Below, piece after piece: positions 1 through 64,000 of a DNA stretch of 64,000 nt. Each line of letters starts with the position of its first letter. Within the stretch, counting starts at the first letter, position 1. A program made the translations under genes and the position numbers. The stretch is from contig NZ_JAAIXZ010000009.1 of assembly GCF_010894435.1 (NCBI RefSeq), positions 167,342-231,341 on the forward strand. Reading direction: 5' to 3'. The notes under the pieces were generated by a model. That model was not told where the DNA came from and did not search any database. It worked only from the letters and a program-made list of their open reading frames with translations. The stretch is from Pyxidicoccus trucidator (lineage in GTDB: Bacteria; Myxococcota; Myxococcia; Myxococcales; Myxococcaceae).

Positions 1-1340
1 ACAGCGGCTGCGAGACTCCGGACTTGCTGGCGCAGGTGAAGCAGCTGACGGGGCAGGACGTGAGCTCCTTCCACGGCTGCTACCAGGCAACGTCCTTCAC
101 CCTGCGCGGGGACTTGAGCGCCGACTCCAGCTGCCCGAATGCACCCGGCGGCAACTACAACCTGAGCGGCTTCGTCAGCCCCGTCTGCTCGACCAATGGG
201 GGCGACGGCGGCCAGGGCAACGACGGCGGCCAGGGCAACGACGGCGGCCAGGGCAACGACGGCGGCCAGGGCAGCGACGGCGGCCAGGGCAACGACGGCG
301 GCCAGACGTGCGGCAATCCGGAGGTGCACGTCTTCGGGGTGTACGAAGCGAGTGGGGACCACACGTCCACGGGCGAGGCCACCGTCCACGTGGAGCGGAC
401 AGGCTCGCAGGTGCTCGTGCTCTCCTCTTATGAGTCGGTGCATTGGAAGGTCAGCGCCGTGCCCGGTGCCGACCTCCAGTACATCCTCGTGCTGGGGTAC
501 GACGCCCAAAGCGTGGATGCACCTCCCGGGGTGGAGGTGAAGGTGCTCGACACCGAGACGAGGGGCTTCATCCCGGAATGCGGGTACGAGTACCCGGACG
601 ACGACCCGCACAGCGGCTGCGAGACTCCGGACTTGCTGGCGCAGGTGAAGCAGCTGACGGGGCAGGACGTGAGCTCCTTCCACGGCTGCTACCAGGCAAC
701 GTCCTTCACCCTGCGCGGGGACTTGAGCGCCGACTCCAGCTGCCCGAGTGCACCCGGCGGCAACTACAACCTGAGCGGCTTCGTCGACCCCGTCTGCTCG
801 ACCAATGGGGGCGACGGCGGCCAGACGTGCGGCAATCCGGAGGTGCACGCCTTCGGGGTGTACGAGGCGAGTGGGGACCACACGTCCACGGGCGAGGCCA
901 CGGTGCACGTGGAGCGGACGGGCTCGCAGGTGCTCGTGCTCTCCTCTTATGAGTCGGTGCATTGGAAGGTCAGCGCCGTGCCCGGTGCCGACCTCCAGTA
1001 CATCCTCGTACTGGGATACGACGCCCAGAGCGTGGAAGCACCTCCCGGGGTGGAGGTGAAGGTGCTCGATACCGAGACGAGGGGCTTCTTCGCGGGATGC
1101 GGGTACGAATACCCGGATGATGACCCGCACAGCGGCTGCGAGACTCCAGACTTGCTGGCGCAGGTGAAGCAGCTGACGGGGCAGGAAGTGAGTTCCTTCC
1201 ACGGCTGCTACCAGGCAACGTCCTTCACCTTGCACGGGGACTTGAGCGCCGACTCCAGCTGCCCGAATGTACCCGGCGGCAACTACAACCTGAGCGGCTT
1301 CGTCAACCCCGTCTGCTCAGGGAGCGGCCCCTCCCCCTGA
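1..1340 (+). CDS. Repetitive secreted-type protein, 5' end outside window
   Basis: The reading frame is open from the first complete codon (nt 3) and the residues there already match the repeat, so the gene begins upstream of the window. The visible part is two long tandem units and the start of a third, beginning at nt 1, 610 and 1129. Each unit has a Cys-containing module (motifs SGCETPDLLAQVKQLTG, SSFHGCYQATSF, GGNYNLSGFV) and a beta-rich module (VHVERTGSQVLVLSSYESVHWKV). The paired cysteines and lack of catalytic motifs suggest an exported structural or adhesive protein. The first unit carries an extra Gly-rich linker that the second lacks. I recognise no named family. The C-terminus is a short Pro/Ser tail. 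Confidence 0.8.
   Translation, partial: SGCETPDLLAQVKQLTGQDVSSFHGCYQATSFTLRGDLSADSSCPNAPGGNYNLSGFVSPVCSTNGGDGGQGNDGGQGNDGGQGNDGGQGSDGGQGNDGGQTCGNPEVHVFGVYEASGDHTSTGEATVHVERTGSQVLVLSSYESVHWKVSAVPGADLQYILVLGYDAQSVDAPPGVEVKVLDTETRGFIPECGYEYPDDDPHSGCETPDLLAQVKQLTGQDVSSFHGCYQATSFTLRGDLSADSSCPSAPGGNYNLSGFVDPVCSTNGGDGGQTCGNPEVHAFGVYEASGDHTSTGEATVHVERTGSQVLVLSSYESVHWKVSAVPGADLQYILVLGYDAQSVEAPPGVEVKVLDTETRGFFAGCGYEYPDDDPHSGCETPDLLAQVKQLTGQEVSSFHGCYQATSFTLHGDLSADSSCPNVPGGNYNLSGFVNPVCSGSGPSP
216..305 (+). repeat. Five 18-bp GNDGGQ-encoding tandem repeats
   Basis: Five in-frame 18-bp copies encode GNDGGQ (one reads GSDGGQ) inside the Cys-rich repeat protein. The next large unit lacks all five, which accounts exactly for the 90-bp difference between unit lengths (609 versus 519 bp). 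Such an array can expand or contract by slippage without shifting the frame. Confidence 0.9.
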
Positions 1341-1356
1341 GCTCGTCCGAGTGGTT

Positions 1357-1377
1357 CGAATCCCGTCGGGTGATTCG
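1357..1377. terminator. Possible terminator hairpin after the repeat protein
   Basis: The arms CGAATC (1357-1362) and GATTCG (1372-1377) are perfect inverted repeats just after the stop codon of the repeat protein. There is no clear T-run, so this is a weak call. Confidence 0.3.
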
Positions 1378-1441
1378 ACATTCCGAGGTGCGGACTGATT
1401 GAATCCGGAGGATGCGACTCTACAAAGAGAGCGGGTCCGAC

Positions 1442-2656
1442 ATGCTTGCTTGCGGCCTTGGGCGTATTTCACACCAGGGAGCGGCGTGGGCCTTCGTCGC
1501 GCTCCTGCTGGCTTCCGGGGTCGTGTCCTCAGGCTGTATCGAGTCTGTCGAGCCCGAGCCGGAGCTCGGCGCTTCCCAGGCGGAGCTGGAGCGGGTGGCC
1601 GTCACCGTTCCAATCGACCACTGCATGCTCCAGGGAATACCGGGAACGCCCTACTGGCAGACGATGCAGTCGAACTGCGTCGGCAACGGCGCGTGCAGAG
1701 CTTCGGCGAATGCCGAGTGCCAGGCGGTGGGCGACGTCTACCTGTGCCCCTGTCAGATGCTGCCGGAGGGCTGCGCGGTCTCCGAGCTGCTCCCTGGACT
1801 CGGCTCTCCCAGTTATGCCGAACGCGAAGCGGCTTCCGCGAAGCTCCTGAGCTGCTGCACGCACGACTCATATCTCGCCACCATCAACGCGCGAGCAGCC
1901 TCCACCTCCGATGAAGAAGTCCGGGTCCGCTTGCAGCGTGGCGCAGCGGCCTGCTCGGCGGCGCTGCACCCCTGCGGGACGAACATGATAGGTGGCATCA
2001 AGGAGGAAGAGGGGCTGTGCCTCTACACCGTGTCGGTGGCTCCGGATGCCACGAAGGCCCAGCCGAATACCGCCACCTGCGCGTACGACGCGGCCCGTGG
2101 CCTCTGGGTGCTGAAGGTATCCATGCCCTGCAAGACGACGCAGGTGCAGCTGTCGAGATTCCGTCCGAACTCGGGCGATGTGATCCCGACGCCGGTGCTG
2201 GGCCCATCCAACTGCGCTCAAACCCTGGTGGTTCCCGCGGACATGCTGCCTTCGGGGCAGGCCGCGTATGCCATCTCGCAGCCCGTCGCCGAGAAGGTGG
2301 ATGGTGTGAGCACGGCACCAGAGCTGTGCGGTGACGAGGCACTCCGTGCGGAGGCCGCGGCGGACCTTGTCGCTGGCGGAGTGCCGGCCAACACGTGCAC
2401 GAACGACCCCATCACCTACACGGATTGGGGCCGCCAGCCGCGAGCCCGAGCTATCACCTGCGGCGGAGTCACGCCCGGCTACTACTGGACCGATGCGCCA
2501 CCGCCCCCCGCCATGGACGCGGGCACCGACGGAGGCAGCACCCCTCCGTCCCCCGGAGGCCCAGGAGGCCTGGATGGAGGCACGGACGGCGGCTCCTCGC
2601 CCCCGCCAATCTTCCATGACGCCGGCACCGTCCTCTCCTTCCCTTTGGGAAACTGA
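1442..2656 (+). CDS. Predicted lipoprotein of unknown function
   Basis: About 404 residues from ATG 1442. The frame also opens at ATG 1412, but the later start puts a normal signal peptide at the N-terminus. The signal peptide has a hydrophobic core (WAFVALLLASGVV) and a lipobox ending SSGC, so an outer-membrane or surface lipoprotein is likely. The body contains a cluster of cysteines (CVGNGACRASANAECQAVG, CPCQMLPEGC, LLSCCTH), suggesting disulfide-stabilised modules. The C-terminal 70 residues are a Gly/Asp/Pro/Ser tail (DAGTDGGSTPPSPGG) typical of myxobacterial surface proteins. No catalytic motif or known family is recognised. It is convergent with the next gene, with only about 20 bp between the stops. 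Confidence 0.8.
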   Translation: MLACGLGRISHQGAAWAFVALLLASGVVSSGCIESVEPEPELGASQAELERVAVTVPIDHCMLQGIPGTPYWQTMQSNCVGNGACRASANAECQAVGDVYLCPCQMLPEGCAVSELLPGLGSPSYAEREAASAKLLSCCTHDSYLATINARAASTSDEEVRVRLQRGAAACSAALHPCGTNMIGGIKEEEGLCLYTVSVAPDATKAQPNTATCAYDAARGLWVLKVSMPCKTTQVQLSRFRPNSGDVIPTPVLGPSNCAQTLVVPADMLPSGQAAYAISQPVAEKVDGVSTAPELCGDEALRAEAAADLVAGGVPANTCTNDPITYTDWGRQPRARAITCGGVTPGYYWTDAPPPPAMDAGTDGGSTPPSPGGPGGLDGGTDGGSSPPPIFHDAGTVLSFPLGN

Positions 2657-2677
2657 AGGCCGGTACACCCGCACGGC

Positions 2678-5600
2678 TCACTGCGAAGCGACCGTGTCCC
2701 CTTCCTCCTCCGGTTGCCTCAGCGGCCAGAGGAGGCTGGCCATGCGCATGTAGAGGTGGCTCAAGTCGCGGAGCTCCTCCTCACACACTTCGATGGCGAC
2801 CTGGAGGACCCTCCCGGGCGCGAGCGTGACGGTGGAGGGGAGCCTCGCCTGGAGGCTGGGCTGCAGTCTCTGCGGCACGGCACTGACGATGTCGCGCTTC
2901 TTGAGGTCGTCGTCGTAGAGGCTTGCCCACTCCAGGAGTTGTCGCCGCAGCTCTCGCCGCAGTCTCTCCTCGGGACCGAAGACCTGCACGCACATCTGGA
3001 ACAACTCCGAGCCGGCACCGGAGACGAGATCGGACCAGGTGTTGGCAAAGAGAGGCTCTCCCGCGGCCCGCCAGAAAACGCCCCACGTCGGGCTGGCGTG
3101 CTCCTGCATGAAGAGGCCGCGAGCTGTGAGGAAGCTCAGCATCGAATCGTGGAAGAACCGCACCTGGCTGGGTTCCTGGCCGGGCCGGACGCTTGGGTCG
3201 TCCGGTACCAGGACTCCCGCCTGCAGCAGCATCCCCATCCGCTCCCGAGCCGGCGCATTGCGATAGCGCAAGGTGTGGAGGCCCTGAACCCAATAGGTCT
3301 GAAGGCAGAGCTCTCCAGCCCAGGTCAGTAGCTCCGTATCGTCCTCGTGCGGTCCTGTCCCCTGCCGCCCGAGCAGGTGCCGGAAGGACTGCTCGTAGAG
3401 CGCGGCAATGCTCGTTCCCGCCACCTCGCCGAGCAGAATCGCCAGCCTGACCAGGATATTCAGGTAGGTCCCGTCCGGCCCCCGGCACGCCTGCCGGGTG
3501 CCTTCGCTGAGCGCGTGAGTCGCTCCAGGAGCGTAGGCCCGGATGAAACGGTCAAGCGCCTGCTCATCCAGACGCTGCGGCTCGGCGATGAGCCACCGCT
3601 CCGAGCATTCGACCGCCTGCCGGAACCCGGGGTGGGGACGGGAGGTGAGCAGGAGCCGCACCACGCTCCCGTATCGACCCTCGATGAATTCCTGGACCGC
3701 CTCGGGGCTGAGCGCCGACTCCGTGAGGCCATCCACGCACAGGACACAGTCGCCCCGGAGAAGCAGCACCTCTATGATGTCGGGCGTTAGCGGGCCGGAC
3801 TCCCATGGCCATAGGGCGGCGTCTCCCAGGGAGGCAAGCCGGGCATCACACAGCACCGGAAGAGGTCGCGAGGGCTCCTTCTCAAAGCCTATCAGCATCA
3901 GGCGTACCACCTCACGCAGGAGCGCGCTCTTCCCTCGGCCGCCCGTAGACTCAATGAGGGCGTTGCCTCGCTGTCCGTCATCGGGATGCGAAAGGAAGCG
4001 GACGAGCCGCTCCTCCGGCGGCAGAAGGGATTCCTCAGGCAAGGCCGTCGGCTTCGAACCTTCGCTGGAGAGGGAGTGTATCCGGCCCTCGCGAAAATCC
4101 ACCGGGAGCGAAACGAAATGCTCGTCGTTGGCTTGACGCCGCAAGGCCTCGAGCTTGCGCCGCACATAAGCGACGTAGTCCGCGAAGATGCGCCGGCGCG
4201 TGGCTGGCAGTTCGAGCGCCAGCGGGACCAGCCACTGAAATGGCTTGGCGGAGGACAGCAGGTAGAACACCTGTGGTGAGACGGCTCCCAATATCAGGCA
4301 GAGGAGCATCTCCACGAAGAGCACTCCCACGAAGGCAGGGAAATGGATTCTCGCTTGACGGGCCACGTTGGCGAAAACGAACCCGCTGCCCACGAGGACC
4401 TGAACGCTCCAGCTCATGAAGGGCAGCCAGCGACGGACGAGGCGCGTGCGCGGCAGCACCAGTAGGGGCACAACGAAGAACAGCGTCGCCACGAGGCAGG
4501 CCACTGCCGTTCGGAACCAGATCTGCTCGCTGAGCGGCGCCAGGAAGGGAACGTCCTTCACGACCAGCTCGGTGCGGGTTCCGATCTCGTCCTGGTACTT
4601 GAAGATGACCGTGTAGCGGCGCTTCCCCAGCGAAAGCTCGCCCAGCGCCCAGTTGAATCGGGGCTGCGGCGCGCCTGGGGAATAGCTCCGGATGGCCGAG
4701 GCCACCGGCTCGTCTGGACGGGCGGGATCCAGGATGAGAATCTCCAGGGCGCCCCCGACCTCGGCCGCGTAGGTCCGGCCCGGCCAGTCCAGGTCGAGAC
4801 TGTCCACCTCTGTCCCGTGGAGCGAGGCCCGGACTTCGAGTCTTCCCTGGACGCGGACGTCTTGGCCGTTCTCGACCTCCAAGGTGCCCCGCTCGAGCTC
4901 CAGGACGGCTCCTACTTGCTGCAGGGGGACATAGGCGAAGCTGGCGGGAGTCGCCTTGATCCAGCCATGTCCCTTCTTCGCTGAAGGCAGGACATACGCC
5001 ATGTCCGCGGTTGCCAGCACGAAGTGCTCTTCGAGATAGGCCTCGTCCGACAGGGAGATGAAATACAATGAGCCATCGCGTGAGGATTGAAGCCACACGC
5101 CCTCGCCCACGGGGTCCACATTCAACGAGCTGACGTCCGCGCCATCGAGCAAGGGGCTCGCCCTGACCGAGCCATGGTCGGCTCGCAGGTGGATGACACT
5201 GTTTCCCCAGAGGAGGAGGTCGTCGGAAGCTGTGGGAATGGTGGAGAGCGCTTCCACCGCATCCGAGTCGACCCGAGGGAGCAGCTTCGGCCCGCTGGCG
5301 AGAATCCTCCCACTCTCGTCCAACAGATAGGCGTCGCCCGAGTGGGTCAATGCCCAGACGCGACCGGAAGGAGTCCTGGACACGAGGACCTTCTGGCCCT
5401 TGAAGAGCGGTACCTTTGCCAACATGGACCGTCCCTGGAGGTCCACCAGATAGAGTCCGCCCTCCCAGCCGGCGGAAGGCTTCAGGGCTCCCGCTACCCA
5501 CACACGCGTCCCGTCGTCCTGCGCGACGACCTGCCTGATCCCCATCCCATCCAGCAGCAGGGAGGAGCGGGCTTTGGCAGGTGCCTCCAGGTCGACAGAG

Positions 5601-6481
5601 AAGAGCCGCCGTGCGACTGGCACGGAGGGAGCCGGGGAACTCACCTCCGCCATCACCCATGCCCGCGTTCCGGAGCGCTCGGGGACGACCCAGATGTTCT
5701 CCTCCGCCGTTAGCAACACCCCCGAGCCTGGAAGCCTGGCTCCTGCATCGACAAAGAAGAGTTGCCGGTCCGTCTTGAACCAGGCCCCCGGTCCCTTGCC
5801 CACCGGTATCACCTGCCACGCCGCCATGTTCGCGCCGCCTTCAAGACCCAGCGCCTTGAGCGAGGAGACAGTCCTGACCTCCCCATCCGCATCGAGCAGC
5901 GCGAGGAAATCCGAGCCCCCACGGCTGAAAACGACCCAGAGGTCCGCATGCGGCTCCAGGTCCTCCTCGAGCACGTGTCGGGGATGGACATCGTAGGGAG
6001 AGAGGAAGACCTGCTCCCGGATATGAACGATCCGGTCGGCCTCGAGCACGATGCGTCCGGCAGGTCCTCCGGGAGTGGCGTCCACCAGGTAGACCCGAGC
6101 CCCGTTGTAGCGCGGCTCCTGCTCGGCGGAGATGACCCACGCCCGTCCCGGGTGCTCCGTCTGGATCAACTCTCCGGAGGGCCGCCAGGGGTTCCGCTCA
6201 TAGGCGCGAGTTCCCTCGAGATCCACCACGGAGATGCCACCTTCGCTCACGACCCAAGCACGCTCCCCATCACCGAAAGGGACGAGGCTCGCCTGGGTGG
6301 CCGCCACGGGAACCGGCCAGAAGGAAGGGCCCCGCACCTGATTCTCCGCACGGGCCGGAGTCTGCCCGCACAGCATCAAGCCCGCCGCCATCAACAGGCA
6401 GAGAAGCTCTCGTACCTGTGAGCCGTGCCCAGCGCGGTATGCCCCCATGAGCAGGAAGCATCTGCATCCCCGCTTCCCCAT
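2678..6481 (-). CDS. Transmembrane STAND/NACHT-like NTPase with extracytoplasmic beta-propeller
   Basis: About 1267 residues. ATG 6481 is chosen because GGGAG lies about 8 nt upstream; earlier TTG/GTG starts are possible. Order: a signal peptide (LLCLLMAAGLMLCG, ending PARA); roughly residues 50-545 of propeller-like strands (recurrent VYLVDA, LYLVDL, AWVVSEGG); a beta-sandwich region near 550-640 resembling the Y_Y_Y domain of hybrid sensors; membrane segments near 650-670 and 695-735; then a cytoplasmic NTPase. The NTPase shows a Walker-A-like loop (STGGRGKSAL, near 847), a NACHT-like Walker B (VLCVDGLTE, near 915) and LLLTSRP (near 946), followed by a helical C-terminus. The architecture suggests a receptor coupling an external signal to NTP-driven switching. 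The trigger and output are unknown. The Walker A first glycine is replaced by serine. Confidence 0.8.
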   Translation of the reverse strand: MGKRGCRCFLLMGAYRAGHGSQVRELLCLLMAAGLMLCGQTPARAENQVRGPSFWPVPVAATQASLVPFGDGERAWVVSEGGISVVDLEGTRAYERNPWRPSGELIQTEHPGRAWVISAEQEPRYNGARVYLVDATPGGPAGRIVLEADRIVHIREQVFLSPYDVHPRHVLEEDLEPHADLWVVFSRGGSDFLALLDADGEVRTVSSLKALGLEGGANMAAWQVIPVGKGPGAWFKTDRQLFFVDAGARLPGSGVLLTAEENIWVVPERSGTRAWVMAEVSSPAPSVPVARRLFSVDLEAPAKARSSLLLDGMGIRQVVAQDDGTRVWVAGALKPSAGWEGGLYLVDLQGRSMLAKVPLFKGQKVLVSRTPSGRVWALTHSGDAYLLDESGRILASGPKLLPRVDSDAVEALSTIPTASDDLLLWGNSVIHLRADHGSVRASPLLDGADVSSLNVDPVGEGVWLQSSRDGSLYFISLSDEAYLEEHFVLATADMAYVLPSAKKGHGWIKATPASFAYVPLQQVGAVLELERGTLEVENGQDVRVQGRLEVRASLHGTEVDSLDLDWPGRTYAAEVGGALEILILDPARPDEPVASAIRSYSPGAPQPRFNWALGELSLGKRRYTVIFKYQDEIGTRTELVVKDVPFLAPLSEQIWFRTAVACLVATLFFVVPLLVLPRTRLVRRWLPFMSWSVQVLVGSGFVFANVARQARIHFPAFVGVLFVEMLLCLILGAVSPQVFYLLSSAKPFQWLVPLALELPATRRRIFADYVAYVRRKLEALRRQANDEHFVSLPVDFREGRIHSLSSEGSKPTALPEESLLPPEERLVRFLSHPDDGQRGNALIESTGGRGKSALLREVVRLMLIGFEKEPSRPLPVLCDARLASLGDAALWPWESGPLTPDIIEVLLLRGDCVLCVDGLTESALSPEAVQEFIEGRYGSVVRLLLTSRPHPGFRQAVECSERWLIAEPQRLDEQALDRFIRAYAPGATHALSEGTRQACRGPDGTYLNILVRLAILLGEVAGTSIAALYEQSFRHLLGRQGTGPHEDDTELLTWAGELCLQTYWVQGLHTLRYRNAPARERMGMLLQAGVLVPDDPSVRPGQEPSQVRFFHDSMLSFLTARGLFMQEHASPTWGVFWRAAGEPLFANTWSDLVSGAGSELFQMCVQVFGPEERLRRELRRQLLEWASLYDDDLKKRDIVSAVPQRLQPSLQARLPSTVTLAPGRVLQVAIEVCEEELRDLSHLYMRMASLLWPLRQPEEEGDTVASQ

Positions 6482-6668
6482 CCAAGCCACTCCCAATCAT
6501 TGTTCATGGACAGACACCTCCCCGGCATCCTGGCCCCACCTCCGGGGTCTTGCCGAATGGCGTGTGGTTGTAAAACTTCGTGTGGCAGTGCCTGAGATGA
6601 CGCAGGGCCGCAAGGAAGCCTCGGAAGGGCGCGTTGGCCCATCCGTTACCTGGCCTGGAGGAGCACTG

Positions 6669-7034
6669 ATGGAGAAGCCCCAAGAGTTGCCCGGCAGGGA
6701 AGGCATCCACTCAACCGAGAGCTCTGTGGAGTTCTGGGCCAGGAATCAACCTGCGGTGCATGTCCGCGTCTTCGCTCCATACGACTCGAAAGATAGCGAC
6801 CCTGGCGCTCGTCAGGTGTGCTGCCATTGTAGTTCCTCCGAGCCGATTGAGGTTCTCGACATCACCGTGGCGGCCAACACCACGATGATCATCTACAGGA
6901 GCCCCACCACCACTGAGCCTCTCCACATCGTCACCGGTCCCGGAAGTCTCACTCTGGCCAATGCCCCTGCCGATCTGCTGGCGCAGATGAAAGTCATTCC
7001 GACCAGCGCTCGGGCTACAAGCGGGTCCAGATGA
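6669..7034 (+). CDS. Hypothetical protein, 121 residues
   Basis: ATG 6669 is preceded by GGAGGA at good spacing, which favours it over the longer open frame. The product has a CCHC patch (QVCCHCSSSEPIE) followed by beta-rich sequence (IEVLDITVAANTTMIIYRS). No signal peptide or known domain is recognised. It starts in the intergenic region divergent from the NACHT-like gene and its 3' end overlaps the end of the convergent membrane-protein gene by about 20 bp. Function unknown. Confidence 0.6.
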   Translation: MEKPQELPGREGIHSTESSVEFWARNQPAVHVRVFAPYDSKDSDPGARQVCCHCSSSEPIEVLDITVAANTTMIIYRSPTTTEPLHIVTGPGSLTLANAPADLLAQMKVIPTSARATSGSR

Positions 7035-7389
7035 GCAGCGGCAGCGCCACGCCGAGCACAACCCCGGTATAGGCCTTCCAGTGCCTCGGACCCAGGACAG
7101 GCGTGATGAGCTGTTCCACCAGGAAGGACACCAGGGCCACCTTCACCAGGGGCAGGCCCCAGGCCCTGTCGAGCAGGTAGCCAATCCCTCCCGTCAGCCA
7201 GAGCGCGCCCACCGCGGTCACCGCGCCAATCTTGATCCACCACCGTTGGTCCGAGGCCGTGGGGTCCATGTCCTGGTGGACCTTCTTGGCCATGTCGAAG
7301 CGGCCATTGCGCATCTGGTGGGCGAAGACAGCACCGGATGCCGTCCAGAACCCGCCTGCCCCCAACATCGTCGCCAGTCCCACATCCAT
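7015..7389 (-). CDS. Small inner-membrane protein, unknown function
   Basis: 124 residues from ATG 7389, chosen because AAGGGGA lies about 7 nt upstream. There are three or four hydrophobic segments: an N-terminal one (VGLATMLGAGGFWTASGAVF), IGAVTAVGALWLTGGIGYLL, LVKVALVSFLVEQLI and VVLGVALPLLIW. A short cytoplasmic loop carries RFDMAKKVHQDMDPT. No catalytic motif is visible and I do not recognise the family. It lies at the edge of the polyketide cluster, but nothing ties it to that pathway. Confidence 0.65.
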   Translation of the reverse strand: MDVGLATMLGAGGFWTASGAVFAHQMRNGRFDMAKKVHQDMDPTASDQRWWIKIGAVTAVGALWLTGGIGYLLDRAWGLPLVKVALVSFLVEQLITPVLGPRHWKAYTGVVLGVALPLLIWTRL

Positions 7390-7536
7390 CGTCGTTCCCC
7401 TTTGCTCACTTGAAGGATTGTCAGCGTCCACCCGTCCACTCAGGTGCCGTGGTTGGAGCGCCGATTCGTACGTCCGTTGTGTCTCCTGCCGTCGCGGGGC
7501 GAGCTCGCCCGGTCGTCCCCCCCCGCGCGGAGCGGC

Positions 7537-8295
7537 TCAGGCCGAGTCACCCATCCACACGAGCGACTGCTGCCGCTCGGCCAGCTCCTTCACCGCCCGC
7601 AGGGTGGAGCGGGTCTCCTGGCCCAGCAGGTGCCGCGCCAGGAGATGGGCCTCGCGTCGGATGGAGGCCCTTCCCGGGGGAGGCTCGACCGGGTCGGGCT
7701 CCATCTCCAGGGTGTGCTCCGCCGTCACCACCACCGCGTCGCCCTCGGAGTCGAGCCGCCAGGCGCCCTGGTGCGAGCGGAAGAGCGGGAGCGAGTGCAC
7801 CTGCTCGTAGTCGATGCGTCGGCTCTCATCCCCCCGGCGGACGGCGCGACACACGCGCGTTCCCGAGGGGCCCTCCGCCTCCAGCTCGAAGTCCTGGTAG
7901 CTGGGGGTCTGCTCCCGCAGCGTCACCCGCCGCACGTGTGGCAGGACGGTCGGCCAGCGCTCCACCTCCCATAGCAGGCCATAAACGAACTCGGCGGGAG
8001 CCTGGATGGTCATCGTCTCCGAGAAGCAGAGGCTCCCCGGGGTGGCCAGCGCGATCTTCTGGTAATACGCGTAGGGGGCCGTGGGGTTGCGCTGGATGAG
8101 CGCGTCCAGCTCCTCGGGAGAGTCGGCCTCGATGAGCCAGATTCCCGCGGCCATGCCGGCTCGCACGAAGGCATGCTTGAGGCGGCCGGATTCGGACAGC
8201 TCCTGGAGGTAGCGGTGCCCGCGATCGACGGTCTCCAGATAAGTGGCAATCGAGAGGTCGCGCGGAGCGGCCTCGGTCAGGACTGCGAACAGCAT
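7537..8295 (-). CDS. Muconolactone-isomerase-like/SRPBCC aromatase-cyclase fusion
   Basis: 252 residues; GGAGG lies 6 nt before ATG 8295. Residues 1-95 form a small ferredoxin-like alpha+beta domain of the YciI/muconolactone isomerase type (GIWLIEADSPEELDALI). Residues 100-250 are an SRPBCC (START-like) domain related to type II polyketide aromatases (ETMTIQAPAEFVYGLLWEVERWPTVLPHV). SRPBCC cyclases fold nascent poly-beta-ketones in a hydrophobic cavity. The gene is last in a leftward three-gene group with a stand-alone isomerase-like gene and an SRPBCC-ligase fusion, facing away from the KS/ACP genes. It is likely a cyclase or aromatase acting on the nascent chain or an early ring. The fusion itself is uncommon. 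Confidence 0.8.
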   Translation of the reverse strand: MLFAVLTEAAPRDLSIATYLETVDRGHRYLQELSESGRLKHAFVRAGMAAGIWLIEADSPEELDALIQRNPTAPYAYYQKIALATPGSLCFSETMTIQAPAEFVYGLLWEVERWPTVLPHVRRVTLREQTPSYQDFELEAEGPSGTRVCRAVRRGDESRRIDYEQVHSLPLFRSHQGAWRLDSEGDAVVVTAEHTLEMEPDPVEPPPGRASIRREAHLLARHLLGQETRSTLRAVKELAERQQSLVWMGDSA

Positions 8296-8314
8296 GGGAT
8301 TCCTCCGGTTCGGG

Positions 8315-8617
8315 TTATGCGTTGTCCGCCATCGCCCGGGTCAGGCTCCCCAGGCTCTTGAGGGCGAGCAGCGGAAAGACCTGGGTCTTCTGGTACAGCG
8401 CCAGGGGGCCGAGCATGAGGAAGCGGTGCAGTTCCTCCGGCGACTCGACGTCGAAGATGAGGACGTTTCCCCCGCCCCCTCTCTGGACGAAGTAGGAGTG
8501 CAACTTCCCCTCGGCCTTCAGGCCCAGGTAGTACTGCTGCTCGCGTTCTCTGAGTTCCTCCACCTGCTGCGGGAGCAGATGGCGCGTGTCTTCTCGGGTG
8601 ATGCAGGCAATCAACAT
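8315..8617 (-). CDS. Muconolactone-isomerase/YciI-like small protein
   Basis: About 100 residues. ATG 8617 has AGGAG 7 nt upstream; a GTG two codons earlier overlaps the stop of the upstream ligase gene. Translation is probably coupled to it. The fold features (MLIACITREDT start, ESPEELHRFLMLGPLAL) match the dimeric alpha-beta barrel group that includes muconolactone delta-isomerase and small polyketide cyclases or monooxygenases. It is related to the N-terminal domain of the adjacent fusion protein. A role in ring closure or quinone formation is inferred from context; no catalytic residue can be assigned. Confidence 0.75.
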   Translation of the reverse strand: MLIACITREDTRHLLPQQVEELREREQQYYLGLKAEGKLHSYFVQRGGGGNVLIFDVESPEELHRFLMLGPLALYQKTQVFPLLALKSLGSLTRAMADNA

Positions 8618-8619
8618 GC

Positions 8620-10710
8620 TCACACTCCTGGGGGTGACGGCGGGGCAGCCCGCTCCTGGAGCCCAGCGTTCTGCTGGGCCCGCTCCCGGAGCACGCGCCG
8701 CAACAGCTTTCCGGCTCCGCTCCTGGGAATGGTGTTGATGAACTCGATGTGCGCGATGCGCTTGTAGCCAGCCAGTCTGGGATTGACCTCCGCGAGGACC
8801 CGCGCGGGCTCCGGGGCGGAGGGCCGCGGCACGACGAACGCATACGGAAGTTGCTCGTCGTGGCCCACGTCCACCCCCACCACGAGGCAGTCCTTCACGG
8901 CGGGGTGCTCCTTGAGGGCAGCCTCGAGCTCGGCGGGAGCAATGCTGTGCCCCTCGTGCTTGATGACATCCTTGAGCCGGTCGACGTAGTGCAGGAAGCC
9001 CTCGTCATCGACGAACACCAGGTCCCCCGTGTAGAGCCAGCCGTCGCGCAGCGCCCGGCGCGTCTCCTCCTCGCCCTTCCAGTAGCCCCGCATCACCTGG
9101 GGCCCGCGGATGCAGAGCTGGCCCACGGTGCCGGGCGGCACCTCGTGCTCGCCGGTGAGGGTGTCGACGATGCGCTGCTCGGTGTCCGCCACGGGAAGCC
9201 CGCAGGCGCCCGGGGGGCCCTGGTAGCCCGGAAACACCGGCGTCGCATGGGTGAGGGGCGAGGCCTCGGTCAGCCCGAACCCCTGCAGCACGGGGAGGCC
9301 GAGCCGGCGGCTCGCCTGCCGGGCCACCCGGACATCCAGGCTGGAGGCGCCGCTGCTGATGAACCGCAGCCGGGGCGCACGCAGGGACTCCAGGTCCTCC
9401 AGCGCGCTCAGCGCGGCGACCATCGGCGTCACGGTGTAGAGCTGGGTGGCCTCGTGCTCACGGGCCAGGTGCAGCAGGCGGCGAGGGTCCCAGCGGTCCA
9501 GCAGCACCTGGGTCGCACCGGAGGCCATGCTGGCACCCAGGTGCATGCTGAGCAGCACCGGGAGCCCGTTCAGCAGCACGTCGGCCTCGGACACGTGGTG
9601 GGCGCTGACGAACTGGAGCGCGTTGCTCACCAGGTTGCGGTGGCTCAGCATCACGCCCTTGGGAAGCCCTGACGTGCCGCTGGAGTACGGGATGGACAGG
9701 ACGGCGTCCGGGGAGACCTCCACCTCCGGGAAGGACTCGGGAGACTGGCGGGCCGCCAGCTCGAGCAGGGAGCTGTCGCCGGAGGCAGCCCCCCCGAAGC
9801 CCACCTGCCGCCGCAGCCGGGGGAGCCGCTCGCGCAGGCCCGCCACGAGCGGGTACATGGCGCCCGAGAGCACCGCGGCGACGGCCTCCGTGTCGCGGAG
9901 CTGATGCTCAATCTCTCGCGGTCCATAGAGGGGGTTGATGGGGGTGACCACCGCGCCAATGCGCGAGATGGCGAGGAAGGTGACGAGCGCCTCCGGCCGG
10001 AGGCAGGCCGTGAGGGCGACGACCTCGCCTGGCCGCACCCCCAGCTCCTCGTGCAGCACCCGGGCGACCGCATCCGTCAGCGCATCCAGCGCGCTGAACG
10101 TCACGGAGATGCCGTCGTGGAGGATGGCGTCCCGATGCGGGCTGCGCCGGGCCGTGGCCCGCAGCAACCCGTCATAGCGGATGGGTGGAGGGCTGAACCG
10201 TGTGCGCGTCAGCGTCAGCAGCTCACTGATGGGGCGACGTCCCCCCTCGCTGGCCGCCTTGAGCGCCCGCAGCTCCTCCCGGCTGCTCGCGTCGAGCACC
10301 TTTCGGAGCCACTGCTCGGCCTCTTGCGCGCTCGCAAAGCGGTCCGAGCCGGCGCTCACAGTGCAGTCGCGGGTGAGCACGACCCGGCAGCCGAAGCCGG
10401 GCTCGGGCACTACCTCCCAGGCGCCGCTCACGGCCGTCAGCGGTGGCAGGGGGGACTCCTGCTCGAAGTCGATCCGGTAGCCGGATGGAGACAGCACACG
10501 CCGTGAGCGCGCGGTGTGAGTTCCACCGCCGATGTGCGCCGTGAGCTCGATACGCATCGAGCCCTCGCCCTGTTCGAGGACGGAGGCGGCCACGCAGCTC
10601 GGGAAGATCTCCGGCCAGCGGTCTACCGAGACGAGCAGCTCGAAGACCTGGGCGGGCTCCTGGCGAATCCAGGTGGAGTGCTCCAGGCGGAAGGACGCGG
10701 TGTCGGACAT
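8620..10710 (-). CDS. SRPBCC aromatase/cyclase fused to acyl-CoA ligase
   Basis: 696 residues from ATG 10710 with GGAGAGAGG upstream. Residues 1-170 are an SRPBCC domain (STWIRQEPAQVFELLVSVDRWPEIFP). It is related to the first half of the didomain aromatase across the divergent promoter and shares its 'EELRALKA' exit segment. Residues 190-690 are an adenylate-forming ligase: P-loop YSSGTSGLPKG near 343, QGFGLTEASP, the GWLYTGDL hinge region, and a C-terminal lysine in a PRSGAGKLLRR segment. It should adenylate a carboxylate and load it onto CoA or a carrier. It may make the starter unit or activate a released acid for further cyclisation. The fusion is unusual for type II PKS. Confidence 0.85.
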   Translation of the reverse strand: MSDTASFRLEHSTWIRQEPAQVFELLVSVDRWPEIFPSCVAASVLEQGEGSMRIELTAHIGGGTHTARSRRVLSPSGYRIDFEQESPLPPLTAVSGAWEVVPEPGFGCRVVLTRDCTVSAGSDRFASAQEAEQWLRKVLDASSREELRALKAASEGGRRPISELLTLTRTRFSPPPIRYDGLLRATARRSPHRDAILHDGISVTFSALDALTDAVARVLHEELGVRPGEVVALTACLRPEALVTFLAISRIGAVVTPINPLYGPREIEHQLRDTEAVAAVLSGAMYPLVAGLRERLPRLRRQVGFGGAASGDSSLLELAARQSPESFPEVEVSPDAVLSIPYSSGTSGLPKGVMLSHRNLVSNALQFVSAHHVSEADVLLNGLPVLLSMHLGASMASGATQVLLDRWDPRRLLHLAREHEATQLYTVTPMVAALSALEDLESLRAPRLRFISSGASSLDVRVARQASRRLGLPVLQGFGLTEASPLTHATPVFPGYQGPPGACGLPVADTEQRIVDTLTGEHEVPPGTVGQLCIRGPQVMRGYWKGEEETRRALRDGWLYTGDLVFVDDEGFLHYVDRLKDVIKHEGHSIAPAELEAALKEHPAVKDCLVVGVDVGHDEQLPYAFVVPRPSAPEPARVLAEVNPRLAGYKRIAHIEFINTIPRSGAGKLLRRVLRERAQQNAGLQERAAPPSPPGV

Positions 10711-10888
10711 GTGGGCTGCCTCTCTCCAATCGTTGGGGCGCGGCCTGCTGGCTCGCCCTGCCAAGAGATTGGAGTGAAGGGCCGCCGCGTTGTGACCCGC
10801 GCTCGCGCGCGAGCTTCTTCCATCACAGAAGCAATTCATTCCTTCCATCTGAGGTGAAGACCGAACGGGACATCAGCCGAGGATGAAC

Positions 10889-12016
10889 ATGACGAACCAA
10901 CCGCCCTTTCACCCATCAGCGTCGTCCGCGCCGGGAGCAGCGAGGCCCTGGCGGCTCGCGCCAGTCCACGAACCATCCACTCCCCTCTTCAATCGCATGC
11001 GACTGGGAGGACTGGAGTGGGAAGACATCCGCCCCTGCCTGGGGGCTTTCAAGGATGCGCCGCTCCTGGATGAGCAGGCCCTGTGGCACGAGCTCTGGAC
11101 CACGCTCGGGCACACCGCCGAAGAGCTCGCCATGAAGGCGGGCGGCACGCGCGCGCGCGATACCCGCCGGCGGATGCTCCTGCGGTCCGCGGCCTGCCAC
11201 CACTTCGCGCAACTGCTCTACTTCGACAACCCCGAGGCGAAGTTCATGACCCGGCGGCGGGTGACGCGGCTCTTCGAGTCCGCCAGCCCACTGCTTCCCT
11301 GGGAGGTCCGCTCGCTGAGAATCCCCTATCAGGACTTCTCACTGCCCGCGTACCTGCTGGCGGCGAGCTCCGTGGAGCGCACGCCCTGCGTCCTCCTGGT
11401 GAATGACCTGGGCACGGCCAAGGAGATTGAGCTGTATGCCCTTGCGCGGGAGTTCCTCTCGCACGGCGTCTCCGTGCTGCTCTTCGACGGACCGGGCCAG
11501 GGAGAGCTGGCGGGGCTCCATCGACTCCCGGTGCCGTTCGAGCAGGTCGTCGCCGCGGTGCTGGACAGCGTCTGCCGGCTCTCGCAGGTAGACACGGAGC
11601 GGCTCGGTATCTGCGGCCTCGGCCACGGCGGCTACCTGGCGGCCCGGGCGGCGGCGCTCCTGCCCCAGCGGCTCCAGGCCTGCGTCAGCATCTCGGGCGG
11701 GCATGACCACGACCACTACGCGAGGCTGCCCGAGCTGGCGCGCGAGGAATTCAAGTACGCCTACTGCCAGCGCTCCGACACCGCCATGGCGCGGCTCGCC
11801 CGGGAGGAGCTGAGCCTGAGAGGGACTCCGAGGCTGAAGGTGCCCCTCCTCGTCATCCAGGACCCCGAGGACTCCGCGTGGCCCCTCGCCTCCTGCATCC
11901 AGCTCCTCGAATGGGCCCGCGGTGACAGGGACTTCATGTGCCTTCCGCTCGAGCAGCTCGCGTTCGCGAGCCTCGGCCCCTGGATGGCCCAGGCCCTCTC
12001 GCGCGCGGACGCCTGA
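10889..12016 (+). CDS. Ayg1/FrsA-like alpha/beta hydrolase homologue lacking catalytic Ser and His
   Basis: 375 residues; ATG 10889 has GAGG 6 nt upstream (ATG 10883 is too close to it). An N-terminal helical cap precedes an alpha/beta hydrolase core with the family motif LFDGPGQGE. It matches the Ayg1/FrsA/dihydroxypseudooxynicotine-hydrolase type and is a clear paralogue of the gene at 22666. The nucleophile elbow reads CGLGHGG, so Gly245 replaces the Ser245 found in the paralogue. The position of the paralogue's His357 is Leu. The acidic residue in the DPED segment is kept. It is probably a pseudoenzyme that binds or shapes the polyketide, or partners the active paralogue. It is the first gene of the rightward PKS operon. 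Confidence 0.8.
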   Translation: MTNQPPFHPSASSAPGAARPWRLAPVHEPSTPLFNRMRLGGLEWEDIRPCLGAFKDAPLLDEQALWHELWTTLGHTAEELAMKAGGTRARDTRRRMLLRSAACHHFAQLLYFDNPEAKFMTRRRVTRLFESASPLLPWEVRSLRIPYQDFSLPAYLLAASSVERTPCVLLVNDLGTAKEIELYALAREFLSHGVSVLLFDGPGQGELAGLHRLPVPFEQVVAAVLDSVCRLSQVDTERLGICGLGHGGYLAARAAALLPQRLQACVSISGGHDHDHYARLPELAREEFKYAYCQRSDTAMARLAREELSLRGTPRLKVPLLVIQDPEDSAWPLASCIQLLEWARGDRDFMCLPLEQLAFASLGPWMAQALSRADA

Positions 12017-12076
12017 GCGCCCCGGGCCGCGTCACATCCTGAATCCCAGCCCACTGTCTCTTCCGAAAGTCACCCC

Positions 12077-12958
12077 ATGCAAGCCAACACCACACAGCAA
12101 GCCCTCCAGTTCGTGGACGAGAGCGTCCCAGCCCTCCAGCTCGTGGACCTGAGCGTCCCGGTGGACGCGAACCACTGGGAGCCCGACGTCATCCGGTGCG
12201 AGTACATCGACCACCGGCGCGGGGCAGACCTGCTGGGCAGCGCGCTGATCCACTCCCGGGGCCGCGACTCACTTCGCGCCAGGGTGAGCGAATGGCTCAA
12301 GCACAAGCTCGGCCTCGGCGTGGACCATCGCGACTTCCCGGACGGCAAGGGCCTGTCGCTCATGCGCTACACGCTGACGACGCACACGGGCACTCATATG
12401 GATGCGCCCTTCCACTACGGCGACGTGGATGCGAAGGGCCGCCGGGCCCGCACCATCTGCGAGGTTCCCCTGGAGTGGTGCTTCCGGGATGGCGTGGTGC
12501 TGGACGTGCGGGGCCCCGCCGGAGCGGGCCCCGTCACGCGGGACGAGGTCCTCGCGGCGCTCGGGCGCATCGGCTACACGCTCAAGCCGCTGGACGTGGT
12601 GCTGCTGCGTACCGGTGGGGACACCCACGTGGGAAAGCCGGGCTACTTCTCTGGCTTCCGCGGCGTCACCGAAGCGGCGACGCGGTGGCTGGTCGAGCAG
12701 GGCATCCGCGTCATCGGCATCGACAGCTTCGGCTTCGATGCGCCCTTCCATCAAATGCTGGAGGACTACCTGCGCACGGGGAAGCCGAGCGCGCTCTGGC
12801 CCGCGCACCTCTTCGGCCGCGAGAGCGAGTACTGCCAGCTCGAGCGGCTCGCGAACCTCGACAAGCTCGAACGGCCCTACGGCTTCAAGGTGTCCTGCTT
12901 CCCCATCAAGCTCGCCCGGGCGGATGCCGCCTGGTGCCGGGTGGTGGCCCTCGTCTGA
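12077..12958 (+). CDS. PF04199-type cyclase (metal-dependent hydrolase fold)
   Basis: 293 residues. The family signature HTGTHMDAPFHY is present, the metal-binding motif shared by kynurenine formamidase-like proteins and polyketide cyclases of PF04199. Further conserved segments are LRTGGDTHVGKPGYFSGF and GIDSFGFDAPF. In this place, 60 bp after the hydrolase homologue and 23 bp before the aromatase, it most likely closes or dehydrates a ring of the aromatic polyketide. The substrate cannot be told from sequence. An amidohydrolase role is the alternative. Confidence 0.8.
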   Translation: MQANTTQQALQFVDESVPALQLVDLSVPVDANHWEPDVIRCEYIDHRRGADLLGSALIHSRGRDSLRARVSEWLKHKLGLGVDHRDFPDGKGLSLMRYTLTTHTGTHMDAPFHYGDVDAKGRRARTICEVPLEWCFRDGVVLDVRGPAGAGPVTRDEVLAALGRIGYTLKPLDVVLLRTGGDTHVGKPGYFSGFRGVTEAATRWLVEQGIRVIGIDSFGFDAPFHQMLEDYLRTGKPSALWPAHLFGRESEYCQLERLANLDKLERPYGFKVSCFPIKLARADAAWCRVVALV

Positions 12959-12981
12959 ACCCTCTCACCAGGAGTCTGTCC

Positions 12982-13941
12982 ATGTACCGCATGAAACATC
13001 AGATTGAGATTGATGCACCCGTGAAGCTGGCTTTCGAGCTGATCCGCTACGTCGAGTGCTGGCCAGCCATCTTCCCGCCCTGCAAGGCCGCCAGGGTCCT
13101 CGAGGAGGACGGAGGCCGGCAGCTCATTGAAATCTCCGCGCTCGCCAATGGCCAGCTCATGAGCTGGCACTCGGAGCGCGAGGTCCACCCCGAGGTGCGG
13201 CACATCTCCTTCCGGCAGGTGCGGCCCTCGCCGCTGCTGGAGCGGATGGAGGGAGACTGGCACTTCCACGCGCTGAGCTCGGGGACGCTGGCGGTGCTGG
13301 AGCACCGCTTCGCGGTGAAGCCCCGGCCCCATGGACTGGTGGAGGGAGTCTCCACCGAGCAGGAGGCGCACGACTTCATGGTGCGCTCCACGGACAACAA
13401 CAGCCAGCATGAGCTCCAGGCCCTCAAGCAGTTCCTGGAGGCCAAGGAGCGGGCCGCCACGAAGCGGGCTCCGCCGCGCGCCGAGTTCGAGGAGAGCCTC
13501 ACCATCTCCGCCCCCCCGGAGCGCGTCTACGAGCTGCTCCAGCTGGCCGTGGAGTGGCCGCGCCTGCTGCCCCACTGCCGCGCCGTGGACATGCGCTACG
13601 ACGACGGGAGGAACCAGGAGTTCGTCATGACCGTGGACGTGCGGGGGAGCGAGGAGCGCATCCGCACCATCCGGCGGTGCAACACCCACGGACAGAACAT
13701 CACCTACTTCCAGCCCGAGCCGCCCCCGGTGCTGCGCGTGCACACCGGCGAGTGGCGCGTGGAGCCCGTCCCGGGCGGGGCCCGCGTCGTGTCGTGGCAC
13801 GCCGTCGAGCTCGCGCCGGAGAAGGCGAAGGAGCTGTGGGGAGACATCGGGACGGCCGAGGCCCTGCGCCGGGTCGCCAACGCCATCAACGCCAACAGCC
13901 TGGGAACCATGCAGGCCATCAAGGCTCGCGTGGAAGCGTGA
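12982..13941 (+). CDS. Didomain polyketide aromatase/cyclase (ActVII type)
   Basis: 319 residues from ATG 12982 with AGGAG 7 nt upstream. It contains two SRPBCC domains, residues about 1-150 (QIEIDAPVKLAFELIRYVECWPAIFP) and 170-310 (TISAPPERVYELLQLAVEWPRLLPH), joined by a Lys/Ala-rich linker. Length and layout match the bifunctional aromatase/cyclases of reducing type II PKS systems, which form and aromatise the first ring after C-9 ketoreduction. The presence of an ActIII-type reductase directly downstream fits that role. Confidence 0.9.
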   Translation: MYRMKHQIEIDAPVKLAFELIRYVECWPAIFPPCKAARVLEEDGGRQLIEISALANGQLMSWHSEREVHPEVRHISFRQVRPSPLLERMEGDWHFHALSSGTLAVLEHRFAVKPRPHGLVEGVSTEQEAHDFMVRSTDNNSQHELQALKQFLEAKERAATKRAPPRAEFEESLTISAPPERVYELLQLAVEWPRLLPHCRAVDMRYDDGRNQEFVMTVDVRGSEERIRTIRRCNTHGQNITYFQPEPPPVLRVHTGEWRVEPVPGGARVVSWHAVELAPEKAKELWGDIGTAEALRRVANAINANSLGTMQAIKARVEA

Positions 13942-13958
13942 GCACGAAAGGAACCACC

Positions 13959-14756
13959 ATGACTGCAACGACAGACACGAAGACGGACACGCCGAAGGTC
14001 GCGCTGATTACCGGCGCGGGCCGGGGGATTGGAAGGGCCACCGCCCTGCGGCTGGCTCGGGCTGGGTACAGCGTCGGTTTGATGGCCCGCTCCCGGGAGC
14101 AGCTGGAGGAGACGGCGGACGGAGTGCGCGAGGCGGGAAGCCGCGCGGCCATCGCCGTCTGCGACGTGCGGTCGGCGGACGGAGTGAGGGAGGCGGTCAA
14201 CGCCATCGTCTCCGAGCTGGGCCCCGTACAGGTGCTCGTCAACAACGCGGGGCGCGGCGGTGGCGGCGTCACCGCGAAGATGGAGGACGACCTCTGGCGC
14301 GAGGTGGTGGACACCAACCTGAACAGCGTCTTCTACGTCACCAAGGCGGTGCTCAACGGGAACTCCGACTCCACGCTGAAGTCCATCATCAGCACCGCGT
14401 CCACCGGCGGGAAGCAGGGCGTCATCTACGCGGCGGCCTACAGCGCCTCCAAGCACGGCGTCATCGGCTTCACCAAGTCCCTGGCCCTGGAGCTGGCGCC
14501 GCAGGGCATCACCGTCAACGCCGTCTGCCCGGGGTTCGTGGAGACGGACCTCGCGGGCCACGCGCGGCGCAGCTACGCGCGGCTGTGGGGCGTGGACGAG
14601 GACGGGGCCCGCAAGCGCATCGAGCAACGCGTGCCGCTGGGCCGCTACATCCAGCCGGAAGAGGTCGCGGAGATGGTGGCCTACCTGGCCTCCGCGGGAG
14701 CGCAAGGCATCACCGGGCAGGCCTTCAACGTCTGCGGCGGACTCGGAAACTACTAA
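13959..14756 (+). CDS. Type II PKS ketoreductase (ActIII-like SDR)
   Basis: 265 residues; AAGGA 7 nt before ATG 13959. It is a classical SDR: TGAGRGIG for NADPH, NNAG, and catalytic YSASK with an upstream Ser. The C-terminal half carries NAVCPGFVETDL, RVPLGRYIQPEEVAEMVAYL and the ending NVCGGLGNY, hallmarks of the actinorhodin ActIII ketoreductase group. This predicts regioselective reduction of the nascent polyketide, usually at C-9, before first-ring aromatisation. It sits between the aromatase and KSalpha with short spacers, in one operon. Confidence 0.92.
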   Translation: MTATTDTKTDTPKVALITGAGRGIGRATALRLARAGYSVGLMARSREQLEETADGVREAGSRAAIAVCDVRSADGVREAVNAIVSELGPVQVLVNNAGRGGGGVTAKMEDDLWREVVDTNLNSVFYVTKAVLNGNSDSTLKSIISTASTGGKQGVIYAAAYSASKHGVIGFTKSLALELAPQGITVNAVCPGFVETDLAGHARRSYARLWGVDEDGARKRIEQRVPLGRYIQPEEVAEMVAYLASAGAQGITGQAFNVCGGLGNY

Positions 14757-14782
14757 CCCCCAGAGCTGAGCAGGAGTTGCGC

Positions 14783-16078
14783 GTGAAAATCAGGGACATG
14801 AAGCAGAGACGACGGGTCGTCGTCACGGGCATCGGCATCGTCGCCCCCAACGGCATTGGCACGCAGGCCTTCTGGGCCAATGCCATGGCGGGACGCTCGG
14901 GCGTCCATCCCGTGGAGGTGTTTCCCACCCGGGGGTTCAAGAGCCGCATCGCCGGTCAGGCGCTGGACTTCGACCCGCTGGCGCAGGGGCTGAGCGCGGA
15001 GCAGTCGCGGCGGTTGGACCGGTACATCCAGTTCGCCCTGGTGGCGGCCCGGGAAGCGGTGAAGGAGTCCGGGCTCGAGTTCTCCGGCGTGGACGGCGAG
15101 CGGATGGGCGTGTGCGTGGGCAACGCCATCTGCGGCACGCCGCTCATGGAACGGGACTTCCTGACGCTGACCGAGCGGGGCACCGGGCCCATCCGGCCGG
15201 AGAAGGTCCGCCCCACCCTCTACCAGGCCTCCACCTTCAACGTGGCCTCGGCGGAGGTGGCCAGCCGCTACGGCGCCCACGGGCCCTGCGGCGCGCTCAC
15301 CACGGGCTGCACCGGAGGGCTGGATGCCATCGGCTTTGCCCTGGACTGCATCCGGCACGGTGACGCGGACGTGATGATCTGCGGGGCCGCGGAGGCCCCC
15401 ATCACCCCGGTGGCCATGGCGGCCTTCGACGTCATCGGCGCCCTGTCCAAGCGGAATGACGCGCCCCAGCGCGCGTCGCGGCCGTATGACGCTCACCGCG
15501 ACGGGTTCGTGCTGGGCGAGGGGGCGGGCATCCTCATCCTGGAGGAGCGCTCCCACGCGCTGCGGCGCGGAGCGACCATCCTCGCCGAGGTGCGGGGCTT
15601 CGGCTCCTGCAACAACGCCTTCCACATGACGGACCTGCCACCGGACGGTGCGGCGCTCGCGCGCTCCATGCGGCTGGCCCTGGACGACGCCCGGCTGCAA
15701 GGGGCCACGGTGGACTACGTCAGCGCCCACGGCAGCTCCACCTCGCAGAACGATGCCAACGAGACGGCGGCGCTCAAGAGCGTGCTGGGAGCGCACGCGT
15801 ACCGGGTGCCCATCAGCTCACTGAAGTCCATGGTGGGCCACCCCCTGGCCGCGGCCAACGCGCTGGAGGCGGTGTCCTCGGTCCTCACCATTCAACGGGG
15901 GGAGGTGCCCCCGACCATCAACTACGAGACGCCGGACCCGGCGTGCGACCTGGACTACGTGCCGAACGAGGGCCGCCGTCGGCGCGTGGACGTGGTGCTC
16001 AAGGGGGCCAGCGGCTTCAGCGGGATTCACAGCGCCCTGGTGCTCACGAGCCCGGGCTACGAGGGAGGACTGTCATGA
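14783..16078 (+). CDS. Type II PKS ketosynthase alpha (KSalpha)
   Basis: 431 residues from GTG 14783, which has AGGAG 6 nt upstream; ATG 14798 is an alternative that begins at MKQRRRVVV. It is a thiolase-fold ketosynthase with the active-site Cys in LTTGCTGGLD (Cys176 counting from GTG), the His motif SAHGSST and the second His in KSMVGHPLAA. KSalpha condenses malonyl units from the ACP and forms a heterodimer with the downstream KSbeta. The stop overlaps the next start as ATGA, which supports equal expression of the two subunits. Confidence 0.93.
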   Translation: MKIRDMKQRRRVVVTGIGIVAPNGIGTQAFWANAMAGRSGVHPVEVFPTRGFKSRIAGQALDFDPLAQGLSAEQSRRLDRYIQFALVAAREAVKESGLEFSGVDGERMGVCVGNAICGTPLMERDFLTLTERGTGPIRPEKVRPTLYQASTFNVASAEVASRYGAHGPCGALTTGCTGGLDAIGFALDCIRHGDADVMICGAAEAPITPVAMAAFDVIGALSKRNDAPQRASRPYDAHRDGFVLGEGAGILILEERSHALRRGATILAEVRGFGSCNNAFHMTDLPPDGAALARSMRLALDDARLQGATVDYVSAHGSSTSQNDANETAALKSVLGAHAYRVPISSLKSMVGHPLAAANALEAVSSVLTIQRGEVPPTINYETPDPACDLDYVPNEGRRRRVDVVLKGASGFSGIHSALVLTSPGYEGGLS

Positions 16079-17319
16079 GCCGTCGAGTGGTGGTGACGGG
16101 TATCGGGCTCATCGCGCCGGGGGGCATCGGCCACCGGGCCATCTGGGACAACGTGCGCGCCGGGAAGGAATCCATCCGGCGCGTCACCCGGTTCGACCCC
16201 ACGGGCTACCCGTGCGCGCTCGCGGGAGAGGTGGATGGGTTCACGCCCACGGACTTCATGCCCCTGCGGCTGGCGCGCAAGCTGGACCCGTACACGCAAT
16301 ACGCCGTCGCGGCCTCGCGGCTCGCGCTGGAGGACGGGCGACTGGAGCTGGAGAAGGTGGACCGCGAGCGCATGGGCGTCTTCGTGGGCAACTGCTTCGG
16401 CGGGTGGGACTTCACGGACCGCGAGCTGCGCAAGCTCCACACGGAGGGCGTCAAGGAGGTGAGCCCCTTCCAGGCCACGTCCTGGTTCCCCGCCGCGCCT
16501 CAGGGGCAGATCTCCATCCACTTCGGGCTGCGCGGGTTCAGCAAGACGGTGTGTGGTGAGCGGGCGAGCGGGCACATGAGCGTCGCGCTCGCGGCGAGGA
16601 GCATCGCGGACGGGCTCTGCGACGTGAGCCTCGCGGGAGGCTCCGAGGCCCCCATTACCCCCTTCACCTACCTGGCCTGCGGCACCGAGGGCGTGCTCGT
16701 CGGACCGGACGCACCGGCGGCCGGCGCCTACCTCCCCTTCGATGCGGAGCGGCAGGGGCTGGTGCCCGCGGAGGGAGGGGCCTTCCTGCTGCTGGAGGAG
16801 CTCACACACGCGCTGGAGCGCCAGGCTCCCATCTACGCGGAGGTGCTCGGCTTCGGCCTGGCGAACGACGCGTGCCACCCTGCCCTCCTCCCGCCGGAGG
16901 AACGCCGCCTGTCGGTGGCGATGCGCAAGGCGCTCGAGGACGCGGACCTGACGCCCGACGCCATCTCGTACGTCCTGGCGGACGGGCTGGCGACGCCGGA
17001 GGGAGACAGGCAGGAGGCAGCGGCCCTGCGCAAGGTGTTCGGTGGCTCCTCCCGGCGCGTGCCCGTCACGGTGCCGAGGAGCATGACGGGACACCTCTAC
17101 GGGGCGGGAGGCGCCCTGGACGCCGGGCTGGCGGCGCTGTCCATCCAGCATGCGCTGGTGCCGCCGACGGTGGGCACCGGGACGGCGGATGAGGCGCTGG
17201 ATGTCGCCCTCGTCACCGAAGCCACCCCGCTGGAGCGGGTCGAGCACGTGCTGCTCAACGGCCGCGGCTCTGGAGGACTCAACGCGTCGCTGATCATCAG
17301 CCGCGTCGCCAGGGCCTGA
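16075..17319 (+). CDS. Type II PKS ketosynthase beta / chain-length factor
   Basis: 414 residues; its ATG overlaps the KSalpha stop. Ketosynthase fold without the catalytic residues. Ungapped alignment to KSalpha puts Arg163 (TVCGERASGH) at the active-site Cys, where most chain-length factors carry Gln, and the first active-site His is Asp (LADGLATPEGD). The GH of MTGHLYGAGG is kept. Chain-length factors set the number of extensions and help prime by malonyl-ACP decarboxylation, so an Arg here is unusual. A nearby Cys160 does not align with the nucleophile. Confidence 0.92.
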   Translation: MSRRVVVTGIGLIAPGGIGHRAIWDNVRAGKESIRRVTRFDPTGYPCALAGEVDGFTPTDFMPLRLARKLDPYTQYAVAASRLALEDGRLELEKVDRERMGVFVGNCFGGWDFTDRELRKLHTEGVKEVSPFQATSWFPAAPQGQISIHFGLRGFSKTVCGERASGHMSVALAARSIADGLCDVSLAGGSEAPITPFTYLACGTEGVLVGPDAPAAGAYLPFDAERQGLVPAEGGAFLLLEELTHALERQAPIYAEVLGFGLANDACHPALLPPEERRLSVAMRKALEDADLTPDAISYVLADGLATPEGDRQEAAALRKVFGGSSRRVPVTVPRSMTGHLYGAGGALDAGLAALSIQHALVPPTVGTGTADEALDVALVTEATPLERVEHVLLNGRGSGGLNASLIISRVARA

Positions 17320-17361
17320 GCCCTGGCCGCGGCCCCATCTCATTCAGGAGGAGAAGAAGCC

Positions 17362-17598
17362 ATGACGGACAAGGAAAAGAAGGTACGCGAGGTGCTCTCA
17401 GCGTTGCTGGGACGGGGCGAGGCGGAGTTCGAGCCCGACGCCTCGCTCAAGGACGACTTCGACGTGGACTCCACGGAGATGGTGGAGGTCGTCTGCAAGA
17501 TGGAGAAGGCGTTCTCGACGTCGCTTGGCGATGGCGCGGAGAAGAAGATCCGGACCGTGCGGGACATCTACACCCTGGTGGGCGCCGAGGCGGGGTGA
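17362..17598 (+). CDS. Type II PKS acyl carrier protein
   Basis: 78 residues with a strong AGGAGGAGAAG upstream. It is an acidic four-helix ACP; the phosphopantetheine site is Ser37 in DFDVDSTEMVE. It carries the growing chain between KSalpha/KSbeta, the ketoreductase and the cyclases. The length is usual for the family. The C-terminal IRTVRDIYTLVG is the normal helix IV. The gene completes the minimal PKS in the order KSalpha-KSbeta-ACP. Confidence 0.92.
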   Translation: MTDKEKKVREVLSALLGRGEAEFEPDASLKDDFDVDSTEMVEVVCKMEKAFSTSLGDGAEKKIRTVRDIYTLVGAEAG

Positions 17599-17653
17599 CG
17601 GCGGCCACGCCTGGCCGGAGGCAACACCCTCCTGCCGGGGAAAGGGGACGGGG

Positions 17654-18025
17654 ATGATCATCGGTATGGGAATGGACCTGTGTGGGATTGAGCGGATGGC
17701 GGGGCTCGTGGCTCGGAACGAGGGCCGCTTCGAGGCACGAGTCTTCACTGCGGCGGAGCGGGCCTACTGCTGGGCACGGGGACAGCCTGCCCAGCACTTC
17801 GCGGCGCGCTTCGCGGCGAAGGAGGCGCTGCTCAAGGCGCTGGGCGCTCCAGACGGACTGGCCTGGCACGAGTTGGAGGTGTTCCACACGCCCGAAGGAC
17901 GGCCCGCGCTGCGTCTGCGCGGCGCCGCGAGGCGGGCGGCGAGGAGGCTCGGAGTCCAGCGCCTCCACCTGACCCTGACGCACAGCGAGGGAATGGCGGT
18001 GGCCACGGTCATCGCCGAACGCTGA
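17654..18025 (+). CDS. Holo-ACP synthase (AcpS-type phosphopantetheinyl transferase)
   Basis: 123 residues. It has the AcpS metal/CoA motif (MGMDLCGIERM) and RFAAKEALLKALG, with the usual ending HLTLTHSEGMAVATVI. It transfers phosphopantetheine from CoA to the serine of an ACP. A copy 55 bp after the PKS ACP suggests a dedicated activator for this pathway rather than the fatty-acid AcpS; this is inferred from position. A GGGGACGGGG stretch precedes ATG 17654. Confidence 0.9.
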   Translation: MIIGMGMDLCGIERMAGLVARNEGRFEARVFTAAERAYCWARGQPAQHFAARFAAKEALLKALGAPDGLAWHELEVFHTPEGRPALRLRGAARRAARRLGVQRLHLTLTHSEGMAVATVIAER

Positions 18026-18091
18026 AACACATGCATCACGAAAGCCGCATTGAGGGCTCCACCCCATTGAAAGTCAACGAGGTGACACACC

Positions 18092-18334
18092 ATGCGCTCT
18101 TTCGGCAAGACCCTTCCAGACCAGACATCGAACGAGAAGGCCCAGGGCATCCGTATCATCGCGAGCTCGCTGTTTCGCGAGCTCGTTGCCCATGGGTACT
18201 CGCAGTCCCACGTCATCAGCCTGACGTCCGAGCTGCTGGAGCTGCTCACGGCCTCGCTGGAGAGAGCGAGAGGCCAGCCGCGGGACGGCGCACTGGCCTC
18301 CCTCCTCGAGGACACGCCAGACACGGACCCATAG
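18092..18334 (+). CDS. Small hypothetical protein at the end of the PKS operon
   Basis: 80 residues; GAGG lies about 9 nt before ATG 18092. It is largely helical (GIRIIASSLFRELVAHGYSQSHVISLTSELLELLTASLERA) with a disordered acidic tail. No family is recognised. Its place 66 bp after the AcpS-type gene and before a hairpin suggests co-transcription with the PKS genes. A helix-rich protein of this size could be a regulator or partner protein; this is not supported further. Confidence 0.6.
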   Translation: MRSFGKTLPDQTSNEKAQGIRIIASSLFRELVAHGYSQSHVISLTSELLELLTASLERARGQPRDGALASLLEDTPDTDP

Positions 18335-18337
18335 CGC

Positions 18338-18369
18338 GGCCGGTGGCGAGCTTCCGGCCGGCTCCGGAA
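18338..18369. terminator. Hairpins between the PKS operon and the convergent patatin gene
   Basis: Two alternative stems lie between the convergent genes: GGCCGG/CCGGCC (18338-18343 with 18354-18359) and TTCCGG/CCGGAA (18352-18357 with 18364-18369). No clear T-run follows. Confidence 0.4.
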
Positions 18370-20601
18370 TCAGTGCTCGGGCGTCACGCGCAGGATGCCC
18401 TCGGGAATGGGCTCGTCATAGGCGAAGAAGAACTCCTGATCGTTGTAGGAGAACACCGCGCCGGTACTGTCGGAGGTCCAACTGGAGATGAGCGAAGCCA
18501 GCGCGTCCATGCGCCGCGCGGACTCCTTCTTCCAGGCGTCCCAGTCCGCATCTGTAATCTTGCCGCGGTACCAGTCGCGGTGTTTGACGTCGTGGTCCTT
18601 GTACTGCCGGGTCAGGAGCTCCTCGTACTGACGAGCCATTTCCCGTCTCCATGCCGGAAGCGCTTCCTTCCCTGTCGGGCCATTGCCAGTCCCCTGCTCC
18701 GGCGCCTGGACCGCTGGCCCCGCCATGAAGGCCGGGCCTTGCTTCTTTGCATCCCTCTCGTAGCGCTCGCGCAGCCGGACGAACTCATGCTCGAACCTGG
18801 AGAGGAGGACCAGCAGCCGCACCCACCGGTGCTCGTCGAAGTCGAACTTCTCCAGGGCCTGTGCCGCCTCCGCGCCCTTCGCCGCGATGACCTCGATGGT
18901 GTCCTCGTCCATCTTCAGGTTGAGCCCACCTTCGCCAGGCTTGAGGCTCACGTGCACCACCCGTTCCCGGTAGCTGGGCATCCGGGCCTGGGTGTTATCC
19001 CGATAGTTCTGGGCGGTGTCGAAGATGGAGCCCAGGAAGCCGCGGAGGTCCTCGATGGGGTAGACGTGGGGCCTGAGGACTTCCCGAGGCTGGGCCAGGA
19101 AGACGTCCGACTCGCTGCGATGGGCGGGGGCCTTCCTCTCCCCCGTGAAGGAGGTGGGGAGCTGCGAGTCCGCCAGGTTGATGCCGAACGTGGGCCGATC
19201 GGGGAGCCAGGCGTCGAAGATGTGGATGGGGAAGTTGCTCGCGATGCCGCCATCACTGAACCAGTTCTCCCGCAGGTCTCCGTCCTTGCCTGACTGGGGG
19301 CTCGTCACCAGCGTGTAGGGCCTCTGCTTTGTTCCCAGCTGACGCCTGCTCCTCTGGGTGTCGCTCTTGATGGAGTAGAGCCGCACCGCGCTGAGGAGCA
19401 GCGGGAAGCTGAGGCTCATCCTCGTGGCCACCAGGACGGGAAGCGCGTTGCCTGACGGAAAGGGGAAGTAACCCTGTTCCCCGGCTGCGGAGAGGTCGAA
19501 GCCCTCGAACGCGGCCTTGTCCCGCTGCCACTGCTTCTCGTAGGCCGAGTACTGCTTGGAGTCCCTCCACTCCTTGAGGTAGGTCACCACCTCTTCAGGA
19601 AAGAGCTTGAGCATGTCGTCCTCACGAAAGAGGTAGCCCGCATCCAGCTCCTCCGGGTGCGGCGGCGACTTGCGGTCCAGCTCTTTCGCATCCTCGCCGT
19701 GCAAGGTGTATGGCTGGCGTTGACTCAGATTCGTCGTCACCATCCGGAAGTCGATGGCGGCGTCCTCGGGCAGGCGCTTGTTCTTCAACATGCCGAGGGT
19801 GAGGACTTCTTGGCTGGTCATGCCGAGGCCGGCGAGCTGCTGGATGCGCTCATGAAGCCAGGGGGTCAGGGCAGGGTCCTGCCTGTTCTCGTTGGAGGAC
19901 TCAGGCCAATTTCCGGTACAGAGGGCGTAGAAGCTTGCATCCTTGTCCAGCACGTACTCGAAGCTTCCCTTGAGCGAGCGATAGTTGGCGACGAGGCCGC
20001 GCGCGAGCCTCAAGAGGAACCATGCGGTCGAGCGCATGGCCAGCGTCTTCCGCGGTTTCGGAAGGGCGCGGGCAATCGACCGGACTGGCCAGGCCAGCAG
20101 TTTGGCGGAGCCACGCAGCGACACCAGGGAGACGCGCTTGCGAGGCTTGGGGCCCTCAGGGCTCTTCAGCACTTTCTGCATCAACTCCAGCAACCGGCCG
20201 TCCCCGCGTTCCCCATTCGACGACTGGTAGATGTCGATGACCTGGAGGACCTTATCGAAGAGCGGGCGCGCCTGAGGGGCTGGCTGGAAGAGGTGGAGGA
20301 GGAAGCCTTCCCGCTTGAGTTCTTCCATCATCTTGCCCAGGCCGGCGAAGCCCACCTCCGGGCTCGAGTCCTTCTCCCGGCCGAACTCGGCCGCCGCCGT
20401 GGCCGCCGCCGCGATGGCTCCCGCGGAGGTCCCTCCGACCGAACGGAAGCGGTACTTCTTCGCCAGTTGAAGGACTGCTGACGGATAGACGACCCCACTG
20501 GTGACCCCTCCCTTCATGATGAGGTCGCACTGTTCCGTGGGAGCTTGGTAGTCGGAGTTGCGGGCCGGCTTGTCCCGGTTCGGTTCTGCTTCCTGACGCA
20601 T
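18370..20601 (-). CDS. Patatin-like phospholipase family protein
   Basis: About 743 residues from ATG 20601, which has GGAG 6 nt upstream. The N-terminus has the oxyanion-type segment CDLIMKGGVTSGVVYP and the nucleophile elbow GGTSAG (Ser near 58). The catalytic Asp motif DGGIASNFP is near residue 450. About 400 residues separate the dyad motifs, larger than simple bacterial patatins, and the insert is mostly helical. No signal peptide is seen, so it is cytoplasmic or membrane-associated. Patatins hydrolyse acyl esters of phospholipids. It is convergent with the PKS operon and probably not part of the pathway. Confidence 0.85.
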   Translation of the reverse strand: MRQEAEPNRDKPARNSDYQAPTEQCDLIMKGGVTSGVVYPSAVLQLAKKYRFRSVGGTSAGAIAAAATAAAEFGREKDSSPEVGFAGLGKMMEELKREGFLLHLFQPAPQARPLFDKVLQVIDIYQSSNGERGDGRLLELMQKVLKSPEGPKPRKRVSLVSLRGSAKLLAWPVRSIARALPKPRKTLAMRSTAWFLLRLARGLVANYRSLKGSFEYVLDKDASFYALCTGNWPESSNENRQDPALTPWLHERIQQLAGLGMTSQEVLTLGMLKNKRLPEDAAIDFRMVTTNLSQRQPYTLHGEDAKELDRKSPPHPEELDAGYLFREDDMLKLFPEEVVTYLKEWRDSKQYSAYEKQWQRDKAAFEGFDLSAAGEQGYFPFPSGNALPVLVATRMSLSFPLLLSAVRLYSIKSDTQRSRRQLGTKQRPYTLVTSPQSGKDGDLRENWFSDGGIASNFPIHIFDAWLPDRPTFGINLADSQLPTSFTGERKAPAHRSESDVFLAQPREVLRPHVYPIEDLRGFLGSIFDTAQNYRDNTQARMPSYRERVVHVSLKPGEGGLNLKMDEDTIEVIAAKGAEAAQALEKFDFDEHRWVRLLVLLSRFEHEFVRLRERYERDAKKQGPAFMAGPAVQAPEQGTGNGPTGKEALPAWRREMARQYEELLTRQYKDHDVKHRDWYRGKITDADWDAWKKESARRMDALASLISSWTSDSTGAVFSYNDQEFFFAYDEPIPEGILRVTPEH

Positions 20602-20893
20602 GGCTGTCTCCAGGGAGCCCGGTGAGTTCAGGACAGGGCTCCACATCCATGCTGATTTGTGACGTCAGGGTTTGTGACCGGCTGCCCATCTCCTCCACGG
20701 CCTACCCTCCGAAGACTGGCTCATGGGCAAGGTGGTGGTGACAGCACGTCACGAGCTGCAAGGGTTTGCCTTCCCGCCAGCGCCTCGTGCCGCAGTGGGC
20801 ATGAGACGCTGGCGTAGGGTGGCAAGGCACCACCGACTCACTCCCGGTGGCGGACTCCCACGACTCACGCCTCGAGGCACTTGCCCCTCAGTG
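20602..20893. other. Intergenic stretch, no gene seen
   Basis: 292 bp between two leftward genes. I find no supported coding region, tRNA-like element or strong terminator. It should hold the promoter of the patatin-like gene's downstream neighbour region and the 3' untranslated part of the oxidase gene. Confidence 0.5.
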
Positions 20894-22489
20894 CTAATGT
20901 TCGTGGACGTGCGCCGGTCTCGGCGCCACGATCTCCATCGTCTCCGCCATGCCCAGGTCCGCGTGCACCAGGATGTGGCAGTGGACCATGAAGACCCCGA
21001 TGTAGCGCGTGTAGCGGGTGCGCACCTTCATGCTCTGGAGAGGGGCCAGGTTGATGGTGTCCTTCCAGACGACCCTCCCGTCCGCGCGCTTGAACATGAA
21101 CGGGTTGACGTGGATGTGGAAGGGATGGTCCAGGTCCCGCGAGGAGATGTTCCACTCCTCCACGGCGTCCAGCTTGAGCTTGCGCGGAGGGGCGTGGGGG
21201 TCGAACTCCTTGCCGTTGATGAGGAACTTGGGCTGGACGGCGGGGGGCGGCGGAGGATTGGGGTTGGGAGGGTCAATCGAGAAATGGGCCTCCTGGGTCC
21301 CGGTGATCTCGTCGTCCTCGATGGGCTTGAACGGGGCGAGGCCTTTCAGCTCGCTCTCCTTCGGCAGCGCCATCTCGCACTTGCCGCCCTTCACCACGAC
21401 GCGCGCCAGGTCCCGGCTCGGGGTTCCACGCGCGGCCGGGTTCTCGTCCACGAGCCAGTAGACGCCCTCCGGCAGGGGCTTGCCCTTGTCATCGACGGCA
21501 CGCACCAGCACGTCCGCGCGGTAGGCGGGGTGCAGCTCCGTCACATCCACCCTGTCGATGAAGCCCGTGGTGATGCCGTCCAAGGCGATCTGGTACTGGG
21601 GAATGGGCACCTCGGCTCGGGTTTTCGGGTCGCGCTTGACCAGCTTGACCTGGAGCGGCTCGCGGGTGCCCGCGTGGATGAACCGCCAGCGCTGCACCTC
21701 GCCGGGCTTGAGGATGAAGGTCGGCTCGACCTCTCCGTTGATGGTGAAGCGGCGGCCCTGCTGGATGAGTACGGGCCAGCCCCCCAGGGGGGTGAAGGTG
21801 GGGGCGTACCTCTCCACCTCGCCGATGCCCTGGGCGTTGAGCTCGTAGGCAATCTGCTGGAAGACGAAGATCCGCTCCTTGGCCTTCTTGATGGCGGGGA
21901 CGCGATCGATGTCCCCGCGAATGATCAAGGCGCCGACCATGCCGCTGGCGACCTGGAGCGTCACCGAGCCGTGCTTGTGGGGGTGGTACCAGTAGGTCCC
22001 CGCGGCATGGTCGCGAGGAATCTTCACCTCGTATTGGAGGCGGTCCCCCGGGCCGGCGGCGATCATCACGTTGTCCGAGATTCCGGCCGGTGAGACATGA
22101 AGCCCGTGGAAGTGGAGGTTGGTGGCGTTGAAGCCGTGCGGGATGTTGTTGGGAGGGGGAGGCGTCCCAGGAGGAGGCGGCGGAGGTGGCGGTATCTCGG
22201 GGAGGTTGTTGTTCAGGAAGACGTTCAGCGTGTCACCGGGGCGCACCTCGATGACGGGTCCCACCAGCTTGCCGTTATAGGAGCGCAGCCGGACCTCATC
22301 CGACGCCACGACCTTCCCGTCCTTGAGCGTCTTGGCGATCTTGTTGAGGGCGTACCGGACTTCCAGCCGGACATCCACATCCTTGTTCGGCCGCTCCTCG
22401 CACCAGTCGTTCTCCTCCCTGTCCCTCTCATCAGGGGACCGGCGCACCTCCTCACGCTCGGGGATTGATTCATCACGCATCTCTCGCAT
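20894..22489 (-). CDS. Multicopper oxidase (laccase/CotA-like)
   Basis: About 531 residues. ATG 22489 has GGAG 7 nt upstream; another ATG lies two codons earlier. All four copper signatures are present: HFHGLHV, WYHPHKHG, HPFHIH and HCHILVHADLGM, which give the trinuclear centre and a type 1 site with Met. A Pro-run (PPPPPPPPGTPPPP) interrupts the first cupredoxin domain. The N-terminus is charged with no signal peptide, as in CotA-type enzymes. It oxidises phenolic or similar substrates with O2. Beside a hydrolase and exporter near the PKS, it may dimerise or polymerise an aromatic polyketide. This is an inference. Confidence 0.9.
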   Translation of the reverse strand: MREMRDESIPEREEVRRSPDERDREENDWCEERPNKDVDVRLEVRYALNKIAKTLKDGKVVASDEVRLRSYNGKLVGPVIEVRPGDTLNVFLNNNLPEIPPPPPPPPGTPPPPNNIPHGFNATNLHFHGLHVSPAGISDNVMIAAGPGDRLQYEVKIPRDHAAGTYWYHPHKHGSVTLQVASGMVGALIIRGDIDRVPAIKKAKERIFVFQQIAYELNAQGIGEVERYAPTFTPLGGWPVLIQQGRRFTINGEVEPTFILKPGEVQRWRFIHAGTREPLQVKLVKRDPKTRAEVPIPQYQIALDGITTGFIDRVDVTELHPAYRADVLVRAVDDKGKPLPEGVYWLVDENPAARGTPSRDLARVVVKGGKCEMALPKESELKGLAPFKPIEDDEITGTQEAHFSIDPPNPNPPPPPAVQPKFLINGKEFDPHAPPRKLKLDAVEEWNISSRDLDHPFHIHVNPFMFKRADGRVVWKDTINLAPLQSMKVRTRYTRYIGVFMVHCHILVHADLGMAETMEIVAPRPAHVHEH

Positions 22490-22665
22490 GGGCATGCTCC
22501 AGGCACATCGGGTTCAGGCGAGGTGGAGTCGGCTCGACCTGGAAGTGACGTCCCGGTGGGCTGGCCCGCTGCCCGCTTCTTCTCGCCGGCCAGGCTCCAA
22601 TCACAAGCCAGGAAAGCGCCGTCCACCTTTGTGGACCTGTTCACCCATTGAATGAGGAGCACCGC

Positions 22666-23817
22666 ATGCAACGAATCACGAGCCTCGCCGATATGAGACC
22701 CGAGGAGCAGCAGCTGCAGATGGAGCGTCTGCCACCAGCCACCTACGAGGCCTGTGAACACTTCATCGCCCGCATGCAGCTGGGCGGACTGGAGTGGGGA
22801 GACATCACCCACGCGCTGCTCGGCTTGAAGAAGGCCAGCATCTACGAGGGCTGGGATGACTGGCACGACCGCTGGGCGGGCTTCGGGCAGACCTACGAGG
22901 TGCGGGCCGAGGAGGCGGAACGCCAGGGTGCGCGCGTGACGCAGCGGCAGTGGCTGCTGAAGGCCTCGGCCTGCTACCACTACGGGCAGTTCATGTTCTT
23001 CGACGACGAGGAGAAGAAGTTCCGCTCGCGTCAGAAGGTGACCGAGCTCTTCCAGCGGGCCCTTCCCTACCTCGACCACGAGATACGGATGCTGTCGGTT
23101 CCCTATCAGGACCTTCAGCTCCCCGCCTACTTCATGCCGGCGCGCGGCCCGGGCCCCTCACCGTGTGTCATCCTGGTGAATGCCCTCGAGTCGTCCACCG
23201 AGGTGGAGATGTACTCCTTCGCGAAGGAGTTCCAGGCGAGGGGCTGCTCGGTGTTCATGTTCGACGGGCCGGGCCAGGGTCTGCTGTCCAAGGACCATCC
23301 GCTGGATCCCCGGTTCGAGCGCGTCTTCGAGCCTGTCCTGAAGACGGTGATGAATCTGCCGGAGGTCGACCCGGATCGGCTGGGCCTCTGCGGAGCCAGC
23401 TTCGGAGGCCACCTCGTGTCCCGGCTGGCGGCGCTGTTTCCCCGGGAAATCAAGGCGGTCATCAACATCTCCGGAGGCTTCGACCATGACGCGTTCCTGG
23501 ACATGAACGTCATGGTGCGCAAGGACTTCCGGCACGTGTTCCATCAGTCGAGCGACGAGGGCATGGCGCGGCTCGCGAAGGAGTCCCTGCACCTGCGGGA
23601 CCTCCCCGGGATGACCGCCCGACTGCTCATGGTCGGCGCCCAGAAGGACATCATCATCCCCTACGAGTCCTTCCTCCGGGTCATGGAGTGGGCCCGGGGC
23701 GACACGGCCCTCATCACCTACCCGGGAACGCGGCACGTCTGCACGAGCTACTTCAGCGACTACGTCCCGCGCATGACGGACTGGATGGTGGACGCCCTGT
23801 CCCCCACCCGGCACTGA
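22666..23817 (+). CDS. Ayg1/FrsA-like alpha/beta hydrolase, catalytically intact
   Basis: 383 residues from ATG 22666 (GAGGAG 6 nt upstream). Paralogue of the protein at 10889, with the same cap region (RMQLGGLEWGDI, RQWLLKASACYHYGQFMFFDD) and LMFDGPGQG-type core (FMFDGPGQG). Here the triad is present: Ser245 in CGASFGG, an Asp in the GAQKD segment, and His357 in YPGTRHV. Fungal Ayg1 enzymes of this family shorten or hydrolyse polyketide chains in melanin biosynthesis. A retro-Claisen or thioester-hydrolysis step on the polyketide is therefore a fair guess. It is divergent from the multicopper oxidase and followed by exporter genes. Confidence 0.85.
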   Translation: MQRITSLADMRPEEQQLQMERLPPATYEACEHFIARMQLGGLEWGDITHALLGLKKASIYEGWDDWHDRWAGFGQTYEVRAEEAERQGARVTQRQWLLKASACYHYGQFMFFDDEEKKFRSRQKVTELFQRALPYLDHEIRMLSVPYQDLQLPAYFMPARGPGPSPCVILVNALESSTEVEMYSFAKEFQARGCSVFMFDGPGQGLLSKDHPLDPRFERVFEPVLKTVMNLPEVDPDRLGLCGASFGGHLVSRLAALFPREIKAVINISGGFDHDAFLDMNVMVRKDFRHVFHQSSDEGMARLAKESLHLRDLPGMTARLLMVGAQKDIIIPYESFLRVMEWARGDTALITYPGTRHVCTSYFSDYVPRMTDWMVDALSPTRH

Positions 23818-23930
23818 GCCGCCGCATCCCCCCTCCTCGGGACGGGAACTCCGTCGCCTCGCGGGGGGAGCAACCGCCCCCAGAACCCAGACAGCCTGGC
23901 CCTGGAGGCCACGCACGGGAGTCGTGAATC

Positions 23931-24995
23931 ATGGCACCAGCAGCAGCTCTCCCTCGCAGGGTGCGCATTGCACGCAAGCTGCGTGAGCACCCCAAGCGCC
24001 TCATTCCCCTGGCGGTCCTGACCGTGGCGCTGCTGGCCTTTGGAGGCCAGCGCGCCTGGTCCGCCCGACAGCCCTACACCTGGGCTGGCACCGTGGAGGC
24101 CCGCGACATCGCCGTGGGCTCGCGCGTGGGCGGCCGCGTGAAGGAGGTGCTCGTCCGCGAGGGCGACCTCGTGAAGGCAGGTCAGCCGATGGTGGTCCTG
24201 GAGCCAGGAGACCTGCCGGCCCAGCGGCTCCAGGCGAGCGGCCAGCTCGTGCAGGCCCAGGCCGAGCTCGACAAGTTGATGGGCGGCACCAGCGCCGGGG
24301 AGCAGTCCGGGCCCGACGCTGGCAGCCGCAACGCACAACTGTTCCGCGCCCGCGCCGAGCTGACCTCCGCGCAGGTGGGGATGGAGAAGGCGGGGCTGGA
24401 CGCGCGCCGGATGCGGACGCTCTTCCAGCAGCAGGCGATTACCCGCGCAATGCTTGACGACACCGAGGCCGGGCTCCGGCAGGCACGGGCGGAGCGGGAC
24501 GCCCGCCGCGCCCGGCTCCAGGAATTGCGACAGGGCACCCGCGAGGACTTCCGCGCGCAGCAGGGCGTGGTGGAGGCCGCACGGGGCCGGCTGGAGGCGG
24601 TCGACGTGGCCCTGTCCGAGCTGACCATCCGCGCGCCCGTGGACGCCCGCGTGGAGGCGCTGGACCTGCGGCCCGGCGACCTCATCCCCGTCAATGCCAC
24701 CGCCGCCAGGCTGATGGAAGAGACGCAGCTCTTCGTGCGCCTCTACGTGCCGGAGACGCACCTGGGCAGGCTGACGCCGGGGAGCCAGGTGCCCGTGAGC
24801 GTGGACTCCTTCCCAGGCCGCACCTTCCCGGGCGTCGTCGAGAACCTCGCTTCCGAGGGCGAGTACACCCCCCGCAACCTCCAGACGGCGGACGAGCGCG
24901 CCGGACAGGTCTTCGCCGCGCGCATCGGCCTGCGCGACGAGGGACTGCGCCAGCTGCGCGCGGGCATGGCCGCCTACGTCTCGGTGCCGAAATGA
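23931..24995 (+). CDS. HlyD-family membrane fusion protein (YbhG-like)
   Basis: 354 residues. An N-terminal anchor ([16 protein letters not shown]) is followed by a barrel-sandwich/lipoyl half ([33 protein letters not shown]), a long coiled coil, the second lipoyl half ([15 protein letters not shown]) and a beta-barrel domain. It forms the periplasmic adaptor of a drug or metabolite exporter. Its stop overlaps the ATPase start as ATGA. It is probably transcribed with the hydrolase gene 113 bp upstream. Confidence 0.9.
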
Positions 24996-25996
24996 GCGCG
25001 TCCCAGCCGGCCATCTCCGTCCGGGGCCTGTCCCGCCGCTTCGGAGCCTTCACCGCGCTGGACGGGGTGGAGCTGGAGGTCGACCGCGGCTCCATCTACG
25101 GAATGCTCGGACCCAATGGCAGTGGCAAGTCCACGCTCATCCGCATCCTCTGCGGACTGCTGGCGCCCACGGAGGGAGGCGCGCGGGTGCTTGGCCTGGA
25201 CGTGGCGCGCGAGGGAGAGGAGATCCGCCGCCGCATCGGCTACATGAGCCAGCGCTTCTCCCTCTACGCGGACCTCTCCGTCCTGGAGAACCTCCAGTTC
25301 TATGCGCGCGTCTATGGCCTGTCCGGGACACGGGCGCGGGAGCGGCTGGAAGCGGCGGTGGAGCTCACGCGCCTCCAACCGTACCTGGAGCGGCGCGCGG
25401 GGCTGCTGTCGGGCGGGTGGAAGCAGCGGCTGGCCCTGGGCGCGGCGCTGATGCACGAGCCCCGGGTGATGTTCCTCGACGAACCCACCGCCGGCATCGA
25501 CCCCGTGGCCCGGCGCGAGCTGTGGGATTTGCTCTTCCGCCTGGCCGCCGAGGGCGTCACGCTCTTCGTCACCACGCACTACATGGACGAGGCCGAGCGC
25601 TGCGGCGAGGTGGGGTATCTGTACCTGTCGAAGCTGCTCGTCACGGGCACCCCGGAGGAGCTCAAGCGGCTGCCCGGCGTCAACCCACCGGGCGTGCGTC
25701 GCCTGGCGGTGGAGACGCGGCAGCCCGCGCACGCCCTCGCCTTCCTGAAGGCCGCGGACTGGTGCCGTGGCCCCACCCTCTTCGGGCAGTCCGTGGAGGC
25801 GCTGGTGGGCGAGGACCTGACGGACGCGGAGGTGGTCTGTCGGATGGAGGAGGCGGGCTTTCCCGCCTCGGGCGTGCGCGCCGTGGTTCCGTCATTGGAG
25901 GACGTCTTCGTCGAGCTCACCGAGCAGGCCGCGCGCGAGCGCGAGGCCACGAGGGCCGCGGTCCTCCAGTCCGAGCCCGTGGAGGTGGCGTCATGA
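24992..25996 (+). CDS. ABC exporter ATP-binding protein (YbhF-like)
   Basis: 334 residues. A single nucleotide-binding domain with Walker [10 protein letters not shown], signature [12 protein letters not shown], Walker [13 protein letters not shown] and the H-loop [12 protein letters not shown], followed by a C-terminal regulatory extension of about 100 residues. It powers the ABC-2 permease encoded next. It overlaps both neighbours by 4 bp. The neighbourhood suggests export of the polyketide product, but multidrug export is equally compatible. Confidence 0.92.
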
Positions 25997-27129
25997 GCCT
26001 GGGCCTCATCTGGGACTCCTTCGTCTCCATCCTGCGCAAGGAGCTCGTCCACATCCGGAGGGACCGGGCCACGCTCATCACCGCGCTCTCCATTCCCCTC
26101 TTCCAGCTCGTGTTGTTCGGGTTCCTGGACCAGACGGTGCGGCACGTGCCCACGGTGGTGGTGGACCAGAACCGTTCGAGCATCAGCCGCCAGTTCGTGC
26201 AGCAGCTCGAGGCCACCGACACCTTCCGGGTGGTGGAGGTGACGAGCAATCCACGGGAGGCCCGCGAGCGCATCGTCCAGGGCCGGGCGAAGGTGGGCGT
26301 GGTGTTGTCCCCGGACTTCGGCGCCGCGCGCGTCCAGGCGGACCCGGGCCGGCAGGCCTCGGTCCTGGTGCTCATCGATGGCTCGGACTCGGTGGTCAGC
26401 ACGCAGGCCGTGGCGGCGGTGAACGGGCTGGCGGCGAAGGTGAGCCTGGACGCCGCCTCCGAGCAGGTCGGCGCCACGGCCCCGCCGCTGGTCGACGCGC
26501 ATCCGCTCATCCTCTTCAACCCGAGCGGCCGCACGGCCAACTTCATCATCCCCGGGCTGGTGGCCATCCTGTTGCAGATCGTGGCGACGATGCTGACGGC
26601 GGTGGCCATTGTCCGCGAGCGGGAGCAGGGGACGCTGGAGCAGCTGCTGGTGACGCCCGTCCACCCGCTCGGGCTGATGCTGGGGAAGCTGGTGCCCTAT
26701 CTGATGCTGGGCATGGGGGAGATGCTGCTCATCCTGCTGGCCATGCGCTTCGCCTTTGGCGTGCCCATCCGCGGCAGCCTGCTGTTCCTCTTCGCCATGG
26801 CCGTGGTGTACCTGTTCGCGCTGCTGGCGCTGGGACTGTTCGTCTCCACGCGCGCGAAGACCCAGGCGCAGGCGCTGCAGCTGGCGCAGCTCTTCATCCT
26901 CCCGTCCATCTTCCTCAGCGGCTACATCTTCCCGGCCTCGAGCCTGCCGTGGCCCCTGTATGCGCTGGGACGCATCCTGCCGGCCACGCACATGGTGGAG
27001 CTCATGCGCGGCGTGGTGCTGCGCGGCGCGACGCTGGGCGAGCTGCTGCCCAACGTCCTCGCGCTGCTGGCCCTGGCCACTGTGCTGCTGGGGTTGAGCG
27101 TGCGCCAGTTCCAGAAGGTGACGGCGTGA
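25993..27129 (+). CDS. ABC-2 type permease (YbhS/YbhR-like)
   Basis: 378 residues; ATG overlaps the ATPase stop. One N-terminal membrane segment ([18 protein letters not shown]), a large periplasmic domain of about 150 residues ([17 protein letters not shown]) and five C-terminal segments, with the ABC-2 motif [15 protein letters not shown]. Together with the adaptor and ATPase it forms a three-gene exporter. Only one permease gene is present, whereas ybhFSR has two, so a homodimer is expected. Confidence 0.9.
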
Positions 27130-27138
27130 AGTGCCCGG

Positions 27139-28902
27139 TCAGAACGCCCGGATGAAGTCGAGCTCCGCCGAGGGCTTCTTCCCCGCCCCCGCGTCCGCGG
27201 GCGTCACGGCCGGGCCCTGCGTCGCCGGCACCGCCGGGCTGCCCGCCCCTTGCCACGTGGAGACGTGACGGAAGGAGTTCGCGTCGAAGCCCGCGAGCAG
27301 CAGCACATTGGGCAACGTCGACGGCAGCGGCGCGTTCTCATACGCCGCCAGATTCCACAGCACCACGTCCACCGGTCCCAGCACACGGTGCCACGCCTGC
27401 AACGCGGCCAGCAGTGGCGGCATGTTCGTTTCGAAGCGCACGCCCCGCCCTTGCAGCAGCTCCACCCTGCCCGACGCCACCGTCTGGAGCTCCGGCGGGT
27501 GGAACTGCATGTCGGAGAAGAAGTAGAGGGTGCGGGGCCTCGGCCGCGAAGGCTCATCCAGCAGGCGGAAGATCAGGTGCACCACCGAGTTGGCCACCTG
27601 CGTACTGCCCCACCCCTGGCCCTGGCGCAGCGACTGCGCGAGGTCGCAGACGCCCTGCTCCGGCTGGCGGTCCTCCAGGAAGATGTCGTCCGAAAAGGTC
27701 GCCGCGTAGCCCAGCTCGAGCGCCATCGCCGCGGCCAGCGTCACCGCCACGTCCCCCACGTGCGCGGAGCTCTTCGTGCCGCCCAGCGGCGCGGTGAACA
27801 TGGAGCCGGAGATGTCGGCGATACCCAGGTTCTTGCCTTCCGGAAGCAGCCCCTCGCACACCCGCTCCAGGATGGCATCGAAGACGGGCTCGATTTCATG
27901 GACCGGGTCCGCATGGAAGCACGTCTCCTCCGCGTGGGTCTCCCGCGTGCTGCCCATGCGTGCCGCGCGCCAGCCCATGTACACCTGATGCGGCCACAGC
28001 CCCGCGAAGCGCCGCCTGCGCACCTCTCTCAGGAGCACCTTCTTGGAGACTCCCGCCAGGTACATCGCCCGCACGTAGCCCTTGAAGGCGAGGTCCGGCA
28101 GCAGCCCCGGCACATCCAGCACTCGCAGCCACGTCTCCTGCGTCGAGCCCATGAACGAGAGCGCCTGCTCCGTGGACAGCCGCCCCTGGACGAAGCGCTC
28201 CACGTCGGCCGCGCCCCCTCGGAAGAATGCGCGCCGGGCCGCCAGCAGCGGCAGCCCCTCCGTCAGGCTCCCGCGCTCGCGCGTCGGTGCGTGCAGGTAG
28301 CGGTAGAGCTTCAGCGTGCGCTCATCCAGGTGCGCCTTCGCCAGCCCCATCGCATCCACCAGCCGAAGGCTCGCGCGCTGGCCGTTCTTCCGGCGCCGCA
28401 GCACCGGGAACTGCCGCCCCGCGTACTTGAGCACCTGGTACTCGTCCATCTCCGCCAGCGCCCGGGCCATGCCCTTGCGCGCGGCCACGGGCACCTCGCC
28501 CAGCCCCAGGTTCTCGAAGTGCGTGACGAACAGCACCACGTCGTCCGCGCGGTGCCGCAGGCAGCGGAACGTGTACTCCTCCGTGAAGGCGCCCTCCGGG
28601 TCCGCCGCCGCGAGGATGGCCGGCGCGAGGCTGCCCTGGATGCGGTTGCCCTTCCCCTTCACCGGGTCTCGCATGTACGCCGCGAACTTCCAGCCGAAGC
28701 CGCGCTCATGCCGTTCGGCGGCGAGCAGGGCGGCCGAGTAGGCCCGCACCTCCTCCACCTGCGTCCGGTAGAACGAATCCTCCAGCAACGCCGCGCCCTT
28801 GGTGAAGGTCAGGTGCGTCAGCGGATCCGACTGGGACAGGTCGAAGGCGGCGGCGCCCGCATGCGTCAGCGTCCCGACGACGTCACGCAGTACCCGAGGC
28901 AT
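27139..28902 (-). CDS. rsr: Ro60/TROVE domain RNA-binding protein (Rsr)
   Basis: 587 residues. Residues about 20-350 form the HEAT-like TROVE ring (DSFYRTQVEEVRAYSAALL, RDPVKGKGNRIQGSLAPAIL, LKLYRYLHAPTRERGSL). Residues 355-540 are a von Willebrand A domain with an intact MIDAS (ADISGSM, near 362). Ro proteins bind Y RNAs on the ring surface and misfolded RNA ends in the ring cavity. They act in RNA quality control, stress recovery and rRNA processing. The C-terminal tail is Pro/Ala-rich. No RtcB or RtcA gene is adjacent. A structured element lies in the leader, and the gene is convergent with the exporter operon. Confidence 0.88.
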   Translation of the reverse strand: MPRVLRDVVGTLTHAGAAAFDLSQSDPLTHLTFTKGAALLEDSFYRTQVEEVRAYSAALLAAERHERGFGWKFAAYMRDPVKGKGNRIQGSLAPAILAAADPEGAFTEEYTFRCLRHRADDVVLFVTHFENLGLGEVPVAARKGMARALAEMDEYQVLKYAGRQFPVLRRRKNGQRASLRLVDAMGLAKAHLDERTLKLYRYLHAPTRERGSLTEGLPLLAARRAFFRGGAADVERFVQGRLSTEQALSFMGSTQETWLRVLDVPGLLPDLAFKGYVRAMYLAGVSKKVLLREVRRRRFAGLWPHQVYMGWRAARMGSTRETHAEETCFHADPVHEIEPVFDAILERVCEGLLPEGKNLGIADISGSMFTAPLGGTKSSAHVGDVAVTLAAAMALELGYAATFSDDIFLEDRQPEQGVCDLAQSLRQGQGWGSTQVANSVVHLIFRLLDEPSRPRPRTLYFFSDMQFHPPELQTVASGRVELLQGRGVRFETNMPPLLAALQAWHRVLGPVDVVLWNLAAYENAPLPSTLPNVLLLAGFDANSFRHVSTWQGAGSPAVPATQGPAVTPADAGAGKKPSAELDFIRAF

Positions 28903-28920
28903 GTTCCCTCCCGACCCGGA

Positions 28921-28987
28921 AAGAAAAGTCGGTGCCCCATCCCCACCGGCATTGCCGGCACGGATTCATGGACGAAGTAGGGGCACC
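28921..28987 (-). ncRNA. Candidate Y RNA-like or leader RNA upstream of the Ro gene
   Basis: Read on the minus strand, GGTGCCC (28987-28981) pairs with GGGCACC (28938-28932), enclosing an inner hairpin CCGGC-ATT-GCCGG. The outer stem is followed by a U-rich tract (ACTTTTCTTTC). There is no gene upstream on this strand. A terminator-like end 20-30 nt before the Ro start therefore suggests a short RNA gene or an attenuator. A Y RNA is the attractive reading because Y RNA genes often neighbour rsr. The Ro-binding consensus is not clearly visible. Confidence 0.3.
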
Positions 28988-29194
28988 AGATGTGGAACAG
29001 CCTACGCCAGATCCGCTGGGCGAGGCGAATGGTTCCTCATCGAGGCGCGCCGTGCAGGACCCGGTAACGGCAGACGAAGTCCACGACGCCTCGCGCTATC
29101 ATCCCTCCGCACGGCGCTTCAGCGGGGCATCGGAGCTCGAGGCCCCGTGAAGCCCAGGCAGGCACACTGGAGCGCCACATGAGGGAGACGAGTC

Positions 29195-29599
29195 ATGTCG
29201 CTGGCCGATGATGCCTCTGCGTTTGGTGAAGTCACCGGATGCGCCTCGCTTCAGGAGGTGCTCCAGTTTTTTCGAACGCGGTGTGACGACCGCAGCGAAA
29301 GGGCCGCTGCGGCGGCCTACGGAATGGTGCTTGTGGCGAAGTCGGCGGAGCGCGGTCCCTATCGTGAAGACGCGCTCGCCGCCCTGAATCAGCTCGCGAA
29401 AGCGAAGGCCGAACTCGACATTGCCGCCCTGCACCTTCCGCCTGTCATCGACATCACGACCGGAATCATGCTCGCCGCGCAGCGATACGCGGACGAGATG
29501 ACCATCCCCTGTACGGAGTGGCCGTCCGTCGACGAGATTGCGGCTGTTGTCGAGCGCGAGGCCCGGACGTTCGTGAAGGCCTCGCAGCGCCCCTCGTGA
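29195..29599 (+). CDS. Hypothetical protein, 134 residues
   Basis: ATG 29195 has GGGAG about 7 nt upstream. The protein is Ala-rich and predicted mostly helical (SERAAAAAYGMVLVAKSAERG, ALNQLAKAKAELDIAALHL), with no signal peptide and no recognised motif. It is divergent from the Ro gene and convergent with the NTF2-like lipoprotein gene. Function unknown. Confidence 0.65.
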   Translation: MSLADDASAFGEVTGCASLQEVLQFFRTRCDDRSERAAAAAYGMVLVAKSAERGPYREDALAALNQLAKAKAELDIAALHLPPVIDITTGIMLAAQRYADEMTIPCTEWPSVDEIAAVVEREARTFVKASQRPS

Positions 29600-29618
29600 C
29601 CACGGCCTCCTCGGGCGC

Positions 29619-30119
29619 CTATCGGGGACGGGGCGCGGGCTTCACGTCCGTGTTCTGCCCGGCCACGATGCGCCACGCTCCGTCCGTGCGCTTCATCACG
29701 TACCGCATCTGCGTCCGCAGCAGCCCCTCCTCGGTGTTCTGCACGCCCGGGGGAAGGCCGGTGTGCCCCGTCACCTCATGGACCGTGTCCACGATGGCCA
29801 CGTCCGGGGCCGGGAAGATGAGCGCGCGCACGGTGACGCGGTCCTGAGAGCCCTTGAAGATGCTGGCGAAGATGGCCGCGTGGCGCTGCTCGATCTCCGC
29901 GTGGCCCTGGAACACCGTGCCGACGATGTTGATGAACGCGGCGTCCGACGTGAAGTCCCGGCTCCACGCCACCGCGTCCTGGCGGTTCCAGGCCTCTGCC
30001 TGGGCGCTCACGAGCTCGCGGAGCACCTGCTCGTCCCTGGCGCGGTTGGGAGTCGCGCAGGCGGTGGACAGCAGCAGGCTCAGGGCCGCGAGGACCGGGA
30101 CGGAAACAAGGCGTGTCAT
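29619..30119 (-). CDS. SgcJ/EcaC-type NTF2-like (SnoaL fold) lipoprotein
   Basis: 166 residues from ATG 30119. An N-terminal lipoprotein signal (LAALSLLLSTACATP) is followed by an NTF2-like domain (VSAQAEAWNRQDAVAWSRDFTSDAAFINIVG) of the family often labelled SgcJ/EcaC oxidoreductase. NTF2-like proteins of this kind form cone-shaped pockets. The enzymatic role of the family is not established. Here it is exported and probably binds or modifies a small hydrophobic ligand. It is a single gene, divergent from the acetate kinase fusion. Confidence 0.8.
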   Translation of the reverse strand: MTRLVSVPVLAALSLLLSTACATPNRARDEQVLRELVSAQAEAWNRQDAVAWSRDFTSDAAFINIVGTVFQGHAEIEQRHAAIFASIFKGSQDRVTVRALIFPAPDVAIVDTVHEVTGHTGLPPGVQNTEEGLLRTQMRYVMKRTDGAWRIVAGQNTDVKPAPRPR

Positions 30120-30216
30120 GGCGGGAAGCCTGCCATGACGGCCCTGCCGTGAGCACCGGAATCTCGCCCCTGGCCCCTCCGATGGGAGGCTGCCATCGTG
30201 GTACGTTTGCCCCACC

Positions 30217-32019
30217 ATGAAGGTTCTCGTCGTCAACGTCGGCTCGACCTCAGTCAAATACAACCTCTATGAGATGGACACCGAGGCCCGTCTCGCGGCG
30301 GGGCGCGTCGAGCGCATCGGCACCGCGGAGGCCCTGCACGTCCACGAAGCGGGCAGCGCCCCGGTCGACGGGCGGGAAATCCAGGGCGCGCTGCGCTCCA
30401 TCCTCGCGCACCTGACCCGAGCGGGGGGCCCACTGCCGGACGCAAGCTCGCTCGCGGCGGTCGGACACCGCGTCGTCCATGGGGGCGAGCGGCTCATCAC
30501 CCCGACGCCCGTCGACGAGAAGGTCGAGGCCATCATCGAGGAGTGCGCGCGCTACGCCCCGCTCCACAACCCGGTGAACCTCGCCGGCATCCGCTCGGCC
30601 CGCGAGGTCTTCCCCTCGGTGCCGCACGTCGCGGTCTTCGACACCGCGTTCCACGCGCAGCTTCCGCCCCAGGCCTACACGTACGCGGTTCCGCACGAGC
30701 TCTACCTGTCCAAGGGCGTGCGCCGCTACGGCTTCCATGGCCCGAGCCACCAGTTCATGGCGCTGTCCGCGGCCGAGCACCTCAAGACGGACCTGTCGAG
30801 GCTCAAGCTCATCACCTGCCACCTCGGAGGTGGCGCCAGCATCTCCGCCATCGAGCGCGGTGTCTCGGTGGAGACCTCCATGGGCATGACGCCGCTGGAA
30901 GGGCTGGTCATGGGCACGCGCGCCGGGGACCTCGACCCCGCGCTGCCGCTGCTGCTCGCGAAGGATGGCATGACGCCGGAGCAGATCGACACCCTGCTCA
31001 ACCGCCAGTCGGGCCTCGCGGGCCTGTCGGGCGTCAGCGCGGACTTCCGGGACGTGCAGCAGGCGGCGGACGCCGGCAACCCGCGCGCGCGCCTCGCCAT
31101 CGACGTGTTCGTCCACCGCATCCGCAAGTACATCGGTGCGTACGCCGCCGTGCTGGGCGGGGCGGATGCGCTCGTGTTCACCGGCGGCATCGGTGAGAAC
31201 TCCGCGCTGGTGCGCAGCCGGGTGTGCGAGGGGCTGCTCTTCATGGGCGTCTCCCTCGACGAGCGAGCCAACGAGACTCAGCGCCCGGCGGACCATGGCG
31301 GCATCGTGGAGGTCTCCGCGCCGCGCGCCCCCACGCAGGTGCTGGTGGTGCGCACCGACGAGGAGCGGATGATTGCCCGCGAGGTGATGCGCTGCCTGGT
31401 GGGGCCCACGGCAACGCTGCGCAGCGTGCGCGCGCGGCCGATTCCGGTGGGCGTCAGCGTGCGCCACGTCCACCTCAGCCGCGCCGACTGCGACGCGCTC
31501 TTCGGCCCGGGGTATGAGCTGACGAGCAAGCGCGACGTCACCCAGCCCGGGCAGTACGTCACGCGGGAGACGGTGGACCTGGTCGGCCCCAAGGGAGAGA
31601 TCCAGCGCGTCGCCATCATCAACCCGCTGCGCAAGCAGACCCAGGTGGAGCTGGCGCGCACCGACGCCTTCACGCTCGGCGTGACACCTCCCCTGCGCGA
31701 GAGCGGCAAGCTCGAGGGGACGCCCGGCATCACCCTGCGCGGCCCGGCGGGCACCGTCACCATCCCGAGCGGCGTCATCCTCGCGCTCCGGCACGTGCAC
31801 ATGAGCCCGGAGGAGGCGCGCGACTTCGGCGTCAAGGACCGCAACGTCATCCAGGTGCGCGTCGAGGGAGACCGCGAGATGACGATGGGCGACGTCCTCG
31901 TCCGCGTCCACCCCGACTTCCGCCTCGACATGCACGTCGACACCGACGAGGCGAACGCGGCGGGGTTGACCAGCGACAGCGTCGTCGCCTTCGGCGGCGT
32001 GCAAACGGGCGGGGCCTGA
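30217..32019 (+). CDS. Acetate kinase fused to PduL-type phosphotransacylase
   Basis: 600 residues. Residues 1-400 are acetate kinase: VVNVGSTSVKYNLYE, VGHRVVHGG, YGFHGPSHQF, HLGGGASI and FTGGIGENS are all in place. Residues 405-600 are a PduL domain, with its two metal-binding HVH motifs (VRHVHLS and LRHVHMSPEEA). The fusion could convert acetyl-CoA to acetyl phosphate to acetate plus ATP, or the reverse, in one chain. PduL is better known as a stand-alone or microcompartment enzyme; no shell-protein gene is nearby. A strong hairpin follows the gene. No clear Shine-Dalgarno precedes ATG 30217. Confidence 0.92.
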   Translation: MKVLVVNVGSTSVKYNLYEMDTEARLAAGRVERIGTAEALHVHEAGSAPVDGREIQGALRSILAHLTRAGGPLPDASSLAAVGHRVVHGGERLITPTPVDEKVEAIIEECARYAPLHNPVNLAGIRSAREVFPSVPHVAVFDTAFHAQLPPQAYTYAVPHELYLSKGVRRYGFHGPSHQFMALSAAEHLKTDLSRLKLITCHLGGGASISAIERGVSVETSMGMTPLEGLVMGTRAGDLDPALPLLLAKDGMTPEQIDTLLNRQSGLAGLSGVSADFRDVQQAADAGNPRARLAIDVFVHRIRKYIGAYAAVLGGADALVFTGGIGENSALVRSRVCEGLLFMGVSLDERANETQRPADHGGIVEVSAPRAPTQVLVVRTDEERMIAREVMRCLVGPTATLRSVRARPIPVGVSVRHVHLSRADCDALFGPGYELTSKRDVTQPGQYVTRETVDLVGPKGEIQRVAIINPLRKQTQVELARTDAFTLGVTPPLRESGKLEGTPGITLRGPAGTVTIPSGVILALRHVHMSPEEARDFGVKDRNVIQVRVEGDREMTMGDVLVRVHPDFRLDMHVDTDEANAAGLTSDSVVAFGGVQTGGA

Positions 32020-32108
32020 GGGCTTGAACCGTGGGGAGGCGGGGCTGCTACCACCCTCCCCTCTGGAGGCACGCTCTACTTCAAGTGTGCCGGACCGGGG
32101 TTCGCCGC

Positions 32109-32146
32109 GCTGAAGGGCCCGGAGCGTGAGCTCGGGGCCCTTCAGC
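32109..32146. terminator. Bidirectional terminator, 12-bp perfect stem
   Basis: GCTGAAGGGCCC (32109-32120) pairs perfectly with GGGCCCTTCAGC (32135-32146) around a 14-nt loop. It lies between the end of the acetate kinase fusion and the end of the convergent Lys-rich small gene, so it may serve both. Confidence 0.75.
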
Positions 32147-32153
32147 TGCCGGG

Positions 32154-32255
32154 CTACTTCTTCTTCTCTTCCTTCTCCTTCTTCTTCTTCTGCTTCTCCT
32201 TCGTCGTCAGCTTCGGCTTGTTGTCCTTCTTCGCCTTCTCTTGACCCTTGGGCAT
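32154..32255 (-). CDS. 33-residue Lys-rich small protein
   Basis: A short frame with ATG 32255 and AGGAG 7 nt upstream, ending at TAG 32154 just before a strong terminator. The product begins MPKGQEKAKKDNKPK and ends in KEKEEKKK. About half of the residues are Lys and it has no hydrophobic stretch. Good initiation signal, terminator and strong compositional bias support a real gene. Such highly basic peptides may bind nucleic acid or ribosomes, but no function can be assigned. It is too short for most automated calls. Confidence 0.7.
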   Translation of the reverse strand: MPKGQEKAKKDNKPKLTTKEKQKKKKEKEEKKK

Positions 32256-32499
32256 GGTGTTGCTCCTTGAGCTCGACAGCGGCGAGCCTCACACCCTCAT
32301 GCCTCCTATCCCGTCGCGCGGCAAGTCCGAGCGCCGTGCGAAGCGCTGACCTCATGACTGAACGATGACCATCTCATGGGCGAGAGGACACCCTCTCGTC
32401 CGGGCGGCTGCGTACCTTGGCTCTCGGGTGCTCTCACCCGTTGTTCCCCAAGGGGCCGCCCGTGGCCCAACGCGCGAGGAGGCGCGTCTCGTTCCAACC

Positions 32500-33180
32500 A
32501 TGCACTTCAATCTCTCAGACCTGTGGGATCAGATGGGCCTCTTCGCGCGGTTCGTCGTCACAGTGATGACCCTGATGTCGATCTTCTCCCTGGTCGTCCT
32601 CGCCGAGCGCGTCCTCTTCTTCCGCGCGTCCCGCCGTCACTCGCGCAAGTTCGCCTCGGAGATGGGCACGCTGCTCGAAGGGGGTGACTTCGAGGCCGCG
32701 GCCCAGAGCAAGACGGGAATGGACGTGGGCTACCTCGGCCGGACCATCCGCGCGGGGCTGACCGCCTACCGCGGCTCCGCCATGGACAGCCGTGAGGAAG
32801 CCATGGAGTCGGTGGCGCGCAGTCTGGAGCGTCAGGCGCAGCGCGAGGTCCAGAGCCTCAAGCGCGGCCTGGGCCATCTGGCCACCGTGGCCTCCACCGC
32901 CCCCTTCGTGGGCCTGCTTGGCACCACCATGGGCATCGTCACCGCGTTCGAGCAGATGGCCGCGGCGGGCGCGGGTGGCATTGGCACCATCTCGACGGGT
33001 ATCGCCGAGGCGCTCGTGACCACGGCCTTCGGTCTGCTCGTCGCCATCCCCTCGGTGATGGCCTACAACTCCCTGCAGAGCTGGGTGGATGCCCGCGCGG
33101 TGGACCTCTCCGAGGCGAGCAACGAGTTCCTCGACGCAGCGGCCCGCGCCCTCAAGCGCGCACGCGCCACCGCGCGGTGA
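32500..33180 (+). CDS. MotA/TolQ/ExbB proton channel family protein
   Basis: 226 residues from ATG 32500; the frame is open further upstream but the conserved part begins here. Segments: N-terminal membrane helix (VVTVMTLMSIFSLVVLAERVLF), cytoplasmic helical loop, then the paired helices HLATVASTAPFVGLLGTTMGIV and AEALVTTAFGLLVAIPSVMAYN, which carry the family signature. These proteins form the stator channel that couples proton flow to TonB, TolA or gliding machinery. No ExbD/TolR partner gene is adjacent, which is unusual, so the partner must be encoded elsewhere. Confidence 0.88.
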   Translation: MHFNLSDLWDQMGLFARFVVTVMTLMSIFSLVVLAERVLFFRASRRHSRKFASEMGTLLEGGDFEAAAQSKTGMDVGYLGRTIRAGLTAYRGSAMDSREEAMESVARSLERQAQREVQSLKRGLGHLATVASTAPFVGLLGTTMGIVTAFEQMAAAGAGGIGTISTGIAEALVTTAFGLLVAIPSVMAYNSLQSWVDARAVDLSEASNEFLDAAARALKRARATAR

Positions 33181-33224
33181 CACGGTCCTCGCCTGCCTGA
33201 CGAAGGCCCCTGGAGCACCATCGT

Positions 33225-33258
33225 GGCCGGAAGCCGCTGGAGCCAGCGGCTTCCGGCC
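33225..33258. terminator. Palindromic terminator element, copy 1
   Basis: A 16-bp perfect stem (33225-33240 with 33243-33258) separated by two bases lies between convergent genes. It matches the hairpin at 48945-48978 at 32 of 34 positions, so it looks like a recurring genomic element as well as a terminator. Confidence 0.75.
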
Positions 33259-33282
33259 ATGCCCCAATGCAATACAACTCAA

Positions 33283-33687
33283 TCAGAGATTCTTTTCGAG
33301 AATCTGGACGATGCGACCCTTCTTGTCCGGGAGGTCGTTCTCGTTGCCGCTGAAGTTGTGCCTGTAGAACAGGGTCTTGTCGGCGAAGCTGTAGAACTGC
33401 CGGTCGGCCGGCTCGATGCCACTGACAAAGTACTTCTTGAAACCGTCACGCAGCGCCTGCTTCGAGAAGTCGTCGACGGCGAGGGCTTGAATCGCCAGCC
33501 GCAGGGGCTCGAAGTAGATGACGTTGATTCCCTCCTCGAAGAGGTGGGCCTGACCCTCTTCGCCCAGCGTGGACCACTCGACCTCGATCTCCAGGGGATA
33601 CCCCAGGAGGTCATTGAACTTCTTCTGCCAGGTCGGGAACACGTTCTGCTGATACAGCGCGAGCGCTTTTCTCTCTGCCAATCCCAT
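33283..33687 (-). CDS. Hypothetical protein, 134 residues
   Basis: ATG 33687 has GAGGG upstream. Soluble alpha+beta protein (YPLEIEVEWSTLGEEGQAHLFEEGINVIYFEPL, FFKKYFVSGIEP-like segment KKYFVSGIEPADRQF) with no signal peptide or membrane segment. Codon use is slightly less GC-extreme than the neighbours. No family is recognised. It is convergent with the TolQ-like gene and lies 110 bp downstream of the PhyH gene on the same strand. Confidence 0.7.
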   Translation of the reverse strand: MGLAERKALALYQQNVFPTWQKKFNDLLGYPLEIEVEWSTLGEEGQAHLFEEGINVIYFEPLRLAIQALAVDDFSKQALRDGFKKYFVSGIEPADRQFYSFADKTLFYRHNFSGNENDLPDKKGRIVQILEKNL

Positions 33688-33797
33688 TGCGTACCCTCGA
33701 TGTCATTCCAGTGACTGGGGGGCGGCACGATTCTATGAACGCCCCGGGGTCGTCAAATGCACTGAGTCTGAGAATCCGAGATGTCTCAGCCCCAAGC

Positions 33798-34592
33798 CTA
33801 TTCCAGCGCAAGCGCGCGCCTGATGGCTGTCTCCACCGGCGAGTAGGATTGCTCCAACCGTTCCAGCATCAGTGGCTCGGCCGGCAGGAGCGACGGCTGC
33901 GCCATGAAGCGCGGGTTCTTGCCCCGATGTGGCTGAGCGGCATGCACCAGGAAGGGATGGCAGAGATAGACGGTTCCCGCCTCGCCGGTCGCCAGCGCTT
34001 CGGAACGATGGGCGCTTCGCGCGAAGCCATCGGCGGCCAGCTCGCGCAAGGACATGCCCGCTTCACCGGCCGGAGCCAGTTGACGGGCCATGTCGAAGTG
34101 GGAGCCGATCCGGATGCGGGTGGGGGCATCGTCCTCCCCGACGTCGGAGAAGAGGAAGAGCATCAACAGGGCCCTGCCCTTCGAGGAGATGTTGACGCGC
34201 CACTCCATGAAGTCCGGATGCTCGTGGTTGAAGGAGACATCGACATGCCAGCCGGCGTCGCCCGGGTCGTCTGGGGAAGGAAAACGGACCGGGAACGTGC
34301 CGAGCGTGCCGCGTTTCTCCCAGCGACCGGGACCGACGAGCTGGTCGAGCGCCTGATGCAGGACCGGTGTATTGGCGGCGGCCCTGAACGGCGGATGCCC
34401 ATACTGGTTGAGACGGATGACCGGCCGGGTCCAGGTGCTGGGGTCATCCGGCGTGCAGCCCGTATCGGCCCAGAGGATGGCGCGGGCCTCGTCGGCCAGG
34501 GCTCGCGGGAAGGCGTGGTCGATGCGGACGAAGCCGTCAGTGATGAACTGCTCGATTTGCGCTCGAGAGAGCGCGGGCGTAATGCCAGGCAT
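33798..34592 (-). CDS. Phytanoyl-CoA dioxygenase (PhyH) family protein
   Basis: 264 residues. Fe(II)/2-oxoglutarate dioxygenase of the PhyH type: DGFVRIDHAFP near the N-terminus, the iron motif HVD (GWHVDVSFNHEHPD), and the distal His with following Arg (CHPFLVHAAQPHRGKNPRFM). It hydroxylates an unknown substrate. Many bacterial members act on small natural products or ectoine-like compounds. It is apparently monocistronic, with the guanine deaminase terminator upstream. Confidence 0.88.
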   Translation of the reverse strand: MPGITPALSRAQIEQFITDGFVRIDHAFPRALADEARAILWADTGCTPDDPSTWTRPVIRLNQYGHPPFRAAANTPVLHQALDQLVGPGRWEKRGTLGTFPVRFPSPDDPGDAGWHVDVSFNHEHPDFMEWRVNISSKGRALLMLFLFSDVGEDDAPTRIRIGSHFDMARQLAPAGEAGMSLRELAADGFARSAHRSEALATGEAGTVYLCHPFLVHAAQPHRGKNPRFMAQPSLLPAEPLMLERLEQSYSPVETAIRRALALE

Positions 34593-34756
34593 GATGGAAA
34601 CCCATGAGTTCGCAATGGCTGTTACGAAAGCACAGCCGAAAAGGGCCGGCCGTCAGGCCGCCCCGGAAGAATGCTCTTGAGGCGCCTCAGGCGCCCAGGA
34701 ACACCGCGAACTGCATGCAATGGGTCATCATCATGTCGGGCCAAACGATAGCCGGC

Positions 34757-34782
34757 CCCTCTTGGGTGTCAACCCAAGGGGG
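34757..34782 (-). terminator. Terminator hairpin downstream of guanine deaminase
   Basis: CTTGGGT (34761-34767) pairs with ACCCAAG (34772-34778) around GTCA, extended by CCC/GGG arms with one wobble. It lies about 20 bp after the stop of the leftward deaminase gene. Confidence 0.6.
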
Positions 34783-34800
34783 CGCGGACGAGACGGCGGC

Positions 34801-36069
34801 TCAGCTCCGGGGCGGAGCGAGGCCGCCAGACGCCAGACGCCGGCCTCGCACGTAGGTGGCCCGCACGGGCCCCGCATCGCGCCGGAACAGCAGCGCATCG
34901 ACAAGTGCATCCTGTGCCGACACGTGCGCGGGCACGTCCACCGCCACCAGGTCCGCCTCGTAGCCTGGAGCGATGCGCCCCACGCCCTCCAGCCCCAGCG
35001 CGAGGGCCCCTCCCGCCGTGGCGCGCCACAACAACTCCTCCGGAGTGACCGGCGACTGGAGGACCAACGCCGCGTCATACGCGCTCGCCGCCACCCGCCG
35101 CAGGGAGAAGGTCCGCCCCGCGCCCATGTCCGTCCCCAGGCCCACCCGGATGCCCCGCTCGGTGGCCTTGCGTAGCGGCATGCACCCGCTGCCCAGGAAG
35201 AAGTTGCTGTCCGGGCAGTGCGCCACCACCGCGTTGCGACGCGCCATCCGCTCCCACTCCCCTTCCGACAGGTGGATGCAGTGCGCGAACAGACTGCGGC
35301 TGCCCACCAGCCCGTGGTCCTCGTACACGCCCAGGTAGTCCGCCGACCCGGGGAACGCCGCCGCCGTGGCGCGCAGCTCCTCGCGGTTCTCCGACAGGTG
35401 CGTCTGCATCCACAGCCCGTGCCGCTCCGCCAGCCGCCCCGCGCCCCGCATCAGCTCCGAGGTGCAGCTCAGCGCGAACCGTGGCGTCACGCAGAAGCGC
35501 AACCGTCCCTCGTCGTGGCCGTGCCAGCGCTCGATGAGCGTCTCGCAGGCCTCCAGCGCCGCCGGGGCCTCGCGCAGCACCGCCGGGGGGGCGCCCCGGT
35601 CCATCAGCGTCAGCCCCGCCATCGCCCGCAGGCCTCGCCGGGACAGCTCGGCGAACAGCGCGTCCGTGGCCTCGGGGTGGCTGGAGCTGAAGATGGAAGC
35701 ACTCGTGGTGCCCTGGGCGATGAGCGCGTCGCAGAACTCCACTGCCACCTGCTCGGCATAGGCCCGCTCCCGGAAGCGGCCCTCCTCCGGGAACACCGAG
35801 CGCTCCAGCCAGGTCAGCAGCGGTCCGCTCGCGCTGCCAATCATCCGCGTCTGCGGGAAGTGGATGTGCGTGTCGACGAAGCCCGGTAGCAACACCGTCC
35901 CGGGGTGCGTCTCCGGGACGCGGCAGTCCGCGGGGGCAGGCCCCACAGCCTGGATGCGCCCGCGCGCGTCCAGTTCGATGAGGGCATCCGGCAACAGCTC
36001 GAAGCCGGCCTGCTCCGCTCGAGGACGGAGGACGCGACCACGCAGGGTGGGAAGGGACTGATGGGACAA
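34801..36069 (-). CDS. guaD: Guanine deaminase (amidohydrolase superfamily)
   Basis: 422 residues from TTG 36069; GGAG lies 7 nt upstream and no ATG is available nearby, although the frame stays open far upstream. Amidohydrolase metal ligands are seen in GFVDTHIHFPQT and in THLSEN. FAHCIHLSE and LGTDMGAGRTFSL complete the guanine deaminase pattern. It hydrolyses guanine to xanthine and ammonia. Divergent from the five-gene AAEPM/radical SAM operon, with a 188-bp shared upstream region. A related 8-oxoguanine deaminase activity cannot be excluded. Confidence 0.88.
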   Translation of the reverse strand: MSHQSLPTLRGRVLRPRAEQAGFELLPDALIELDARGRIQAVGPAPADCRVPETHPGTVLLPGFVDTHIHFPQTRMIGSASGPLLTWLERSVFPEEGRFRERAYAEQVAVEFCDALIAQGTTSASIFSSSHPEATDALFAELSRRGLRAMAGLTLMDRGAPPAVLREAPAALEACETLIERWHGHDEGRLRFCVTPRFALSCTSELMRGAGRLAERHGLWMQTHLSENREELRATAAAFPGSADYLGVYEDHGLVGSRSLFAHCIHLSEGEWERMARRNAVVAHCPDSNFFLGSGCMPLRKATERGIRVGLGTDMGAGRTFSLRRVAASAYDAALVLQSPVTPEELLWRATAGGALALGLEGVGRIAPGYEADLVAVDVPAHVSAQDALVDALLFRRDAGPVRATYVRGRRLASGGLAPPRS

Positions 36070-36257
36070 GTCAGGCTCCAGCGAAAAATCCCGCGCAGTA
36101 TGGCTCAGCCCTGAACAGGGGCCACCTCCATGGGTTGGCCACGAAACACTGATAGTGAATTTTTGCTCACTCCCCGTGGATACGGGGATCCAACCTCTGC
36201 ACACTGCCGCGCCCATGACGCCCGGCGGACCTTCGATGCGGGCGGAGGTGAAGAGCC

Positions 36258-37259
36258 ATGGATCCCACCGAGCTGTCCTCCCTCTACCGGCAGGCGCTGA
36301 AGGTGAAGGACGAGGCGGTGCGTCAGACGCTGGCCCGGTCCGTCGCGCAGGTCGCCGCCTCGCGCACCGTGCTCGCCGACGCCCGGCAGCGCGCCAACCT
36401 GCCGCAGCTCGCCGAGGCGCTGATGAAGCGCGCCAACGCCGAGCTGGACGAGGTACAGAACGCAGCCCAGCGGGCCGTGGGAGAGAAGAACCCCACCGCC
36501 CAGGCCGCCGCCGCTGAGGCCATCGCCGCCCAGGCGCTCGCCGCGGAGGCCATCGCCGCAGAGGCCATCGCCGCAGAGACCTTCGCAGCGGAGCCGATGG
36601 TGGCCGAGACCTTCGCCGCCGAACCGATGGCCGCGGAGCCACTCGCGGCTGAGCCCTTCGCCGCCGAACCGATGGCGGCAGAGCCAATGGCTGCAGAGCC
36701 GATGGCTGCGGAGCCACTCGCAGCGGAGCCCTTCGCCGCCGAACCGATGGCCGCGGAGCCGATGGCCGCAGAGACCTTCGCCGCCGAACCAATGGCTGCG
36801 GAGCCAATGGCAGCAGAGCCCTTCGCCGCCGAACCAATGGCTGCGGAGCCTTTCGCCGCCGAGCCCTTCGCTGCCGAGCCGATGGCCGCAGAGCCCCTCT
36901 CAGCCGAGCCGATGGTGGCGGAGCCAATGGCGGCAGAGCCGATGGCTGCGGAGCCGATGGCGGCAGAACCAATGGCGACAGAACCAATGGCGGCAGAACC
37001 AATGGCGGCGGAGCCTCTCGCCGCTGAGCCATTAGCAGCCGAAACCCTCGCAGCCGAGCCTCTCGCCGCAGAGCCCCTGGCGGCAGAACCCCTCGCCGCT
37101 GAGCCCTTCGCCGCGGAGCCGATGGTGGCCGAGCCGCTCACCGCCCAGCCCTTCATGGCGCAGCCCGGCGCGGCCGCCCCCGGGAGGGCCGGCTTCGCGG
37201 ACGCCTTCGGCGCCTTCGTGGCCGACGCCACCCGCCCCGGTTCCGGTAGCGGAGAGTGA
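36258..37259 (+). CDS. Low-complexity protein with about 44 AAEP[M/L/F] pentads
   Basis: 333 residues. Residues 1-84 are helical and charged (SSLYRQALKVKDEAVRQTLARSVAQ). Residues 85-304 are about 44 tandem pentads of the form AAEPM, AAEPL, AAEPF or AAETF, giving a very acidic, regularly hydrophobic chain. A short Gly/Ala tail follows. It is not the beta-helical pentapeptide repeat (A[D/N]LXX), because Pro recurs every fifth residue. A rod-like or disordered scaffold or spacer is the best guess. The stop is 5 bp before the next start, so it heads the operon. Confidence 0.75.
   Translation: MDPTELSSLYRQALKVKDEAVRQTLARSVAQVAASRTVLADARQRANLPQLAEALMKRANAELDEVQNAAQRAVGEKNPTAQAAAAEAIAAQALAAEAIAAEAIAAETFAAEPMVAETFAAEPMAAEPLAAEPFAAEPMAAEPMAAEPMAAEPLAAEPFAAEPMAAEPMAAETFAAEPMAAEPMAAEPFAAEPMAAEPFAAEPFAAEPMAAEPLSAEPMVAEPMAAEPMAAEPMAAEPMATEPMAAEPMAAEPLAAEPLAAETLAAEPLAAEPLAAEPLAAEPFAAEPMVAEPLTAQPFMAQPGAAAPGRAGFADAFGAFVADATRPGSGSGE
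36510..37169 (+). repeat. 15-bp in-frame tandem repeat array (AAEP pentads)
   Basis: About 44 copies of a 15-bp unit coding for AAEP plus Met, Leu or Phe. Third bases vary between copies (gcc, gca, gct, gcg), so selection on the protein is likely. The same bias leaves long open frames on the opposite strand. Confidence 0.9.
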
Positions 37260-37264
37260 GCCCT

Positions 37265-38599
37265 ATGGCCGACTCCGTCCACGCGCTACGCGACACGCTG
37301 CTCAAGGACACGGTGACCTGGTGCACGACGCGCTCGCGCTTCTATCGGAAGCGCTTCGCGGAGGCGGCCAACCCGTTCCGGGGGCTGGAGGACCTGGCGC
37401 GGCTGCCAGTGCTCTTCCGCGAGGAGGTCGTCCAGCACCAGGGGGACCTCCTGTGTGACACGGGCACGCCGGCCGCCGTGCAGCACACCACCGGAACCAC
37501 CGGCGCCTTCCTCCAGGTGTACCGGGGTCCCGCGGAGCAGGCCTTCGTCTGGGACTTCTTCGGCGCCCAGCTCATGGCCGAGCCCCGGCCCGGCCCGCGC
37601 CCGCTGTACATGAACCTGATGAACGCCTACCACGGCGCGCTCACGCCCATGCCCAGCCACGCCTACGTGATGTCCGTGGGCGTGCACGACAAGGCGCAAG
37701 CCGTCCAGGCGCGCGGAGTGCTCGAGCGAACCCACACGGTCCCCGGCGTGGCGCCGCGAGTCTCCGTGGTGATGGGCACCGAGCGCATGGTGAAGGCCCT
37801 CACGGCCTACCTGCTCGCCGAGGGCGTGGACCTGGCGAAGAACCCGGTGAAGACGCTGGTGCTCTTCGGCGGCCACGTGACGCCCGCCCGCCAGCGGCTG
37901 CTGGGCTCGCTGTGGGGCGCCAAGGTGCAGAACCGCTACAGCCTCACCGAGATGTTCGGAGGCGCGGTGGAGTGCGGCTCGGACGGCACCTGGGTGTTCG
38001 ACCCGCACATCGTCCCGGAGGTGGTGCACCCGCGCACGCTGGAGCCGGTGAAGGAAGGCCCGGGCGTGCTGCTGCTCACCGGCCTCTACCCGTTCATGCA
38101 GCAGATGCCGCTGGTGCGCTACTTCACCGGGGACTTGGTGGAGCCGGTGGGCGAGCCACAGGGGCCAGCCGGCCTCCAGGTGCGCTACCTGGGGCGGCTC
38201 AAGCGCTCGGTGCTGGACACGAGCGGTCCGAAGGTGGTGCCGCTGCTGCTCTCCGGTCCCCTCTACGAAGCGCTGGAAGCATTGCCGGACCTCGCCATCT
38301 CCCCGCGCTTCCCGGACCTGCCCGGCGGCCAGGGCCTGGAGCTCACGGGGGACCTGCACTACGCGGTGGAGCACCGGCCCGCCGAGCCCGGCCACCGCCC
38401 CGAGCGCATCACCCTCACGCTGGGCCTGCGCTACGCGCCGTGGATGTTCCCCGAGCGCGTGAAGGAGGTGGTGCGAGACCTGGTGCTGCGGCTCTTCGCC
38501 GTCCACCCCGAGCTCGCCACCCGGCACCAGGACGGAAGGCTGGAGCTGAAGGTCCAACCGCGCGCGGCCAGCGAGGTCGCGCCCTACGACTCGAAATGA
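37265..38599 (+). CDS. PaaK-like AMP-forming ligase
   Basis: 444 residues from ATG 37265 (GGAGAG upstream). It resembles the phenylacetate-CoA ligase/CapK branch of adenylate-forming enzymes. It has the Thr-rich loop QHTTGTTGAFL in place of the usual P-loop, RYSLTEMFGG as the A5 motif, and a YFTGDLVEPV hinge region. These enzymes adenylate aryl or other carboxylates and load them onto CoA or a carrier. The substrate is unknown. It is the second gene of a compact operon; its stop overlaps the next start. Confidence 0.82.
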   Translation: MADSVHALRDTLLKDTVTWCTTRSRFYRKRFAEAANPFRGLEDLARLPVLFREEVVQHQGDLLCDTGTPAAVQHTTGTTGAFLQVYRGPAEQAFVWDFFGAQLMAEPRPGPRPLYMNLMNAYHGALTPMPSHAYVMSVGVHDKAQAVQARGVLERTHTVPGVAPRVSVVMGTERMVKALTAYLLAEGVDLAKNPVKTLVLFGGHVTPARQRLLGSLWGAKVQNRYSLTEMFGGAVECGSDGTWVFDPHIVPEVVHPRTLEPVKEGPGVLLLTGLYPFMQQMPLVRYFTGDLVEPVGEPQGPAGLQVRYLGRLKRSVLDTSGPKVVPLLLSGPLYEALEALPDLAISPRFPDLPGGQGLELTGDLHYAVEHRPAEPGHRPERITLTLGLRYAPWMFPERVKEVVRDLVLRLFAVHPELATRHQDGRLELKVQPRAASEVAPYDSK

Positions 38600-39054
38600 C
38601 CATGCACGAGCGGCGCGCGCGCGGAGGAGAGCCCCGGACGGTGTTCCTCTCGGGGATGATTGACGGGCTGTCCCTGGAGGACGCCTCGACGTGGCGGCAG
38701 CGGGCCTCCCGGGTGCTGGAGGACGCCGGCTTCCTCACCTACGACCCCACACGGGTGATGGTGGCGGCGGGCCCGCAGTACCGGGCCACGCCCAACGAGG
38801 TCTTCACCAATGACTGCTGGCACCTGGCTCGTGCGGACGTGCTGCTCGTCAACCTGACGCTGCCGCCCACCATCGAAAGCCAGAAGGCGCCGTTCTTCAC
38901 CATCGGCGAGATGTTCCTCGCGCACGCCGCGGGGCTGCCCATCCTCGTCTTCGGCAACTGCTTCCGGGGCCGGCCCGGATACGAGGCCATCGTCACCCGC
39001 GACTTCGACGGGCTGGAGCCGGCCCTGCAGTACCTCATCCACCACTACGCATAA
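38596..39054 (+). CDS. Nucleoside 2-deoxyribosyltransferase-like protein
   Basis: 152 residues; ATG overlaps the previous stop (ATGA). Rossmann-like fold with SGMIDG at the N-terminus, an ADVLLVNLTLPP strand-loop, and the family's Glu helix FTIGEMFLAHAAGLPILVF. Family enzymes break or exchange N-glycosidic bonds of deoxynucleosides or nucleotides; the group includes DNPH1 and MilB-like hydrolases that start nucleoside antibiotic pathways. The function here is a guess from fold. The neighbours suggest a nucleoside-derived small molecule. Confidence 0.75.
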   Translation: MTMHERRARGGEPRTVFLSGMIDGLSLEDASTWRQRASRVLEDAGFLTYDPTRVMVAAGPQYRATPNEVFTNDCWHLARADVLLVNLTLPPTIESQKAPFFTIGEMFLAHAAGLPILVFGNCFRGRPGYEAIVTRDFDGLEPALQYLIHHYA

Positions 39055-39081
39055 GCCGCGGCTTCGCGGAAGGAGCGCGCC

Positions 39082-40455
39082 ATGCTGTATGCCACGCCAG
39101 CGTCTGAACAGGACGCCCGGACCCGGCTGCAACGGGCCATCGCGGGCTCCGAGCTGCCCTGCTACGTCTACAGCTACCCCTCCAAGCGCGCCTACCGCCC
39201 GGTGCAGCCAGCTCGCACCCTGGCCGAGGTGTGGGCGGGCGCCCGGGACAGGCTCAACCTCTACGTCCACGTGCCCTTCTGCGGGTATCGCTGCTCGTTC
39301 TGCACGCTGTTCCTCACCACCAGCCACTCGCCGCAGATGGTGGATGACTACGTGGCCGCGCTCCAGCGGCAGGTGGCCATGTACGGCGCGCTGCTGGGAC
39401 ACCTCGAGGTGGTGTCCCTGTACGTGGGCGGAGGGACGCCCACCACGCTGTCGCCGGACCAGTTCTCCACCGTCTTCGAGGCCCTGCACCGGGCCTTCCC
39501 ACGCTTCTCGCCCACGGCGGAGGTGGCCGTGGAGGGCTCGCCGGACACGATGACGGCCGAGCGGCTGGAGCGCCTCAAGGCCCTGGGCGTCAACCGCATC
39601 AGCATGGGCCTGCAGACGCTGGACGAGGAGGAGCGCAAGCGCGCGGGGCGGCCCTACTCCACCCAGACGCTCTACCAGGCGGTGGAGACCATCCAGCGCG
39701 TGGGCTTCGCCAACGTGAACTATGACCTCATCTACGGGCTGGAGGGCCAGCAGCGCGAGACGTGGCTGCACAGCCTGAGCACCACGGTGGGCTTCGGGCC
39801 CCGGACGGTGACGCTCTATCCGGTGGTGTTCCGCCCGCTGACGGTCATCGACAAGCGGCGCGAGAAGCATGCGGGGGGCTTCATGGACGACGGCTCCAAG
39901 TACGCGCTCTACGACGAGAGCGTGGCATGGCTCGCCGAGCGTGGCTTCCGGCAGAACAGCTTCGTGCGCTTCTCCACGCTGGAGCACGACGGGCTGCAGC
40001 AGGAGGTGGCGGACTTCGCCGGGGTGCCGCTGCTGGGGCTGGGCGCGGGAGCGCGCAGCTACGCCGACACCGTCCATTACGGCACCGACTTCGCCGTGCG
40101 CCGCCCGGAGACGCTCGACATCATCCGCGGCTTCATCTCCCACGAGCACCGTCCGGACGAGCCCCTGGGCCTGGGCTTCGTGCTGGACGAGGACGAGCAG
40201 AAGCGGCGCTTCTGCATCCTCAACCTCTCGCTGGGGCGGCTGGAGCCGGGGGCCTACGCGCAGCGCTTCCGGGGCGCGGGCCTGGACGACTTCGCCGAGG
40301 AGTTGGACGCGCTCATCCTCGAGGGCTGCGTCACGGTGGACCGCGAGGGCTCCTACGCGCTCACCCCCCTGGGTTTCAAGTTCAGCAACGTCATCGCCAC
40401 GCTGTTCAAGTCCCCCACCGTGGACGCGCTCGAGCGCGACTTCCTTCCCACCTGA
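39082..40455 (+). CDS. HemW/HemN-like radical SAM protein
   Basis: 457 residues. The 4Fe-4S motif is CGYRCSFC (Cys67, Cys71, Cys74), followed by SLYVGGGTPTTL and RISMGLQTLDEEE, the core features of the HemN/HemW group. The N-terminal extension (CYVYSYPSKRAYRP) occurs in coproporphyrinogen oxidase-like proteins. The C-terminal HemN domain is present. HemN-like enzymes include haem chaperones and class C radical SAM methylases. With no haem genes nearby, a biosynthetic methylation or oxidation is more likely. Confidence 0.88.
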   Translation: MLYATPASEQDARTRLQRAIAGSELPCYVYSYPSKRAYRPVQPARTLAEVWAGARDRLNLYVHVPFCGYRCSFCTLFLTTSHSPQMVDDYVAALQRQVAMYGALLGHLEVVSLYVGGGTPTTLSPDQFSTVFEALHRAFPRFSPTAEVAVEGSPDTMTAERLERLKALGVNRISMGLQTLDEEERKRAGRPYSTQTLYQAVETIQRVGFANVNYDLIYGLEGQQRETWLHSLSTTVGFGPRTVTLYPVVFRPLTVIDKRREKHAGGFMDDGSKYALYDESVAWLAERGFRQNSFVRFSTLEHDGLQQEVADFAGVPLLGLGAGARSYADTVHYGTDFAVRRPETLDIIRGFISHEHRPDEPLGLGFVLDEDEQKRRFCILNLSLGRLEPGAYAQRFRGAGLDDFAEELDALILEGCVTVDREGSYALTPLGFKFSNVIATLFKSPTVDALERDFLPT

Positions 40456-40465
40456 AGAGGGCCTC

Positions 40466-41419
40466 ATGAAGACGACCCGGGAGTTCGAGCACCTGCCCTT
40501 CAACGCCTTCTGGGAGAAGGGATACAAGGACGGCAACGTCTCAACCATGGGCGGGCCCAACCACGACATCGTCGAGCTGGCCGACGCGCTGCCGCCGGGC
40601 GCCCGGGTGCTGGACCTGGGCTGCGGCGAGGGGCGCAACGCCTTCTTCCTGGCGGGGCGCGGGTGCCAGGTGACGGCGGTGGACCGCTCGGCGGCGGGCA
40701 TCGAGAAGCTGAGCGCGCTGGCGCGGCGCACCGGCGTCCCACTGAAGGCAGTGGTGGCGGACATCGCCCACCTGGAGCTGCACGACACCTGGGACGTCAT
40801 CATGGCCCACGGCGTCATCGACTACCTGGACAACGCGACGTGGCGGGGCCTGCTGGAGCGCCTCAAGGAGCACACCGTGCCGGGCGGCTTCAACGCCTAC
40901 ACGTGCATGCTCTTCACCGACGAGTACCCCGCCGGCCCCGAGTTCCTCGCCGCCGGCTTCAAGCACTCGCTCGGGCAGGGCGAGCTGGCCGCCTTCTACG
41001 GCGACTGGGAGAAGGTGCGGCACGACCGGTACGTGAAGTGGGACCAGCACCCGGGAATCCCGCTGCACTGCCACCCGGTGGACAAGCTCGTGGTGCGCAA
41101 GCCGGGAGGCAGCGGCCCAGGGCCGCGGCTGACGCCGGTGCCTGTGGGCAAGGTGGACCTGCCGCGCCCGGTGTTCGACAGCCTCGCCATGGGCCTGACG
41201 GCCGATGAGGTGCTGGCCCGGTGCGGAGAGCCCGCGGTGGTGGACACCTTCACCCTGGAGGGCGTGCAGCTCGGCGTGGGGCCCACCGACTCGCTGACGG
41301 TGGACGGCTACCGGCTGAGCCTCTGGTACTACGGCCGCGCCGTGCTGTACGTCATCAACGGCCGGGTGTGGGGCCGCGCGCTCTATGACTCACGGCCCGT
41401 GCGCATGGCCTTCGGGTAG
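40466..41419 (+). CDS. SAM-dependent methyltransferase with extra C-terminal domain
   Basis: 317 residues. Residues 1-190 are a class I methyltransferase of the TehB-like type (motif I VLDLGCGEGRNAFFLA, then VTAVDRSAAGIEKL and MAHGVIDYL). Residues 215-317 form a separate unit (GLTADEVLARCGEPA, LWYYGRAVLYVINGRVWG) resembling the small BamE/SmpA-like repeat fold, an odd partner for a methyltransferase. It ends the five-gene operon, starting 10 bp after the radical SAM gene. The substrate is unknown, possibly the product of the upstream enzymes. Confidence 0.85.
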   Translation: MKTTREFEHLPFNAFWEKGYKDGNVSTMGGPNHDIVELADALPPGARVLDLGCGEGRNAFFLAGRGCQVTAVDRSAAGIEKLSALARRTGVPLKAVVADIAHLELHDTWDVIMAHGVIDYLDNATWRGLLERLKEHTVPGGFNAYTCMLFTDEYPAGPEFLAAGFKHSLGQGELAAFYGDWEKVRHDRYVKWDQHPGIPLHCHPVDKLVVRKPGGSGPGPRLTPVPVGKVDLPRPVFDSLAMGLTADEVLARCGEPAVVDTFTLEGVQLGVGPTDSLTVDGYRLSLWYYGRAVLYVINGRVWGRALYDSRPVRMAFG

Positions 41420-41490
41420 CGCCTCCGGTCGAGAACTCGCATCGGTCCGGAAGCACCGCAACTTCACGGCGGGGCGCGGGTTGACGGGGC

Positions 41491-43029
41491 ATGCGCTCCT
41501 TCCCACTCCTGCTCCCTGCCCTCCTCGCCTGCGTCGCCTGCGGCGCGGGAGAATCGACCCCGAAGCCCCCCGGTGACGTCGCGGCCGACCTGCCCACGCA
41601 GCATGACGTCACGGGCACGTCGAACGACGGAGTCCTCCAGCCCGAAGCGATGGCGGCGGTGTGCACCCCGGGCACCTCCGTCGCCTGCACCAGCCTGGCG
41701 GCTGTGTGGTCCGGCGGCTCCGCCACCTGTCGAGCCTCGGGCAATGGCTACAATGTCTCCTCCTGCACTCGCGCCGGCAATCCCACGCGGCGGCTGATGG
41801 AGACCGTGCGCCCCGCGCTGCGCGACCCCCGCTGGGCAGAGGCGCGCTGCAACGTGGGCGACGAGTTCGTCTTCCAAATCACCTTTCCCCCCGCGCCGCC
41901 CGACGGAAGCCCTCTCACGCAGTGGGTCCTCCGCCTGGAGGGCGGCGGCTTCTGCGCGTTCGACAGCACCAGCCCCTATGGAGGCTGCTCCAACCGGGAC
42001 ATCGACCTCGTCTCGTCGGTGAACCTGCCCGCCGATCGCGCCCTGCGCGAGAGCGCCCCCGCGCAGCCCGACGACTTCAGCGGCGCCATCGACGTGCTCG
42101 GACACTACTGTTCGAGCGACCTGTGGACGGGCACCGCCCTCGACGCGCCCGACATCACCTACAAGGGCACGAAGCGGGACTGGCGGTACGTGGGCGCCGC
42201 CAACGTGGAGGCGATGCTCGCGGTGCTCGTGGAGCGCTATGGCCTCGACGACAGCAAGCCGCTGCGCGTGCTGTTGCGTGGAGGTTCAGCGGGCGGCTTC
42301 GGCGCCTTCAACAACACCCACCGCGTCGTCCGGCGGCTCCCCAGGGCGGCGAAGCAGGGGCGGCTGCTCGTCTTCCCCGGCTCCGGCTACGTGCCGCTCA
42401 ACTGGGACGAGCCTGACTACCCCGTGCTGGGTATCGGCTCGGGCCTGGAGGCCTTCGGCCAGCTGACGACGATATGGAAGTCCTCACTCACGCCGTCCTG
42501 CGTGGCGGCGCGGACTCCCGGAGACCCCGTGCACCCGCCGCACGAGTGCATCAGCGGCCCCGTGCTCTACGACATCCTCACCGCGCCGGAGTCCGAGGGA
42601 GGCTTCGACCTGCCCACCCTCGTCTGGCAGAACCGGCAGGACCAGCTCTACATGTCCAACTCCGGCCTGCCGTACCTGTCGGCGACCAACACCCCTGCCG
42701 AGCTCGCCGTCCGCGACAGGTGGGTACAGACCTTCAACCAGGCGATGGGCATCACCGGCAGGAACACGTCGTCGAGCATGAAGTGGCTCTATGCGCCGAG
42801 CGACCCCCTCGTGCAGCGCGCCAACGGCTCGCTCGAGCCGAACGTGCATGGGGCGCAGCTCTACAGCACCGAGCCCCCGAGCGGCCAGGCCAACTCCCTC
42901 AACGCGGTGCTCTCGCGCTTCTGGAACACGATGCTCGGCTCGGGCCCCGGCCGCGGCCGCGCCGCCGGCGAGGTGCACACCTTCGACTGCAACTGGGTGC
43001 CCGACCGCGACGCCAGGGGCTGCGAATAG
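41491..43029 (+). CDS. Pectin acetylesterase/Notum-like esterase lipoprotein
   Basis: 512 residues. The signal peptide ends with a lipobox-like LLACVACG. The alpha/beta hydrolase core shows the family segments WVLRLEGGGFC, GGCSNRD and the nucleophile elbow RGGSAGGFGAFNN, with late Asp and His segments (QNRQDQLYMSN; EPNVHGAQLY). The pectin acetylesterase/Notum family removes acyl groups from polysaccharides or lipidated proteins. In a predatory or soil bacterium an extracellular polymer-deacetylating role is plausible. Many cysteines suggest disulfides. Confidence 0.82.
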   Translation: MRSFPLLLPALLACVACGAGESTPKPPGDVAADLPTQHDVTGTSNDGVLQPEAMAAVCTPGTSVACTSLAAVWSGGSATCRASGNGYNVSSCTRAGNPTRRLMETVRPALRDPRWAEARCNVGDEFVFQITFPPAPPDGSPLTQWVLRLEGGGFCAFDSTSPYGGCSNRDIDLVSSVNLPADRALRESAPAQPDDFSGAIDVLGHYCSSDLWTGTALDAPDITYKGTKRDWRYVGAANVEAMLAVLVERYGLDDSKPLRVLLRGGSAGGFGAFNNTHRVVRRLPRAAKQGRLLVFPGSGYVPLNWDEPDYPVLGIGSGLEAFGQLTTIWKSSLTPSCVAARTPGDPVHPPHECISGPVLYDILTAPESEGGFDLPTLVWQNRQDQLYMSNSGLPYLSATNTPAELAVRDRWVQTFNQAMGITGRNTSSSMKWLYAPSDPLVQRANGSLEPNVHGAQLYSTEPPSGQANSLNAVLSRFWNTMLGSGPGRGRAAGEVHTFDCNWVPDRDARGCE

Positions 43030-43041
43030 CGTTGCGGTGGT

Positions 43042-43064
43042 GCGCGCCGCGTGGCGCGGCGCGC
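43042..43064. terminator. Terminator hairpin 1 between convergent genes
   Basis: GCGCGCCGCG (43042-43051) pairs perfectly with CGCGGCGCGC (43055-43064) around TGG. Confidence 0.65.
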
Positions 43065-43086
43065 TCTCCGCGTGTCCTTGCAACAA

Positions 43087-43114
43087 CGTGCCGGCGAGGT
43101 GGCTTGCCGGCACG
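43087..43114. terminator. Terminator hairpin 2 between convergent genes
   Basis: CGTGCCGGC (43087-43095) pairs perfectly with GCCGGCACG (43106-43114) around a 10-nt loop. Together with the first hairpin it insulates the esterase gene from the leftward lipase-like gene. Confidence 0.65.
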
Positions 43115-43136
43115 TCGTCACCTGGGCCTCGGAGGG

Positions 43137-44681
43137 TCAGAAGAGGACGTCGTCGAGGATGTCGGTGTGCTTGCCCGGCAACCGGGGTGCTGCCTGCGCG
43201 GCAAGCTCCTTGATGCGCGCCGCGGAGCAGCTGCAGCCCAGGGCGTCCTTGAGCTTCTTCCCCCCTGGACCGACCCGCAGGTTCTTGACGGCGTTCCACG
43301 CGTTGATGAGGCCGAACTTCCGGGTGTGCACATTCTCGCCCCGGATCGCCTTGCAGATCAGCTCGAGGTCATCGTCATCGAACTCCGTCAGGTCACGGGC
43401 GGTGTCGTCACTCGGGTCGGAGGCATAGAACACCCTGCGTTGCCTGGAGAAGGTGGGCCGGGTGTTCAGCGTCTGCATGAGCGCACTGCCCGCGGTGAGG
43501 TCTCCCCGTCCGGGCAGACAGTCGGAGACGATGAGCGGAGCGTCCGTGAACCCCTGGAAGACGGGGTCGATCAGGGTCATCCGGAGGTCGAGTTGACTGG
43601 GGCTGGGCGCCGGCTCGAGCACGAAGCCCTTGCGATGCCGGCCGCGCACCTTCTTCATGAACCCGCAGTTGGTCGGGACCTCGGTCGGCATCCATTCGTC
43701 GTCCGCGAGCGAGTGGTCCGCGCCAGTCGCGATGAGCGCGCCGAGCGAATGCGCCACCACCTGCACTGTCGTGCCCGAGTGCGCTCTCCGCGCCTGCACG
43801 ATGGCGTTGCGCAGGCAGTCCGCCGTCTCCATGGGGTGCCGGTTGTCCGGGTAGAAGAAGTCATAGACCTGTGCATTGGACGGGAACTTGTTGATGGCCG
43901 GGTCCATCACGTCGGGGCCGGCACTGATGCCATGCACGGAGATGTAGGGCACCTTGTTCGGATCGATGGGCCCTCTGGGCCGCAGCTCGCACATGCCGCA
44001 GCGCTCGCGCATCCGTGACCGCTCCGCGCCATTCGTCCGGTCAGCCGCCGTGGTCGGCGTGGGGTTCAGGACGGACGTTGGAGCAAGCGTGGCCGCGAAG
44101 AAGGCCTGCACTGTCGGCCCCTCGGTCAGGAAGGAGCCCGCATCCGAGCCACCGTCAGCGCCCGCATCCGCGACAGACCCCGTCCCCGAGTCATGCCCGC
44201 CGCCCGAACCCGCATCGGCGCCCGCGTCCGAACCCGCGTCGGCGCCTCCGTCCGAACCCGCGTCACCACCACCTCCTCCGCCACCACCACCACCGTCCGA
44301 ACCTGCGTCGGCGCCCGCGTCCGAGCCAGCGTCGGCGCCCGCATCCACCCCTGCGTCAATGCCTGCGTCCACCCCCGCGTCGTCGTCACAGGTGGCGGTC
44401 TCGGTGAACTCCTGCTCCGGAGGCGGACAGCCCGCGTCTCCGGCGTCACCCGCATCTCCGGCGTCACCGGCGTCAGCGCCTCCGTCACACTCGTCACAGA
44501 CCTCGGGCTCCTCCTCGTCCTCGATGGACATCCCCTCGTGCCACTGCTCCGTGCTCACGGTGCCCTCGTCCTGCGCGAGGCAGGCCGACACGCCGACGGT
44601 GAGCACGAGCATCGCCAGGAAGAGCGCGCGTGCAGCGAGGGGACTGGCGGTCGGGGGTGGCGGTGGCTGGGAAACCAGCAT
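43137..44681 (-). CDS. Lipoprotein with DAG-rich linker and alpha/beta hydrolase domain
   Basis: 514 residues from ATG 44681 (AGGA upstream). A lipoprotein-type signal (ALFLAMLVLTVGVSACLA) precedes an acidic segment and a 100-residue low-complexity linker of DAG and GAD triplets with a Gly run. The C-terminal 300 residues hold a lipase-like core: VPYISVHGISAG and the elbow VVAHSLGALIATG. The linker probably projects the enzyme from the outer membrane. A lipase or esterase role is inferred from the Ser motif only. Confidence 0.8.
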   Translation of the reverse strand: MLVSQPPPPPTASPLAARALFLAMLVLTVGVSACLAQDEGTVSTEQWHEGMSIEDEEEPEVCDECDGGADAGDAGDAGDAGDAGCPPPEQEFTETATCDDDAGVDAGIDAGVDAGADAGSDAGADAGSDGGGGGGGGGGDAGSDGGADAGSDAGADAGSGGGHDSGTGSVADAGADGGSDAGSFLTEGPTVQAFFAATLAPTSVLNPTPTTAADRTNGAERSRMRERCGMCELRPRGPIDPNKVPYISVHGISAGPDVMDPAINKFPSNAQVYDFFYPDNRHPMETADCLRNAIVQARRAHSGTTVQVVAHSLGALIATGADHSLADDEWMPTEVPTNCGFMKKVRGRHRKGFVLEPAPSPSQLDLRMTLIDPVFQGFTDAPLIVSDCLPGRGDLTAGSALMQTLNTRPTFSRQRRVFYASDPSDDTARDLTEFDDDDLELICKAIRGENVHTRKFGLINAWNAVKNLRVGPGGKKLKDALGCSCSAARIKELAAQAAPRLPGKHTDILDDVLF

Positions 44682-44886
44682 GGGATTGTCCTGGAAGGAG
44701 AAGGAGCTGCGCGCCCCCACGAGCATAGGACAACCAGGGACACCTCACCAAGCTTTCCTGGAAATACACGATAAACACACCCCACCGACATGACCGACGA
44801 CAAGGCCCGGTGATATGAGCCGCTGTCCAGAACCGGGGCTCACCCGCGAGTCACCAACAACCCTGCGCCCGGTCTGAAGAGTCATC

Positions 44887-45555
44887 ATGTTTGATTTCGA
44901 GGGAATCGTCCGAAGCCGCTGCTCGATTCGCCGCTTTCTCCCCACCCCGATTCCTCGCGAGCTGCTCGAGGAGGCGTTGTCGCTCGCGCAGCTCGCGCCC
45001 TCCAACTCCAACATCCAACCCTGGCGTCTCTTCCTCACGGAGGGTGAGCGCACGGAGCAACTGCGCCAGGCGCTCATGGCGGAGGTCATAGCCAATCCGC
45101 GGGAGCTGGCCCCGTTGCCACCGTCTTTTCAGGCGCATCGCCGTGCGCTGGGGGGCATCGTCTACGGCGCGATGGGGGTCGCCCGCGACGATGATGCCGG
45201 AAGAGCGCTGGCCTCGCGGCGCAACTACGAGTTCTTCGGCGCGCCCATGGTCGGCATCCTGTGCATGCACAAGGATCTCGGCCTCGTGGATGCGGTGGGC
45301 GTCGGGATGTACCTCCAGACGCTGGTCCTGGGACTGACGGCGCGCGGTATCGGAACCTGTGTCCAGGCCGCGTTGACGACGTATCCAGAAGTCCTTCGCC
45401 GTGAGCTCGCAATCCCAGACGAGCTGGTCATCCTCTGCGGGCTGTCCTTGGGGTATGCGGATTCTGACTTTCCAGCGAACCACCTCAAGATAGCGAAGCA
45501 CCCCGTGGAGACGAATGTGTCGATTCTCGGCCCGGAGATGCGCTCGGACACCTGA
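44887..45555 (+). CDS. Nitroreductase family protein
   Basis: 222 residues. FMN-binding fold with the N-terminal RCSIRRFLPTPIP, the LAPSNSNIQPWRL loop, and the C-terminal GLSLGYADSDFPANHLKIAK. Members reduce nitro compounds, quinones or enones with NAD(P)H. It is a single gene, divergent from the lipase-like lipoprotein gene. The physiological substrate is unknown. Confidence 0.9.
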   Translation: MFDFEGIVRSRCSIRRFLPTPIPRELLEEALSLAQLAPSNSNIQPWRLFLTEGERTEQLRQALMAEVIANPRELAPLPPSFQAHRRALGGIVYGAMGVARDDDAGRALASRRNYEFFGAPMVGILCMHKDLGLVDAVGVGMYLQTLVLGLTARGIGTCVQAALTTYPEVLRRELAIPDELVILCGLSLGYADSDFPANHLKIAKHPVETNVSILGPEMRSDT

Positions 45556-45574
45556 GCGTGAGACGCGGCCTCGG

Positions 45575-45691
45575 ATGCCAGGAGGTGGCAGCCTGCAGCC
45601 TCCTCCCGGGTGGGGGTGGAGTCCCTGGCTGTGGTTCCTCGTCGCGGCCGTGGCCTGTGTGTGCATCGTCCTGCTCCTCTGGCGCAGGTAG
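45575..45691 (+). CDS. Possible 38-residue single-span membrane protein
   Basis: A short frame within the 362-bp gap after the nitroreductase gene, starting at ATG 45575 and ending TAG 45691. It has a Gly/Pro-rich N-terminus (MPGGGSLQPPPG), a Trp-rich interface and one strong hydrophobic helix (WFLVAAVACVCIVLLLW) followed by RR. The topology is sensible for a small membrane protein, but the ribosome-binding site is weak. The rest of the gap (45692-45917) shows no gene. Confidence 0.4.
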   Translation: MPGGGSLQPPPGWGWSPWLWFLVAAVACVCIVLLLWRR

Positions 45692-45917
45692 GCCCCCAGC
45701 CGCGCTCGGTGCCGGCGAACTTCACGGCCTCCGCGGTCTCCAGCAGTCAAATCGCGAAGGCGCGCCGCCCAGCCGCTCGCGGGGCCCTGAAGGGAGGTAC
45801 GGGCGGGCGTCCTGGCCCGGGCCGTCGAGTGTCACATCCGCCACGGCACGCCACTTTCCGGAGTGACTGCGTGGCCGTCTGGCCATGTGCCCCCCAGAAA
45901 CCCAGGAGCCGCACACC

Positions 45918-46460
45918 ATGAAGCGCTTCAACCTCCATGCGAATTGCAAGCCCCTCACGCGTTGTCTCCTCGCGTTCAGCCTGCTGCTGGGTGCCTCCTC
46001 CGCCCTGGCCGAGCCCCGCTGGGGCGAGTTCAAGAAGGACAAATGCACGGCGGTGGGACTCCGCCAACACTCCGCCGTCCTCCATGACATCAAGGGCTCC
46101 TGGGAGGATGCCTGCTTCAAGACAAGCGCCACCATCGACGGCCACACCTTCGCGCGTCCGGCCCGCTGCAAGAACGCCACATTCAATATGTGGGGCGAGT
46201 TCGACGTCCCGGACCCGGGCTGCATGCCCCACTGGGGCGACTTCAAGGCGGATCACTGCGTGGGCGTGGGACTGAAGCAGTACTCGGCCGTCCTCTGGAA
46301 CATCAAGGACTTCTCCTGGGAGGACGCCTGCATGACCATGCCCGCGGAGATCAACGGCGTGCAGTACGACCGCCCCACACGGTGCAGGAACGTCGGCATC
46401 AACATGTGGGGTGAGTTCGACGTCCCGGACAGGGCCTGCGGCCCGGAGCCCATCCCGTGA
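45918..46460 (+). CDS. Secreted protein with two tandem Cys-containing repeats
   Basis: 180 residues from ATG 45918 (AGGAG upstream). A signal peptide ends ASSALA. The mature part is a direct duplication of about 66 residues, each copy beginning WGEFKKDKC/WGDFKADHC, then SAVLHDIK/SAVLWNIK, SWEDAC, RPARCKN/RPTRCRN and closing with NMWGEFDVPD. Conserved cysteines and tryptophans suggest two disulfide-stabilised beta domains. No known family. It is 26 bp upstream of the EEP-family gene and probably co-transcribed. Confidence 0.8.
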   Translation: MKRFNLHANCKPLTRCLLAFSLLLGASSALAEPRWGEFKKDKCTAVGLRQHSAVLHDIKGSWEDACFKTSATIDGHTFARPARCKNATFNMWGEFDVPDPGCMPHWGDFKADHCVGVGLKQYSAVLWNIKDFSWEDACMTMPAEINGVQYDRPTRCRNVGINMWGEFDVPDRACGPEPIP

Positions 46461-46486
46461 GCGCCCGAGCGCCGAAAGGTATCGCC

Positions 46487-47356
46487 ATGAAGCCCCACTC
46501 CCACCGACTCATGAGCATCCTCGCGGCCCTGCTGCTCGCGGGCACCGCGCAGCTGGCCGAGGCTGAGACGCGGGTGCGAATCGTCACCTGGAACGTCCAC
46601 CCGCGCAGCATTGGCGGAGAGACGCCCGAGAGCCGGATGACCCGCATGCTGGCCTTCGCCCGGACCCAGAACGTCGCCATCATCGCCTTCCAGGAAGTGC
46701 CCCGCTCCCTCTTCAACGCCCCGGCCCGGATGGATCCGCTGGTGAACGCCGCGACGGCAGCGGGGTATGAGATGGCGGCCCTGCCGAGCGAGTACCCCAA
46801 CACTCCGGGCCGGACCCCCACCTCCACCATCCACAATGCCTACATGGTGTTCTACGACCCGAACGTCGTTGCCCCCAGCAATGTCCCGGCCGACGCCAAT
46901 CCGGTGATGACCTTCTTCCACCCGGAGCTCTTCACCCAGGGGCCCCTCAACCAGGCACGTCCCCCGGCCACCCTCACCTTCGACGTGCAACACGCGGATG
47001 GCACCACCACTCCGCTGCACCTGCTCTCGTGGCACAACGAGGCCGGCACGCTCGCCCGTCAACACGTCGCCCAGCTCGAGCAGGCCATCCACACGCACCT
47101 GGTGACGCAGCAGGGAAGCTGGGTCGTCGTGGGGGACTTCAACGTGGCGGACTCGACCCAGGAGATGGAGGACCTGGACAGGGACTTCGAGCAGCTCACC
47201 CACGATGAAACGGGCATCGACCACATCCTGTCCAACGCAACCATCACCAACGTCATCAACGACGACCCGGCCACCGCGATTGACCCCCAGTTCCGAAGCG
47301 ATGGGCGGCATCTGGCCCTGTTCGGGGAGCTGAACATCCAGGGCGCGTCACGCTGA
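46487..47356 (+). CDS. Secreted endonuclease/exonuclease/phosphatase family protein
   Basis: 289 residues from ATG 46487 (AAAGG upstream). A signal peptide (LAALLLAGTAQLAEA) precedes an EEP domain with VTWNVH, the metal Glu in AFQEVP, VVVGDFNV and the terminal DHILS...SDGRHLAL. The usual SDH is replaced by SDGRH. Members cleave phosphodiesters in nucleic acids, inositol phosphates or sphingomyelin. Export favours an extracellular DNase or phosphodiesterase. Confidence 0.85.
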   Translation: MKPHSHRLMSILAALLLAGTAQLAEAETRVRIVTWNVHPRSIGGETPESRMTRMLAFARTQNVAIIAFQEVPRSLFNAPARMDPLVNAATAAGYEMAALPSEYPNTPGRTPTSTIHNAYMVFYDPNVVAPSNVPADANPVMTFFHPELFTQGPLNQARPPATLTFDVQHADGTTTPLHLLSWHNEAGTLARQHVAQLEQAIHTHLVTQQGSWVVVGDFNVADSTQEMEDLDRDFEQLTHDETGIDHILSNATITNVINDDPATAIDPQFRSDGRHLALFGELNIQGASR

Positions 47357-47398
47357 GCCGGGGTGAGGCTGAAGGGCCCGACGTGTCTTGAGCTTCGT

Positions 47399-47434
47399 GC
47401 GGTGTACGGAAGCACCGGGCCTTCCGTACGCCGC
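47399..47434. terminator. Terminator hairpin between convergent genes
   Basis: GCGGTGTACGGAAG (47399-47412) pairs with CTTCCGTACGCCGC (47421-47434) with one wobble, around an 8-nt loop. Confidence 0.65.
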
Positions 47435-47508
47435 GACTCAACGCGGGCAGCGAGAATGCGCCGCGGCGTGGAGCGAGGCGTCGACATGGGCTCCGCCGAA
47501 GCTGAAGG

Positions 47509-48264
47509 TCAATCCGAGTCGTCGATGTTCCACTGGTCGTCGTGGGTCTCCTGCTTGCCCTTGGGCCGCAGGTGCGCGAACGACAGGGTGAGCTCCACCT
47601 CGAAGTCACGCGCCTGCGGGGGCTTGCCCAGGAAGATGTACCGCGTCTTGTTGCGGATGCAGGCGTTCAACATCGCCACGGGCGCGGGGTCCACCTTCCC
47701 ATCCGTGCCCTGACCGTCGGGGCCGAACTTCGCGCGCAGCCGGTAGCGCCGGGGAATGTCCTGCTTGCGCAGGATGGCCTCGCTGCCACAGAAATCGTAG
47801 GCCCTCAGGCGCTTCGCCAGCTGCTGGGTGCCCCAGGCCTCGTTCGTCTGGGGCGCGCGCGGGGCGGGCTTCGGCACCGAGGGCGGGGACACGGGCGCAG
47901 GAGCCACGGTCTGTGGAGCTGACGGGCTCTGCGCTGGAGCCTGCGGAGCGGGACGAAGTACCTCCTGGGCCACGGACCTGGCGACGGGCGATGGAGGCGG
48001 GGCGGGCGCGGAGCGCACTGGGTCGGGCCCGCGGATCAGGGTGAACGCGATAACCCCCGCGAGGAACATCACGACGACCGCTCCGCCGGAGACGAGCAGC
48101 ACCAGCCAGGGCCCTTGCTGTGGACGGGGCGGGGAAATGGGAGCAGCCCGCTGCGGAACCCCGGGCCTTGGCCGCGTGGCGCCGCAGTGGCCGCATACCG
48201 GCTCTTCAGCGAGCGACTTCAGGAAGGGAGCGCCACAGTGGAAGCATCGAGGAGCGATAGCCAC
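47509..48264 (-). CDS. Zinc-ribbon single-span membrane protein
   Basis: 251 residues, start GTG 48264. The N-terminus is a zinc ribbon (CFHCGAPF and CGHCGATRP). One membrane helix follows (WLVLLVSGGAVVVMFLAGVIAF). A Pro/Ala-rich periplasmic linker leads to a C-terminal domain (WGTQQLAKRLRAYDFCGSEAILRKQDIP, NACIRNKTRYIFLG). The layout is seen in myxobacterial sensor or envelope proteins. No enzymatic motif. Function unknown. Confidence 0.7.
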   Translation of the reverse strand: MAIAPRCFHCGAPFLKSLAEEPVCGHCGATRPRPGVPQRAAPISPPRPQQGPWLVLLVSGGAVVVMFLAGVIAFTLIRGPDPVRSAPAPPPSPVARSVAQEVLRPAPQAPAQSPSAPQTVAPAPVSPPSVPKPAPRAPQTNEAWGTQQLAKRLRAYDFCGSEAILRKQDIPRRYRLRAKFGPDGQGTDGKVDPAPVAMLNACIRNKTRYIFLGKPPQARDFEVELTLSFAHLRPKGKQETHDDQWNIDDSD

Positions 48265-48388
48265 GCCCCTACTCTATTACGCCCCGGCCACATGCGTGAC
48301 GGCACCCGGCACGAGCCTCCACCCGGAGTGCGGGCCCGTCCCCCTTCATGCTAGACGAAGCCGTTACCCCGCGATTCCGGAGCATCCC

Positions 48389-48916
48389 ATGACGACACTT
48401 CTTCGAAATGCACTCGCCCTCGTCCTCCTGTTCGTCTCCTCGTCCGCGCTGGCCTCGGAGACGTTCGTCCAGGGACGCATGGCACTCCGCGCCTGCGAAT
48501 ACGCCAGCTCCTATGAGGCGGAGGTGGGGCTGTCCTACCGGAACTACACCCTGCCCTGGGGCACCTCCGTGTACCTCGTCTACGGCTGGGGCGGGAGCGC
48601 CAAGGATGGCAGCAACCCGTTCGACTGGGCCAACACGCAGACCCTCGCGGTCTCCGCGTCGGCGCCGTACACCTGGAGCACCACCGTGCGGGAGACCACC
48701 TCCACCCGCAGCGGGTCCACCCTCCTCACGCACATCGACTTCGTCTGGAAGGTGGTCCTCCCGAACGGCTACGAGTTCTACGAGAAGGGCAATGGCTCCA
48801 CCTGGGGCTACTACACGGCCAACCTCTCGCAGATCCAGGAGAGCCCGTGCGCCTCGTCCCCCAACTTCCCCAGCACCCCGACGTCCCTCACCGTCACGTC
48901 CGTCGAGAAGTGGTGA
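48389..48916 (+). CDS. Small secreted beta-rich protein
   Basis: 175 residues from ATG 48389 (GGAG 7 nt upstream). A signal peptide (ALALVLLFVSSSALA) precedes an Ig-like, aromatic-rich body (VYLVYGWGGSAKDGSNPFDW, FVWKVVLPNGYEFYEKGNG). Two Cys lie far apart. No known family, though it is reminiscent of carbohydrate-binding or extracellular matrix proteins. A repeat-type terminator follows. Confidence 0.75.
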   Translation: MTTLLRNALALVLLFVSSSALASETFVQGRMALRACEYASSYEAEVGLSYRNYTLPWGTSVYLVYGWGGSAKDGSNPFDWANTQTLAVSASAPYTWSTTVRETTSTRSGSTLLTHIDFVWKVVLPNGYEFYEKGNGSTWGYYTANLSQIQESPCASSPNFPSTPTSLTVTSVEKW

Positions 48917-48940
48917 CACCCGCTGAAGCTGTCTGAAAGA

Positions 48941-48982
48941 CCGAGGCCGGAAGTCGCTGGAGTCAGCGGCTTCCGGCCTCGG
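48941..48982. terminator. Palindromic terminator element, copy 2
   Basis: A 19-bp stem (48941-48959 with 48964-48982, one G-U pair) followed by TGTTTTC. Its core is nearly identical to the hairpin at 33225-33258. It sits between convergent genes. Confidence 0.75.
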
Positions 48983-49047
48983 TGTTTTCAAGCCTGAGGG
49001 GCCGGCGCCAGCCTCCTCGCGGGGGCCGACGCCGCCGTGGCGTGGAA

Positions 49048-50196
49048 CTACGGGACGGTCGCGGTCAGCGACACACCCGTGAACGACGTGTAGCCGCGCA
49101 CGGAGACGTACCAGGTCCCCGCGGTGGGGTTGGCGAACGAGCAGGTCTCGGCGTTGCCGCTGAGGTACGGGCGGCAGTTGTACGTGGTCGTCGTCGGCTG
49201 CGAGCCGCTGCGCACGTAGAGGTCCGCGTCACCCGTGCCGCCGGTCTGCGTCACCGTGAGGCTGGTGGTGCCCGCCGGGACGGTGATGGCGAAGTGCTGG
49301 AAGCTGCCGCTCGCGCCCGACAGGCCGGTCCGGGAGAGCAGCGTCGTCGTGGGCGGAGGCGTGCCGCTGATCTTCGAGGTAATCCAGCTCTCGAAGGACG
49401 ACACGCGCGAGTACATGCCCGGGTAGCGCGAGTCGGCGCAGCCGTAGCCCCAGCTGACGACGCCCGCCAGCACGCGGGTGCTGCCCTTGAGCACCGTGAG
49501 CGGACCGCCGGAGTCGCCCTGGCACGAGTCCTTGCCGGGAGCCGCCGCCCCGAGCTGGTCCGCGGTGATGGTCTCATCCGGGTACGACGACTGGGCCGAG
49601 GTGTTGCTGATGAGGTTCACGTCCACCGTCTGCAGCGTGGTGGGGCTCGAGCCGCCGCTGGAGAGCGCGCCCCAGCCGGTGACGCGCGAGACGACGCCCA
49701 CGTTGGTGGTGCCCGAGGAGGCGTCCGCCGCGGTGACCATACCGATGGCCTTCACGTTGGCCCCGCTCAGGTCCAGCGGCGTGGACAGACGCAGCAGCGC
49801 CACGTCCTTGCCCAGCTCGGGCGTCACGTAGCCCGGGTAGACAACGACTTCGGCCACCGTGCGAGCCTGCCCGGTGCCGTTGCGCGTGGTGCTGCCCGCC
49901 AGCACGCGGCCCGGCTTGGAGATGGACCCACCCGAGTTCACGCAGTGCTGCGCGGTCAGGATCCAGTTCGCGTTGAGCACCGAGCCGCCGCAGAAGTGCG
50001 AGCCCGAGCTGGACTGCAGCGACACCTGCCAGGGGTTGGCGGCAATCGTCGTGTTGGTGCCGCCGACAATCTCCTGCGCGCTGGAGGCGACCGGCTCCTG
50101 CGGGTGCTTCTCCTCGACGACCTCCGGACCGCAACCAACCACCAGCGACATCACACCGGCGGCAGCCCAGCGGCGCACAACCAAGCCTGAAGACAT
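49048..50196 (-). CDS. Trypsin-like serine protease with PPC domain, lipoprotein-type signal
   Basis: 382 residues. The signal region ends SLVVGCG. The protease begins at IVGGTNT, the usual activation site. Its triad is His near 82 (TAQHC), Asp near 131 (KDVALLRL) and Ser near 229 (DSCQGDSGGPL), giving a chymotrypsin fold. Residues about 290-382 are a pre-peptidase C-terminal (PPC) domain (GTGDADLYVRSGSQPTTTTY). Probably a secreted zymogen digesting protein prey. Confidence 0.92.
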   Translation of the reverse strand: MSSGLVVRRWAAAGVMSLVVGCGPEVVEEKHPQEPVASSAQEIVGGTNTTIAANPWQVSLQSSSGSHFCGGSVLNANWILTAQHCVNSGGSISKPGRVLAGSTTRNGTGQARTVAEVVVYPGYVTPELGKDVALLRLSTPLDLSGANVKAIGMVTAADASSGTTNVGVVSRVTGWGALSSGGSSPTTLQTVDVNLISNTSAQSSYPDETITADQLGAAAPGKDSCQGDSGGPLTVLKGSTRVLAGVVSWGYGCADSRYPGMYSRVSSFESWITSKISGTPPPTTTLLSRTGLSGASGSFQHFAITVPAGTTSLTVTQTGGTGDADLYVRSGSQPTTTTYNCRPYLSGNAETCSFANPTAGTWYVSVRGYTSFTGVSLTATVP

Positions 50197-50347
50197 TCGG
50201 ACCTCGGTAATGGGGGGATTGAAGCGCGCGTATCGTGAATGGACCCGATATCACCGGTCAACAGGGAGTTCTGACTGTTGAGAATTTGCCGGAATTGACG
50301 AACGGGTCGCCCATCCGCGCTCCACGCGGACGGCCCAGGAACGACAA

Positions 50348-50381
50348 GGGCCGGGCGGCTTCGTGAGAAGCCACCCGGCCC
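50348..50381 (-). terminator. Terminator hairpin downstream of the M36 protease
   Basis: 15-bp arms (50348-50362 and 50367-50381) with one mismatch and a GTGA loop, between the two leftward protease genes. Confidence 0.7.
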
Positions 50382-50438
50382 GCTGCTTCAGTACCGCGCT
50401 GTCTGGTTACAGCCGGGTGTCGGCCTCACCGCCAGCGG

Positions 50439-52490
50439 CTACAGGCACGTGGTGGGCACGGAGAAGCCGTTGGTCGGCGTGGTGCTGGCCGAGCCGCCGG
50501 AGACGGCGTTCGTGCCCAGGCCGAAGGCGGCGAACGCGGTCCAGAGGCGGCAGACGTCCGCGCCACCGTTCAGGGTCGTGGCCGCCTGGATGATGCCGTC
50601 ACGAATCTGGGTGAAGGTGGGGCTGCACGGCGAGTTCTTCAGGCCCTGGATGAAGTACTGCATGAAGCGCTGGTTACCCGCGCCGCCCGTCGCGCTGTAG
50701 AGGTTGCTGCTGAAGCCCCACTGGGTCACCAGCGCCCAGTAGGCCTCCCACATGCCCTGGGCGAACACCGAGCCCACGCCGTGCGGCACGGCCATGCCGT
50801 TGATGCTGGCATAGGTCCACGTGTTGACGCTCGCGCTCGTGCTGTAGCGCTGGGTGCGGATGCCCACGCCGGTGGTGGCCTGGTTCAGCGCGTACGTGCC
50901 CACGCCGCGGCCCAGCGCGGCCGTGTCCGCCGCCCTCGCCGTGAACCAGAGCGACAGGAAGTCGCTGATGCCCTCGCCCGGCTGCTGCCGGTTGCCCAGG
51001 CAGGACACGTTGCTGGGGCCGCCCACCAGGCGGTTGGAGATGCCATGCCCGTACTCGTGGACGACGATGCCCGTGTCCAGGTCTCCGTCCTTGTCCGGGG
51101 TGGGCGCCGTCCAGACGTACATCTGCATGCGCGGGCGCTGACCATCCGGCGGGGTGGAGAAGTTGGCGTTGTTGGTGCCGCCGCCGTCCTGCGCCTCGGC
51201 GCGCACGTCGTCGTTGCCCAGGCCGCCGCGGCCGTAGTTGTTCACCTGGAAGTTGCCGGCCAGCTCGTTGAACCCGTACTGGTACGTGACGTCGTGGATG
51301 ATGTTGTTCCAGTAGAACAGGTTGGTGACGGCCGCCGGGATGTACGTGGACGGCGCGCCCGTGAGGGCGAGGGTGAAGCTGCAGTTGAGCGCGGCGCCGC
51401 AGCTCGTCTCGGAAGCGGGCGGCGCGCCGTTGGCGTCCCGGTCCTCGTACGCATGCACGTTGTTGCCGCGGGGAATCGTGAACTCGGCCCCGGCCACGCC
51501 GTTGGTGTCATGCCAGCCGTAGGGCGAGGCCAGCGCGTTGGCGGGGTTGGTCACCGTCACGCGGCCGTCCGAGGGCGGCAGCGGCGAGGTGTGGTTGGGG
51601 CTCTCCACCGGCACCGGGTAGACCTTGTAGGAATCCGCGGCCACCCAGTCGAAGCGCGTCCAGACCTCGCCCGTCTGCGCATCCACCGTCACGTCGAAGT
51701 CGTGCTGCTGGTCCGGGGTGTGGACCTGGAAGCGCCACACCAGGCGCGCCTCGCCCAGACGCACCGGCAGCACCGCCAGCTCCGCGTCGATGGGCTCCGT
51801 CGACAGACCTTCCGCCTCCACGCGCGTGCGCTGCTTCACGCCCGCCTCCGGCTTCAGCGCGCGGGGCGCCTCACCAGACTCCGCGCCCAGGTGCTTCGCC
51901 AGGCTCGCCACCGCCTCGGCGGCTCCCACGCGAGGCTCCACGCTGGCGATGGCCGACTCCAGCGAGGGCAGGAAGTCGCTGTGTACGGACAGCACGCGCC
52001 CATCCCGGTCCACGTTGATCTGCAGCTGCGCGTTGTAGACGGGAAGTCCCTTGAACGTCTGGCGCAGGTACAGGTTCGTCACGCCGCTGTTCTTCGAATA
52101 GACGCGGTCGGAGACCTCCAGGTTGGCCAGGTCGCCCAGCTGCAGCCCGAGCGCCTCGTGGTGCTTCTGGACGAAGTCCAGGCCGACGGCCAGCGCGTCG
52201 CCGCTGCGCGGCTCGGAGAGGGCGCCCACGGGGTTGGTGAGCGAGCGCACCAGCCCGCGCGACTCATCGACCTCCACCAGCAGCTCCGGCACGCTCTGCC
52301 GCAGCGCCCTCTGCCCTGCCTGCTGCGTCACGGAGAAGCTGAAGCGCGCCTGCGCGTTGTACGTGTCGCGGGCGTCGAAGTTGCGGGCACTGTCGGAATC
52401 CGACGCGGCGCCCAGCGCCGTGGAACCCGTGAGGGCCCCCATGACGAACACCGCATGAAAGAGGCGCCTTCGGTAAGGACCTGAGGACAT
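50439..52490 (-). CDS. M36 (fungalysin) zinc metalloprotease
   Basis: 683 residues; AGGAG 6 nt before ATG 52490. A signal peptide is followed by a propeptide of about 250 residues (FTP-like and PepSY-like segments such as LRQTFKGLPVYNAQLQINV). The catalytic domain has VVHEYGHGISNRLVGG near 478 and the third ligand in GEGISDFLSLWF. Members are secreted, autoprocessed and degrade bulk protein. The leader is AT-rich, likely a strong promoter. Confidence 0.93.
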   Translation of the reverse strand: MSSGPYRRRLFHAVFVMGALTGSTALGAASDSDSARNFDARDTYNAQARFSFSVTQQAGQRALRQSVPELLVEVDESRGLVRSLTNPVGALSEPRSGDALAVGLDFVQKHHEALGLQLGDLANLEVSDRVYSKNSGVTNLYLRQTFKGLPVYNAQLQINVDRDGRVLSVHSDFLPSLESAIASVEPRVGAAEAVASLAKHLGAESGEAPRALKPEAGVKQRTRVEAEGLSTEPIDAELAVLPVRLGEARLVWRFQVHTPDQQHDFDVTVDAQTGEVWTRFDWVAADSYKVYPVPVESPNHTSPLPPSDGRVTVTNPANALASPYGWHDTNGVAGAEFTIPRGNNVHAYEDRDANGAPPASETSCGAALNCSFTLALTGAPSTYIPAAVTNLFYWNNIIHDVTYQYGFNELAGNFQVNNYGRGGLGNDDVRAEAQDGGGTNNANFSTPPDGQRPRMQMYVWTAPTPDKDGDLDTGIVVHEYGHGISNRLVGGPSNVSCLGNRQQPGEGISDFLSLWFTARAADTAALGRGVGTYALNQATTGVGIRTQRYSTSASVNTWTYASINGMAVPHGVGSVFAQGMWEAYWALVTQWGFSSNLYSATGGAGNQRFMQYFIQGLKNSPCSPTFTQIRDGIIQAATTLNGGADVCRLWTAFAAFGLGTNAVSGGSASTTPTNGFSVPTTCL

Positions 52491-52763
52491 GTCGTGCTCC
52501 TACGCGTTGCGGGGTGAGCCGCCCGGGATGGGGCCGGCTGCTGACGACAAAGGAAAGCATACTTTCCGTGAAAAACCTATACCGCCAGTCTGTCATAAAT
52601 TTACGGTTTAGCGGGAATCCCTTGTCACGAGACTGCAAACCCTGGGGGGTCCAAACAATCCCAGCTGCGGGAATCGGCAATCCCAGACACGGACATCGCA
52701 GCCGTCGTGACACGGGGCGACGACGCGAAGCGCCAGGGCGTGCGGCTTGCAGCCCTCCCCGCC

Positions 52764-54065
52764 ATGACTTCCACCCCCACCTTCAGCGCGGAAGCCCGGC
52801 CGGTCGACACGGGCGAGCGCGTCATCCTGCTCGACACACTGCGCGGCTTCGCGCTGTGCGGCGTCTTCATGGCCAACGTCTACCTGTGGTTCAGCGGGCG
52901 GATGTTCCTGTCACGCGCGCAGTACGAGTCGACCTACGGGGACCCGACCAGGCTGGACAGCATCGTCAACCACGCCTTCGGCCCGCTGATCAGCGGCAGG
53001 TTCATCACCATCTTCTCGTTCCTGTTCGGCCTGGGGTTCGCGGTGCAGTTGGGGCGCGCCGAGCTCCGCGGCACCTCGGGGATTCCCCTCTACGTGCGAC
53101 GGCTGGTGGTGATGCTGGGCCTTGGCCTCGCGCACCTGTTCCTCCTCTTCCAGGGAGACATCGTCAGCACGTACGCCCTGCTGGGCTTCGCGCTGCTGCT
53201 GTTCCATGGGCGGTCGGACCGCACCCTCCTCGTCTGGGCCGCGGGGTTCATCCTGCTCGGCGTTCCGCTGGGACAGCTGGCGCTGCGGCTGCCCCAACTG
53301 CTGGGCTCGCCGGGCGCGGCGGAAGCCCTGAAGGCCGCCAACGAGCACGCCACGGTCGTCCGGGCCCGGGTGCTGGAGGCCTTCATGCACGGCTCGTGGC
53401 TCGACACGGTGCGCGACGGCGCGGCGTATTACGTCGGGGACCTCTTCCGGGGGCTCCGCATGTTCCTGCCCGTCATCGTCGGCCGCTTCCTGCTGGGCCT
53501 GTGGGCAGGGCGCCGCCGCCTCTTCCACGACGCGCCCCGGCACCTGGGCTTCTTCCGCCGGCTGCTCGGGTGGGGCCTCGGGGTGGGGCTGCTCACCAGC
53601 GGCCTGGGCGTGCTCGTCGGGCAGCTCATGCAGCGCAAGGTGCTGCTGCCGGACACCCTCCCGTGGCTGCCCTGGGTGATGGGGCCGGTGCGCAACCTCG
53701 CGGAGCTGGGGATGGCGGGGGCCTACGTCGCGGCCATCACCCTGCTCTTCCAGCGCGCCCCGTGGCGGCGGCTGCTGGAGGTGCTCGCGCCGGTGGGCCG
53801 CATGGCGCTGTCGAACTACCTGCTGCAGACGGTGATGGGCGTGCTGCTCTTCTACGGCTACGGGCTGGGCCTCATGGGCCGCCTGGGCTCGGCGGCGCAG
53901 CTGGGGGTGGCATTGACGCTGTTCGCCCTCCAGCTCGTCCTCAGCCATCTCTGGCTGAGGCGCTTCCGCTTCGGCCCCGTCGAGTGGGTGACGCGCTCAC
54001 TGACGTACGGCGGGGCACAGCCCATGCGCCGTGCCCCGGCGCCCGAGGAGGTGGTGAACGCCTGA
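52764..54065 (+). CDS. DUF418 family integral membrane protein
   Basis: 433 residues from ATG 52764; an in-frame GTG 52707 adds 19 residues, and neither has a good ribosome site. Typical DUF418 features: LLDTLRGFALCGVFMANV near the N-terminus, GRFITIFSFLFGLGFAVQ, many membrane helices, and the C-terminal PVGRMALSNYLLQTV, GPVEWVTRSLTYG. Probably 10-12 spans. Function of the family is not known. It is convergent with the golvesin-domain gene, only 4 bp apart. Confidence 0.88.
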   Translation: MTSTPTFSAEARPVDTGERVILLDTLRGFALCGVFMANVYLWFSGRMFLSRAQYESTYGDPTRLDSIVNHAFGPLISGRFITIFSFLFGLGFAVQLGRAELRGTSGIPLYVRRLVVMLGLGLAHLFLLFQGDIVSTYALLGFALLLFHGRSDRTLLVWAAGFILLGVPLGQLALRLPQLLGSPGAAEALKAANEHATVVRARVLEAFMHGSWLDTVRDGAAYYVGDLFRGLRMFLPVIVGRFLLGLWAGRRRLFHDAPRHLGFFRRLLGWGLGVGLLTSGLGVLVGQLMQRKVLLPDTLPWLPWVMGPVRNLAELGMAGAYVAAITLLFQRAPWRRLLEVLAPVGRMALSNYLLQTVMGVLLFYGYGLGLMGRLGSAAQLGVALTLFALQLVLSHLWLRRFRFGPVEWVTRSLTYGGAQPMRRAPAPEEVVNA

Positions 54066-54069
54066 GGCG

Positions 54070-55509
54070 TCAGCGCACCTGGATGGCGTCCGCCATGACG
54101 ACGTAGCCCGCGGTCGTCCAGCGGCTCAGCTGCACCTTGTTCCAGCCGGCCGGGAAGGCCCAGGTGCCCAGCGTGTTCCACCGGCCGCCGTTGACCTGCT
54201 GGTTCACGTTCACCGTGACGTTGCCCGACGCGGTGGTGACGATGAAGGGCGCGGTCGGCGAGCGGTTGGTGCCCGCCACCCACCACGCGTCGAGGGTCTT
54301 CGTGGCGGCCGCCGGCAGGTAGAACTCGAAGACGGCCGGCGCGGAGATGGCCTCGGTGGAGGCGTAGTAGTAGCCGCTGCCGTAGAAGCCGGCGCTGGTG
54401 CCCTGGGCCCAGGTGCCCACCATCGAGAAGCGCGCGTTGGCGGCGTTGTTGTTGGCGTTGTGGCTGTCGACGACGAGGGCCGTGCCCGTACCGCCGCCCG
54501 TGGTCCACAGGTACGTCACGTCGACCCAGTCGTTGTTGCTCATCCCCAGGTCCGTCCAGAACGAGCCATCCGCGATGTCGATGCCCGCGGGGTTGGACGG
54601 CCGGCGCCCGAACTGGTCCAGCCCACCGTTGTAGCCATCCTGGTAGGCGGCCTGGGCCTCGGGCTTGCCCTGCGGCAGGTTCTTCCACATCTCGCGGACG
54701 CTGGAGAGATTCCAGTAGTCGTCCTTCGTGTTCCACGGCCCCACGTCCCAGACGGACGTCGTCGTGCACTTCGCCGTCTTCGAGTAGCACACCCGCACCT
54801 GGTACTCGGAGCCCCCCTTGGACGCGAGCGCCCGGCGCGACGGCAGCGCCACGAAGCGGTCATTGGTCTTGATGACATGGCCGTTGGCCGTCGTGCCGCC
54901 CACCAGCCCCTCGCGCGTGGCATAGATGCGGTAGCTCAACGGGGCCAGGCTCTGCACCGCGTCCTGGGAGGTGCCGCCCTCCAGGCTCCCCTCCAGCTTC
55001 ACCTCGCCTACCAGGGGACCTCGGCCGTGCTCGTCCGCCAGGAGCGCCAGCCGCACCTGCACCTCGGTGCCGGCGCGGGGCAGGCGCACGGCCTCTCCCG
55101 CGGTGGAGGTGCTCCACTCGCTCCAGGCGCCGCTGAGGGTACGTACCCGGACGTCCACCTCCAGCTCCATGCCAGGGAAGAGCTTCGCCTGGAGCAGCGG
55201 GCGGACGGTGTCCACGGGCTGCTCCAGCCCGCGGGCCGGGAAGGTGTAGAGGCCCATCAGCCGCCGGTGTCCCTCGGGCCTGCGCATGACGCCGGAGGGC
55301 TCGAACAGCAGCCCGTCGCGGGTGCGCACGAGCTCGCTCGTGCCCTCTCCCGTGGCCAGCTCCTCCACCCAGCTCACGGCACTTCCCGCCGGGGACTCAC
55401 GAAGGGACTCCGTGCCGGGCGCCACGGAGGGCTCCGAGAGCGCGGCGCCTCCCATCAGCGAGGCACCGCACATCACCGTCATGAACGTCGACCGCCACTT
55501 CGAGCGCAT
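54070..55509 (-). CDS. Secreted protein with golvesin C-terminal-like domain
   Basis: 479 residues with GGAG before ATG 55509. A signal peptide and an N-terminal beta-sandwich region ([18 protein letters not shown]) are followed by a central domain with a Cys pair ([15 protein letters not shown]) and Trp-rich segments ([14 protein letters not shown]). The C-terminal 130 residues match the golvesin carbohydrate-binding-like domain ([39 protein letters not shown]). Likely binds cell-wall or matrix glycans. Confidence 0.8.
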
Positions 55510-55646
55510 GGGCTGACTCCTCGGGAAGATTGCTTTCCCTGAATAGCCCTACAGCGCTTCTTTGTCTCCAAGAACCTGAGAATGACATGCGCCATCGGTT
55601 CACTCGCGGGCACGAGGAACCGGTGGCGCACGCAGTCGCGGAGGAC

Positions 55647-56606
55647 CTAGCCGGGCTTCGGGCGCGCCGCGCGGACGGCGCGCGTCACTCCCGTCACGAC
55701 GAGCAGGATGGCGATGCCGGCGATGGCGCCGAACACCGCATCGAGCACCGTGGGGAGGAGCGCGGCCAGGACACCGCCGATACCCGGCACGGTGCCCGCG
55801 CCGTGCGCGAGGTTCTCGATGAGGTGGTGCACGGGCGGAATGCCGTGGGTGAGGATGCCGCCGCCGACCATGAACATGGCGACGGTGCCGGCGACGGAGA
55901 GCGTCTTCATCAGATAGGGGGCGCCCACCAGGAGTCCCCGGCCCAGCGCGCGCTGGAACCCGCGAAAGGGGCTGGTGCCCTTCTTCGCGCTGAGGATGAT
56001 CCCCGCGTCGTCGAGTTTGACGATGCCGGCGACCAGGCCATAGACGCCGACCGTCATGATGAGGGAGATGCCGACGAGGACGGCGACCCGCTGCCCGAAG
56101 GTCGCGGCGGCGACGGTGCCCAGCGAGATGACGATGATCTCCGCGGACAGCACGAAGTCGGTCCGGACCGCGCCTTTGATCTTCTCCTTCTCGAAGTCGA
56201 CGATGTCCACCGCGGGGTCGGCGACAGCCTTGACGAGTTCGTCATGGTGGGCCGCGTCCTCGTCCTTGCTGTGCAGGAACTTGTGGGCCAGCTTCTCCAC
56301 GCCCTCGAAGCAGAGGAAGGCACCGCCCAGCATCAGCAGGGGAACGATGGCCCAGGGAATCAGGGCGCTGATGGCCAGCGCGGCGGGCACCAGGATGGCC
56401 TTGTTGACCAGGGAGCCCTTGGCGACCGCCCAGACCACGGGCAGCTCGCGGTCCGCCGTGACGCCGGTCACCTGCTCCGCGTTCAGCGCGAGGTCGTCAC
56501 CCAGGACGCCAGCGGTCTTCTTGGTCGCGAGCTTGGTCATGGCCGCGACGTCATCCAGCAGGCTGGCGATGTCATCCAGCAGGGCAAACAGGCTACTTCC
56601 GGCCAC
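55647..56606 (-). CDS. DUF808 family (YedI-like) membrane protein
   Basis: 319 residues from GTG 56606, giving the conserved [20 protein letters not shown] start with GAGGAAGA upstream. Further family features are [20 protein letters not shown] and [13 protein letters not shown], with several membrane helices ([34 protein letters not shown]). Function of the family is unknown; a transport role is often guessed. The long open frame upstream of the GTG is Pro/Arg-rich and not conserved in type, so is left out. Confidence 0.85.
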
Positions 56607-56690
56607 GAGCGTCTTCCTCTGTCTATGGGTCGGCTCCCGGGCACCTCCGAGAGCGGACCGGGGCGGCGCCTGGGTGGCTCCGGTCCCGGT

Positions 56691-56705
56691 GGGTGGGTGG
56701 GTGGG
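56691..56705 (+). promoter_or_regulatory. Four-run G-quadruplex motif in divergent intergenic region
   Basis: GGGTGGGTGGGTGGG, four G3 runs with single-T loops, the sequence class known to form very stable parallel quadruplexes. It lies between the divergent DUF808 and zinc-ribbon/J-domain genes, about 85 bp upstream of the DUF808 start. Confidence 0.6.
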
Positions 56706-56847
56706 TATACCTCGGCTGGCCGACCAGGGCACGCGCCCCCCTCCTTGATACCGGCGGTTTCTGGATCTCCGAGGCCGATTCGGGCATTCGGGAGAGCTGC
56801 GTTCGACGGCTCAGGGGACAGGGGCCCACATCCAGCGAGGGAACCGC

Positions 56848-58056
56848 ATGCGAGCCTGTCCGTGCTGCCTGGAGCCGCTGACGTCCGGCATCCTGGGCCT
56901 CGGGGGCCGCCGCCTGACGGGCACCTGTGCGGTCTGTGGGGATGCCGTGTGCCAGACCTGTGTCGGCACGCGGGCACTGGACGCGGGAGCTCCGAGGAAG
57001 CGGGTGTGCCGGTCCTGCCTGTGGGAGCACCTGGCGGACCGGGGCGAGACACCGCCCTTCCCCGCGCCGCCCGGGCAACGAGAGCGGGCGGCACGGGCCG
57101 CGCGTGAGTCGTGCGTCCACCCACGCGTGAAGCAGTGCATGGGCTTCTGCCCGGACTGTGGTGACGAGGTCGACTGGAAGGATGAGCACGGCAACCCGGC
57201 CTGTGACGCCTGTGGTGCGCCCTCGCATCCGCTCTTCAACTGCTGCTGGGCGTGCGGCGAGTCGTTCGAGGAGGACCACGAGCCCCGCCCCGTCGCCAGG
57301 GGGTACAGGCTCGAGTTCGACTGCGACGCCGCCAACTGCACGGGGAAGCTGGCATGGCTCATGCCCTTCTGCCCCTGGTGTGGCGAGGCCAGGCACTGGC
57401 AACACCCCGGGAACGGTGGCCTGGAGTGCATGAAGTGCGAGAGCAGCCTCGACCGGGGGTGGGTCTTCTGCGTGCACTGTGGAGAGGAGACACCGCTTCC
57501 CGAGGACTGCGCCCGGTGCGCCCAGGGCCTGGAAGAGGCGCAGTCCGCCGCCCGCTGTGAGGACTGCCGGAACATCGTGTGCGGGGACTGCTTCGACCTC
57601 CGCGTCGTCCCGGGGGAGTTCGGCGCGAAGCACGAGAAGCTGCTGTGCTCCACCTGTGGAGTGAGGTTCGACCGCGCCGCCGACACCGTCGAGCCACAGG
57701 CCGAGGCGGAGGAGCCGCGGGCCGACGCGGACGACGACGCGCCCGAAGCGGACGAAGACGAAGCGGACGCGCCCGAGGAGGACGAGGACGAACCCGAGGA
57801 CGAACCCGAGGCGGACGAAGAGGCGCCACGGGAGCCCGCTGCTCCCCGTGACGCACCGCCCCCCTCACCGTGGGAGGTGCTCGGAGTCCCACCCCAGACA
57901 CCACTTCCCGAGGTGAGGCGGGCCTACCTCGCGCTGGTGGCCCAGTACCATCCCGACAAGGTCGCCCAGCTGGGTCCGAAGCTTCAGGCGCTGGCCCAGG
58001 ATGAGACGCGCCGCATCATCGAAGCCTGGGAGCGGGTTCGTAAGCAGTCGCGGTGA
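56848..58056 (+). CDS. Multi-zinc-ribbon protein with C-terminal J domain
   Basis: 402 residues with GAGGG before ATG 56848. Residues 1-275 hold about a dozen CxxC pairs (ACPCCLEPL, CAVCGDAVCQTC, CPDCGDEVD, CWACGE, CPWCGEA, CVHCGEE). This indicates a row of zinc ribbons. A very acidic linker follows (EDEDEPEDEPEADEE). The last 60 residues are a J domain with YHPDK near 368, the DnaK-stimulating motif. It is probably a specialised DnaK co-chaperone that recruits clients through its ribbons. Confidence 0.85.
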   Translation: MRACPCCLEPLTSGILGLGGRRLTGTCAVCGDAVCQTCVGTRALDAGAPRKRVCRSCLWEHLADRGETPPFPAPPGQRERAARAARESCVHPRVKQCMGFCPDCGDEVDWKDEHGNPACDACGAPSHPLFNCCWACGESFEEDHEPRPVARGYRLEFDCDAANCTGKLAWLMPFCPWCGEARHWQHPGNGGLECMKCESSLDRGWVFCVHCGEETPLPEDCARCAQGLEEAQSAARCEDCRNIVCGDCFDLRVVPGEFGAKHEKLLCSTCGVRFDRAADTVEPQAEAEEPRADADDDAPEADEDEADAPEEDEDEPEDEPEADEEAPREPAAPRDAPPPSPWEVLGVPPQTPLPEVRRAYLALVAQYHPDKVAQLGPKLQALAQDETRRIIEAWERVRKQSR

Positions 58057-58178
58057 CGCGCTGCGGCCACTCCGCTGTGTTCACAATCATCCACCCGTAT
58101 CGACCGCCGACCGGGTGTCCAATATTGCACGTCCCTTACTGGTGCCACGAAGATGCGGCGGCTCCTCAAGGGGGATCA

Positions 58179-60968
58179 ATGCAGGCAAATCGCAGACTGC
58201 TGCTCCGAAGCGTTTCCAGAGCTGTCATCGCCGCGTTGCTGCTGTCCGTCGTCATGGCGGCTCGCCCCGCCTCCGCCGCACCCTACACACTCTTCGAGAG
58301 CGGTCAGGTCCGGCCCCTGGCGCTCTCTCCCAATGGGAAGCTGCTCTTCGCGGTCAACACACCCGACAACCGCCTGGAGATCTTCCAAGTCACCCACAAC
58401 GGCCTCGCCCACCGTGGCTCGGTGTCGGTGGGGATGGAGCCCGTCGCCGTCGCCGCTCGGACCAACGACGAGGTCTGGGTCGTCAACCACCTGTCCGACA
58501 GCATCAGCGTCGTGCGCATCGACGCAGGCGGGACTGGCGGCGCCGTGGTGCGGACGCTGCTCGTCGGCGATGAGCCGCGCGACATCGTCTTCGCCGGGCC
58601 GGGCCGCAGGCGTGCCTTCATCACCGCCGCGCACCGGGGACAGAATGCGCCCTTCGACCCGCAGCTCACCACGCCGGGTGTCGGCCGGGCCGACGTCTGG
58701 GTGTTCGACGCGGAGAACCTGGGCAACACGCTCGGCGGCAGCCCACTCACCATCATCCCCCTCTTCGGAGACACGCCCCGCGCGCTCGCGGCGACACCGG
58801 ACGGCTCGCGCGTCTACGCGGCGGTGTTCCACTCCGGCAACCGCACCACGGTCCTCGGCGAAGCGCTCGTCCCCGATGGCGGCGAGGAGGTAGGCGGCGG
58901 CCCCGGCCCCAACATCAACTTCCAGGGCGTGCCGGCGCCGGAGGCCTCCGTCCTCCTCAAGTACAACGGCCAGGACTGGCTGGACGTGCTGGGCCGCTCC
59001 TGGACGGACAAGGTGAGGTTCTCCCTGCCGGACAAGGACGTGTTCGCCATCTCCGCCACCGCCAATCCTCCGGCGCCAGTCTCCGGCCCGTCCGGTGTCT
59101 ACACCGGCGTGGGCACCATCCTGTTCAACATGGCCGTCAACCCCGTGAACGGGAAGGTCTACGTCAGCAACACCGAGGCCCGGAACGACCTGCGCTTCGA
59201 GGGGCCCGGCCTCTTCGCGGGCAGCAGCCTCCGGGGCCACCTGCATGAGAGCCGCATCACCGTGCTGGGCTCGGGCGTGAAGCCCCGGCACCTCAACAAG
59301 CACATCGACTACGACACCTGCTGCGCGCCCGTGCCCAACGCGGAGGGCGAGAAGAGCCTCGCGCAGCCGCTGGGGATGTCCGTGTCCTCCGACGGCGCCA
59401 CCCTCTACGTCGCGGCGTTCGGCTCGTCCAAGCTGGGCGTGTACTCCACCGCCGCGCTGGAGGCCGACACCTTCGTGCCGAGCACGGCCAACCAGATTCA
59501 GCTGAGCGGCGGCGGCCCCACCGGCGTGGTGCTGGACGAGGCGCGCGGCCGGCTCTACGTGCTGACGCGCTTCGACAACGCCATCTCCGTGGTCAACACC
59601 ACCACGCGCCAGGAAGTCGCGCACCTGCCCATGTTCAACCCGGAGCCGGCGAGCGTGGTGCAGGGGCGTCCGTTCCTCTACGACGCGCGGCGGAGCTCCA
59701 GCCATGGCGACTCGTCCTGCGCGAGCTGCCACATCTTCGGCGACTTCGACAGCCTGGTCTGGGACCTGGGCAACCCGGATGGCGTCGTGAAGGCCAACCC
59801 CAGCCCCGTCATCCCCATCCTGCCCGAGTTCGGCGACGACCCCACCCTCGGCCAGGACACGTCCTTCCATCCCCTCAAGGGCCCGATGGCCACGCAGAGC
59901 CTGCGCGGCATGGCCAACCACGGCCCCATGCACTGGCGGGGTGACAGGAATGGCGGGAGCGAAGCGGCCAACGCCCAGCCGAACGGCGGCGCCTTCAACG
60001 AGGGCGTGGCCTTCAAGCAGTTCAACCCCGCGTTCATGGACCTGCTCGGGCGCAGCGCGCAGCTCACGCCCCAGGAGATGCAGAAGTTCACCGACTTCGC
60101 CCTCCAGATCGCCTACCCGCCCAACCCCATCCGCAACCTGGACAACTCGCTGACGCCCGCGCAGCAGGCAGGGAAGGACTTCTTCGCCAACGTCACCAGC
60201 GACTTCCAGGGCTCGTGTCAGTCCTGCCACACGCTGGACCTTGGCGCGAATCCCAGCGAGGGCGCCTTCAAGGGCTTCTTCGGCGCCGACGGCCGCTCGG
60301 GCTTCGATGCGGGACGGCAGTTCCCCAAGGTGCCCCACCTGCGGAACATGTACCAGAAGGTCGGCATGTTCGGCGTGGCGTTCGAATCCGGAACCGTCCC
60401 CGGAGATGCGTTCCTCGGCGACCAGATTCGCGGCTTCGGCTTCAACAGCGATGGCACCATCCCCACCCTGTTCCGCTTCAACAGCGGCTTCGACCTGTCG
60501 CTGCTCAACCCCGTGGGCATTCCGCATACGCCCCAGGGCCGCGAGGCGAAGAAGAACATGGAGCTGTACATGCTGGCCTTCGAGAGCAACCTGGCGCCCA
60601 TCGTCGGGCAGCAGGTGACGCTCACCGCGAGCAACGCGGCCGTGGCCGGTCCTCGTCTCGGCCTCCTGCTGGCCCGCGCGCAGGCTGGCGAGTGCGAGCT
60701 GGTCGCGAAGGGGCGGAGCGGACAGCAGGAGGAGGGGTTCCTCTACGTGGGGAGCGGGCAGTTCCTGAGCGACCAGCAGGCGCGGCCCTTCATCTCCAGC
60801 ACCGCCCTTCGCGGGTCCGCGGGGAGGTACTACGGCACGCTGACGTTCACCTGCGCGCCTCCCGGCTCGGGCCCGCGCATGGCGCTGGACAGAGACCTCG
60901 ACGGGTACCTGGACGGTGACGAGCGGGCCGCCGGGACCGACCCGGCGAATCCCCTCAGTCACCCCTGA
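58179..60968 (+). CDS. Secreted beta-propeller dihaem cytochrome c protein
   Basis: 929 residues from ATG 58179 (AGGGGG upstream). A signal peptide ends PASAA. Residues 40-480 are YncE-like propeller repeats (PLALSPNGKLLFAVNT, LYVAAFGSSKLGVYS). Two c-type haem sites follow, CASCH near 514 and CQSCH near 680, in a domain like dihaem peroxidases. The C-terminus has a calcium-loop-like DRDLDGYLDGDE. It should act in the periplasm or outside in redox chemistry, possibly as a peroxidase or oxidase. Confidence 0.85.
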   Translation: MQANRRLLLRSVSRAVIAALLLSVVMAARPASAAPYTLFESGQVRPLALSPNGKLLFAVNTPDNRLEIFQVTHNGLAHRGSVSVGMEPVAVAARTNDEVWVVNHLSDSISVVRIDAGGTGGAVVRTLLVGDEPRDIVFAGPGRRRAFITAAHRGQNAPFDPQLTTPGVGRADVWVFDAENLGNTLGGSPLTIIPLFGDTPRALAATPDGSRVYAAVFHSGNRTTVLGEALVPDGGEEVGGGPGPNINFQGVPAPEASVLLKYNGQDWLDVLGRSWTDKVRFSLPDKDVFAISATANPPAPVSGPSGVYTGVGTILFNMAVNPVNGKVYVSNTEARNDLRFEGPGLFAGSSLRGHLHESRITVLGSGVKPRHLNKHIDYDTCCAPVPNAEGEKSLAQPLGMSVSSDGATLYVAAFGSSKLGVYSTAALEADTFVPSTANQIQLSGGGPTGVVLDEARGRLYVLTRFDNAISVVNTTTRQEVAHLPMFNPEPASVVQGRPFLYDARRSSSHGDSSCASCHIFGDFDSLVWDLGNPDGVVKANPSPVIPILPEFGDDPTLGQDTSFHPLKGPMATQSLRGMANHGPMHWRGDRNGGSEAANAQPNGGAFNEGVAFKQFNPAFMDLLGRSAQLTPQEMQKFTDFALQIAYPPNPIRNLDNSLTPAQQAGKDFFANVTSDFQGSCQSCHTLDLGANPSEGAFKGFFGADGRSGFDAGRQFPKVPHLRNMYQKVGMFGVAFESGTVPGDAFLGDQIRGFGFNSDGTIPTLFRFNSGFDLSLLNPVGIPHTPQGREAKKNMELYMLAFESNLAPIVGQQVTLTASNAAVAGPRLGLLLARAQAGECELVAKGRSGQQEEGFLYVGSGQFLSDQQARPFISSTALRGSAGRYYGTLTFTCAPPGSGPRMALDRDLDGYLDGDERAAGTDPANPLSHP

Positions 60969-60975
60969 GGCCGGG

Positions 60976-61003
60976 GCTCACCGCGGACCCACGCGGTGAG
61001 CCT
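60976..61003. terminator. Terminator hairpin between convergent genes
   Basis: GGCTCACCGCG (60976-60986) pairs perfectly with CGCGGTGAGCC (60993-61003) around GACCCA. Confidence 0.7.
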
Positions 61004-61008
61004 CGCGT

Positions 61009-61383
61009 CTATTGAATGGTCAGGGAGAGCTGCTCACCGGCGCGTACGGGCAGCTCTTCCTCGCTGGTGAAGCGCCGCTCGGAGCCGATGCGCTCATCCC
61101 CGAAGGTCCCGATGACCTCGACGCCGAAGCGGACCCTGTCCGCCTCGCCAATCATGTGAGGAGGGATGACGAAGTTGCGGGTCGCCATCCCCGGCACCGT
61201 GCCCAGGCGGATGCGCCGGGCGCCGTTGAGCACGTAGAGGTTGAGGTCGGTGGTCTTCCGGTTCTCCACCTCCACCGTCGTCTTCGGACGAGGAGGCTTC
61301 GAGGGGTCCTCCGCGGTCTGTGCGCCACTGCAGGAGGCCACGAAGACGAGCAGGAGGAGCGGGACAGCCTGGAACGCACGCAT
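61009..61383 (-). CDS. Small lipoprotein, unknown function
   Basis: 124 residues. Lipoprotein signal LLLLVFVASCSGAQ, then a Pro/Lys linker and a beta-rich domain (VEVENRKTTDLNLYVLNGARRIRLGTVPG). The pattern resembles small periplasmic proteins with an Ig-like fold. No catalytic motif. Convergent with the cytochrome gene and divergent from the gene at 61556. Confidence 0.75.
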   Translation of the reverse strand: MRAFQAVPLLLLVFVASCSGAQTAEDPSKPPRPKTTVEVENRKTTDLNLYVLNGARRIRLGTVPGMATRNFVIPPHMIGEADRVRFGVEVIGTFGDERIGSERRFTSEEELPVRAGEQLSLTIQ

Positions 61384-61555
61384 GACAGCTCTCGATTCGC
61401 TGGAGAGAGGGTCATGCTACCAGCCCACCCGGCCGCTCCCCGGCCGTCCCGCGGGGCCGTGCGCGTGTCCGCCAGCGGAAGCGCCTCGGATTGTCAGGCG
61501 GTGGCGGCCCGGCGCGTCGACTGGAGCAAACGAACGACAAGAATCGAAGACCGTC

Positions 61556-62287
61556 ATGACCAGGCTGAACCAGATCATCGCCGTGGAGAAGGGCGTCAAG
61601 ACCCGCTCCCAGCAGGAACTCACGCAGGCCCACCACGAGTTGCAGAAACCCCAGCTCCTCGCCGGCATCTCCCGCACCTATCAGCCCCGTGACGAGGAGG
61701 GCGAGCGCTTCCCGCCCGAGTCCACCCGCGTGCAGGTGCGCACCGACGACGTCCTGAAGAAGACCAAGGAGATCCTCTCCCGGCTCTTTGACGTCACCGC
61801 CACCAAGGACCTCACCAACTGCAACGCCCGGGCGGACGTGCGCGTGGATGGCAAGGTCCTGCTCAAGGGCGCGCCCGCGACCTACCTGCTCTTCCTGGAG
61901 AAGCAGTTGGTGGACCTGCACACCTTCGTGCAGAAGCTCCCCACGCTGGACCCGTCCGAGAGCTGGGTGCCAGACCCGGCGCAGGGCCTGTGGGCGACCG
62001 AGGCGGTGCAGACCGCGAAGACGAAGAAGGTCCCTCGCAACCACGTGAAGTCCGAGGCCACGGAGAAGCACCCGGCCCAGGTGGAGGTGTATTACGAGGA
62101 CATCGTCGTCGGTTACTGGAAGACGGTGAAGTTCTCCGGCGCCCTGCCCGCCATGCGCGTCAACGACATGCTGGAGCGTGTCGAGAAGCTGCAGCAGGCG
62201 GTCAAGTTCGCCCGTGAAGAGGCCAACGCCGTGGAGGTGGAGGAGCTGAAGGCCGGCGATTCCCTCCTCGGCTACCTCTTCGGCTAG
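61556..62287 (+). CDS. Conserved-type protein (DUF7873-like) upstream of a tRNA-like RNA array
   Basis: 243 residues. The N-terminus MTRLNQIIAVEKGVKTRSQQ and the segments ISRTYQPRDEEGERFPPES, ADVRVDGKVLLKGAPATYLLFLEKQL, KKVPRNHVKSEATEKHPAQ and YWKTVKFSGALP match what I recall of DUF7873 proteins, best known from actinobacteria; this is from memory. No signal peptide or nucleotide-binding loop. It is rich in Lys and Glu, with a C-terminal helix (VEKLQQAVKFAREEAN). No terminator lies between it and the tRNA-like units starting 83 bp downstream, so protein and RNA are likely co-expressed. An RNA-binding or RNA-maintenance role is inferred. Confidence 0.8.
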   Translation: MTRLNQIIAVEKGVKTRSQQELTQAHHELQKPQLLAGISRTYQPRDEEGERFPPESTRVQVRTDDVLKKTKEILSRLFDVTATKDLTNCNARADVRVDGKVLLKGAPATYLLFLEKQLVDLHTFVQKLPTLDPSESWVPDPAQGLWATEAVQTAKTKKVPRNHVKSEATEKHPAQVEVYYEDIVVGYWKTVKFSGALPAMRVNDMLERVEKLQQAVKFAREEANAVEVEELKAGDSLLGYLFG

Positions 62288-62336
62288 CCTGAGCGCCGCA
62301 ATACCTTTCGGAGTACAAACTCAAACTCAGCAGCAG

Positions 62337-62369
62337 ACTGACGCCGAGCGTTCCCGGGTCGCCTTCAGT
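62337..62369 (+). other. Hairpin directly before tRNA-like unit 1
   Basis: ACTGA (62337-62341) pairs with TCAGT (62365-62369) and the second arm abuts the T-arm of unit 1. It could be a processing stem or, in another reading, the anticodon-like arm of unit 1. Confidence 0.35.
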
Positions 62370-62506
62370 GCAGGTTCGAGTCCTGCCCCCGTCATCCCAA
62401 CCTGCGACGGGGTAGCCCAACTGGTAGAGGCAAGCGACACCACGAGACCGCGAAGCACCCCAGCATCAGATTCTCACTCCAAGCTCAGCATTCGCTGTCG
62501 CAGGTC
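62370..62506 (+). ncRNA. Circularly permuted tRNA-like unit 1
   Basis: In order: a T-arm with 5-bp stem GCAGG/CCTGC and canonical loop TTCGAGT (62370-62386); the 3' acceptor strand CCCCGTC (62387-62393); a 12-nt joining loop beginning with A; the 5' acceptor strand GACGGGG (62406-62412), complementary over all 7 positions; TA as positions 8-9; and a D-arm GCC/GGC around a loop with AACTGGTAGA (62415-62431). Then GCGACA (62434-62439) can pair with TGTCGC (62496-62501) as an enlarged anticodon-like arm. No GACGGGG occurs upstream, so a normal-order tRNA is excluded. The last stem is the least certain part. Confidence 0.65.
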
Positions 62507-62538
62507 CGATCGACCGTTTCCGCCCGCCCCCTCGAGAT

Positions 62539-62644
62539 GCTGGTGCAATTCCAGCCCGCCGCTCCATCCGCTTTGCGCGGCGGTCGTTCAATCGCAGGAC
62601 GCGAGGTCTCAACCTGAGGCGGAGACTTCAAACGTGCGGACCTC
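62539..62644 (+). ncRNA. Circularly permuted tRNA-like unit 2
   Basis: Same order as unit 1: T-arm GCTGG/CCAGC with 7-nt loop TGCAATT (62539-62555); 3' acceptor strand CCGCCGC (62556-62562); then T and CCA in the 14-nt joining loop; 5' acceptor strand GCGGCGG (62577-62583), fully complementary; TC; and D-arm GTTC/GGAC with one wobble (62586-62600). GAGGTC (62603-62608) can pair with GACCTC (62639-62644) as an anticodon-like stem with a 30-nt loop. Two independent units with the same unusual order make chance unlikely. Confidence 0.62.
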
Positions 62645-62661
62645 ACCCATGGCAGCAAACC

Positions 62662-62702
62662 GAGCCCGGTCGGGAGGACAGCCCGGCCGGGCTCACCATT
62701 TT
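62662..62702 (+). terminator. Strong rho-independent terminator ending the tRNA-like array
   Basis: 13-bp stem (62662-62674 with 62682-62694, one wobble) around AGGACAG, followed by ACCATTTT. It defines the 3' end of a transcript that would include the gene at 61556 and both tRNA-like units. Confidence 0.85.
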
Positions 62703-62817
62703 CCAGCACTGACGTACCTGCTTGCCGCGCGCGGTCAGCCCCGCCGGGCGCGCGCGCCCCCTACCCGGCACACAAGTGCTTGACGAGGTGCCTGGGGGAG
62801 GACTCGGATGCGCGCCC
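62703..62817. other. Intergenic stretch before the carboxypeptidase gene
   Basis: 115 bp with a GC-only inverted stretch (GGGCGCGCGCGCCC, 62746-62759). It must hold the carboxypeptidase promoter. No gene or tRNA-like element is seen. Confidence 0.5.
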
Positions 62818-64000
62818 ATGACTGAGCTGCTCACCCGCGCCGAAGCCTCGAAGTACACGCAGACCTCTCGTCACTCGGATGTGCTCGCCTTCGTGGATGA
62901 GCTCTGCCGTCGCACGAAGCTCGTCCGGCGCGTGGACTTCGGGAAGAGCGGCGAGGGCCAGCCCCTGGTCGCCCTCATCGTGAGCGACCGCAACTGCTTC
63001 ACGCCGGAGCTGGCGCGCAAGCAGAAGAAAGTCATCGTGCTGGTGGAGGCCAACATCCACGCTGGCGAGGTGGAGGGCAAGGAGGCCCTGCTCGCCCTGA
63101 CCCGGGACCTCACGCTGACGAAGCTCGGCAAGAAGCTGCTGGACCGGCTGTGCCTGGTGCTGGTCCCCAACTTCAACCCGGATGGCAATGACCGCATCAG
63201 CCCCAACAACCGCAAGCTGAACCTCAAGGACCTGGAGGGCCAGGTGAACCCCGAGGGCGGCGTGGGCATGCGCTACACGGGCGAGGGCTGGAACCTCAAC
63301 CGCGACAACATGAAGCAGGAGGCGCCGGAGACGCGCGCGCTCGCCTCGCTGCACCAGACGTGGTGGCCCCACGTGTTCATCGACTGCCACACCACCGACG
63401 GCAGCATCCACGCCTGCGACCTCACCTTCGACACCTCGCACTCCAACGAGCCCCTCTTCGCGGAGCTGCGCGAGTACAACCGCGAGATGCTGGAGCGCGT
63501 CTCCAAGGCCGTGAAGGGGCGCCACGACTTCGACAGCTTCTGGTACGGCAACTACAAGGTGGAGGGCGACCCGAACTCCGGCTGGCACACCTACCCCGCG
63601 CTGCCCCGCTTCGGCAGCCACTACCGGGGGCTGCTCGGCCGCATCGACGTGCTGCTGGAGACGTACAGCTACATCGACTTCCCGCGCCGCTGCGCGGTGA
63701 TACGGGCGTGGCTGCTGGAGCTGCTGCGCGACGCGGCGAAGCACGCCACCGCGTACCGCGCCATCACCGCCGCCGAGGAGGAGCGCATCATCGCGCGCGG
63801 CGAGTCGCCCGACCCGCAGGCGCTGGTGGGCATCAACTACGGCGTCGCCACGCGTGACGAGAAGGGCGCGCTCGTCTTCGAGTACCCCGCCCACGCGAAG
63901 CCCGGCGACGTGGCCCACATCCTCGCCTACGACGAGGCGAGCATCGCCGCGCGGCGCTACCCCGGGAAGAAGAAGCGCACGTACCGCATCCCCCACTACC
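62818..64000 (+). CDS. M14 zinc carboxypeptidase, 3' end outside window
   Basis: The frame runs open from ATG 62818 to the window edge, 394 codons. Zinc ligands are in ANIHAGEVEGKEA (HxxE) and FIDCHTTDGS; the substrate-binding LNRDN and VLVPNFNPDGN segments are those of M14 peptidases. No signal peptide is visible at this start, and GGAGGA lies 16 nt upstream, so the start may be slightly different. It removes C-terminal residues from peptides or acts on peptidoglycan stems. The missing part would hold any C-terminal domain. Confidence 0.85.
   Translation, partial: MTELLTRAEASKYTQTSRHSDVLAFVDELCRRTKLVRRVDFGKSGEGQPLVALIVSDRNCFTPELARKQKKVIVLVEANIHAGEVEGKEALLALTRDLTLTKLGKKLLDRLCLVLVPNFNPDGNDRISPNNRKLNLKDLEGQVNPEGGVGMRYTGEGWNLNRDNMKQEAPETRALASLHQTWWPHVFIDCHTTDGSIHACDLTFDTSHSNEPLFAELREYNREMLERVSKAVKGRHDFDSFWYGNYKVEGDPNSGWHTYPALPRFGSHYRGLLGRIDVLLETYSYIDFPRRCAVIRAWLLELLRDAAKHATAYRAITAAEEERIIARGESPDPQALVGINYGVATRDEKGALVFEYPAHAKPGDVAHILAYDEASIAARRYPGKKKRTYRIPHY

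Follow-up and report, generated by a model that had tools for sequence, protein, structure and literature searches.

Results

Gene and domain architecture

Within the 64,000-nucleotide stretch of the genome of the soil bacterium Pyxidicoccus trucidator analysed here (hereafter the window), an open reading frame (ORF) on the minus strand, which begins with an ATG at 6481 and whose stop codon ends at 2678, encodes a protein of 1267 aa (Table 1). An in-frame TTG start would give a product 5 aa longer. From the N to the C terminus, the protein consists of an export signal, a beta-propeller, a beta-strand domain, three membrane helices and an NTPase. Eighteen relatives of near-full length can be aligned with it, and in eight close pairs, which have members in common, dN is lower than dS in the propeller, strand domain, membrane, nucleotide-binding domain (NBD), winged-helix and C-terminal regions; the short signal region is the only one to depart from this pattern, in two of the eight pairs. 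Because of these alignable relatives and the low dN, the ORF looks like a working gene. The domain order, the export signal, the NACHT-type fold with its motifs and the purifying selection can each be read from the sequence or from the model. Searches of Pfam, PADLOC and NCBIfam with the 1267-aa protein returned no family at the cut-off or at E 0.01, and no effector domain was recognised in it. Sequence searches for solved relatives gave nothing notable for the whole protein (best E 1), while the best match of the core profile was a designed protein (E 0.13).

Table 1. Features of the gene and its predicted protein, in window coordinates
Feature	Position	Strand	Residues	Basis or remark
Whole gene	2678..6481	minus	1267 aa	ORF reading, alignment of relatives, dN/dS
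Export signal	6344..6481	minus	1-46	hydropathy and comparison of 20 members
Exported beta-propeller	4922..6343	minus	about 47-520	AlphaFold model, Foldseek, VIA-align
Beta-strand domain adjoining membrane	4532..4804	minus	about 560-650	model
Three membrane helices	4271..4525	minus	653-737	middle one weak; hydropathy, helices in model
NACHT-type nucleotide-binding domain	3572..3967	minus	about 839-970	model, structure and profile comparison
Walker A GGRGKSAL	3920..3943	minus	847-854	19/19 rows of alignment A1
Walker B DGLTE	3719..3733	minus	917-921	19/19 rows of alignment A1
TSRP	3635..3646	minus	946-949	arginine invariant
Winged-helix domain	3104..3346	minus	about 1046-1126	motif FFHDSMLSFLTA at 1109-1120
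C-terminal helices	2681..3103	minus	1127-1267	where NLR HD2 would be; model

Exported part and membrane helices

A preliminary description of this DNA had proposed a signal peptide followed by about 500 residues of extracytoplasmic propeller, and both are borne out. A hydrophobic stretch with its top score at residues 27-37 follows basic residues at the N terminus, and the N terminus is of the export type in all 20 members examined (weakest in L032), for which we assigned the start codons ourselves; a strict lipobox is found in eight of the 20. The propeller was confirmed as a predicted fold by the AlphaFold model, Foldseek and VIA-align, and its location behind the export signal suggests that it lies outside the cytoplasm; a propeller predicted inside the cytoplasm had been named beforehand as a refuting result. 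The Y_Y_Y-like label of the same description found no support in the sequence. The adjoining region (residues 561-650) is modelled mostly as strands, at the place expected for Y_Y_Y, but its profile scores lie near or below the shuffle maxima (residues 540-690: score 19.1, shuffle maximum 18.9, probability 2.1%; residues 600-690: 20.0, 22.3 and 4.9%, respectively) in a comparison with five Y_Y_Y domains from this genome, among which L074 is under the cut-off.

The membrane helices expected ahead of the NTPase appear in the hydropathy profile as two strong segments (653-682 and 710-745) with a weaker one between them (687-706, mean hydropathy 1.2), and the middle helix is weak in most members. 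The third helix carries an acidic residue in 14 of 16 rows, which, judged by eye, is absent mid-helix in both rows from metagenome-assembled genomes (MAGs). Hydropathy suggests that the propeller is periplasmic and the NTPase cytoplasmic, although the weak second helix and the charged loop 2 count against this topology. Loop 1 has a charge of +4 and the segment past helix 3 one of +9/-5, and the charge rule is only of partial help since loop 2, expected outside, also has +2.

NTPase domain

As a refutation test, residues 820-1010 had been named beforehand as the place of the proposed NACHT-like NTPase, and an NBD is indeed predicted there, with a winged helix beyond it (pLDDT of the NTPase model 73.7). 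Both Foldseek and VIA place the modelled NTPase nearest to the NACHT domains of NLRs. Its ten top-ranking Foldseek matches in the PDB are all NLRC4, NAIP or NLRP3 chains (best E 4.1e-8, with TMq low, at 0.23-0.36 in these ten), the top VIA score is Z 13.1 to NLRP3, and the first 12 VIA rows are NLR chains aligned over 309-406 residues, past the NBD and across the winged helix. Several NLR rows of VIA-align extend into the C-terminal helices. When compared by hhalign with NACHT proteins encoded in this genome, the profile gave 96.0% and a score of 66.6, whereas none of 40 column shuffles scored above 17.2; the NACHT set comprised six sequences, with L069 under the cut-off and L068 over it only with its neighbours. 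The Pfam NACHT family appears below its cut-off in two of 19 members (best E 0.062).

Members of the NACHT clade have a small residue straight after the Walker B aspartate, and this residue (DG) is present in 19 of 19 A1 rows and in both MAGs. NACHT Walker B motifs typically have two acids (DE) further on. Here only the second acid is kept, the two MAG sequences reading DGISE and DGLSE, whereas this genome's NACHT proteins show DGLDE. Walker A reads GGSGKSAL in L033, and TSRP is presumably at the sensor-1 position. As a regular expression, the winged-helix motif matched P0001 and P0002 only and none of the NACHT proteins L064-L067, L042 and L043; by eye, it resembles those of L064, L042 and L043, the sequences inspected in this way.

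Distribution, evolution and neighbourhood

The architecture also occurs in other myxobacteria, with relatives in 15 of the 96 genomes of the source family. Within the window's genus, the gene is present in one of 27 genomes and in none of the other 26, while a split copy and a fragment were seen elsewhere. In other myxobacterial genomes, five further matches are weak (L023-L027, E 9.3e-6 to 9.1e-4) and cover only residues 107-198; as matches to propeller stretches, they were not counted as family members. A search of genome contigs gave no match with the single protein as query and six loci among 57 stretches with the alignment as query.

Further relatives lie in two MAGs of other phyla. The Acidobacteriota MAG keeps the domain layout, while in the Phycisphaerales MAG an exported, faintly HEAT-like ORF precedes a membrane-NACHT ORF; an exported ORF of another kind fits an exchangeable sensor. 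The core was detected in one of 396 genomes of the phylum of the former and one of 392 of the phylum of the latter (at most three candidates scored per genome), and in one of 397 and one of 148 genomes of the classes (Phycisphaerales and Thermoanaerobaculia, respectively; at most three, then at most eight candidates), each time in the known MAG only. Members may have been missed in these searches because only three or eight first-look candidates were scored per genome. The exported part evolves faster than the NTPase by sequence comparison, with propeller dN exceeding NBD dN in all 12 pairs.

For 20 loci of the family, among them that of the window, and for L032 and L033, we compared surroundings of about 20 kb, and no partner gene was common to all of them. 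The ORF picker, which was tuned to high GC3, overlooked the gene in both L052 and L032 and returned a single ORF in L033, so absences at these three loci mean little. A DUF4184-type neighbour cluster accompanies the gene at eight of ten loci of the second clade (a Pfam scan covered one of these eight) and at none of the ten of the window's clade. At the locus in the window, ten neighbours of the gene were scanned; several are biosynthetic or transport proteins, others are uncharacterised, and no Pfam defence family was found among them. No mobile copies were detected in plasmids or phages with the core as query, and viral contigs contained no copy of the gene.

Discussion

Propeller-Y_Y_Y sensor kinases combine an exported propeller, a strand domain, a membrane helix and a cytoplasmic output, and this genome encodes Y_Y_Y proteins in which a membrane segment follows the Y_Y_Y domain. 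The protein described here resembles these hybrid two-component sensors in layout, with NACHT in place of the kinase and with three membrane helices, in support of the likeness drawn in the preliminary description; Pfam and NCBIfam scans detected no kinase domain in the 1267-aa protein, and an NTPase fold takes its place. Animal NLRs, which include inflammasome proteins, are cytosolic and carry C-terminal repeats. The modelled NBD and winged helix are nearest to those of NLRC4, NLRP3 and NOD2, whereas here the NACHT module is C-terminal, behind membrane helices, and joined to an exported propeller. The antiphage bNACHT proteins likewise place a NACHT module in a bacterium, but follow the order effector-NACHT-sensor in the accessible part of the source (PMC12169576), while in our protein the propeller and membrane helices precede NACHT, no effector is recognised and PADLOC gave no match.

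Partial precedents exist for individual features of this design. The cyanobacterial WRAP and fungal NACHT proteins unite a propeller with a STAND or NACHT ATPase in a single chain, although the propeller part of WRAP is C-terminal to the ATPase and the accessible text mentions no membrane or export (PMC9218822). In the multicellular bacterium Thiohalocapsa PB-PSB1, NACHT targets of diversity-generating retroelements have a predicted membrane or periplasmic placement; their lectin-type sensor is diversified by the retroelement, the NACHT domain of one target is itself predicted to be periplasmic, and the sections available describe no exported propeller, unlike here (PMC10907252). The nearest precedent for the topology, as far as the available excerpt goes, is found in oyster receptor-like TRADD-N proteins, in which an extracellular domain and a transmembrane helix are followed by an intracellular part possibly with a STAND NTPase; these are animal proteins with a cysteine-rich ectodomain, a DED and TRADD-N, and without an outside propeller (PMC8195603). 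In the open-access literature, with subscription papers mostly outside the search, we recognised no report of an exported propeller joined via membrane helices to NACHT.

We propose, with a probability of roughly 0.6, that the gene encodes a membrane receptor for events in the envelope, equipped with a NACHT switch. Envelope stress, prey or phage, suggested in the preliminary description, may be what it senses. The periplasmic propeller would bind a ligand or partner, and the resulting change would be relayed by the strand domain and the three membrane helices to a NACHT module in the cytoplasm, made up of the NBD, the winged helix and the helices at the HD2 place. As in STAND proteins, this module would swap ADP for ATP and form a ring at the membrane. 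With neither a recognised effector domain nor a neighbour common to all loci, the output would most likely be a clustering of the membrane helices, which may form or gate a pore, or the recruitment of a protein encoded elsewhere. We infer these steps, from topology and ligand sensing through nucleotide exchange and ring assembly to output. The reading draws on the export signal, the propeller model, the likeness of the NTPase to NLR NACHT domains, the faster change of the exported part, the Phycisphaerales ORF pair and the short C-terminal part. Against this explanation we count the middling propeller model (mean pLDDT 63.3, pTM 0.56), the missing first acid of the Walker B DE pair, the assembly gap that splits the Phycisphaerales ORF pair (two undetermined bases plus a shift of frame) and the canonical NACHT order, with the effector first and the sensor last in the portion of the source available (PMC12169576).

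That canonical order would be kept if the protein worked inside-out, the NACHT module sensing something in the cytoplasm while the propeller-bearing membrane part acts as the effector, for example as a pore or as a regulator of an envelope protein. The N-terminal part does occupy the effector position of a canonical bNACHT protein, as the accessible text presents it (PMC12169576), and the weak middle helix and the acidic residue of the third helix are in line with such a role. We nevertheless consider it unlikely, as only ~140 residues lie between the winged helix and the C terminus, where a cytoplasmic sensor of the usual C-terminal kind would hardly fit, and it is the exported part that evolves fastest. 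We give less credence to a role as a scaffold in the membrane or as a housekeeping regulator acting on the envelope or on development, in which the NTPase would assemble or disassemble an envelope complex during normal growth, with no role in conflict. The place that the gene keeps beside the DUF4184-type cluster in the second clade fits such a settled function, as does the lack of recognised defence genes among the scanned neighbours at the window's locus, but the patchy occurrence in the window's genus and the split copy and fragment elsewhere fit an accessory gene.

It would be surprising if the NTPase proved to be another AAA/STAND-type P-loop protein outside the NACHT clade. AAA_16, AAA_35 and nSTAND_NTPase5 stand beside NACHT among the sub-threshold Pfam matches, an ORC chain ranks 11th in Foldseek, where all TM-scores are low, and ORC chains and NSF D2, aligned over about 190-210 residues, reach VIA Z of 11.5 and 11.3. 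However, NLR NACHT chains lead both structural comparisons and align over the winged helix too, the profile comparison favours NACHT, and the winged-helix motif is, by eye, like that of NACHT proteins.

More tentatively still, the family may represent a bacterial class of transmembrane NLRs, in which exchangeable exported sensors (propeller or helical repeats) sit on a constant membrane-NACHT core; we regard this as a speculative possibility. The membrane helices would then serve as a pore effector upon formation of the NACHT ring, and an attack on the envelope by a phage, predator or toxin would lead to a cell-fate decision. With a constant core and an exchangeable sensor, this proposal is directly testable via chimeras. 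If a NACHT switch were driven from beyond the inner membrane, NLR-type signalling would reach events in the envelope, and two logics that animals mostly separate, those of outward-looking receptors and inward-looking NLRs, would be joined. Were the transmembrane-NLR reading true, an NLR engine would be coupled to a recognition domain that is exported in the manner of Toll-like receptors.

The putative receptor gene and its NTPase

The receptor gene is the only full match in the 12.67-Mb genome (136 contigs), where a profile of the membrane-NACHT core finds one further weak stretch (35 positions, E 0.09). Its G+C content is 65.9%, against 68.5% for the window. Scans of the protein with Pfam, PADLOC and NCBIfam return no model at its cut-off, and a Pfam scan of 19 members yields weak matches only (NACHT, AAA_35 and AAA_16 two each, four others one each). 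The features are collected in the table.

Features of the receptor protein, its locus and related loci
Feature	Position	Strand	Description
Receptor gene	window 2678-6481	-	single open frame, 1267 aa
Export signal	residues 1-46		hydrophobic stretch
Predicted propeller	residues ~47-520		nearly all beta in model
Strand domain	residues ~560-650		mainly strands in model, reaching up to membrane
Membrane helices	residues 653-737		three predicted, middle one weak
Nucleotide-binding domain (NBD)	residues ~839-970		Walker A, DGLTE, TSRP
Winged helix	residues ~1046-1126		followed by helices to C-terminal end
438-aa ORF	window 24-1340	+	three similar ~140-residue blocks joined by linker
Linker repeat	window 203-305		tandem GNDGGQ-type, 18-base unit, 5.7 copies
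414-aa ORF	window 1412-2656	+	convergent; lipoprotein-like N-terminus (by eye)
Adjoining genes	window 7537-12016		polyketide-cyclase-like, muconolactone-isomerase-like, AMP-binding, FrsA-like hydrolase domains
Phycisphaerales ORF pair	L033 7476-11800		840-aa and 601-aa ORFs
Split copy in G095	L053 9600-9820		contig 10
DUF4184-type gene	L054 11712-12482		zinc-dependent phospholipase C-like

The model of the presumed cytoplasmic part (pLDDT 73.7, pTM 0.60) agrees with the preliminary description in placing an NTPase fold behind the membrane helices, its NBD being closest to NLR chains. Foldseek ranks 1-10 all go to chains of NLRC4, NAIP or NLRP3 (best E 4.1e-8; TMq 0.23-0.36, rmsd 8-15), followed at rank 11 by an ORC chain. 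In VIA, NLRP3, NLRC4, NLRP9 and NOD2 fill the first 12 rows (Z 12.0-13.1, 309-406 residues aligned, rmsd 5.5-8.9); Z is 11.5 for ORC and 11.3 for NSF D2, over ~190-210 residues, and 10.9, 10.4 and 10.2 for Dark, CED-4 and Apaf-1. Comparison by hhalign with PF05729 (NACHT) matches of the same genome gave 96.0% and a score of 66.6, and 40 column shuffles scored at most 17.2. By eye, the winged-helix motif FFHDSM.S(F/Y)LTA resembles YGFVHRGFLEYFCA in L064, one of these PF05729 matches, and the corresponding stretches of L042 and L043, NACHT-like proteins weakly matched by the family profile (E 2.3e-4 and 1.7e-5); a fixed-pattern search for the motif found no match in the three. The Walker B motif (DGLTE) departs from the typical NACHT form in one of its two acids. 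By domain, the receptor protein is a member of the NACHT clade.

The exported part and the membrane

A hydrophobic N-terminal stretch is present in 20 of 20 members, with start sites chosen by us, and 8 of the 20 have a strict lipobox. The following region is predicted to form a beta-propeller (model from five sequences, pLDDT 63.3, pTM 0.56). Foldseek against the PDB gave 726 matches at E <= 0.001; among the 50 listed, many are propeller proteins, some so named and others known to be such, with query TM-scores of only 0.16-0.36. The best 50 VIA-align rows have Z of 12.8-13.9 over 237-357 residues, and the nine-bladed eIF3b propeller aligns over 357. The export signal and this model uphold the proposal of an exported propeller ahead of the membrane. 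The strand domain had been called Y_Y_Y-like, an identity to which profile comparison gives no tie.

Across 16 aligned rows, loop 1 between the membrane helices carries at least two positive charges in 15, loop 2 carries 0-2, and the stretch after helix 3 carries 7-11. Helix 3 contains an acidic residue, judged by eye, in 14 of the 16, the two rows from metagenome-assembled genomes (MAGs) being those without.

The architectures of bNACHT antiphage proteins and of sensor kinases both differ from this one; bNACHT25 is described with the order effector, NACHT, sensor (PMC12169576). PMC10907252 predicts NACHT targets at the membrane or in the periplasm, with lectin sensors, in Thiohalocapsa, and PMC9218822 mentions propellers on STAND and NACHT ATPases. 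Among the texts consulted, the nearest precedent for the topology is the oyster TRADD-N proteins, built from an extracellular domain and a transmembrane helix, with STAND NTPases among the possible intracellular parts (PMC8195603); passages of PMC7159879, PMC13236601 and PMC4452313 describe nothing resembling the architecture.

Sequence and model analyses support the domain order, the export signal and the fold class. The most likely mechanism is drawn by analogy with known STAND proteins: the propeller would sense outside, the three helices would pass the signal on, and the NACHT module would switch between ADP and ATP and build a ring at the membrane, the output coming either from the helices or from a partner that is recruited.

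Distribution and phylogeny

Relatives in other myxobacteria, which the preliminary description had suggested seeking, occur in 15 of 96 genomes of the family (5 of 26 genera). The receptor gene is absent from the genus's 26 other genomes, all of which were negative in a separate search as well. Across the phylum, 20 of 195 genomes give a match, 15 of them those already counted and the other five showing no more than a weak propeller stretch. The named carriers are Archangium violaceum, Archangium lansinium and Hyalangium versicolor, and Hyalangium versicolor has a fragment besides. Eighteen near-full-length relatives can be aligned with the receptor protein.

Two MAGs carry the family into other phyla, and deeper sampling around both groups found no additional members. 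The Thermoanaerobaculia protein (1213 aa) aligns over its full length, at 31% for the core and 22% for the exported part, a putative propeller. In the Phycisphaerales MAG, a membrane-NACHT ORF of 601 aa comes straight after one of 840 aa whose N-terminus looks signal-like by eye and which has faint IBN_N/HEAT matches (E 0.03-0.62, below cut-offs). The ORFs are in different frames, with two undetermined bases between them, and sensor-domain exchange is possible. The midpoint-rooted tree, in which the Acidobacteriota row is very long, has two myxobacterial clades with support of 100/100 each, the window's mixing four genera and the second two.

Locus turnover and evolutionary rate

No neighbour at the window's locus clusters with genes of any other locus compared. 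Within its clade, neighbour clusters are common to at most 3 of 10 loci, those in three all from one genus; in the second clade, a DUF4184-type cluster is retained at 8 of 10 loci. Its gene lies near the receptor gene at these eight, which fall within L054-L062 (Pfam assignment on the L054 copy only).

Beside the receptor gene, the genes at 7537-12016 suggest a small biosynthetic cluster. The 414-aa ORF matches no Pfam family, and 21 bases separate its end from the stop of the receptor gene. The 438-aa ORF, likewise with no Pfam family, shares a cluster with a similar 260-aa ORF just upstream.

Two genomes of the window's clade have split or partial copies. G095 has, in addition to an intact copy elsewhere, one that a frame change divides just past membrane helix 1, reflecting either decay or a two-gene form; G100 has a fragment of ~220 residues. 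In the 8 close pairs of 12 compared, dN is below dS in the propeller, strand domain, membrane, NBD, winged-helix and C-terminal regions. Propeller dN exceeds NBD dN in all 12 pairs, which share members. Relaxed constraint would give the same faster propeller, so the pattern is no proof of conflict. Taken together, copy splitting, neighbour turnover and propeller rate fit an accessory receptor in which the part outside is the quickest to change.
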